DNA of 33,439 nucleotides from Bacillota bacterium (GTDB lineage: Bacteria; Bacillota; Limnochordia; Limnochordales; Geochordaceae): NCBI GenBank assembly GCA_040754675.1, contig JBFMCJ010000003.1, forward strand, positions 1 through 33,439. The letters are read 5' to 3'. The notes under the pieces are model-generated. The model saw only the letters and a list, made by a program, of their open reading frames with translations. It ran no database searches and had not been told where the DNA came from. Positions 1 to 33,439 of this stretch are shown here, one piece after another (positions within the stretch are counted from its first letter, which is position 1; every line of letters begins with the position of its first letter). The position numbers were made by a program, and so were the translations under genes.

Positions 1-954
1 CAGGTGAAATGCGAGGTGCTGGGCAGCGGTGGTGTCGGGTGTCCCTGCATACAGCGGCAGGAAGGCTGCCGAGGTGGGTACCCGGATCGGGCTGCCGGCG
101 ATGGCGTCGAGGGAGAAGTAGAGGCCTTCACCGTCGTCCCACAGCCGCCCAAAGGCCTGGGTGCCTTGACGAATCCATCCGTCCAATTCCTCGGTGGGCT
201 TGCCGAGCTCGATGGCAAGCGCCCGGAGGTCCTGGTTGGCCTGGTGGAGCAGGGCGTTGAACCCGACGTCGACGACCCGAAAGGGTGATTCGAAGTAGAG
301 GCGGCTCGGGTCGTATCGAAGGTCCCTGAAGCGAACGACCAGCGAAAGGTATCGCCGGTATTCGTCGTCGGAGGGCCGCTCTGAGGAATGGACGTGGGAA
401 GTGTCCTTCCTACGGGCAGGGAGTTCGGCGGGAAGGACCCGCCCCAGCGGCTCGTCCCAGGCCGCACTGTTGTCCATCCCGGATTCCCACGGGTGCAGGA
501 TGCTGACCAGACCCGTGCCTTCAGGGTCCCGAGCCCGGTACAGCCAGCGGTGGTAAGCCATGAGCTTTGGAAACAGTTCCTCGGCTGCGTTCCTGGCGAG
601 TTCGCGGTCACGAGCCTGCCGGTAGAGAATCAACGTGGCCGTAGCAAGGACGGGGGGCTGCGTGATGCCAGACGTAGGGGGCACAGTGTGGGTTTGCCAC
701 ACATCCGGACCCGGGAAGTAATTGGGGTCCGGCCGGTGGAAGACGATGTGCGGAAGAAAGCCGTCGGGCCACTGCCCCTTGAACGCCGAGAAAAGCTCCT
801 GCCACGCACGCCCCTCCGATACCTGGCCCCAGCCCAGGGCGATGAACCCCGCATCCCACAGCCACTGATACGGATACAGGTCCGCCGAGGGAACGGTGAA
901 GTCTCCGCGGCCGTTGGCCTTGAGGGTCTCGATGGCTTCCTCCACGAGGTTCAC
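1..954 (-). CDS. GH63 / mannosylglycerate-hydrolase-like (MGH1-like) glycosidase, 3' end outside window
   Basis: The frame is open from a GTG at 954 to the window edge (318 codons seen, C-terminus missing). The GTG overlaps the stop of the upstream ABC ATPase gene as GTGA, so the two are translationally coupled. Seen: LYPYQWLWDAGF near residues 26-37, FLPHIVFHRPDPNYFPGPDVW near 66-86, TSGITQPP near 94-101 and HPWESGMDNSAAWD near 154-167. This string of motifs is typical of the (alpha/alpha)6-barrel GH63 enzymes that cleave mannosylglycerate or glucosylglycerate; the Asp in the HPWESGMDN motif (about residue 161) is the likely catalytic acid by family analogy. There is no signal peptide, so it should act in the cytoplasm on sugar imported by the preceding transporter. 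The exact substrate is inference; another alpha-glycoside (for example a trehalase-like substrate) is possible. Confidence 0.82.
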   Translation of the reverse strand, partial: MNLVEEAIETLKANGRGDFTVPSADLYPYQWLWDAGFIALGWGQVSEGRAWQELFSAFKGQWPDGFLPHIVFHRPDPNYFPGPDVWQTHTVPPTSGITQPPVLATATLILYRQARDRELARNAAEELFPKLMAYHRWLYRARDPEGTGLVSILHPWESGMDNSAAWDEPLGRVLPAELPARRKDTSHVHSSERPSDDEYRRYLSLVVRFRDLRYDPSRLYFESPFRVVDVGFNALLHQANQDLRALAIELGKPTEELDGWIRQGTQAFGRLWDDGEGLYFSLDAIAGSPIRVPTSAAFLPLYAGTPDTTAAQHLAFHL

Positions 955-2036
955 GCTTCGCCACCCTGTTGAGAAAGGCTTTGCCCCGTCTTCGGGTCCA
1001 TCCAGCGCACCCGTGCCGGGTCGAGCCGGGCCCAGACGATGTCGCCCGGCGCGATGGCCAGGCCTTCCGGCACGGTGACCTTGAGCCTCTGGCCGTTCCA
1101 CTTAAGGGTGAGGAGAAGATGGGATCCGAGCGGCTCCACGACGAGCACGCTGGATTCCAGCGCGTCCGGAGCGGGCGCTGTCTCGACCTTCATATCCTCC
1201 GGCCGTATACCGAGAAGCACTTGATCGCGGGGAAAGCTTCCGGCGACTGGAAGCCGCAGGTGCCCGACGTCGGCAAAGGTTTTTCCATCCCGCCTGACCA
1301 CGCTCACCTGAAGGAAGTTCATCGGGGGGCTGCCGATGAATCCGCCGACGAAGGTGTTGACGGGTTCCCGGTAGACCTTCAGCGGGCTGTCGTACTGGAC
1401 AATGCGCCCGGCCTGCATCACCGCAATCCTGTCCGCAAGGCTCATGGCTTCTACCTGATCGTGGGTCACGTAGAGCGTGGTCGTCCGGAGCTCCTGCAGG
1501 AGGCGCTTCAACTCCGCTCGCATCTCCAACCGCAAGAGCGCATCGAGGTTGGAGAGCGGCTCGTCCATCAGCAGCACCTCTGGCTCCACGGCCAGGGCCC
1601 GCGCCATGGCCACGCGCTGGCGCTGGCCGCCCGAAAGTTGCCCGGGGTAGCGGCTCAGGAGTTCGTGGATATGCATCAGGGCGGCGACGCGCTCCACCTT
1701 TTGCTTGATCTCCGCCATCGGGCGTCTGCGCATGCGCAAGCCGAAGGCAATGTTCTCGAAGACGTTCATGTGCGGGAAGATGGCGTAGTTTTGAAAGACC
1801 ATCGCGATACCTCGATGCCGTGGGGCGAGCCGGGTGACGTCCCGCTCACCGATGCGGACCCGTCCGGCGTCCGGCGTTTCAAGCCCTGCGATAATCCGAA
1901 GGAGGGTGGTCTTACCGCATCCGGAAGGGCCCAGAAGCACGACGAACTCCCGGTCGCGCACTTCCAGATGCACGCCGTCGAGAGCCCGGACGCGCCCGAA
2001 GCTCTTGCCCACGGCATCAACTCGGATCCCGGCCAT
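951..2036 (-). CDS. Sugar ABC importer ATPase, MalK/UgpC/MsmX type
   Basis: A 361-residue protein with all ABC motifs: Walker A GPSGCGKTT at 36-44, Q-loop glutamine near 82, signature LSGGQ at 134-138, Walker B VLLMDE at 154-159 and the H-loop histidine in YVTHDQ near 192. The roughly 120 residues after the nucleotide-binding domain form the TOBE/OB-fold region usual for MalK- and UgpC-type ATPases, and total length is normal for the family. The ATG at 2036 has a GGGAGG site seven bases upstream. It lies 12 bp after the second permease gene and overlaps the glycosidase gene by 4 bp. It powers the importer formed by the next two permeases and the substrate-binding protein. ATPases of this class are often shared between several sugar importers. 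Confidence 0.95.
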   Translation of the reverse strand: MAGIRVDAVGKSFGRVRALDGVHLEVRDREFVVLLGPSGCGKTTLLRIIAGLETPDAGRVRIGERDVTRLAPRHRGIAMVFQNYAIFPHMNVFENIAFGLRMRRRPMAEIKQKVERVAALMHIHELLSRYPGQLSGGQRQRVAMARALAVEPEVLLMDEPLSNLDALLRLEMRAELKRLLQELRTTTLYVTHDQVEAMSLADRIAVMQAGRIVQYDSPLKVYREPVNTFVGGFIGSPPMNFLQVSVVRRDGKTFADVGHLRLPVAGSFPRDQVLLGIRPEDMKVETAPAPDALESSVLVVEPLGSHLLLTLKWNGQRLKVTVPEGLAIAPGDIVWARLDPARVRWMDPKTGQSLSQQGGEA

Positions 2037-2048
2037 CGGTCGACCTCC

Positions 2049-2849
2049 CTAGCGGCTGGCGATACCCCACAGGGTGAAGAGGTATCGCCGGACGGCAAAC
2101 ATGAAGACAAGCGCTGGCAAGATCAGAAGGAACCCCCCGGTGAAGCGGAAGGGCAGCGGAGCATCACCCAGCACGGCCAGCAGGAATGCGGGCAGGGTAC
2201 GTTCTCGGAGCGTGAGGATACTGGCCGCAAATACCTCGTTCCACGAGGTGACGAAGGCAAAGATACCCGTTGCTGCCAGTCCGGGAAGGGCCAGGGGCAT
2301 GACGATTCTCCCGAAAGCCTGTAGCCGGCTGCAGCCCAACGTCCAGGCCGCCTCTTCGAGTTCCCGGGGAATGCCGACGAAGAGGCTCGCGCTGACCAGA
2401 ACGGCAAAAGGCAGGGCCAGGGCGGTGTGTACGAGCGCCACGGCAAGGGGGGTATCATACATCCCGAGCCGTATGAAGCGCACGGCCAGCGGAATCGACA
2501 GGATCACGATGGGAAAGGCACGCGTCAGCAGGATGGCGAGCCGGTACGCGTTCTGCCCGGTGAATCGGTACCGAGCCAGGGCATACCCGGCCGGGGCGCC
2601 CAGCAGCAGCGAAAGCAGCACGGTGATGCCCGCCACGACCAGGCTCTTGCGCGTCGCTTTCCAGACGCCTTCGACGGAGAAGAAAAAGCGCACGGTGTCC
2701 GCCGAGAACTCGCCGGGCCAGAAGTTCTTGGGCCACGCGTACACCGACTGGCGCACCGACACCGAAGGGACGGCGATCAGGTAGATGGGCAGGAGCACCC
2801 ACGCGCTCAGGAGCACCACGGCCAGCACGAGGCCGACGCGCCGGATCAT
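2049..2849 (-). CDS. Sugar ABC importer permease, MalG type
   Basis: About 266 residues and strongly hydrophobic, with roughly six membrane segments; the first begins at residue 5. The cytoplasmic EAA loop that docks on the ATPase is visible as EEAAWTLGCSRLQAFGRI, followed by MPLALPG. The chosen ATG at 2849 overlaps the stop of the upstream permease as ATGA and has GAGGTG eight bases upstream. A GTG or ATG further upstream would only add a hydrophilic tail lying inside the neighbouring gene, so it was rejected. Together with the next gene it forms the membrane channel of a carbohydrate-uptake (CUT1-like) ABC system. Confidence 0.93.
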   Translation of the reverse strand: MIRRVGLVLAVVLLSAWVLLPIYLIAVPSVSVRQSVYAWPKNFWPGEFSADTVRFFFSVEGVWKATRKSLVVAGITVLLSLLLGAPAGYALARYRFTGQNAYRLAILLTRAFPIVILSIPLAVRFIRLGMYDTPLAVALVHTALALPFAVLVSASLFVGIPRELEEAAWTLGCSRLQAFGRIVMPLALPGLAATGIFAFVTSWNEVFAASILTLRERTLPAFLLAVLGDAPLPFRFTGGFLLILPALVFMFAVRRYLFTLWGIASR

Positions 2850-3700
2850 GATGTCGTCACCTCTGGCTTGACTTGAACGAGCCGCAGGTACATCCACGTT
2901 GCGGCCAGCGAGAGGCCGAGAATGAGAACGGCGTAGGCGGCTGCCACCCCCGGCACCTGGTAAGCTGCGTACCAGTTGTAGGCCTCACCGGCGAGCACGG
3001 GCAAGTTGCGGCCGGTCAGCGTCAGCACGACCGCGAAGACTTCGAAGGCCAACACCGTTCGCAGGATGAGAGCGGTCTGGAGGCTTGGCTTCAATAGCGG
3101 AAGCGTCACCCGCCTGAACCGCTGCCAGGCCGTTGCGCCGAAAACCTCGGCAGCCTCCGCATACTCCTTTGGGATGAGCTGCAGCCCGGCGACGAGGATC
3201 ACGAGGACAATGGCGGTCGCGCGCCACACCTCGGCGACGGCCACGGAGACGAACAGCCCCAGGGGATTCTCGTAGCTGAGCCACAGACGTGGGGTGTCGA
3301 TGAGCCCGAGGGCGTGCAACAGACTGTTGAGATAGCCCCGTTCCGTGAAGATGCTGAGCCAGACGATGCCGGCGGCCAGGTCTGAGATACCCAGGGGAAT
3401 CGACCATATGTAAAGGAGAACGTCCCGGCCCTGGCGGACTCCTCCCAGGAGAAGCGCCATCGCCAGGGCCAGGACGACCTGGATGGGCACCACGACGGCA
3501 GTGAGAAGCAGGGTGTTACGGGCGGCATCACCGAAGTAGAGGTCGGATGCCATGCGTCGGAAGTTTTCCAGCGACCACCCCGCCTCTCCCGCCCGCAGAG
3601 CGAGCCAGAAAGCCTCTGCAAGTGGCATTGCGAAGAAAAACGCCAGGAATACGATGCTCGGCAACAAGAGCAGGTAGGGAAGGTATCGCTCGCTCCGCAT
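2846..3700 (-). CDS. Sugar ABC importer permease, MalF/UgpA type
   Basis: A 284-residue membrane protein with about six transmembrane segments; the first covers residues 7-27, following the short basic start MRSERY. The EAA motif EYAEAAEVFGATAWQRFRRV followed by TLPLLKPS is clear. It starts 48 bp after the substrate-binding-protein stop at 3749, and its own stop overlaps the next permease. The nearest Shine-Dalgarno-like stretch (GGGAGGGAAG) sits unusually far, about 15 bases, from the ATG, so expression may depend partly on coupling. It should heterodimerise with the MalG-type permease. Confidence 0.93.
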   Translation of the reverse strand: MRSERYLPYLLLLPSIVFLAFFFAMPLAEAFWLALRAGEAGWSLENFRRMASDLYFGDAARNTLLLTAVVVPIQVVLALAMALLLGGVRQGRDVLLYIWSIPLGISDLAAGIVWLSIFTERGYLNSLLHALGLIDTPRLWLSYENPLGLFVSVAVAEVWRATAIVLVILVAGLQLIPKEYAEAAEVFGATAWQRFRRVTLPLLKPSLQTALILRTVLAFEVFAVVLTLTGRNLPVLAGEAYNWYAAYQVPGVAAAYAVLILGLSLAATWMYLRLVQVKPEVTTS

Positions 3701-3748
3701 GGTGCTGCCATCTTCCCTCCCGGGATGCCCTTTACTACCTTACAGACC

Positions 3749-5047
3749 TTACAGAACCGGGCAGGCTCCCGTGCTGGGCTCATCCGGGGGCCAGCAAGGG
3801 GCTTTGGCTTCCGCCATGATCCGCCGCATCTTCTCGGCCTGCTGGTCAAGAACTCGCCGCACGTCTTCGCGGCGCAGCACAATCCGCGCAAACGTGTCCA
3901 CGAAGACGCGGTTGAACTCGCCGTCGCGGACCCCCAGTCCCACGGGCAGCAGGCTGGGAACGGCATTGGGTGACGCCGACTGCTTGGCGACGGCCTCTGC
4001 GGCCAGCTTGACGCCGGCGGGCAGATCGGCGGGCATGGCTACCTGGATGACCGGGAAAAACCCGCCGATCTCCCGAAGGATGGCCAGCTGCACATCGGGG
4101 CGCGTCAGGTACTCGATGACCGACGCTGCTCCTTCGGGGTTCGGGGCGCTCTTGACGATGCCAAGCCCGGTCAAGACGGGCATGAACCCGCGCCCTTTGG
4201 GGCCGATAGGGGCAGGGAAGGCGACGAAGTCCTGCGGGCGTTCGCGCAGTGCGTTGATCAGGCGCGCCGTGTGGTCCCAGGCCACCCACACCTCTCCGGC
4301 CAGGAGCGGTTCCTGCATGAACTCGTAGCTGGTGGACTGTGGGTTGACGTAAGCCCAGAGTTCGGTGAACTCCTTCCACATAGCCTCGGCTTCCTGGCTT
4401 CGAAAGTGCGTTACGGTGCTCTTCACGTAGGACGGGTACAGGTAGCCCTGGAAGAACCGGTGCATGAGCCCTTTAGGCCCTGCAGGAAAGCCAAGGAGCC
4501 GGCGGCCCGTTGCCTTCAGCAGGTTCTCGCCCCAAGCCTTCAACTGACCATATGTGAGGGAATCGAGGTTGGCTCCCGGCGGCAGGTACTTGAGGGCCTC
4601 GCGGCTGGCGACCATGATGTAGGTCGCCTGCATCCAGGGAATGTACTGCTGGTAAGGGGTTCCCAGCTTGCCAAGCTCAACGTAGGCGGGGACGAACCCG
4701 CGGTCTGCAAGCCTGGACAGCACGTCGTCAGCGGGCTGCAGCGCGCCGGCGTTGACCAGTGCGGGGAAGTCGCCGTGCACGCCTCCGACCAAGCTGATCA
4801 TCACCCTGCCGGCACGGGTCTCAGCCAGAACCCGGTCAGCAAAGGGAACCGGTTCCACGGGAATGAACTCCACGTGTCCGGGGTAGCCGGCGAGGATCGA
4901 CTGCCGCATCTTCTCGGCTTCTTCGATGGGCCGAAGCTGGGTGGAGAGGAACAGCACCGAAGACTGCGAGGCGCTGGCCGGTGGCACCGCGGTCACAAGC
5001 ATCACGAGCATCACGCTGGCCAAAGCCACTATCCATCCTTGACGCAT
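3749..5047 (-). CDS. Extracellular sugar-binding protein of ABC importer (family 1 SBP)
   Basis: A 432-residue protein from the ATG at 5047, which has AAAGGAGGAG four bases upstream; the frame extends 13 codons further but without such a site. Residues 1-27 form a classical signal peptide (MRQGWIVALASVML...) ending in ASAS-like small residues. No lipobox cysteine is present, so the mature protein should be soluble and secreted or periplasmic, not a lipoprotein. The body has features of SBP_bac_1 proteins: a long alternating alpha/beta body, VAWDHTARLINALRERP near the ligand-cleft region, and an AASVIEYLTRPDVQ segment typical of the C-terminal lobe. It sits between lacI and the permease genes. 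The sugar is unknown; the neighbouring glycosidase suggests a small glycoside. Confidence 0.9.
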   Translation of the reverse strand: MRQGWIVALASVMLVMLVTAVPPASASQSSVLFLSTQLRPIEEAEKMRQSILAGYPGHVEFIPVEPVPFADRVLAETRAGRVMISLVGGVHGDFPALVNAGALQPADDVLSRLADRGFVPAYVELGKLGTPYQQYIPWMQATYIMVASREALKYLPPGANLDSLTYGQLKAWGENLLKATGRRLLGFPAGPKGLMHRFFQGYLYPSYVKSTVTHFRSQEAEAMWKEFTELWAYVNPQSTSYEFMQEPLLAGEVWVAWDHTARLINALRERPQDFVAFPAPIGPKGRGFMPVLTGLGIVKSAPNPEGAASVIEYLTRPDVQLAILREIGGFFPVIQVAMPADLPAGVKLAAEAVAKQSASPNAVPSLLPVGLGVRDGEFNRVFVDTFARIVLRREDVRRVLDQQAEKMRRIMAEAKAPCWPPDEPSTGACPVL

Positions 5048-5086
5048 GAGGCTCCTCCTTTCGAACGTCACGCCGGGACCCGCCAC

Positions 5087-6130
5087 TTACCGGTCGGGCC
5101 TTGCACTGTCTGTCCTGCCTCCCGGAGGCCCCGCCGAACCGCGCAGGACGAGTTCAGGGAGCCACACTTCCTGCAGCTTCTCTGCCGCAACGCCGGACAT
5201 GTAGGAGACGAGCATCTTCACCAGCCGCCTTCCCGCCTGGCGGATAGGCTGCCGGAGGGTGGTGAGAGGAGGATCGGTGAACCGTGCCATTGGAATATCG
5301 TCGTAGCCGATGACGGAGATGTCCCGGCCCGCCCGCAGCCCTTGCTCGCGCAGCAGGTGCATGGCGCCGATGGCCATGAGGTCGTTTGCACAGAGAACGG
5401 CGGTGGGAGGGTCAGGCGCCCCCAGGAGGCGGTGCATCGCTCGATACCCCCCTTCCTCTGTCAGGTCTCCCTGAACGAGGAGCCTCTCCTCCTGCGGCAA
5501 ACCGGCCTCTATCAGCGCTTTTCGGTAGCCTTCGAACCGGTGATGGCTGAAGTTGAGCTCCTGCGGAGCGTTGATGATCCCGATGCGGCGGTGCCCCAGT
5601 GCCAGCAGGTGGCGCGCCGCCACGTAAAAGCCGTGCGTGCCGTCGACGTCCACGTAGGGAAACGGGTGCTGGACGTCGCTGCTGCGCCCGTGCGCGACAA
5701 ACGGCACGCCTCGCTCGGCAAGGTAGAGAATGCGTTCATCCTGTCGGCGGGTGCGTGCAAGAACCACGGCGTCGACCCGCCGGCCCTCCACCAGCCGGCG
5801 GTAGCAGCGCAACTCTTCCGGCCCTGGGGCGCAAGCCGTGACGAGCAGGTCCAGCCCGTGCTGGCTGAGCCCTTCACCGAGGCCAGCCGCGAGTTCGAGA
5901 AAGAACGGGTCGGCGAATTCGCCCGGCGGTGCGGGGATGACAAGCCCGACCGCCTCCGTTCGGCCCTTGCGCAGGCGTTGCCCAAGGGGGTTGGGCTGAT
6001 AGCCGAGTCGGCGGGCCGCTTCGAGGACACGCTGCCGTGTCTGCTCGCTCACGTCGCCGTAACCGTTGAGTGCACGGGAGACGGTGGTGATGGACAAATC
6101 CAGCGCCCTGGCAAGCTCCTTTATTGTCAC
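5087..6130 (-). CDS. LacI-family transcriptional regulator
   Basis: A 347-residue protein. The helix-turn-helix occupies the first 25 residues (MTIKELARALDLSITTVSRA), followed by the hinge region QPNPLGQRLRKGRTEAVGLV and a periplasmic-binding-like sugar-sensing domain. The start chosen is the GTG at 6130: GGAGG lies five bases upstream and LacI proteins normally begin two to four residues before the TIKELA-type helix. An in-frame TTG at 6142 falls inside the ribosome-binding site and is less likely. It is the first gene of the operon, 39 bp before the substrate-binding-protein gene. A perfect palindrome at 6139-6152 over its own translation start suggests it represses the whole operon, including itself, until a sugar is present. 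Confidence 0.94.
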   Translation of the reverse strand: MTIKELARALDLSITTVSRALNGYGDVSEQTRQRVLEAARRLGYQPNPLGQRLRKGRTEAVGLVIPAPPGEFADPFFLELAAGLGEGLSQHGLDLLVTACAPGPEELRCYRRLVEGRRVDAVVLARTRRQDERILYLAERGVPFVAHGRSSDVQHPFPYVDVDGTHGFYVAARHLLALGHRRIGIINAPQELNFSHHRFEGYRKALIEAGLPQEERLLVQGDLTEEGGYRAMHRLLGAPDPPTAVLCANDLMAIGAMHLLREQGLRAGRDISVIGYDDIPMARFTDPPLTTLRQPIRQAGRRLVKMLVSYMSGVAAEKLQEVWLPELVLRGSAGPPGGRTDSARPDR

Positions 6131-6138
6131 GGCGGCCT

Positions 6139-6152
6139 CCAAAACGTTTTGG
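6139..6152. promoter_or_regulatory. Probable LacI-family operator (perfect 14-bp palindrome)
   Basis: CCAAAACGTTTTGG is a perfect palindrome with the central CG typical of LacI/GalR-family operators. It lies downstream of the predicted promoter and overlaps the lacI ribosome-binding site, so bound repressor would block elongation or transcription start. The binding protein is inferred to be the adjacent LacI regulator. Confidence 0.7.
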
Positions 6153-6166
6153 CTCCCGCCGGCTCT

Positions 6167-6196
6167 ATGCTAACGTCGCCCACGGAGGTCAGTCAA
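6167..6196 (-). promoter_or_regulatory. Sigma-A-like promoter for the lacI-sugar importer operon
   Basis: On the minus strand TTGACT (plus 6191-6196) is followed after 18 bp by TAGCAT (plus 6167-6172), pointing into the lacI gene. The -35 box matches five of six consensus bases and the -10 box four of six. The palindromic operator lies just downstream. Confidence 0.6.
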
Positions 6197-6238
6197 TACC
6201 CCCGTGCGGAGATCTACCGGGACGGTGTGCCCCGTGTA

Positions 6239-6256
6239 GACCGGCGAGGGCCGGTC
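6239..6256 (-). other. Stem-loop at the end of the acetyltransferase gene
   Basis: GACCGGC-GAGG-GCCGGTC forms a perfect 7-bp stem with a 4-base loop at the stop codon of the GNAT gene. No T-run follows on the minus strand, so it may be a weak or factor-dependent terminator or an mRNA 3' stabiliser between this gene and the lacI promoter. Confidence 0.4.
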
Positions 6257-6704
6257 ACCCCGGTGTTAGTCGCTTCTGCATGATGTCGAACTCGAGGTCG
6301 TCGAGCATCCGCACACTCTGGTACCCTAACCGTTCGTAGAGGGCCTTCGCCCGCCGGTTTGAGCGGTGTACTCCGAGCTCGATGGCATGGACCCTGCCTT
6401 TGTACTGGCTCTCCAGCATCTTGAGGATCGCACTTCCGATGCCCTGCCCCTGGAACTCGCTTTTGAGTACCAGCCCGTGGAGGTGCAGCACCCGGTCGCG
6501 CTGCTCCACCCAGTAGAACCCCGCGAGCTGGCCGTCGCTGTAAACTCCGTAAACCTGGCCCACCGCGCGGAAAAGCCGGCCGAAGTCTTCCCAGCTCATC
6601 TGCATGAGCTGAAGCGTGCGTTCGAGGTACGAAGCCGCTTCGTCGCGCATCAGTTGCAGGAACTCATCGTATTGTTCGTCCAGTGCCGGCGAGAAGCCGA
6701 TCAT
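6255..6704 (-). CDS. GNAT-family N-acetyltransferase
   Basis: A 149-residue single-domain protein. The acetyl-CoA-binding motif A is visible as LVLKSEFQGQGIGSAIL (about residues 78-94), with the QxxGxG/A core as Q-G-Q-G-I-G-S, followed by the family's C-terminal ALYERLGYQSV segment. The ATG at 6704 has AAAGGAG eight bases upstream. It lies 33 bp downstream of the helicase gene on the same strand and may be cotranscribed with it. The acceptor (amino acid, protein N-terminus or small amine) cannot be told from sequence. The pattern of a tyrosine/tryptophan-rich middle (GFYWVEQRDR) fits small-molecule GNATs. Confidence 0.9.
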   Translation of the reverse strand: MIGFSPALDEQYDEFLQLMRDEAASYLERTLQLMQMSWEDFGRLFRAVGQVYGVYSDGQLAGFYWVEQRDRVLHLHGLVLKSEFQGQGIGSAILKMLESQYKGRVHAIELGVHRSNRRAKALYERLGYQSVRMLDDLEFDIMQKRLTPG

Positions 6705-6737
6705 GTTGGTCTCCTTTCGTCGCGAGCGGAAGGGAGC

Positions 6738-8945
6738 TCAGCCTGCCACACTCTCTGCGGCGCCCGCCGCGCTGCGCCGGACAGCTGACTGCACCTCGTC
6801 CAGCAGCCCGGAACGGCTGGCGGCCACCGCCGTGAGCGTCACATGGAAGGCGGCCCGCATCATGGCGGTGTAAAGCACTCGCCGGGCGCGCTCCACCTTC
6901 TCGACGTCCAACCCCCGAGAGGGGTAGCGCGGCTCCGTCACCCCGCAGATGAAGACGAAGGGAAACTCGATCCCCTTGGCGCTGTAAACCGTCAGGAGCT
7001 TCACGGTGGGTTCGAAAATGTTGATGGACTTCTCGACGCGCCCGCCGCCTCGTTCCTTCTCGTAAGGTTCGCACGGGACGCCCGTCGCCTCAAGCTCCGC
7101 GCTCAGGCGGCCCAACGCCGCCCTGCTGTTTGCAAAGACGGCGATCGAGGACGGGGCAACGCCCTGTTCAATCAGTTCGAATACGCGCCGCGCTACAAAC
7201 GCGGCCTCCTGCTCCTCGCTGTCAACCAGCACGACGTCCGGTACCGGTCCCTCCCGGTCCGCCGCCTCCGGCTCGACGAGGTCTTCGGCCAGCCGTGCGC
7301 GCACCCCGTTCAAGAGTGGTGCCGCCGCTTCGATGATCTGGCGGGTTGTGCGGTAGCACCGCCGCAAGACCGTCACGTGTCCGCCCGTGACCCGCAGCCC
7401 GGTGTCGGCCCAGCGGAACGACGCCCTGTACACGTTCTGCGCGGCGTCGCCCAGCACGACGAAGCCGTGGTCACGGCCGCCCTGAACCCGGATCAGCAGC
7501 CTGAAGACCGCCGGCAAGAGGTCCTGTGCCTCGTCGACGACCACCGCGTCGTACAGCGGCCAGTTGCCGGAGCGCTCTGGCAGCGCCCGGAGAAGGTGAG
7601 CAGGCAGCGCTTCCCACAGCATCTCGCCCCGGTTGGCGGCCTGCTTCTCGAGGGCGCGGTGCACCTGCCAGATGTAGCGTCGCTCCTCGGGTGAAATGGG
7701 AATGACCCGGCCCGACCGGTCAGTTTGGCGGGGGTCGGCGTATGTCTGCTCGTCCCGAATGGCGCGCCCGTAGATGACCTCAGCGATTTCGCTGAGAACG
7801 TACTCGTCCGGAAGGCCTGCAATGCGGGCAGTGGGTGCCGGCATACCCCGGCGGATCTCGGCGACCAGTTGCTTCAATTCGTTCCGGTCCACCATGCGAG
7901 CGCCGGGATGAACGCCACAGCGCTGTCCAAGGTCGCCCATCCACTGGTAGGCGGTCTGGACCGTCACCTTCAAGTCCTCGGGCCGGTTGCCCAGCACGTC
8001 CTGGAGCATCTGATAAACGGTGTCCCGCAGCACCTGATTGAAGCAGAGGAACAGGATGCGCGGCGAAAGCTGGGTCATCAGGAGGTGCTCGATACGCCGA
8101 ACGCCAACGACGGTCTTTCCCGTTCCGGCCGCGCCTTTGACCACCATGAGGCCCAGCCCCGGCCGTTCGATGAGGCGCCGCTGCTCGTCGCTGACCTGCG
8201 AGAGGAACTTGGCGAGCGGCATCCGCAGCAGGGCGGGCAACTGCTCCCGGGTGACCGGAAGCGCCGGGGGAGGCCCGAGGCCCGGAAGCGGGACGGGCAC
8301 GGGCGCCGCGGGGAGGCGCTGGATGTAAAGGGTTTGGAGCAGATCGGCCAGTTCCCGGTCGAGTCCGACGTTCTCCAGCGGGACGCGCGTGTCGGTGTTG
8401 AGAACAACCGGGATCAACTCCTCCGCCACGTGGTGGTATGCTAGGTCGGCAGAGGTGAGGTATTCGCCGTAGGTGCCGGGGTGAGCCGAAGCACGCCTCC
8501 ACGGGGAGGACGCCGCACGGCGGTTCGTTTTGCCCCGCTCGGCTTCCCCGCCGCTTCCGTCCGATAACGGGGGCACATACGCCGTGGAGCGGCCCAGCTC
8601 ATCACGCGGGTTGCCAGAGTAACCTTCCGCCCAGTCGTTGACGGAATGATCCCCGATGTTGAGCACGAGGGTCTCGGCAGACGCTTGTCCGCCGAGGGGC
8701 AGGTCGATGAGCCGATCACCCCGGGACACCCTGGTATGGTAGAGCTTGTGGCGGGGGTTATGGATGGGGCTTCGCTGAAGGGTCGCCGGGTCCGTCAGGA
8801 ACCCGTCGAGTACCCGGAAGACCGCGCCGGCCCGCCTCGGTTTGCCCTCGAGGTACTGCTGCAGCGAACGGTTGAACCGTTCACTGAGCCAGAGTCTTCT
8901 AAACGGCGGCGCCACGATCCCTTCCCGGTTTCCAATTGTGGCCAT
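6738..8945 (-). CDS. Superfamily I (UvrD/Rep-like) helicase with N-terminal RelE-like region
   Basis: About 735 residues from the ATG at 8945. An in-frame TTG (8963) and a GTG (8915, preceded by GGGAAGGG) are alternative starts. SF1 motifs: Walker A GAAGTGKT near 271-278, DEAQDL near 471-476, GDAAQNVYR near 499-507, CYRTTRQ near 530, SAKGIEFPFVF near 655-665 and RRVLYTAMMRA near 688-698. Residues about 15-110 resemble a RelE/ParE-type fold: LSERFNRSLQQYL, a dP-containing loop, YHTRVSRGDRLID and a terminal GDHSVNDWAEGY that parallels the HDeaY.WA ending of such toxins. A roughly 150-residue linker rich in Pro and Gly separates the two parts. It is likely involved in DNA or RNA unwinding under stress. 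The helicase assignment is firm; the RelE-like domain is inferred from pattern. Confidence 0.88.
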   Translation of the reverse strand: MATIGNREGIVAPPFRRLWLSERFNRSLQQYLEGKPRRAGAVFRVLDGFLTDPATLQRSPIHNPRHKLYHTRVSRGDRLIDLPLGGQASAETLVLNIGDHSVNDWAEGYSGNPRDELGRSTAYVPPLSDGSGGEAERGKTNRRAASSPWRRASAHPGTYGEYLTSADLAYHHVAEELIPVVLNTDTRVPLENVGLDRELADLLQTLYIQRLPAAPVPVPLPGLGPPPALPVTREQLPALLRMPLAKFLSQVSDEQRRLIERPGLGLMVVKGAAGTGKTVVGVRRIEHLLMTQLSPRILFLCFNQVLRDTVYQMLQDVLGNRPEDLKVTVQTAYQWMGDLGQRCGVHPGARMVDRNELKQLVAEIRRGMPAPTARIAGLPDEYVLSEIAEVIYGRAIRDEQTYADPRQTDRSGRVIPISPEERRYIWQVHRALEKQAANRGEMLWEALPAHLLRALPERSGNWPLYDAVVVDEAQDLLPAVFRLLIRVQGGRDHGFVVLGDAAQNVYRASFRWADTGLRVTGGHVTVLRRCYRTTRQIIEAAAPLLNGVRARLAEDLVEPEAADREGPVPDVVLVDSEEQEAAFVARRVFELIEQGVAPSSIAVFANSRAALGRLSAELEATGVPCEPYEKERGGGRVEKSINIFEPTVKLLTVYSAKGIEFPFVFICGVTEPRYPSRGLDVEKVERARRVLYTAMMRAAFHVTLTAVAASRSGLLDEVQSAVRRSAAGAAESVAG

Positions 8946-8963
8946 CGCACTCACGCAAGTCAA
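8935..8963 (-). promoter_or_regulatory. Possible promoter of the helicase gene
   Basis: On the minus strand TTGACT (plus 8958-8963) is followed after 17 bp by CACAAT (plus 8935-8940). If real, transcription would begin near 8928 and translation would have to start at the GTG at 8915, shortening the helicase by ten residues from the annotated start. Confidence 0.3.
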
Positions 8964-9018
8964 GCGCTGGATTTGGGCGGGGACACTGCTCCATCGCCGG
9001 CACAGGGCGTCGGACGAG

Positions 9019-9117
9019 CCCCGTGGAACGGGGCGAGCGATGAGCCGCTTTCCACCAGCAGGTACCGGTCGGTTGGCGTCGTATAGCTTGGGCTAAACCA
9101 CGGCGGCGGGCCGCCGT
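9019..9117. other. Two hairpins in the divergent intergenic region before the oxidase gene
   Basis: The 8946-9135 gap between the divergent helicase and oxidase genes holds CCCCGT-GGA-ACGGGG (9019-9033) and ACGGCGG-CGGG-CCGCCGT (9100-9117). The second ends 18 bases before the oxidase ATG and could affect its translation, or terminate read-through. No convincing promoter for the plus-strand cluster was recognised here. Confidence 0.35.
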
Positions 9118-9135
9118 TGCGGGGGCGAAGCCACA

Positions 9136-10320
9136 ATGCGTTCAGCCGACGTCGTCATCATCGGTGCGGGCGTCCATGGGGCGAGTGCTGCTTACCACCT
9201 GGCCAAAGCCGGCAAAGAGGTCCTCCTTCTCGAGAAAACGCACCCGGGAAGCGGTGCGTCCGGCGTTTCGGGCGGCATCATCCGCTGCCACTACTCCAAC
9301 GAGTCCATGGTCCGTCTCGCGCATCGCGCAGCCGAGCGCTGGCCTTCGCTGGCCGACGAGCTGGGTGGTCCGACCGACTACGTCCACAACGGTCTCATCA
9401 TGCTGGTGGCACCTGAGGATGCCGACACGCTGCGCCGGGTGGTCGAGATGCAACAGCGCCTCGGCGTCCGGACTCGAGTCATCGAGCTCTCCGAGGTGGA
9501 ACGGCACCTGCCCGGCCTCAATCCGGACGGGCTGGCGCTAGCCTGCATCGAGGAGTCGGCCGGGTACGCGGATCCCTACGCGGCCACCCAGGCGTTCATC
9601 GGCGCGGCGCGGCGGCTCGGAGCGCAGGTGGAATTGGAGACGCCGGTGACGGGGTTCGAGGTGGCCGGCGGCCGGGTGCGCGCGGTCGAAACCCCCAGGG
9701 GAACCATTCGTTGCGACTACGTCATCAATGCCGCCGGCGCCTGGGCCCGCCGGGTGGGCGAGCTCGTGGGCCTTGACCTTCCCGTCCATCCCGGTATCGT
9801 GCAAATGGCTGCCTTCAGGCCGGGATTTGCTGGCTACACGGGCACCTCCCCCACCTGGGTCGACCTGACGACCCTGACGTATTGCCGGCCGGACAGGGGC
9901 GGCCTGGCACTCTGCGGCGGGGGTACCGGCGAAAACGAGGCGCTTGTGTCGGAGGAGCCGGATCCGGACCATTTCAACCCCCACCCGCCGCTTTTGTTCG
10001 AGGCGGAGATGGCCGAAAACCTCGGGAGGCGCTTCAAGTGGCTCGCCGGCATCCCGAAGGTTCGGTCATGGGCGGGTGTGGACGGGATCAGCCCCGATTT
10101 CCACCTGATTTTCGGGGAGATGCCGGGTCTCAAGGGCTTCATCAACGTGATCGGCGGCAGCGGCAACTCGTTCAAGCTGAGCCCTGCCACCGGCGAAGCC
10201 GTCAGCGAGCTTATCGTGCACGGCGAATGCAGCCACCTGGACATGCAAGCCTTCTCCATCGACCGGTTCGAAGCGGGGCGGCCCTTCCGGGGCAAGTACC
10301 GGATGCACATCGTGGGGTAA
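9136..10320 (+). CDS. FAD-dependent amine/amino-acid oxidase (DAO family, sarcosine-oxidase-beta-like)
   Basis: A 394-residue protein. The N-terminal Rossmann dinucleotide fold DVVIIGAGVHGASAAYHL (GxGxxG at residues 10-15) ends in the acidic LLLEK strand. GSGASGVSGGIIRCHYSN near 37-54 is the flavin-contact segment of DAO enzymes, VINAAGAWARRVGELVG near 197-213 is the family's central motif, and IGGSGNSFKLSPATGEAV near 339-356 is the C-terminal FAD motif. Length is normal. Such enzymes oxidise D-amino acids, glycine, sarcosine or related secondary amines, releasing an imine plus H2O2 or passing electrons on. It begins the plus-strand transporter cluster 78 bp before livH, suggesting that the imported substrate is an amino acid or N-methyl amine. 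The ribosome-binding site is weak. Confidence 0.88.
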   Translation: MRSADVVIIGAGVHGASAAYHLAKAGKEVLLLEKTHPGSGASGVSGGIIRCHYSNESMVRLAHRAAERWPSLADELGGPTDYVHNGLIMLVAPEDADTLRRVVEMQQRLGVRTRVIELSEVERHLPGLNPDGLALACIEESAGYADPYAATQAFIGAARRLGAQVELETPVTGFEVAGGRVRAVETPRGTIRCDYVINAAGAWARRVGELVGLDLPVHPGIVQMAAFRPGFAGYTGTSPTWVDLTTLTYCRPDRGGLALCGGGTGENEALVSEEPDPDHFNPHPPLLFEAEMAENLGRRFKWLAGIPKVRSWAGVDGISPDFHLIFGEMPGLKGFINVIGGSGNSFKLSPATGEAVSELIVHGECSHLDMQAFSIDRFEAGRPFRGKYRMHIVG

Positions 10321-10398
10321 ACAGGCACGAGCTTCGCCGGGCAGGCCCGGCCCCGCATCCCACGCAGCCGGGTCATCAGCGGGCGGGGGGTTCGAGAA

Positions 10399-11286
10399 GT
10401 GGACCTGCTTGCTCAGGTAGCGCTAAACGGTCTTATTGCGGGCAGCATGTACGCTCTCGTCGCCATCGGGTACAACCTGGTGTACGGCGTCTTGAAGTTC
10501 ATCAACTTCGCTCACGGGGATGTGGCGATGGTCGGCGCGTACGTTGCCTTTTTCCTCACGGGAGCCGGGGTTGTGAGCGCAGGGCGCCTGGCAGGAGCTG
10601 TCGTGGCCGCAGCCGCCTTCTGCGCGCTGCTCGGGGTGTTGATTGAACGTGCCGTTTACCGCCCGCTGCGGGCTGCCCCCAGGCTCCAGCCGCTGATTGC
10701 CGCCATCGGCGCCGCCCTGGCGCTGCAGAGCGCCGTCATGTTGCTGGCGGGCGCCGGTATCCGGTCCTTGACCCTGGAGGGGCCTGGGGTCATTCGTCTC
10801 GGCTCCCTGTACCTGACACCGTCACAGATCCTGATCTTCGCCATGGGGCTCCTGCTGCTGGTCGCGGTACAGTTCCTCGTTTACCGGACCCCCTTCGGGG
10901 CGGACATCCGGGCAACTGCCGACAATCTGGCTCTGGCCCACGCGCTCGGCATCGACGTGGACCGCGTGATGCGTGCAGTGTTCGCCCTGGGGTCTGCCCT
11001 GGCCGGAGTCGGTGGCCTCCTGGTGGGGCTGGAAGTTCAACTGGCACCGACCATGGGCTTTTCGGTGGGCATGAAGGCATTCTCGGCAGTGGTGCTCGGA
11101 GGGATCGGAAGCCTCCCGGGAGCGATCGCCGGCAGCTTCATCATCGGGTTGACAGAGCACTTCACTGCATGGTTCACGTCCAGCCTCTGGAAGGAAACGG
11201 TCGCCTACCTCGCCCTGGTGCTGACGCTGCTTGTCCGGCCCTCGGGGCTTTTCGGAAGGCGCGCCGAGGAGGCCGTACGCTCGTGA
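10399..11286 (+). CDS. livH: Branched-chain-amino-acid-type ABC importer permease, LivH (first copy)
   Basis: A 295-residue membrane protein with about eight hydrophobic segments, starting at a GTG. The family N-terminal signature is clear: LNGLIAGSMYALVAIGYNLV followed by LKFINFAHGDVAMVGAY. The cytoplasmic loop RATADNLALAHALGIDVDRV precedes FALGSALAGVGGLLVG, as is usual in LivH. Its TGA overlaps the livM GTG as GTGA. With LivM it forms the channel of a hydrophobic amino acid transport (HAAT) system. Substrates of this class include Leu/Ile/Val but also amides, urea and aromatic acids, so the symbol denotes family, not proven substrate. Confidence 0.93.
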   Translation: MDLLAQVALNGLIAGSMYALVAIGYNLVYGVLKFINFAHGDVAMVGAYVAFFLTGAGVVSAGRLAGAVVAAAAFCALLGVLIERAVYRPLRAAPRLQPLIAAIGAALALQSAVMLLAGAGIRSLTLEGPGVIRLGSLYLTPSQILIFAMGLLLLVAVQFLVYRTPFGADIRATADNLALAHALGIDVDRVMRAVFALGSALAGVGGLLVGLEVQLAPTMGFSVGMKAFSAVVLGGIGSLPGAIAGSFIIGLTEHFTAWFTSSLWKETVAYLALVLTLLVRPSGLFGRRAEEAVRS

Positions 11287-12278
11287 TCTGGCACTTTCTC
11301 ATCACGGCATCGCTCATGGGCGCACTCGCCGTGAGCCTCAACCTGGCAGTGGGATCGGCCGGGCTGTTCAATATCGGGCACGCGGCCTACTTCGGCGTGG
11401 GTGCCTACACCTCGGCCCTGCTGGTGCTGGCCGGAGTTAGGTTCGAGCTGGCCCTGCCGGGTGCTGCTGTTGTAGCGGGGATCCTGGGGCTGGCGCTGGG
11501 AGGTCTGACGCTGAAGCTCGAAGGGGACTACTTCGCCGTGGCTTCGCTTGGCCTGGGAATCGTGACCCAGGCCGTGCTGAACAACTGGCAAGGCCTCACC
11601 CGGGGACCCATGGGGATCCCCGGCATCCCGGCGCCGGCCATCTTCGGGGTCGAGTTGAACACGCTACCCGCTCAGTTTCTCCTCGCGGCGTTTTATCTCG
11701 TCCTGGTCTACCTGACGGTGGAACGGCTGACGCGCTCTCCATTCGGGCTTTCGCTGCGGGCCGTGCGGGACGACGAAGCGGCGACGGCTGCTCTGGGCAA
11801 GCCCGTGGTGGCGCTCAAGGTTCAGGCGGCCGCCGTCTCCGCGCTCTTTGCCGGGGGTGCGGGAAGCCTCTACGCCCATTACGTGAGCTACATCGATCCC
11901 TCCCAGTTTGGCCTGGCGCTGTCGGTCAGCCTGCTTGTCGCCGTGATCTTCGGCGGGTTGGGAAACCACTTGGGGGCGATCCTGGCCGCCACCCTCCTGG
12001 CCGGCATGCAGCAAGGGTTGCTGCTGCTGGGCGTGCCGCCTGGGCTGTCCGGAGGGCTGCAGCAGCTTCTGTTCAGCGTCGCGCTCGTTGCCCTGGTGCT
12101 GGTGCGCCCCCGAGGCCTGCTGGCGGAGCGGCGCTGGCGGGCTGCCTTCGCGCCACCATCCCCCGAGCGTGGCGTTCGGGCTGCCTTCTCGAACAGCCGG
12201 CTCCCCGTATCCGTCGTGGAAGAAGGGCGCAACGATGCGCGCGACTCGTTCGGCCGCAGCATCCGCCACGGTGCTTGA
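11283..12278 (+). CDS. livM: Branched-chain-amino-acid-type ABC importer permease, LivM (first copy)
   Basis: About 331 residues from the GTG at 11283, which overlaps the livH stop (GTGA). The frame extends further upstream, but only as a hydrophilic sequence inside livH. Family motifs: VSLNLAVGSAGLFNIGHAAY with FGVGAYTSALL, then LKLEGDYFAVASLGLGIV and GLSLRAVRDDEAATAALGKP. About nine membrane segments are visible. After the last membrane helix (ending near VRPRGLLAERRW) there is an unusual hydrophilic tail of about 50 residues that overlaps the start of livG by 44 bp. Confidence 0.92.
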   Translation: MIWHFLITASLMGALAVSLNLAVGSAGLFNIGHAAYFGVGAYTSALLVLAGVRFELALPGAAVVAGILGLALGGLTLKLEGDYFAVASLGLGIVTQAVLNNWQGLTRGPMGIPGIPAPAIFGVELNTLPAQFLLAAFYLVLVYLTVERLTRSPFGLSLRAVRDDEAATAALGKPVVALKVQAAAVSALFAGGAGSLYAHYVSYIDPSQFGLALSVSLLVAVIFGGLGNHLGAILAATLLAGMQQGLLLLGVPPGLSGGLQQLLFSVALVALVLVRPRGLLAERRWRAAFAPPSPERGVRAAFSNSRLPVSVVEEGRNDARDSFGRSIRHGA

Positions 12279-13017
12279 AGTCCGTTCGGTCAGCAAACAC
12301 TTCGGCGGCCTGTCCGCTCTTCAAAGGGTCTCCATGAACGTCCGCGCCGGTGCCATCCATGGAATCATCGGGCCCAACGGATCGGGCAAGTCGACGCTGC
12401 TCAGCATCATAAGCGGGTTCTACCGGCCCTCCGAAGGGCGGATCGTGTTTGACGGCCAGGACATCACGGGATGGCGACCTGAGTGGATTGCGCGAGCCGG
12501 CCTTGTCCGAACCTTTCAACTCGCGCGCACCTTCTCCGGCCTTTCGGTGTGGGAGCACCTGCTGGTGGCTGTCCCCAACCCGACGGCGGAACGGTGCTGG
12601 CGGAGCCTGGCCAGCCCTTCCCGGCGGTGGATTGCGCCCGACCAGATCCAGCGGGCGAGGGAGTTACTCTCCCTGACGCGACTCGTTCATCTGGCCAACG
12701 AGCCCGCCGCCAACCTGTCTTACGGGCAGCAAAAGCTGCTTTCGATGGCGGCTGTGGTGATGACCGGAGCCCGGGTACTGCTCCTGGACGAGCCCATGGC
12801 CGGCGTAAACCCTGCGCTGGGGCAGGTGGTGCGGCAGGCCATAAGGGAGTGGAACCGGCAGGGTCTTACGTTCGTGATCGTGGAACACGACATGGGCTTC
12901 GTCATGGAGATGTGTGACGAGGTACTCGTCCTCGAGGCCGGCTCGGTCATCGCTCGTGGAACTCCTGACCGGGTGCGCACCGATCCGGACGTCATTCGGG
13001 CCTACCTGGGGGGCTAG
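12235..13017 (+). CDS. livG: LivG-type ABC importer ATPase (first copy)
   Basis: About 260 residues. The ATG at 12235 is preceded by GAAGAAGGGC and overlaps the end of livM by 44 bp; a GTG at 12271 (V-L-E-V-R-S-V) is an alternative that would overlap the livM stop more tightly. Walker A is GPNGSGKST, the signature is LSYGQQKLL, Walker B is VLLLDEPMAGVNP and the H-loop lies in VIVEHDMGF. LivG-type features are FQLARTFSGLSVWEHLLVA after the Q-loop and the C-terminal RTDPDVIRAYLGG tail. It pairs with the LivF ATPase that starts 9 bp downstream. Confidence 0.94.
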   Translation: MRATRSAAASATVLEVRSVSKHFGGLSALQRVSMNVRAGAIHGIIGPNGSGKSTLLSIISGFYRPSEGRIVFDGQDITGWRPEWIARAGLVRTFQLARTFSGLSVWEHLLVAVPNPTAERCWRSLASPSRRWIAPDQIQRARELLSLTRLVHLANEPAANLSYGQQKLLSMAAVVMTGARVLLLDEPMAGVNPALGQVVRQAIREWNRQGLTFVIVEHDMGFVMEMCDEVLVLEAGSVIARGTPDRVRTDPDVIRAYLGG

Positions 13018-13025
13018 CACGCGCC

Positions 13026-13766
13026 ATGTCCGGGGCTGACGTCGCGCTGCGGGTGGAGGAACTGCAGGCTTCCTACGGCCGGCTTCAGGTGCTTTACGGC
13101 GTGAGTCTGGCCGCCAGGGTGGGGGCCTGCACGGTCATCCTCGGCCCCAACGGGGCGGGCAAGTCCAGCCTCTTTCGAGCCATTTTCGGCCAGATGCAGC
13201 TCCTTGGAGGGCGGGTCACTCTGCAGGCAGAGGAGGTGACCGGGTTACGTGCGCGGGAGCTGGTCCGCCGGGGAATGGTGTTCGTACCCCAGGGGCGCAC
13301 GATCTTCCCTTCGCTGAGCGTGCAGGAAAACCTCGTCATCGGCCGGCGGGCAGCAGACCTGGGCGACGTGGCTCCCAGCGAGCAGGAACGGGTGCTTGGT
13401 TGGTTCCCGGTCTTGCGCGAGCGCCTCGGGCAAAGAGCCGGCACGCTGTCCGGCGGCGAGCAGCAGATGCTGGCCATCGCGCGGGCCCTGTTGACCCGCC
13501 CTCGTGTGCTGCTCGTGGATGAGCCGACGCTGGGCCTGGCGCCAATGGTACGCAAGCTGCTCTTCGAAACGATACGGGGGCTCGTCCGGGAAGGCATCAC
13601 GGTGGTCATGGTCGAGCAAAACGCCAGAGAGGCGCTTGCTGTCGCCGACTACGCCTACGTCCTGGAGATGGGGCGAAACCGCCTCGAAGGCGAAGGCCGG
13701 GCCATGCTCGGCGACCCCCGTCTCGAGAAGCTATATCTCGGCGGAAGTACGGAGAAGGGGGCTTGA
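13026..13766 (+). CDS. livF: LivF-type ABC importer ATPase (first copy)
   Basis: A 246-residue ATPase with Walker A GPNGAGKSS, signature LSGGEQQMLAIARA, Walker B VLLVDEPTLGLAP and the H-loop replaced by the Q of VMVEQNA, as normal for LivF. The RGMVFVPQGRTIFPSLSVQENL segment is the usual LivF signature region. Spacing from livG is 9 bp. The C-terminus (GDPRLEKLYLGG) is typical. The substrate-binding protein gene of this cassette follows 24 bp after the stop. Confidence 0.95.
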   Translation: MSGADVALRVEELQASYGRLQVLYGVSLAARVGACTVILGPNGAGKSSLFRAIFGQMQLLGGRVTLQAEEVTGLRARELVRRGMVFVPQGRTIFPSLSVQENLVIGRRAADLGDVAPSEQERVLGWFPVLRERLGQRAGTLSGGEQQMLAIARALLTRPRVLLVDEPTLGLAPMVRKLLFETIRGLVREGITVVMVEQNAREALAVADYAYVLEMGRNRLEGEGRAMLGDPRLEKLYLGGSTEKGA

Positions 13767-13789
13767 AGCCAGTGAGGAGGAGTGCAGAC

Positions 13790-14941
13790 ATGGTTCGCGG
13801 GAGCGCGGCCCGCGTATCGGCCGTTGCCACAGTTGTCCTGGCTGTGACGCTCGCGGTTGGGCTGCTGGTGCCCGTGGGCGGTGCGGCCCCCGCCGCCGCG
13901 GCGGCGGGAGAGCCGATTCGTCTTGGCTTCATCAACCATCTAACTGGCGACGCGGCCGTATATGGGGAGAGCATGCGTAAGGGGACTCAACTGGCGGTGG
14001 AAGAGATCAATGCCGCTGGCGGGATCAACGGGCGCCCCGTTGAGGTGGTCTACGTCGACGACCAGCTCAACGCCGCACAGGCCGTGGCAGGGGTCCGTCG
14101 TTTGATCGAGCGAGATCGCGTGCCGGTCATCATGGGCTCCGGCTCGTCGTCTATCACCCTCGCCATCGGCCCGGTTGCACGTGAGGCTCGGGTGGTGCTC
14201 ATCTCGTCCATCTCCACGGCTCCGGCTTTGAAAGATCTCGGGCCGTACTTCTTCGCCGTGATGGCGTCTGACTTCGCACAGGGCGAGGAGTGGGCCAACA
14301 TCGCCCGCCGGCGCGGTATCAAAGAGGCGGCGGTTGCCTACATCAACAATGACTACGGCATCGGAGTCAAGGACGTTTTCACCCGGCGCTTCACCGAAGA
14401 CGGGGGAAAGATTCTGGCGTCGGTGGCGTTTTCCGTCGGCGCAACGGATTTGAGGACGGAGATATTGAAACTGCGCCAGAGCAGAGCGCGGACCGTCTTC
14501 GTGGTCTCTCATGTCAGGGAAGGCGCTCTCCTCATCAAACAAGCGGCGGAACTGGGGCTTCGGCCCCAGTGGATCGGCGACGTTGCGCTTCAGACCCGGG
14601 AGGTTCCCGAACTGGCGGGTTCGGCTGCAGAGGGGATGCTGGCGCTGAGCGCAGGTGTCAAAGGCGAAGCCTACGAGCGGTTCGCCAGGCGCTTCGTGGA
14701 GCGGTACGGCGAAGAGCCGACCATCTGGTCGGACTTCGCCTACGACACGACCCACCTGGTGGTGGAAGCGATCCGGGTGAACGGCTACTCGGCCGAGGGG
14801 ATCCGGCGATGGCTCGACCGGGTCGAGGGGTGGCCGGGGGCCAGCGGGCGCATCAGCTTCGACGAGAACGGCATCCGCTCAGTGGACGGCGCATTTCAGC
14901 TCTATCAGGTGGTCAACGGGAGGTGGGTGCCCGTACCCTGA
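13790..14941 (+). CDS. Branched-chain-amino-acid-type ABC substrate-binding protein (first copy, LivJ/LivK-like)
   Basis: A 383-residue protein from the ATG at 13790, which has AGGAGGAG seven bases upstream; a TTG at 13763 overlapping the livF stop is rejected. Residues 1-38 form a signal peptide with a long hydrophobic core and an AAPAAAAAG cleavage region. There is no lipobox cysteine, so the protein should be free in the periplasm or medium. The mature part follows the Peripla_BP_6 plan: IRLGFINHLTGDAAVYGESM, GTQLAVEEINAAGGINGRPV, VPVIMGSGSSSITLAI and AVAYINNDYGIGVKD. It supplies ligand to LivHMGF encoded just upstream. The ligand is not predictable from motifs alone. Confidence 0.92.
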   Translation: MVRGSAARVSAVATVVLAVTLAVGLLVPVGGAAPAAAAAGEPIRLGFINHLTGDAAVYGESMRKGTQLAVEEINAAGGINGRPVEVVYVDDQLNAAQAVAGVRRLIERDRVPVIMGSGSSSITLAIGPVAREARVVLISSISTAPALKDLGPYFFAVMASDFAQGEEWANIARRRGIKEAAVAYINNDYGIGVKDVFTRRFTEDGGKILASVAFSVGATDLRTEILKLRQSRARTVFVVSHVREGALLIKQAAELGLRPQWIGDVALQTREVPELAGSAAEGMLALSAGVKGEAYERFARRFVERYGEEPTIWSDFAYDTTHLVVEAIRVNGYSAEGIRRWLDRVEGWPGASGRISFDENGIRSVDGAFQLYQVVNGRWVPVP

Positions 14942-15036
14942 GCGTGTGGAATGACGGTTAAAGGAGACCGGTTGCAGATGACTAATACGCATTACCACCT
15001 CGACCCGGTTCCCGGGCTCGACCCGACCCTGGGAAG

Positions 15037-16041
15037 GTGGTGGCCGGCGTGGCCGGCCAGGCGCTCGTTCGCCGCTACGATCGCGAATTCGCGCTGGTTC
15101 ACGGCTCGGCAGGCTGGGCTGCAACGGCCGTGCTGGCGGCCGCGCTCATGCTCGCTCCTGCCTACCTGGGCTCCTACTTCCTGTACGTGGGCTCCCTCGT
15201 CGGGATCAACGTCATCACCGCCGTCGGCCTCAACATCCTGGTGGGCTTCACGGGCCAGATGTCGCTGGGACAGGCGGGGTTCGTGGCCATCGGTGCCTAC
15301 GGGACCGCGCTCCTGACGCTTCGGGCCAGCGTGCCGTTTCCCGTGGCGCTCGCGGGGGGTGCCGCGGTGGCCGCGGCGTTCGGCTGGGCGTTGGGGCTGC
15401 CGGCGCTTCGCCTCAAAGGGCCCTATCTCGCCATTGCCACCATGGGGTTCGGGATCGCGGTGCAGCAGGTGCTGACCAACTGGGAGGCGGTGTCAGGCGG
15501 GCGAACCGGCCTGATGGTGCCGCCGCCCCGGGTGGGGCCGTGGGTGCTCGCATCCGACGCCGCCCGGTACGAACTGGTGCTTGCATGCGCCGCGCTCTTG
15601 ACGCTTGCCGCTTACAACATCGGCCGTTCCTACGTGGGCCGGGCGATGATAGCGGTCCGGGATAGCGATCTGGCGGCCCAGATGAGCGGCGTCAACTTGA
15701 CACGCTACAAGACCCTGGCGTTTGGAGTAAGCGCGTTCTACGCCGGGACGGCAGGCGGTCTGTCGGCCGCCGTGCTGGGGTACCTTGAGCCCAACATGTT
15801 CACGTTCCTGGACTCCATCTACTATCTCGGCATGGTGGTGGTCGGGGGCCTGGGCACCGTTCCGGGTCCGGTGGTGGGCGCGGCCATCATGACGGCTCTG
15901 CCGCAGCTCGCAAGCCGGGCACGGGAATACCTGCCTATTGTGTACGGCGCTGTACTGCTCGTCATCATGGCCCTTGAGCCTACAGGCATCTACGGGCGCT
16001 GGCTCAAGGTGAAGCGCTACTTCAAGACCTGGCCGCTGTGA
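15037..16041 (+). CDS. livM: LivM-type ABC importer permease (second copy)
   Basis: A 334-residue protein using GTG at 15037, preceded by GGGAAG. Family motifs: ITAVGLNILVGFTGQMSLGQ with AGFVAIGAYGTALL, LRLKGPYLAIATMGFGIAV and AMIAVRDSDLAAQMSGVNLT. About ten membrane segments are visible and length is normal. The start is uncertain: a strong Shine-Dalgarno (AAGGAG at 14961-14966) and an ATG at 14978 lie upstream, but in a different frame that would give an unrelated peptide. Either this is a short leader frame or a frameshift separates the true N-terminus from the rest. It begins a second, differently ordered LIV cassette. Confidence 0.88.
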   Translation: MVAGVAGQALVRRYDREFALVHGSAGWAATAVLAAALMLAPAYLGSYFLYVGSLVGINVITAVGLNILVGFTGQMSLGQAGFVAIGAYGTALLTLRASVPFPVALAGGAAVAAAFGWALGLPALRLKGPYLAIATMGFGIAVQQVLTNWEAVSGGRTGLMVPPPRVGPWVLASDAARYELVLACAALLTLAAYNIGRSYVGRAMIAVRDSDLAAQMSGVNLTRYKTLAFGVSAFYAGTAGGLSAAVLGYLEPNMFTFLDSIYYLGMVVVGGLGTVPGPVVGAAIMTALPQLASRAREYLPIVYGAVLLVIMALEPTGIYGRWLKVKRYFKTWPL

Positions 16042-16063
16042 GCGGGGGTGGGATGGAGCAGGG

Positions 16064-16090
16064 CGGACCGACCGAACGTCAGTCGGTCCG
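16064..16090 (+). other. Strong stem-loop between livM and livH of the second cassette
   Basis: CGGACCGAC (16064-16072) and GTCGGTCCG (16082-16090) form a perfect 9-bp stem around the loop CGAACGTCA. It lies in the 97-bp gap 22 bp after the livM stop. No T-run follows, so it is more likely an mRNA processing or stability element, or a weak attenuator, than a simple terminator. Confidence 0.5.
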
Positions 16091-16138
16091 ACCTCGCCTT
16101 CGCCAAACGAGGGTGCCGGGGGAGGAGCGAGAACGCAC

Positions 16139-17017
16139 TTGGATCTGGCCCTTCAGTACATCGTCAACGGCATCACGGCCGGCAGCCTCTATGCGCTGGT
16201 GGCCCTCGGGATCGTGCTGCTCTACCGCATCTCCCGGGTGCTCAACTTCGCACACGGCGACATGGCGGCCCTCGGCACGCTGGTCGCCTACACGCTCGTC
16301 GCGGAGGTGGGCCTGCCCTTTGGGGCCGGCGCGGCAGCCGGCGTGGCGGCCGCCGCGGCGCTTGCGGCGCTCTTCTACCTCTCGGTGCTGCGCCATGCCC
16401 GGGAGGCCTCCCCCCTGGGCCAGTCCGTGATGACTCTGGGCCTGGCGCTCCTGCTGAGCGGCGCCGCCGTCGTCATCTGGGGAACCGATATCAAGGCCAT
16501 GCCGTTCCCGCTCTCGGCCGCCCGGGTCTACGGCGTGGGGCCGGTGGTGGCGAGCGAGCTGCACATCGGAAGCACGCTCGCCGCCGGGCTTTTGATGGCG
16601 GCCCTCTACTGGGCCGTTGAACGCAGCCCCTGGGGCCTGGCCATGCGCGCCATCTCGCAGGATCCAGTCGCTGCCCGGCTCCTCGGGGTGCGGTCGCGCC
16701 GGGTCCTGGCCGCCGGGTGGGCGCTCTCGGCGGCGCTCGGAGCGGTGGCAGGGCTTCTGCTTGCGCCCGTCACGCTGCTCGACCCCTTTTTCATGCTCAA
16801 CCCGTTTCTGAAAGGGTTTGCAGCGGCCGTCATGGGCGGGCTCGACAGCCCGCCCGGAGCCGTCGTCGGGGGGGTGGTGCTGGGGGTTCTGGAGAGCCTG
16901 CTTGCGGGGTATGCCTCCGTTGCGTTCAAGTCGACGCTTGCGTTCGCGCTCATCGTTCTGGTTCTCATGGTGCGCCCGGAGGGGCTGCTCAGGCGAGAGT
17001 TCAAGCGGCGGGTCTGA
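16139..17017 (+). CDS. livH: LivH-type ABC importer permease (second copy)
   Basis: A 292-residue membrane protein starting at a TTG, with GGAGGAG 11 bases upstream. The N-terminal family signature is YIVNGITAGSLYALVALGIV followed by RVLNFAHGDMAALGTL, and the loop AMRAISQDPVAARLLGVRSR matches the LivH cytoplasmic segment before GWALSAALGAVAGLLL. About eight membrane segments are visible. It lies 97 bp after the second livM and 36 bp before the second substrate-binding-protein gene. It has clearly diverged from the first LivH rather than being a recent copy. Confidence 0.93.
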   Translation: MDLALQYIVNGITAGSLYALVALGIVLLYRISRVLNFAHGDMAALGTLVAYTLVAEVGLPFGAGAAAGVAAAAALAALFYLSVLRHAREASPLGQSVMTLGLALLLSGAAVVIWGTDIKAMPFPLSAARVYGVGPVVASELHIGSTLAAGLLMAALYWAVERSPWGLAMRAISQDPVAARLLGVRSRRVLAAGWALSAALGAVAGLLLAPVTLLDPFFMLNPFLKGFAAAVMGGLDSPPGAVVGGVVLGVLESLLAGYASVAFKSTLAFALIVLVLMVRPEGLLRREFKRRV

Positions 17018-17053
17018 GGACGGCAAGTTGCCGGTGGAAAGGTGGGAACGGAC

Positions 17054-18313
17054 TTGAGGACGTTCGCAAGCGGGATCAGGAGAGGCAGGGAAAGGATAGG
17101 GATAGCCCACGTGGGGCGCAGTCCGTGGAGCTGGCTGGCGGTGGCCGGGGCGGTGCTCACGCTGGTCGTGCCGATCGGGGTCGTGGACGTGGCGGTGGCG
17201 GCGGAGCGGGGCATCACCGCCACCGAGGTGGTCATCGGCACGTCGACGCCGCTGTCGGGGCCGGCCGCGCCCTGGGGCGCCACGGCCAGGGGGGCCGAGG
17301 CCTACGTCCAACACATCAACGAGCAGGGCGGCATCCACGGGCGGCGCATCCGGTTCGAGATCCGGGACGACGCGTACTTGCCGCCCCGGGCCGTGGCCAA
17401 CGTGCGGGAACTGGTCGACCGGGTCGGCGTCTTCGCCATCGTGGGCCTCATCGGCACGGCCAACGCGATGGCGGTGCGGGATTACATCGTCAACAACCAG
17501 GTGATCTGGATCACGCCCACCGCCGACGCGAACTTGTGGGTGGGCTACCCAAACACCCGGTACCTCTTCGTCACATACCCCAACTACTTCCACGAAGCCC
17601 AGATCCTCGCCCGCTACGCCATGAACGAGCTTGGCGCCAAAAGCATCGCCGTCTTCTACCAGAACGACGACTACGGCAAGACCGGGCTGGCGGGCGTTCA
17701 GCGGGCCCTTGAGCAAGGCGGCGGCAAGGCCCAGGTGGTGGCGGCGGTCCCGTACGAACTCACCGAGACGGACCTGAGCAGCCATGCGCTGCGGCTGCGC
17801 CAGTCGGGCGCCGACGCGCTCATCCTGTACGCCACGCCCAGGCACGGCGCCATGATCGCCGGCGAGATCGCCAAGATCGGCTACCGGCCGCATAGGCTTG
17901 CAACGTTCACGCTGGCCGATCCCGTGATGGCCGTGCTGGCGGGGCCGGCGTGGGAGGGCATGATCGTTCCCTCGTTCATGGATTTCCCGGGAATGAACCC
18001 GAAGGTTGACCGGGTGCTGGACATCATTACGAAGCGCAACCCTGAACTGGCGAAGACGCCGTTCAACGCGCTGGCGGGCGTGTCGTTCCTCGAACCGTTC
18101 CTGGAGGGGCTGCGGCGGGCCGGGCCCGATTTGAGCAGGGAGTCGTTCGTGCGGGCGATGGAGTCCATCCAGCACTGGGACGGGGAGCTTTTGCAGGACG
18201 TCACGTTCGGTCCGGGGCGGCGGCAGGGGACCAACGCCATCTTCCTGGCGCAATACAGGGACGGCAAGCCGGTGCGCATCAGCGACTGGCTGACGTATCC
18301 GGTCGAGTTTTAG
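17054..18313 (+). CDS. Branched-chain-amino-acid-type ABC substrate-binding protein (second copy)
   Basis: About 419 residues from a TTG at 17054, which has AAAGGTGG eight bases upstream; an in-frame GTG at 17042 is the alternative. A long signal peptide has the hydrophobic core WLAVAGAVLTLVVPIGVVDV and ends near VAAE; again no lipobox cysteine is present. The mature protein has EVVIGTSTPLSGPAAPWG, AYVQHINEQGGIHGRRIRF, FAIVGLIGTANAMAVRDYI and AVFYQNDDYGKTG, all standard Peripla_BP_6 landmarks. It is only distantly like the first substrate-binding protein, implying a different ligand. Its stop is 14 bp before the second livG. Confidence 0.92.
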   Translation: MRTFASGIRRGRERIGIAHVGRSPWSWLAVAGAVLTLVVPIGVVDVAVAAERGITATEVVIGTSTPLSGPAAPWGATARGAEAYVQHINEQGGIHGRRIRFEIRDDAYLPPRAVANVRELVDRVGVFAIVGLIGTANAMAVRDYIVNNQVIWITPTADANLWVGYPNTRYLFVTYPNYFHEAQILARYAMNELGAKSIAVFYQNDDYGKTGLAGVQRALEQGGGKAQVVAAVPYELTETDLSSHALRLRQSGADALILYATPRHGAMIAGEIAKIGYRPHRLATFTLADPVMAVLAGPAWEGMIVPSFMDFPGMNPKVDRVLDIITKRNPELAKTPFNALAGVSFLEPFLEGLRRAGPDLSRESFVRAMESIQHWDGELLQDVTFGPGRRQGTNAIFLAQYRDGKPVRISDWLTYPVEF

Positions 18314-18327
18314 GAGGGCGGGGGCCG

Positions 18328-19185
18328 GTGGCGGCCGGGGGTGCGGGCCTGGAGGTCGAGCGCGTCAGCCTGAGTTTCGGCGGCGTGCAGGCGCTGTCCG
18401 ACGTCAGCCTCAGGATCGAGCCGGGCGAGCTTGTCTCCATCATCGGCCCGAACGGAGCGGGGAAGACGTCGCTTTTCAACTGCGTGACGGGCCTTTACCG
18501 GCCGGATAGGGGCCGGGTGCGCCTCGACGGGCGCGACCTGGCGGGCCTCTCCCCCGACCGCATCGCCGCGCTGGGCGTGGCGCGGACGTTTCAGAACATC
18601 GAGCTTTTCCGCAACATGACGGCGCTCGACAACCTGCTGCTGGGCCGCCACCGCTACTATCGGAGCGGGCTTTTGCGGGCGGCGGCTTCGTCGCCCGGGT
18701 GGCGGCGAGAGGAGGTGGCCCAGCGCCGGCGGGTCGAAGAGATCATGGAACTGCTCGACATCCAGGTGGCGCGCCACGTGCGGGTCGGCGACCTGCCTTA
18801 TGGCCTCCAGAAGCTCGTGGATCTGGGCCGGGCGCTTTCGAGCGAGCCCCGCATCGTGCTGCTCGACGAGCCGTCGGCGGGCATGACGGCAGAGGAGAAG
18901 GCGGAGCTCTTGTTCAAGCTGAGGGACGTGCGGGCGGAAATGGGTGTCACGGTCGTGCTCGTCGAGCACGACCTGGGGATGGTCATGCAGGTTTCCCAGA
19001 GGGTCATCGTGCTCGACCAGGGCCGGGTCATCGCTGAAGGGTCCCCCCGGGAGGTGCAGGCGAACCCCGCCGTGGCGGCTGCCTACCTCGGAGAGACGGC
19101 GCTGGGGCTTGCCGCGGGCTCCACCGAGCCGGCCGAAGCCCGGCCGGCCTCCCAGGCGGGGCAAGGAGCGGTGCCAGGTGCTTGA
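18328..19185 (+). CDS. livG: LivG-type ABC importer ATPase (second copy)
   Basis: A 285-residue protein from a GTG with TAGGAGGG nine bases upstream. Walker A is GPNGAGKTS, Walker B is IVLLDEPSAGMTAEEK and the H-loop lies in VLVEHDLGMVM. The signature is altered: LPYGLQKLVDLGRAL, with Pro-Tyr-Gly-Leu-Gln replacing the usual Ser-Tyr-Gly-Gln-Gln. A LivG-type insertion (LGRHRYYRSGLL) follows the Q-loop region, and a C-terminal extension of about 25 residues rich in Ala, Glu and Pro overlaps the start of livF. It pairs with the next ATPase. Confidence 0.93.
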   Translation: MAAGGAGLEVERVSLSFGGVQALSDVSLRIEPGELVSIIGPNGAGKTSLFNCVTGLYRPDRGRVRLDGRDLAGLSPDRIAALGVARTFQNIELFRNMTALDNLLLGRHRYYRSGLLRAAASSPGWRREEVAQRRRVEEIMELLDIQVARHVRVGDLPYGLQKLVDLGRALSSEPRIVLLDEPSAGMTAEEKAELLFKLRDVRAEMGVTVVLVEHDLGMVMQVSQRVIVLDQGRVIAEGSPREVQANPAVAAAYLGETALGLAAGSTEPAEARPASQAGQGAVPGA

Positions 19186-19984
19186 GCTGCGCAACGTGGA
19201 GACCGCTTACGGTGGGCGGGTGACCGTGCTGCGCGGCATCTCGCTCAAGGTCCCGGACGGCGTGATGGTGACCGTCCTCGGCAGCAACGGCGCCGGCAAG
19301 ACCACGCTTTTGCGTACCATCAGCGGGCTCATCGACGAACAGCCTCAGAAGGGCGAGGTGCTGTGGGACGGCAAGCCCGTGACCCGTTGGGAACCGGAGG
19401 ATGTTGCCGCCCTGGGCATCGCCCACGTGCCCGAGGGGCGAGGGCTCTTTTGCGAACTCAGCGTTGAGGAGAACCTGGCGCTTGGCGAGCGGGCCGGCCG
19501 GGCCGCAACCGGCCGGGTGCGTGCGGGTAGCGGTCACGGGGCGGAGGAGGGCCGGGCGTGGCGGGCGTGGGTACTGGGGCTCTTCCCCGTTCTCGGCGAG
19601 CGCCGCCGCCAGCTTGCGGGCACCCTGTCCGGCGGCGAACAGCAGATGCTGGCCATTGCCCGGGCCCTCCTTGCCCGGCCGCGTCTTCTGATGCTCGACG
19701 AACCCTCCATCGGCCTTGCGCCGCTGGTGGTGCGGGAGATCTTCCGGGCGCTGGTGGAGGTGCGGCGCCGTGGGACGAGTGTTCTGCTGGTCGAGCAAAA
19801 CGCCCGGATGGCGCTCGGCGTGGCGGACTACGGCTATGTTCTCGAAACCGGGCGCATCGTGCTCGAAGGCACAGCCCGGGAACTGCGACAAAACCCCCAC
19901 GTTCAGGAGCTTTACCTGGGCATAACGGCTGAGGTCTCGCTCAAGGGCTGGCGCCGCTACCGCAGGCGCCGCCGGTGGAACTGA
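19178..19984 (+). CDS. livF: LivF-type ABC importer ATPase (second copy)
   Basis: About 268 residues from the GTG at 19178, which has AAGGAG nine bases upstream; longer in-frame starts lie inside livG and are rejected. Walker A is GSNGAGKTT, the signature is LSGGEQQMLAIARA, Walker B is LLMLDEPSIGLAP and LLVEQNAR gives the H-loop position. Compared with the first LivF it carries an extra Gly/Arg-rich stretch of about 20 residues (GRVRAGSGHGAEEGRAW) before the WVLGLFPVLGERR segment, and a basic C-terminal tail (WRRYRRRRRWN). It overlaps the second livG by 8 bp and ends the 10.8-kb plus-strand cluster. Confidence 0.93.
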   Translation: MLELRNVETAYGGRVTVLRGISLKVPDGVMVTVLGSNGAGKTTLLRTISGLIDEQPQKGEVLWDGKPVTRWEPEDVAALGIAHVPEGRGLFCELSVEENLALGERAGRAATGRVRAGSGHGAEEGRAWRAWVLGLFPVLGERRRQLAGTLSGGEQQMLAIARALLARPRLLMLDEPSIGLAPLVVREIFRALVEVRRRGTSVLLVEQNARMALGVADYGYVLETGRIVLEGTARELRQNPHVQELYLGITAEVSLKGWRRYRRRRRWN

Positions 19985-20035
19985 CGGGCGCCGCCACGAC
20001 CCGGCAGCCGGAGAAGGGGCCCCGGGTTAAGGCAT

Positions 20036-21991
20036 TCAGCGGTACAGCGCCTCCACCTGGTCGCGGTACTTCTCCATGATGGACTTGCGCTTCACCTTGA
20101 GCGTCGGGGTGACCTCGCCGTCCTCGTGGTAGAGCCGCTTGGGCAGGATGGCGAAGCGCTTGACCTGTTCCGGGGCCGAAAGCGTCCGGTTGACCTTCTG
20201 GACCTCCTGATCGATGAGCCGGTGGATTTCGGGCCGCGCGGCAAGGTCCCCGTACGTGGTGAACGGAATGCGGCTGTCCCGGGCAAAGCGGGTGACGTTC
20301 TCCTCGTCGATGACGATGAGGGCGACGAGGTAGCGCCGCCCGTCGCCGATCACCACGGCGTCGTGGATATAGGGGCTCGCTTTCAGCTTGTTTTCGATGA
20401 ACTGGGGTGCCACGTTCTTGCCGCCGGCCGTGATGAACAGGTCCTTCTTGCGGTCCACGATGCGCAAAAACCCGTCGGCGTCGAACTCGCCGATATCGCC
20501 CGAGCACAGCCACCCGTCCCGGAGCGTGGCGGCCGTCGCTTCCGGATCCTTGTAGTAGCCGGCGAAGACATTGGGCCCCCGCACCAGGATCTCGCCGTCA
20601 TCGGCCAGGCGCACCTCGACGCCCGGAAGCGGCTTACCCACGGTACCCAGGCGGATGTCGTCGCCCTGGTGGATGGTGGTGGGGCCAGAGCCCTCGGTCT
20701 GCCCGTAGACCTCCCGGATGGGCACGCCGATGCTGTGGAAGTACCAGAGCACGTCCGGGGCGATGGGGGCGGCGCCGGAGATGGCCAGGCGGACACGGTC
20801 GAGCCCCAGGCGGCGCTTGAGCGGCTTGAGGACGGCTGCGTGGGCGGCCGTGTAGGCGAGGCGAAGCACCGCCTGCCGCCGCCTGCGGGTCGGGTGCGTG
20901 CCCGCCCCACGCCCTGCGGCCTGCCGGACGTCAGATTGCTGCCTGCCGTCCGAGGACACGGGTAGGCCGGCGGCGCCGTGCGGGGTCAGGCGCGACCGGG
21001 CGTAGGCCAAGCCGACGCGCGTCGCCAGCCGGTAGGCGCCCCGCTTGAAGAAATCGGCCTCTCGCATGTGAAGCTCGACCTGGGAGTGGATCTTCTCCCA
21101 GATGCGGGGCACGGCGAACAGGACGGTTGGCGACACCTCGCGCAGGTTCGTGAGCACGGTGTCGGTGTTCTCCGCGAAGTTGACGGTGAAGCCCCAGCGC
21201 ACCGCGAGGTAGACGGACACCATGCGTTCCGCAATGTGGGAGAGCGGCAGGAAGCTGAGCACCTCGTCCCGTTCATCTACCGGGTTCGCTTTGGCCAGCG
21301 CCTCGGCCGTCCAGATGAGGTTTCGGTGGGTGAGCATGGCCCCTTTGGGCGGGCCGGTGGTGCCGGAGGTGTAGATGACGAGGGCCAGGTCGTCGGGCCC
21401 GAGTTGGGCTATCCGGGCGTCGAGCCATTCCGGGGCCGTTTCTGAGCTCGGGCGGCCGAGTTGCAGGAACTCGTCGAAGGAGATGACCTGAGGGTCGGAA
21501 AAGCCACGCAGGCCCTTCATGTCCATCACGACGATGCGCTGAAGGTGCGGCAGGCCGCCGCGCACCTCCAGGGCCTTGTCGAGCTGTTCTTCGCCTTCCA
21601 CCACGTAGACGGCGGCTTCGCTGTGACCGAGGATGTAGGCCACCTGTTCGGGGCTGGAGGTGGGATAGATGCCGACGCTAACACCCCCGCAGGCAAGGGT
21701 GCCGAGGTCCGCAAACAGCCACTCCGGGCGGTTCTCTCCCACGATGGCGACACGGTCCCCCCGTTTGACGCCCACAGCCCCCAGCGAGTAGGCGGTGAGG
21801 CGCACGAAGCGGGCGAACTCCCCCCAGGTGAACTCCTGCCAGATGCCGAACCGCTTCCGCCGCAGGGCGACACGGTCCTTCAGGAGGCCGGCCTGGCGGA
21901 AGAAAAGCGCCGGAACGGAGGGGTACGTCAGCGGGTCGTGGGGCATCTTCGGAACGACGGTGACCGGCGCAGCCCCAAGAGAGCGAACCAT
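20036..21991 (-). CDS. Long-chain acyl-CoA synthetase (AMP-forming, FadD-like)
   Basis: A 651-residue ANL-superfamily enzyme that adenylates a carboxylic acid and transfers it to CoA. The ATG at 21991 has GGAGGT six bases upstream; a longer frame to 22039 crosses the -10 and -35 boxes and is rejected. Motifs: P-loop YTSGTTGPPKG at 207-217, SFLPLSHIAERM near 246-257, SGAAPIAPDV near 405, VYGQTEGSGPTT near 428-439, DGWLCSGDIGEFD near 492-504 and DRKKDLFITAGGKN near 513-526, with the catalytic-lysine region in GEVTPTLKVKRK near the C-terminus. Oddly, residues about 336-379 are a basic, Gln/Gly/Arg-rich stretch not usual for the family. It is convergent with the LIV cluster, separated by 51 bp, which hints that an imported acid is activated here. 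Confidence 0.93.
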   Translation of the reverse strand: MVRSLGAAPVTVVPKMPHDPLTYPSVPALFFRQAGLLKDRVALRRKRFGIWQEFTWGEFARFVRLTAYSLGAVGVKRGDRVAIVGENRPEWLFADLGTLACGGVSVGIYPTSSPEQVAYILGHSEAAVYVVEGEEQLDKALEVRGGLPHLQRIVVMDMKGLRGFSDPQVISFDEFLQLGRPSSETAPEWLDARIAQLGPDDLALVIYTSGTTGPPKGAMLTHRNLIWTAEALAKANPVDERDEVLSFLPLSHIAERMVSVYLAVRWGFTVNFAENTDTVLTNLREVSPTVLFAVPRIWEKIHSQVELHMREADFFKRGAYRLATRVGLAYARSRLTPHGAAGLPVSSDGRQQSDVRQAAGRGAGTHPTRRRRQAVLRLAYTAAHAAVLKPLKRRLGLDRVRLAISGAAPIAPDVLWYFHSIGVPIREVYGQTEGSGPTTIHQGDDIRLGTVGKPLPGVEVRLADDGEILVRGPNVFAGYYKDPEATAATLRDGWLCSGDIGEFDADGFLRIVDRKKDLFITAGGKNVAPQFIENKLKASPYIHDAVVIGDGRRYLVALIVIDEENVTRFARDSRIPFTTYGDLAARPEIHRLIDQEVQKVNRTLSAPEQVKRFAILPKRLYHEDGEVTPTLKVKRKSIMEKYRDQVEALYR

Positions 21992-22010
21992 AGTGGTACC
22001 TCCGGTCTTT

Positions 22011-22039
22011 ATGATACGGGTACGCGCTCCTAGTAGCAA
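22011..22039 (-). promoter_or_regulatory. Sigma-A-like promoter for the acyl-CoA synthetase gene
   Basis: On the minus strand TTGCTA (plus 22034-22039) is followed after 17 bp by TATCAT (plus 22011-22016, five of six consensus). It points to the ATG at 21991 with a leader of about 14 bases that contains the GGAGGT site. Confidence 0.6.
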
Positions 22040-22074
22040 CTAACGGCGCGTTCGAGGGAAGGGATGGGAACCGG

Positions 22075-23058
22075 GTGCACTCGAAGGAGTTCGACCTTAC
22101 CAGCCTCAGGAATCTGGAGATTCACGCAGCCGTGGCTGAGGTCGTCACGTGGGGTGGCTGCAGGGCGCTTCGGCTCGAAAACGGCCTCGCTCTGCTGCAG
22201 GGGATCGTGGTGGAAGACGCGGCGCTGGAAGTGGATATCGGCACGGATCGGCCAGCCTATCCCGGTATCGCCTTTCGGGTTGCGGACGCCGACAACTTCG
22301 AACTGGTTTACGTCCAGCCTCACACGTCAGGACAGTGGGATGCGGTGCAGTACGACCCCGTGTTTCGTGGGGTCAACACATGGCAGATCTTCAACGGCCC
22401 ACGGTACCAGGGCCAAGCCAATGTCCCCTCCGGCACGTGGCTTACGCTCCGCCTGGACGTCGTCGGTAGCCGGGTGGCCGTATCGATCGGAGACCAGCGT
22501 CCCCTAACCGTCCAGGGGCTCGCGCATGGTCGGCCCTCCGGCTCCATCGGCGTCTGGACCTATCGCCCCGCCTACTTCTCTGAGCTGAGGCTCAGCGAGC
22601 CCGATCCGGCACGCTTTGGCCCGGCTTCCCCGCCCCCTGCTCCGGACGAAGGTACAGTGACCCGTTGGTGGCTCGACGGGTACGGCTCGGTCAGCGTCGA
22701 GGAGAACGGGACCTTGAACCTCACCAGGTACCTGCCAGGAGGCGCCGGCAACCATGCCATGCTGCGTAAAGAGTTCTCCGTGAACGGTTCGGGGACGCTC
22801 GTTCTCCGTTTCGGGTTCAGTGATGAACTGGACTTGCTGGTCGACGAGACCAGGGTGTTCACGGGCACCCACCGTTTCACGGGATTCCAGGGCCGACACT
22901 CCCGGGGCTACGTCGAACCGGGGGCAAACGTGGTGCGCGTGCCCGTGACTCCCGGGCGGCACGTCCTGTCGGCACGCCTGGGCGCCGCGGAGCCCTTCGG
23001 ATGGGGGATGGTGCTCTCCTTGAGGGGCGAGGATGGCGCCCGGGTCACGATGGCGTGA
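22075..23058 (+). CDS. Uncharacterised protein with concanavalin/DUF1080-like beta-sandwich domain
   Basis: A 327-residue protein starting at a GTG preceded by GAGGGAAGGGATGG. There is no signal peptide or membrane segment. Residues about 1-180 follow the pattern of jelly-roll glycan-binding or 3-keto-disaccharide-hydrolase-like (DUF1080/LamG) domains: ALEVDIGTDRPAYPGIAFRV, NFELVYVQPHTSG, SGTWLTLRLDVVGSRVAVSI and GSIGVWTYRPAYFSELRL at the end. After a Pro-rich linker a second beta-rich part follows (about 200-327, KEFSVNGSGTLVLRFGF, VTPGRHVLSARLGAAEPFG). No catalytic residues can be named. It is divergent from the acyl-CoA synthetase and convergent with the cyclase gene. Sugar binding is a reasonable guess only. 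Confidence 0.75.
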   Translation: MHSKEFDLTSLRNLEIHAAVAEVVTWGGCRALRLENGLALLQGIVVEDAALEVDIGTDRPAYPGIAFRVADADNFELVYVQPHTSGQWDAVQYDPVFRGVNTWQIFNGPRYQGQANVPSGTWLTLRLDVVGSRVAVSIGDQRPLTVQGLAHGRPSGSIGVWTYRPAYFSELRLSEPDPARFGPASPPPAPDEGTVTRWWLDGYGSVSVEENGTLNLTRYLPGGAGNHAMLRKEFSVNGSGTLVLRFGFSDELDLLVDETRVFTGTHRFTGFQGRHSRGYVEPGANVVRVPVTPGRHVLSARLGAAEPFGWGMVLSLRGEDGARVTMA

Positions 23059-23065
23059 CCCGGGC
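23038..23065. terminator. Perfect 12-bp stem-loop between convergent genes
   Basis: GCCCGGGTCACG (23038-23049) pairs perfectly with CGTGACCCGGGC (23054-23065) around a 4-base loop ATGG; the stop codon of the upstream gene lies inside the stem. It sits at the junction of two convergent genes, the usual place for a bidirectional terminator. There is no T-run on either side, so termination might need a factor. Confidence 0.55.
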
Positions 23066-23110
23066 TGCCGGCGCGACAGCCATCTACCATCTAAGCGTAT
23101 TCGCGGGTCT

Positions 23111-23959
23111 TTACCAGACCGCCAGGACCCGGCAGGGTCCCCCGGAGGCGCCGCGCACCTTCGGGGCTCCGACGATGGCGGTGGCGCCGGATGGGGGCAC
23201 CTTCGCCAGGTTCGCCAGGTTTTCGAGCCCGAACAGGTTGGCGCCCAGCACGGTCAGGTGCACTTTGAAGTCCGTCGACGGGCCGATGTCCAGGCTCAGC
23301 GTGTCCACCCCGATACCGGCGATGCGGCGCTCGTTGACGAGAAACTCGGCCGCCTCGGGGCTGAAGCCCGGAAAGTGCATGGTGCCGCTTGAGTCGGCGT
23401 TGCGGTAGGCCGCCGCATCTCCCACCCGGGTCTCCCAGCCGGAGTGCATGCAGACGATCGCCCCGTCCAGGATGCGCCCATAGCGCTGCTCCCATGCGTG
23501 CAGGTCGTCCGCGGTCACCCAGGCATCGGGGTTGCGGGACGCCCGTTCGTGGATGTGCACGACGGCTAGAGGAGCAATGAGGCGTTCCGCCGGCACCTCG
23601 TCGGCCGTCCAGATGCCGGGCCTGTCCACGAAGTGGGCCGGCGCATCCATGTGCGTTCCGGTGTGCTCGCCGACGTCCCAGCGGTTGGCGTAAAAACCGT
23701 TCTGCTTGACCGTGACGAGCGTTCTCACCTTCATGGGCTCGAAGCCCGGGAACACAGGGAAGTCGGGGGAAAGCGCATGGATCAGGTCGGCCACGTGGTT
23801 GACCTCAAGCCTGGGGGCGCCGGCCGGGGAACTCGACGCCCGGGCCGTGGCGCGAGGCATGGCCAGCAGCGCCCCCACCGCCATCCCCGCCGTCGCCCGG
23901 AGCAAATCCCGGCGGCTCAACTGACGCCCCACTTGCTCAATGACGGACGGTGCACACAC
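23111..23959 (-). CDS. Cyclase-family metal hydrolase (kynurenine-formamidase-like) with Tat signal
   Basis: A 282-residue protein from a GTG. The N-terminus has a twin-arginine signal (SRRDLLRATAGMAVGALLAM near 15-34), followed by Ala-rich cleavage sequence, so the folded enzyme is exported. The hallmark of the cyclase family (PF04199) is present: HTGTHMDAPAHF at 99-110, whose His and Asp residues bind metal. Further family features are IVCMHSGWETRVG near 168-180, HFPGFSPEAAEFLVNERRI near 195-213 and GIGVDTLSLDIGPS near 215-228. Members hydrolyse N-formylkynurenine, isatin or other cyclic amides and lactones; the substrate here is unknown. Being exported is unusual for kynurenine formamidase itself. 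It has a GGGGGTG-like ribosome-binding site. Confidence 0.88.
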   Translation of the reverse strand: MCAPSVIEQVGRQLSRRDLLRATAGMAVGALLAMPRATARASSSPAGAPRLEVNHVADLIHALSPDFPVFPGFEPMKVRTLVTVKQNGFYANRWDVGEHTGTHMDAPAHFVDRPGIWTADEVPAERLIAPLAVVHIHERASRNPDAWVTADDLHAWEQRYGRILDGAIVCMHSGWETRVGDAAAYRNADSSGTMHFPGFSPEAAEFLVNERRIAGIGVDTLSLDIGPSTDFKVHLTVLGANLFGLENLANLAKVPPSGATAIVGAPKVRGASGGPCRVLAVW

Positions 23960-24086
23960 CGGCGGACACCCCCAATTGATGGATACGGACGGATGTCCAT
24001 ACCATTCTGGGGCAGATCGGTTGATACCGTCAATACAGGTGTAAGTGCGTCCTATCCCTGAGGTCCGCCCGGGCCGGGCTCTTGTG

Positions 24087-25172
24087 TCAGCCGCGCAGCG
24101 GGGGATCCCAGCGACTGATTTCCGTGATCGTGCGGTCCCGGTCGGTGAGCAGGTCGATATCGACGGGCCGCTTGAACGGCCGCCCGCCGGGAGCCGCCAG
24201 AAGCCGCACCACGGGACGGGTGCGGTCGGCGCTGTTCTGGGCTATCACCAGGGCGAGTTCGCCCGTGTTCAGCGCCACGACCGTCCCGGTCGGGTAGAGC
24301 GGGAGGCGTGCCAGGAAGCGTTCCACGGCCACCACGCTGAACAGCCTGCCCTTGGTACGGGTGAGGTAGCGGGCCGCCTCGTGAGCAGGCAGGCCTCGGC
24401 GATAGGGCCGGTCGGAGGTCATGGCATCGAACACGTCCACCACGGCCACCACCTGGGCCAGAGGGTGGATCTTGGCTTCTCGCAGCCCTCTGGGGTAGCC
24501 GCTTCCGTCGTTCCGCTCGTGATGCTCGTAAGCCACGTGAGCGGCCACAGCGCTGATGTCCCGCCGGCCTCGCAGCATGTCGAACCCGTAGACGGTGTGC
24601 AGCTTCATGCTTTCCGACTCGGCGGGGGTGAGCGGCCCCGGCTTCGTCAGGATGGGCCGGTTGACCTGGGTTTTGCCGACGTCGTGCAGGAGCGCCCCCA
24701 TGCCCAGATCTATCAACCGGGGCCTGCTTAACCCCATGGCAATCCCCGCGATAAGCGCCATGACGCCAACATCCACGGAGTGGGCGAAGGTGTAGTCGTC
24801 GGTCGCACGGACCTGGGTGAGTCCCACCATGACCCCCTGGTGACTGAGGAGGTCGTCCAGAATGCTGTTCACGGCCTTACGAACCTTGCCCAGGTGGGGG
24901 AGGGCGCTATCTTGCTGGAGTTCCTGCACCACCTGGCGCACGGCGGCCATGGCGAACGCCCGGGTCTGCTCGGTGATGGGCGTGTCGAGGGGGATGTCGT
25001 CGGCCACGCCGTCCCGGACGTAGGCCCCGGAGAACCCGAGTTCATGCAGGCGCTGGATATAGGCGGACTTGAGGGTGACGCCGCTGTTGAGTAGAACCAC
25101 CCCGTCCGGGCCGTAGAGGGGCATGGCCAGCACCATGCCGGGCTTGAGCTGGTGTAGTGGCAACCTGATCAT
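24087..25172 (-). CDS. HD-GYP domain phosphodiesterase (c-di-GMP turnover)
   Basis: A 361-residue protein. An N-terminal part of about 115 residues (LHQLKPGMVLAMPLYG, the DUF3391-like start common in HD-GYP proteins) precedes the HD-GYP domain: H131 in the AHSVDVGVMA segment, HDVGK at 163-167, H192, HHERNDGSGYPRG at 217-229 and DAMTSDRPYR at 249-258. All the residues of the metal site and the GYP motif are kept, so it should be an active enzyme that degrades cyclic di-GMP to pGpG or GMP. A C-terminal 65-residue beta-rich tail follows. There is no membrane segment; it is probably cytoplasmic. It is divergent from the TetR-exporter operon. No c-di-GMP riboswitch was recognised upstream. Confidence 0.93.
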   Translation of the reverse strand: MIRLPLHQLKPGMVLAMPLYGPDGVVLLNSGVTLKSAYIQRLHELGFSGAYVRDGVADDIPLDTPITEQTRAFAMAAVRQVVQELQQDSALPHLGKVRKAVNSILDDLLSHQGVMVGLTQVRATDDYTFAHSVDVGVMALIAGIAMGLSRPRLIDLGMGALLHDVGKTQVNRPILTKPGPLTPAESESMKLHTVYGFDMLRGRRDISAVAAHVAYEHHERNDGSGYPRGLREAKIHPLAQVVAVVDVFDAMTSDRPYRRGLPAHEAARYLTRTKGRLFSVVAVERFLARLPLYPTGTVVALNTGELALVIAQNSADRTRPVVRLLAAPGGRPFKRPVDIDLLTDRDRTITEISRWDPPLRG

Positions 25173-25298
25173 GGGCGCCTCGCTGTTTGGGCCTCCGCGG
25201 GCGAGGCCGGCCGAGAGGGGCCGGATCCTTCACGGTGCGGACGGCACCGACGTGGGGCAAGTAATTCGTTCCCTTTCCGGCGGCTTCCTTCACAGGGG

Positions 25299-25328
25299 TT
25301 GGCAGCATTCCCCATGAGCTGATAAACT
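25299..25328 (+). promoter_or_regulatory. Sigma-A-like promoter for the TetR-ABC exporter operon
   Basis: TTGGCA (25299-25304, five of six consensus) and TAAACT (25323-25328, four of six) are separated by 18 bp and point toward the TetR gene. The expected transcription start falls at about 25335, at the edge of the palindrome at 25336-25349. Confidence 0.5.
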
Positions 25329-25335
25329 AGGGATA

Positions 25336-25349
25336 CAAGCAAGTGCTTG
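25336..25349. promoter_or_regulatory. Probable TetR operator
   Basis: CAAGCA-AG-TGCTTG is an inverted repeat with 6-bp arms and a 2-base centre, right at the predicted transcription start of the TetR operon. This placement fits autorepression by the TetR protein; the link is inferred from position. Confidence 0.55.
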
Positions 25350-25397
25350 CACGCGACGGGACGGCGACAGAGCCGCAATCTTGGGGGGGCGCGGCGG

Positions 25398-26084
25398 GTG
25401 AGCCCGGACACGGACAGGGAGAGCACCCGGGAGCGAATCCTGGAAGCAGCGCTGGCGGTGGCCGCCGAGAAGGGCGTGGCCCGGGCGACGACGCGTTCCA
25501 TCGCCGAGCGGGCCGGCGTCAATGAGGTGACGCTCTTTCGCCACTTTGGCGACAAAGCCTCGCTGATCCGGGCGGCGTTTGACCGCCATATGCAGCGGCT
25601 CTTGCCGGTGGCCTTTACCTTTCCCCCGCCTGGGGCAACGTTCGATGAACGGCTAACCAACTTCGGGTTGTCACTTGCTCGCCTTCTGGAGGAGAACCGG
25701 GGACTCATCCACATTGCACTGCGTGAAGCCCGCAACCACGACGCCATTCGGGCGCTGAGCGGCGAGGTTCCCGGGCTTCTGCGGCGGCGCATCGCGGGGT
25801 GGTTTGAGCAGGAGCAACGGGCCGGCAACATGCAGCCGCAAGACCCGGAACTGGCAGCTCAGGCGTTTGTTGGGATGTTCTTTTCGGCGCTGGTTGGGGT
25901 CTGGGCCGTCGGCGGAGAACTCCCGTTTGACCGGGAGGTGATGGTGGCCGGGTTTGCCCGTATCTTCGCTCGCGGAACGGCCGCGCCCGACGGCGGCCGC
26001 GGCAAAGCCACTCGGGGCGCGGCGGTGCGGCAGCCGCAACACCCTACCCTCTCCTCAAGGGAGGCGCGCGACCGTGGAAGTTGA
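25398..26084 (+). CDS. TetR/AcrR-family transcriptional regulator
   Basis: About 228 residues from the GTG at 25398 (MSPDTDRESTRERILEAAL); the preceding in-frame codons are Arg/Gly-rich and unlike the family. The helix-turn-helix covers residues about 12-55, ending with IAERAGVNEVTLFRHFGDKA, the classical TetR recognition helix and YRHF-type motif. The C-terminal ligand-binding part is helical (GLIHIALREARNHDAIRALS) and followed by a poorly conserved basic tail. The gene overlaps the ABC ATPase start by 11 bp, so regulator and exporter are coexpressed. By analogy it represses the operon and is released by the compound the pump exports. Confidence 0.92.
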   Translation: MSPDTDRESTRERILEAALAVAAEKGVARATTRSIAERAGVNEVTLFRHFGDKASLIRAAFDRHMQRLLPVAFTFPPPGATFDERLTNFGLSLARLLEENRGLIHIALREARNHDAIRALSGEVPGLLRRRIAGWFEQEQRAGNMQPQDPELAAQAFVGMFFSALVGVWAVGGELPFDREVMVAGFARIFARGTAAPDGGRGKATRGAAVRQPQHPTLSSREARDRGS

Positions 26085-26835
26085 CCTCCGGGCGGCTGCG
26101 AATGGGCGGGTGGCGATCGAGGCAGACGGAGTGAGGCGCCGGTTCGGCCCGGTGGTGGCGCTGGACGATCTGACGCTGCACGTTCCCGCGGGCTGCACTT
26201 TCGGGCTCATCGGGCCGAACGGGGCAGGGAAGACCACGTTCATCCGCATGGTCGTGGGCCTCGACCGCCCCCAAGCCGGGAGCGTGCTCGTACTGGGCCG
26301 GCGCATGCCAGACCCCGCCGTGGCGCCCTCCCTCGGGTACATGCCGCAGTCCGAGTCGCTCTACCTTGACCTGACCGCCCGGGAGAACCTGGCCTTTTTC
26401 GGGAGCATCTACGGGTTAACGGGTTCGCGCCTGCGGGCTCGCATCGCCGAGGTGCTCGAACTCGTCGGGCTGGCCGACGCGGCCGACCGGATGGTCGACG
26501 GCATGAGCGGCGGCATGCGCCGGCGGCTGTCGCTGGCCGCCGCCCTGATCCACGAACCGGCGCTCCTCGTGCTCGATGAACCCACGGTGGGCGTCGACCC
26601 CGAACTGCGCCTCACCTTCTGGACCCACTTTGCGCGCCTCGCCGGCCAGGGAACGACCGTGGTCATCTCCACCCACCACCTGGACGAGGCCCGCCGCTGC
26701 CAGAGGCTCGCGCTGCTGCGGGCAGGGCGGGTGCTCGCCGGCGGTTCGCCGGCGGAGTTGCTCAGGCAGGCGGGTGCGGCGGACATGGAAGAGGCATTCC
26801 TGTACTTCGCGGCGGGGGGAGACGGGCGGCGATGA
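26074..26835 (+). CDS. ABC-2-type exporter ATPase (drug/antibiotic resistance type)
   Basis: About 253 residues from a GTG at 26074, which has GGGAGG nine bases upstream and overlaps the TetR gene. Walker A is GPNGAGKTT, the Q-loop lies in SLGYMPQSESLY, the signature is MSGGMRRRLSLAAAL, Walker B is LLVLDEPTVGVDPELR and the H-loop lies in TTVVISTHHLDEARRC. The GVDP D-loop and DEARRC segment are typical of CcmA/DrrA-type exporters. It ends in an ATGA overlap with the permease gene, and the two should form the complete pump. Confidence 0.94.
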   Translation: MEVDLRAAANGRVAIEADGVRRRFGPVVALDDLTLHVPAGCTFGLIGPNGAGKTTFIRMVVGLDRPQAGSVLVLGRRMPDPAVAPSLGYMPQSESLYLDLTARENLAFFGSIYGLTGSRLRARIAEVLELVGLADAADRMVDGMSGGMRRRLSLAAALIHEPALLVLDEPTVGVDPELRLTFWTHFARLAGQGTTVVISTHHLDEARRCQRLALLRAGRVLAGGSPAELLRQAGAADMEEAFLYFAAGGDGRR

Positions 26836-27992
26836 ACAGCGTTCGGCGCACGTTGGCGGTGGCGGTGCGAGTGTTCCGCCAGATCCGGCGAGACCCGCGC
26901 ACGGTGGGGCTGATGTTCATCGTGCCCGTGGCGCTTTTGGCCCTTGTGACCTACCTGCTCGAAGGGCCGTCGAGCCCGCCCTCAGTCGCGGTGGTGGCGC
27001 CGACCCAGCGCCTGGCCACCTGGTTTTCGGTGAACCTCCTCGAACCCGTGGCCGGTGACGCCTGGAAGGTGGTGGACGCCGGGACAGCGGCCCCCGAACA
27101 GGTCATCAAGGAGGGGCGGGCGTCGGCCGTCATTGTCGTGCCCGCAGACCTGTTCAGCTCGGCGGTGCACGGGAGGCGGCCGCAGGTTGAAGTCGTGGTC
27201 GAAGGGGCGGAGTTCCAGCTGACCGGACGCATCCTGGGCGATTTCCGGCGCCTGCTGCCGGAGTTGGCCGGCCGCCTGGCGGCTGTGGTGAGCGGCCCTC
27301 TTGGCGCGATGGCAGGAGGGGTGGGAGGAGAGGGGCCGTCCGGGCTCGCGGCGGCGCCGCCCTTCAGCGTCAGGTACGTCTACGGGCACGAACAAATGCG
27401 CATGGCGGATTACCTGGCGCCGGGACTCCTGGGATACCTCACGTTTTTCTTCGTCTTCCTGCTCACCGCAACGTCTTTTCTACGGGAACGGCAGCGAGGC
27501 ACCCTCGTGCGCGTGGTTACCTCGCCTGTACGGCCGGTTGAAGTGATAGCCGGGTACATGGCCGGGCTTAGCCCCTTTGTGATGGCCCAGGCCGGCATCG
27601 TGGTGGCGTTCGTGGTGTGGGCTCTGGGGGTCGTTTACCGGGGGAGCCTGGGGTGGGTCATCCTCATTGAACTGGTGCTGACCCTGGGGGCGGCCAGCCT
27701 GGGCATCTTCCTGTCGGTGTTCGCGAGAAGCGAACTCCAGGTGATGCAGTTCATCCCGGTTGTCATCGTCCCGCAGGCGGTGCTGTCAGGGCTCGTGGTG
27801 AGCGTGAAGGTCCTGCCCGCCATCTTGAAGCCGGTCGCCTATGCCATGCCCCTGACGTACGCTACGACGGCGCTGACGGACGTGATGGTGAGGGGGCTCG
27901 GGCCGCTGGCATTCTGGGACGAAGTGCTGGTGCTCGCCGGCTTTGCGGCGCTCTTCTCGCTGCTGGGCTCTCGGTCGGTCAGGCGGGCGTAA
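26832..27992 (+). CDS. ABC-2-type exporter permease
   Basis: A 386-residue protein. One membrane segment lies near the N-terminus (GLMFIVPVALLALVTYLL, residues about 26-43), followed by a large external domain of about 160 residues, and then five membrane helices clustered in residues 195-385. This is the ABC2_membrane_3 (DrrB/YhgE-like) layout. The signature ERQRGTLVRVVTSPVRPVEV, the coupling segment after the second helix, is clear. The ATG overlaps the ATPase stop by 4 bp. Regulated by a TetR protein, it is probably an efflux or lipid/antibiotic exporter. The substrate is unknown. Confidence 0.92.
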   Translation: MNSVRRTLAVAVRVFRQIRRDPRTVGLMFIVPVALLALVTYLLEGPSSPPSVAVVAPTQRLATWFSVNLLEPVAGDAWKVVDAGTAAPEQVIKEGRASAVIVVPADLFSSAVHGRRPQVEVVVEGAEFQLTGRILGDFRRLLPELAGRLAAVVSGPLGAMAGGVGGEGPSGLAAAPPFSVRYVYGHEQMRMADYLAPGLLGYLTFFFVFLLTATSFLRERQRGTLVRVVTSPVRPVEVIAGYMAGLSPFVMAQAGIVVAFVVWALGVVYRGSLGWVILIELVLTLGAASLGIFLSVFARSELQVMQFIPVVIVPQAVLSGLVVSVKVLPAILKPVAYAMPLTYATTALTDVMVRGLGPLAFWDEVLVLAGFAALFSLLGSRSVRRA

Positions 27993-27995
27993 CGC

Positions 27996-28304
27996 CCGAC
28001 CTGGCGGGCCGGGCTGGTGGTCTGCTGCTCGGCGGGAAGCGACGGGCCGGAGCCGATGACCATCTCAACGCCGGGGATTCATCCAGCCGCGATAACCGCT
28101 GGCGCGGCCGATGACCACCGGGCGGTCGACCGTTCGGATGATACGGTGGCGCCCTTCTCCAGCCGGGGGCCGACGCCTGATGGGGTGACAAAACCGGACG
28201 TGGTGCTGCCGGGAGTCAAGATCACGTCGCTGCTTGCGCCGCTCTCCCTGCTGGCCAGGCAGCAGGAGCAGCGGCCACGAGATAAACGGCACCCTCTCAC
28301 CAGA
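27996..28304 (+). pseudogene. Remnant of a subtilisin-like (S8) serine protease
   Basis: Just after the exporter stop the plus strand encodes, in one frame, WRAGLVVCCSAGSDGPEP, then TISTPGIHPAAITAGAADD and the family hallmark VAPFSSRGPTPDGVTKPDVV followed by LPGVKITSLLA. These are the oxyanion-hole and calcium/substrate segments of the S8 catalytic domain, in correct order and spacing. The piece stops before the GTSMA catalytic-serine motif, and the Asp and His parts upstream are absent. The oxyanion Asn of the AGN motif reads Ser. The fragment (about 90 residues) is bounded by the exporter permease on the left and the vapC gene on the right, so it is a truncated relic. Confidence 0.75.
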
Positions 28305-28683
28305 TGACCTGGACCGGGTAGCGGGCGAACTGCGAGTCAGCACTCAAGATCGGGATGCCTTCTACCAGCGCCTGTGCGACCAGCATGCGGTCGAACGGAT
28401 CACGATGGTAGTCGGGTAAGCCGAAAACCTTGAGGGCGTGGCTCAGCTGTACAGGCAGCACCTCAAACGCGTTGCGGTGCACCTGCTCGGTGATGAAGCC
28501 TTCGAGGTCCGCCGGGAATTGCACCCGTCCGAGCCCTGCTTTGATGGCGATTTCCCAGGCGCTGGCCGTGCTGAAGAGGATCTCGTTCTGTCCGTCGCCG
28601 ATGACCTCCCGGACGCGTTGCGATAGGTTCGGGTCATCCGTCACCCACCAGAGGAAAGCGTGTGTGTCCAGCAATGCTCTCAT
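28297..28683 (-). CDS. vapC: VapC-type PIN-domain ribonuclease toxin
   Basis: A 128-residue PIN-domain protein with the four acidic residues of the family: D6 in LLDTHAFLWW, E44 in SAWEIAIKAG, D98 in HRDPFDRMLVAQA and D116 in ILSADSQF. The motif pattern and length match the toxin subgroup usually paired with Phd/YefM antitoxins. It would cut RNA (often initiator tRNA or rRNA) when the antitoxin is lost. The ATG overlaps the antitoxin stop as ATGA. It lies tail to tail with the plus-strand protease remnant. Confidence 0.92.
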   Translation of the reverse strand: MRALLDTHAFLWWVTDDPNLSQRVREVIGDGQNEILFSTASAWEIAIKAGLGRVQFPADLEGFITEQVHRNAFEVLPVQLSHALKVFGLPDYHRDPFDRMLVAQALVEGIPILSADSQFARYPVQVIW

Positions 28684-28922
28684 TGTTCGAAGCCCCGCTG
28701 GACTCCGTCTGGTAGCGGAGCATCGAAGTCGGCACTTACCCGTATGAGCCCTCTGGCGCTGCCCGGAACACGGCGCGCCACTTCCTCCCGGACCGGGATG
28801 AGTCGCGCTATGGGTCTCCCCGCCTTCGCGATGACAACGTCCTCGCCCTGACGCACCCGCTCCAGCAGCCGCGACAGGTGGGTTTTCGCCTGATGCACGT
28901 TAACCGTTATGGACACAGCCAT
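28680..28922 (-). CDS. Phd/YefM-type antitoxin
   Basis: An 80-residue protein beginning with NVHQAKTHLSRLLERVRQGE and IAKAGRPIARLIPV, the classical Phd/YefM DNA-binding N-terminal fold. The C-terminal tail (about residues 50-80, acidic and Pro-rich) should wrap and neutralise the toxin. The ATG at 28922 is preceded by GGGGAG. It is the first gene of the pair and overlaps vapC. It probably represses its own promoter at 28940-28968, with VapC as corepressor. Confidence 0.9.
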   Translation of the reverse strand: MAVSITVNVHQAKTHLSRLLERVRQGEDVVIAKAGRPIARLIPVREEVARRVPGSARGLIRVSADFDAPLPDGVQRGFEQ

Positions 28923-28939
28923 TCTCTCCCCGCACGAAA

Positions 28940-28968
28940 ACTGTAGACTAAGCTAACGGCTAAGTCAA
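28940..28968 (-). promoter_or_regulatory. Toxin-antitoxin promoter with operator in the spacer
   Basis: On the minus strand TTGACT (plus 28963-28968) is followed after 17 bp by TACAGT (plus 28940-28945). The spacer and box edges contain the near-perfect inverted repeat GACTAAGC-TAACG-GCTAAGTC (28946-28966, one mismatch per arm), a natural antitoxin operator. The expected leader is only about 11 bases. The remaining sequence to 29117 shows no recognised gene. Confidence 0.6.
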
Positions 28969-29117
28969 TGTCCCCTGGCTCGTCCGCCCATTACCTGTAC
29001 GAGGGAGCAGACGCCTTCATGGATTGGTCCACCGAACACAGGGAGCGCCCATACTGGGCAAGCCTGTGCTGCGGTTCGGACTGTTCGTTCATGCCCTGTT
29101 TCCCCATGCGACGTTGG

Positions 29118-32100
29118 TCACGGTTTGGCAGAAGACACCCACACGGTCTGGCCCACCACGATCCGGCGGGCGTCGACTATCTGAGGATTGAGGCGCAACA
29201 GTTCCTCCACCGTGACGCCGTGCGCCCGGGCGATGGAGAAGAAGGTATCGCCTCGCTGCACCGTGTAGGGCTGAACTGCGTAAGGCCTGTTGTAGGGAAC
29301 AGGCACCCGGATAGCCTGGCCGCTGACGATACGATCGGGGTCGGTGATCTGGGGGTTCATCCGCAACAGCCCGGCCAGCCTTATGCCACGGGCGCGAGCG
29401 ATGGAGAAGAGGGTATCCCCCCGCTGGATGGTGTAGGACTCGGCGGCCAACCCCGGGATACGCACCTTCTGCCCGGCACCGATGCGGCCGTCGGTGAGTC
29501 TGGGATTGCTCCTGAGAAGGGCTTCAACGGGCATGGCGAAATCCCAGGCGATTTGAGAGGGCGTATCCCCCGCTCTCGCGTAGATGACCAGCTCCGGTGA
29601 GGCGGCTGGTGCGTTGGTCGCCGCCTTCGGCGCCTCGGTGATGGTCTCCTTTTCCACAGAGGGCACCCAAACGGTCTGGCCCACCACGATCCGGCGGGCG
29701 TCCGCTATCTGAGGATTGAGGCGCAACAGTTCCTCCGTTGTGACGCCGTACGTCCGGGCGATGGAGAAGAGAGTGTCGGCCCGCTGTACCGTGTAGGGCC
29801 GAATGTCGTAAGGTCTGCCCCGGGGAACGGGGACCCAGATGGCCTGCCCGCTGGCGATGCGATCGGGGTCGGTGATCTGGGGGTTCATCCGCAACAGCCC
29901 GGCCAGCCGTATGCCATGGGCGCGAGCGATCGAGAAGAGGGTGTCCTGCCGCTGGATGACGTAGGGCTCGGCCGCCAATCCCGGGATGCGCACTTCCTGC
30001 CCGGCACCGATGCGGTGAGCGTCGGCGAGCCCGGGGTTGCTCCCGAGGATAGCTTCGAGGGGCATTGCGAAATCCCAGGCGATTTGAGAGGGCGTGTCTC
30101 CGGGCCACGCGTAAATGACGAGTTCGCGGGAAACGGTCACCCGGGCGGCCCGCGCCACCGGCGTTTCGGCAGGTGTCTCTCCTTCCGGAGGGTGTTCGAT
30201 GGCGGCAGGCCCCTCTTCGGCGGGCAACAACACGCGTTCTTCGGTGGGGGGCCGTTCCTCGACGAGATGGCGTTCTTCAACCAGGGGGCGTTCTTCGATC
30301 GCGGGCTGCTCCTGGATCGGCAAGCCCTCCTCCAACGCCAGGCTGACGCCAGTGGCGGGTTGAGCCACCTCTGCGACCATGCGCACTTCCTCAACCGGAG
30401 ACCCGTCCGCAGGGACGTGGACCGGTTGTGGGGGGACTGGCTTCAACCCCAGCCTGGCGACCTGGCTGGGTGCGATTCGCACCTCGTAGTCCCCCGGCCG
30501 CACGTCCTCGAAGAGGAAGAAACCGTCAAAGGCGGATTTCGTCCGCGTGACCACCTCGCCCTGGGGGTTGACGAGTTCAAGCTCCATGCCGCTCACCTGC
30601 CTCGCCCCGTCGCTATGAAGCAGGTAGGCCGTACCGCTCACCTCGCCTGCAACGATGACCGGGTAATCGAGGGCCAGGGTGGCGCCGGGGCGCGGTATGA
30701 TGCCGAATCCCTGTACCGCAGGACGCCACATCGGGTCCTCAAGGGTAGCAGGAGAAAGTTCGACGATGTTGACGTGATAGGGGGTCAGGCCGGTAAGCAT
30801 GGCAACGCCTTTTTCGTCGGTCCTCGCCGGGTGCACGCTCCCGTTGACGAGAAAGGCGACACCCTCGATCGGCACCTCACCCGGGTCCATCACGCCGTTC
30901 TCGTTGGCGTCCACGAAGGCCCGGGCGGAGACGGCTCCCATGTGTGCCGTGCCCGAAGGGGCGGCGCGCCATTCTCCGGAGTGCCCCTCGCGGCCGAGAG
31001 CCGTGGACAGGCTCAGGCGGAGCCCCACTTCCCCACTCGTCCTGTACTCCGCACCGATGCCTGCCGCATAGGTTCCGGCATTTCGGACCAGATCGACCGC
31101 GTACCGGGACCGGTTCGTATCTATGGAGCGGTCCATCTGTAACTGGAAGGTATAGCCGCCGGCCAGGGAGCCGTTGACGCTAATCGAGACCTGGCGCACC
31201 TGCGCGAGAGGCTCGAGATCGTAGCGCAGGTCCGCACGAGCGGTGTAGCGTCCGAGGTGACGGGCCATCAAGAGCGTTCCTTGAGCAGAGACCTCGGCGC
31301 GGCGCACGCTGGCGTCGAGCCAGTTGGTCAGCGAAAGCCCGTTGTAAGAAGACGAGACGCGGCCGGAGAGGTGCGTGAGAGCCTCTCCCGAGCGAAGCCG
31401 ATCCTGCTGAACTTCCCAACTGAGAGCCAGGCCGGGGGAAGCCGGGAAAGGAAGCGTCGAGTCAAGGGTCCAGCGGGTTTGACTCTCGATGGGATCAGCA
31501 CCGGCCGGAAACTTTTCGCTGGAGAAGCCCCAAAGGCGCACGTGCTCCAGGGAAGTCCCCACCCTCCCCCACCGCGTGTGCAAGGCGAGCCGGCCCGCCG
31601 AACCGCCGCCCTCGGCCAAAGCCACGTCGGCTTGGGTCAGCATCTCCCCGCTCCAGCCCCTGAGACTCAGGGTGGCATAACCGTCCTCGCCGAAATCCCC
31701 AAGGGTACGGGAGAGCGCGAGGCCGGCAGAAAGATGCCGCCCCACTCCCTCGTCGTACTGGAAAAAGACACGCTCCTTTCCGTCCTCACTCTCGCCTACC
31801 GTAACCCGGTAGTAGCTGTCGCCTGGCGGAACGAGGGAGTCCCGCACGTGCCAGCGCCGAACTTCCTCGCGGATCTGGCCCTGCGGCCCGTAGAAGATCA
31901 GCCGGAACTCGTTCTGGCCGTACCGGAGCGGCACGTTTTCGAAGCGATACCTCGCATCCGGCCCTGGCTGCTGGAAGTCCAGCAGCAGATCATCCCGGTA
32001 GAGCTCGACGGCCCACCCCGGGGGGAGGGCCCCCTCGAGCTGGATCCGATCGAATTCCTCGGGCTGTCTCAGGAGGTAACTGCTGACATGCACGCCCCGT

Positions 32101-32987
32101 ACGACTTTTGGGGACGAGACGAGCGGCAGGCCCGGGTAGATGACGTGGCCCAGCGAAAACTCGCGCGCTTTCAGCGGGCCGAGCAGCGTCGCTTCGGGCT
32201 GTTTGCGCCCCAACGTGAACCGCAGAGCGGACAGAGGGTCGCTCTCGTTTCCGGAGAGAAAGACAGCTCCTGTCATCTGCAACAATTCGCCCGTGGCGAA
32301 GACGGTGTATTGCGCGTGCGTCTGCTGCTCTCCCTGCACGTCACGGCGCAGGCTGAGCCTCAGGCTTGGATCGACGAACGGCCCGGCCAGGAGGCGGTAC
32401 GGCTTTTGGAGATGAGGATAGGGGGCCTCCGGGAAGGGTTGACCGGATCGCAGTTCTCTCCAGCGGCTCTCACGCTCCAGACGTAGCTCCACGGGTAAGG
32501 GCTCACGGGGTTTGACGCGCAGTACGGAGACCGGGAAGTCCACCTCGAGTTCCATTGGAAGCCACTGAGAAAGCAGGCTGGCGTCGACGTAAATATCGTC
32601 GGCATCGATGCGCACGCGCGCCGAATCGAAGGAGGTGCGGTCGCGCCCGACGCTCACCATGCCGCGCGCGGCATCGAGGAGAAAACGCCGGGCATCGCGG
32701 CCCACGAGCCCTTCTGCCCTGCCCTGTTCGGGGAGAACCGTCAGGCCGAGCTCGAGCAGGCGGCTGAGCTGGCCCAGGGATATCAGCACGCCTCCGGCAA
32801 CCCGGTAAGCGGGAAGGAGGTCGCCGTCAAGGCTCAGGCGCCCTACCTGTACCTCGAGCAGGAGCAGCTCGGCCTGCGGGTCCTGGGTAAACGCCTCAGG
32901 AGCGTCCGCGGCCGCGCCAGCCGGCAGGATAGCGCTCGCCGCCACAACTGCCGCGAGGACCAGCGACCAGAACCGATACGTACGCAT
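29118..32987 (-). CDS. Fimbrial-usher-like outer-membrane protein with six C-terminal LysM domains
   Basis: A 1289-residue protein. Residues 1-27 form a signal peptide (MRTYRFWSLVLAAVVAASAI...) without lipobox. Residues about 40-170 match the N-terminal periplasmic part of TcfC/FimD-type ushers (VDASLLSQWLPMELEVDFP then LRVKPREPLPVELRLERE). About 195-680 is a long run of alternating beta-strands (RWTLDSTLPFPASPGLALSW, YTARADLRYDLEPLAQ), the presumed barrel with plug. About 688-775 is an SdrD/EF-loop-like domain (FVDANENGVMDPGEVPIEGV) and 778-870 a carboxypeptidase-regulatory-like domain (TKSAFDGFFLFEDVRPGDYE). A Glu/Pro-rich linker (885-945) leads to six LysM domains (about 956-1003, 1008-1053, 1064-1109, 1133-1178, 1184-1230, 1240-1285). 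The chaperone gene ends 28 bp upstream. The usher would sit in an outer membrane and export pilus subunits; LysM should bind peptidoglycan. Confidence 0.82.
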   Translation of the reverse strand: MRTYRFWSLVLAAVVAASAILPAGAAADAPEAFTQDPQAELLLLEVQVGRLSLDGDLLPAYRVAGGVLISLGQLSRLLELGLTVLPEQGRAEGLVGRDARRFLLDAARGMVSVGRDRTSFDSARVRIDADDIYVDASLLSQWLPMELEVDFPVSVLRVKPREPLPVELRLERESRWRELRSGQPFPEAPYPHLQKPYRLLAGPFVDPSLRLSLRRDVQGEQQTHAQYTVFATGELLQMTGAVFLSGNESDPLSALRFTLGRKQPEATLLGPLKAREFSLGHVIYPGLPLVSSPKVVRGVHVSSYLLRQPEEFDRIQLEGALPPGWAVELYRDDLLLDFQQPGPDARYRFENVPLRYGQNEFRLIFYGPQGQIREEVRRWHVRDSLVPPGDSYYRVTVGESEDGKERVFFQYDEGVGRHLSAGLALSRTLGDFGEDGYATLSLRGWSGEMLTQADVALAEGGGSAGRLALHTRWGRVGTSLEHVRLWGFSSEKFPAGADPIESQTRWTLDSTLPFPASPGLALSWEVQQDRLRSGEALTHLSGRVSSSYNGLSLTNWLDASVRRAEVSAQGTLLMARHLGRYTARADLRYDLEPLAQVRQVSISVNGSLAGGYTFQLQMDRSIDTNRSRYAVDLVRNAGTYAAGIGAEYRTSGEVGLRLSLSTALGREGHSGEWRAAPSGTAHMGAVSARAFVDANENGVMDPGEVPIEGVAFLVNGSVHPARTDEKGVAMLTGLTPYHVNIVELSPATLEDPMWRPAVQGFGIIPRPGATLALDYPVIVAGEVSGTAYLLHSDGARQVSGMELELVNPQGEVVTRTKSAFDGFFLFEDVRPGDYEVRIAPSQVARLGLKPVPPQPVHVPADGSPVEEVRMVAEVAQPATGVSLALEEGLPIQEQPAIEERPLVEERHLVEERPPTEERVLLPAEEGPAAIEHPPEGETPAETPVARAARVTVSRELVIYAWPGDTPSQIAWDFAMPLEAILGSNPGLADAHRIGAGQEVRIPGLAAEPYVIQRQDTLFSIARAHGIRLAGLLRMNPQITDPDRIASGQAIWVPVPRGRPYDIRPYTVQRADTLFSIARTYGVTTEELLRLNPQIADARRIVVGQTVWVPSVEKETITEAPKAATNAPAASPELVIYARAGDTPSQIAWDFAMPVEALLRSNPRLTDGRIGAGQKVRIPGLAAESYTIQRGDTLFSIARARGIRLAGLLRMNPQITDPDRIVSGQAIRVPVPYNRPYAVQPYTVQRGDTFFSIARAHGVTVEELLRLNPQIVDARRIVVGQTVWVSSAKP
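29130..30130. repeat. Tandem duplication of a three-LysM block within the usher-like gene
   Basis: Two blocks of about 475-500 bp (roughly 29130-29605 and 29658-30130), with a period of 528 bp, are very similar; long stretches such as the one following GATCGGGGTCGGTGATCTGG are identical. Each encodes three different LysM types in the same order (PSQIAWDF type, LFSIARAHGIRLAGLL type, TVEELLRLNPQI type). A 3-bp indel changes HRIG to GRIG between copies. This is an in-frame segmental duplication, not a CRISPR or mobile element. Confidence 0.85.
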
Positions 32988-33015
32988 GCACGGAAGAACG
33001 GTCGGGACGCCTCGG

Positions 33016-33439
33016 TCATAGCACCCCCACTTCGACCTGGGCCAGAATCCTGTTCCCCGAGTCTTCTCCGTTGCGATAAGTCACCCGCAGGCGAGCCCCA
33101 CGGGAGAGCGAGCCTGGAGGCACCTGTACCGGTACCTCGAGGCGCCGATAGGCGTTGGGGGTGTACACCGCGATGCCGTTGACGCTGCCGATGATCTGTT
33201 CACGCCCGTCGGCGGTAACGAGGCTCACCGTCACATCGCCGTATACCGAACGGCTGCCGGTCCGACCGATGCGCAGGGACAGTGCCCGGGGCGTACGCGT
33301 GGCCGGATCCATCTCCCATTGAAGGTCGGACAGCGACACGCGGGCCGTCGTCTGGCCGTGACGGACAATGACGGGAATGGTAACGCCGAACACCGCTGTA
33401 AGGCGGATGCTTACCTCGCTCGGCTCGGCCGCGCCGGCC
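33016..33439 (-). CDS. Periplasmic pilus-assembly chaperone (PapD/COG3121-like), N-terminus outside window
   Basis: The frame stays open to the right window edge; a GTG at 33393 is internal, because the codons before it continue a beta-strand reading as EVSIRLTAVFGVTIPVIVRHG. About 141 codons are seen, ending in TGA at 33016. The pattern VFGVTIPVIVRHG, then SLRIGRTGSRSVYGDVTVSL and GIAVYTPNAYRRLEVPVQVP is that of the C-terminal immunoglobulin-like domain and preceding strand of fimbrial chaperones that occur beside TcfC-like ushers. It lies 28 bp upstream of the usher gene on the same strand. The chaperone would hold pilin subunits in the periplasm and hand them to the usher. Pilin genes, if any, lie beyond the edge. 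Confidence 0.72.
   Translation of the reverse strand, partial: AGAAEPSEVSIRLTAVFGVTIPVIVRHGQTTARVSLSDLQWEMDPATRTPRALSLRIGRTGSRSVYGDVTVSLVTADGREQIIGSVNGIAVYTPNAYRRLEVPVQVPPGSLSRGARLRVTYRNGEDSGNRILAQVEVGVL

Follow-up and report, generated by a model that had tools for sequence, protein, structure and literature searches.

A probable chaperone-usher operon with a LysM-tailed usher in a Bacillota genome carrying outer membrane genes

The stretch of DNA analysed here (hereafter the window) is a contig of 33,439 nt from a Limnochordia genome assembly, at one end of which two genes lie on the reverse strand (Table 1). The larger is a single open frame of 1289 codons, the product of which begins with MRTYRFWSLVLAAVVAASAILPAGAAADA; the smaller ends 28 bp before the start of this gene, at position 33016, and runs off the contig at 33439. 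An earlier note on this DNA had described the large protein as one chain with a signal peptide, two Ig/CNA-like domains and six LysM domains, and had placed a PapD-like chaperone 28 bp upstream; all of these features were recovered from reading of the open frame, Pfam and the structural model, the chaperone gene being cut by the contig end. The 'usher-type N-terminal region' described in the same note holds by position only, as no PapC_N match was found and some relatives instead match AMIN or Cu_amine_oxidN1. Directly 3' of the large gene, a PIN-domain toxin is paired with a Phd/YefM antitoxin (28297-28922).

Table 1. Features of the usher-LysM locus, in window coordinates
Feature	Position	Strand	Basis
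Usher-LysM fusion gene, 1289 aa	29118..32987	-	Single open frame; usher by profile-profile comparison and fold; six LysM by Pfam
Signal peptide, residues 1-28	32904..32987	-	Read from sequence; signal helix in AlphaFold model
N-terminal domain, residues 40-160, at the position of the usher chaperone-binding domain; PapC_N match absent	32508..32870	-	Model
Barrel strands 1-6, residues 200-302	32082..32390	-	Model
Plug-like domain (sandwich), residues 314-380	31848..32048	-	Model; aligns with E. coli usher plug
Barrel strands 7-24, residues 391-663	30999..31817	-	Model
First C-terminal Ig-like domain, residues 684-779	30651..30938	-	Model; SdrD_B; FimD alignment
Second C-terminal Ig-like domain, residues 781-870	30378..30647	-	Model; SdrD_B and CarboxypepD_reg
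Glu/Pro-rich linker, residues 871-965	30093..30377	-	Read from sequence
Six LysM modules, residues 966-1289, a three-module block twice	29121..30092	-	Pfam; direct repeats
PapD-like chaperone, C-terminal 140 residues, truncated by contig end	33016..33438	-	35-42% identity to the corresponding region of annotated chaperones

Outside the LysM tail, Pfam identified two stretches of SdrD_B in the large protein. The Usher profile (PF00577) aligned with residues 600-751 at 14-15 bits, under the Pfam cut-off of 27.1; the Pfam scan found neither PapC_N nor PapC_C in this protein, and searching Pfam and PDB sequences with the protein alone, or PDB sequences with a profile, returned no significant usher match. 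By profile-profile comparison with hhalign, an alignment of 18 relatives (A8) matched an alignment of the six E. coli K-12 ushers (A6) at 95.4% (E = 1.9e-8) over 429 collinear columns that start in the plug, continue along the barrel and end in the first C-terminal domain, whilst controls made by reversing A6 or by shuffling its columns or blocks reached 2.3% at most. Hence the profile check proposed in the earlier note divides, the family profiles falling short and the profile-profile match standing. Narrower inputs scored weakly, at 13.7% for alignment A4 and 1.5% for FimD alone, so the usher result needs diverse relatives; even in these weak comparisons, the FimD segment RTDWRGYAVL...LDTNTLAD...VPTRGA aligned with residues 719-776.

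Ushers form a barrel of 24 strands in which a plug is inserted between strands 6 and 7. Residues 1-871 were modelled with AlphaFold (mean pLDDT 73.5, pTM 0.47); the model has six strands, a plug-like sandwich, 18 strands and two Ig-like domains, and thus agrees with the 24-strand barrel for which the earlier note had proposed to look, the strand counts being those of a moderate-confidence model. When this model was compared with the PDB using Foldseek, FimD and PapC structures filled ranks 1-18, with a best E value of 3.1e-25 and structural-alignment identities of 10-14%; the TM-scores of these matches were modest (0.29-0.55), as expected because the model is itself a moderate one. Judged by sequence profiles and predicted fold, the window protein is a genuine but distant usher.

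Searched for DUF4402, the host genome (G000) yielded two unambiguous genes close to the end of another contig, C162, where the gene order is L,D-transpeptidase, DUF4402, DUF4402, chaperone. This contig runs out within a PapD-like chaperone gene, of which it contains the N-terminal half (C162:7764-8186), the half that is missing from the window. The end of C162 and that of the window contig (C3) have four bases in common and would be in frame if joined, and we infer that the two make up one operon, composed of two DUF4402 subunit genes, a chaperone and the usher. The PapD_N profile scored 20 bits against the N-terminal half of the host chaperone, under its cut-off of 23, which two of the three full-length chaperones of relatives that were scanned passed. 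As with the usher, alignments were compared by hhalign: the chaperone alignment matched the six E. coli chaperones at 90.8%, with controls at 0.2% or less. The equivalent of Arg8 is invariant; that of Lys112 is an invariant proline, and hence the Arg8-Lys112 pair of classical PapD and FimC is incomplete. Both members of the chaperone-usher pair proposed in the earlier note therefore find backing in controlled profile comparisons, and the usher also in its model and the Foldseek matches. The L,D-transpeptidase upstream of the subunit genes (L027, 4916-5959 of C162) has YkuD and PG_binding_1 domains; it may or may not be linked to the system.

The DUF4402 proteins of these operons share features at their C termini: among 43 operon subunits, the penultimate residue is aromatic in 39, a glycine lies 14 positions from the end in 37, and positions 4, 6 and 8 from the end are hydrophobic in 40. 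The -14 glycine and a penultimate tyrosine are present in FimA, FimI, FimF, FimG and FimH in the same table, and both host subunits carry the motif, which, with its alternating hydrophobic residues, we take to be the beta-zipper of pilins. Hence the pilin-like subunits that the earlier note had expected beside the system do occur, on C162 rather than in the window. One DUF4402 subunit modelled alone had no significant match in the PDB; as such a model lacks the donor strand, the subunit in it would be incomplete. No mention of DUF4402 was found in a literature search that reached few subscription journals, and the present association suggests a function for this family.

Operons encoding a DUF4402 protein, a 'molecular chaperone' and a 'carboxypeptidase regulatory-like protein' are found on plasmids of Polaromonas, Sphingopyxis, Novosphingobium and Pseudoalteromonas, the usher of Polaromonas E5S being 34% identical to that of the window over 98% of the query. 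Their three gene families, and the order of these, are those of the host; they differ in that their ushers have no LysM tail, Pseudoalteromonas Bsw20308 having SPOR instead. A scan of genome contigs detected 16 more ushers, in Burkholderiales, Holophagaceae and one gammaproteobacterial assembly, with a chaperone just upstream wherever flanking sequence was available and, in most cases, DUF4402 genes too. Within the sampled Pseudomonadota (the phylum of Glaciimonas, G413), the operon was present in 13 of 399 genomes. Within the phylum of the window, the host genome has it, and so does a Halanaerobiales-like class, which looks like Halanaerobiia and also looks diderm; across the 73 genomes of the window's class, the full-length form occurs in the host alone, and a genome of the same genus does not have it. 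The pilin-chaperone-usher operon is therefore distributed over Burkholderiales, Sphingomonadales, Gammaproteobacteria, Holophagaceae (Acidobacteriota) and the Halanaerobiales-like class. The earlier note had suggested a system not yet described in this lineage; we found no description of chaperone-usher pili in diderm Firmicutes in the literature, although the operon itself is not confined to the lineage.

The six LysM stretches of the window usher are all above the Pfam cut-off (total E 2e-67), and together with the linker they extend the protein by around 420 residues past the second C-terminal domain, such that a wall-binding domain and an outer membrane barrel share one chain. The DNA encoding them contains direct repeats spaced 528-531 nt apart, which suggests that the three-module block was duplicated fairly recently, as the repeated stretches are 87% and 79% identical. 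All 16 relatives from the contig scan stop shortly after the second C-terminal domain, without a wall-binding tail. A survey for the usher-LysM architecture, as the earlier note had proposed, hence turned up LysM-free relatives, common in Burkholderiales and present elsewhere, whilst the LysM tail was seen only in the window usher among the relatives examined. However, four relatives (L099, L100, L101 and L022) have a SPOR domain above the Pfam cut-off after the same C-terminal domain, and three more (L021, L097 and L098) have similar-looking tails that Pfam did not detect. In a tree of 33 ushers, those bearing SPOR form one group (support 100/99) apart from the window usher, which falls beside the Halanaerobiales-like ushers with moderate support (87/87). 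The sequences thus point to convergence, with LysM and SPOR tails added at the same end of the usher, and the presence of two unrelated wall-binding folds at one end of a single family suggests selection for wall binding there.

AMIN domains bind peptidoglycan, and AMIN matches were found in four of 16 aligned relatives; several Burkholderiales ushers (L031-L035 and L038) also have around 150 extra N-terminal residues. Such N-terminal extensions are possibly yet another means of attachment to the wall.

Bacillota is a phylum of mostly single-membraned bacteria. In the host genome, the gene for BamA is followed by that for LpxD, and the gene for LpxC by that for LpxA (BamA and LpxC assigned by family, LpxD and LpxA by eye), and with these genes present an LPS-containing outer membrane is expected. 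The gene content thereby supports the earlier note in its proposal of a diderm host, and cultivated Limnochordia have been seen by electron microscopy to have an outer membrane (PMC11456536).

Taken together, these data make it probable that the locus belongs to an operon for a non-classical chaperone-usher pilus, or other surface fibre, of which it forms the assembly end, in a diderm member of the Bacillota, with an usher anchored to the wall. DUF4402 subunits would enter the periplasm, where the PapD-like chaperone would cap them by donor-strand complementation, and would then polymerise through the plug-gated 24-strand pore of the usher. The usher and chaperone homology, the barrel and plug topology, the pilin motif, the LysM domains and the outer membrane genes behind this scheme come from computation, whereas donor-strand complementation and exchange, plug-gated export and the periplasmic location of the usher C-terminal domains are carried over from what is established for the pathway. 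The six LysM domains, extending those periplasmic domains, may reach and bind peptidoglycan, and would thereby anchor the pore to the wall, and the fibre base with it; such anchoring is predicted from usher topology, with its periplasmic C terminus, and from the SPOR tails of some relatives, the reach, the binding and the mechanical role being our own extrapolation. There is perhaps an even chance that the wider family constitutes an undescribed chaperone-usher branch, with DUF4402 subunits and SdrD_B-type ushers, in diderm Bacillota, Pseudomonadota and Acidobacteriota, in which ushers have gained a C-terminal peptidoglycan anchor at least twice (LysM here, SPOR in Pseudomonadota), fixing the pilus base to the wall.

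The tail could instead serve a working chaperone-usher system as a localisation device, directing it to particular glycan sites such as the septum, the poles or the forespore without bearing load. SPOR domains, as carried by the relatives, are known for septal localisation, and the window LysM domains match the profile of the spore coat protein SafA; however, six modules in a duplicated block would imply avidity and firm binding, and we consider this alternative rather unlikely. Another reading is that the fusion acts mainly as a tether for the outer membrane, secretion being secondary or lost, since diderm Firmicutes do employ a barrel joined to a wall-binding domain for this purpose (PMC10628300). 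The chaperone and two subunit genes that accompany the usher, its retention of plug and barrel, and the occurrence of the same operon in LysM-free relatives all render this improbable. OmpM, the protein so used, resembles the window usher in combining an outer membrane barrel and a wall-binding domain in one chain, yet it is a trimeric porin with an N-terminal SLH domain and not a secretion usher.

The last alternative, that the operon is foreign or that the usher and LysM sequences were misjoined, might be raised given an assembly of 795 contigs with 3.77% contamination, the presence of Burkholderiales among many of the closest usher relatives and synteny with the same-genus genome (G001) that is limited to the initial 6.2 kb of the window (no synteny being found for the remaining 27 kb in the regions compared), but it is very hard to sustain when the transporter-like block at positions 1-6170 is syntenic at 53-74% protein identity and 71% DNA identity over 2.4 kb, GC content is even (0.657 for the usher, 0.666 for the rest of the window and 0.669 for C162), the usher shares no more than 37% identity with its proteobacterial counterparts and groups with those of the Halanaerobiales-like class, and usher and LysM occupy one uninterrupted frame. 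By these sequence measures the contig is apparently part of the host genome; contamination of the contig was judged unlikely on the even GC, the same-genus synteny at its start and the position of the usher in the tree.

The wall-anchored chaperone-usher system favoured here resembles type 1 pili (FimA-FimI-FimC-FimD) and P pili in its subunit-chaperone-usher gene order, in the barrel, plug and first C-terminal domain of the usher, in its PapD-like chaperone and in the C-terminal motif of its subunits. It differs from them in the low structural identity, the sub-cut-off Pfam scores, the lack of PapC_N and of a conserved Lys112, and the possession of SdrD_B-like C-terminal domains, DUF4402 subunits and a LysM tail. 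Hence fold, operon and subunit motif indicate that the system is a member of the chaperone-usher superfamily, even though it fails the classical usher Pfam profiles and one chaperone hallmark. To our knowledge, classical ushers have no wall anchor. In YeeJ, an inverse autotransporter of E. coli, the LysM domain precedes the barrel. This protein is like the window usher in being an outer membrane protein, in its case an adhesin, with a peptidoglycan-binding LysM domain (PMC5595812), and unlike it in being a type Ve autotransporter without chaperone or subunits.

The diderm Bacillota are lineages used in arguing that the ancestor of the phylum had an outer membrane, and the present system would extend chaperone-usher pili to them. 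The chaperone-usher pathway was omitted from a survey of diderm secretion systems (PMC4793230). How the outer membrane pore of a pilus withstands pulling forces is seldom asked, and the question would become testable with an usher that itself carries a wall-binding tail and with relatives in which another such domain occupies the same end.

More divergent pairs of a chaperone and a barrel/SdrD_B usher-like protein were observed in other genomes of the window's class and order and in the Halanaerobiales-like class (L102, 2485-6298; L103, 2268-7899; L104, 3-7497; L105, 2636-5689; L106, 79-6356), with no chaperone seen beside L105. Compared directly with the E. coli ushers by hhalign, these usher-like proteins scored 1.3%; the pairs matched A8 at 99.9%, partly through the SdrD_B domains, and the chaperone alignment at 99.5%, and some are accompanied by small secreted proteins.
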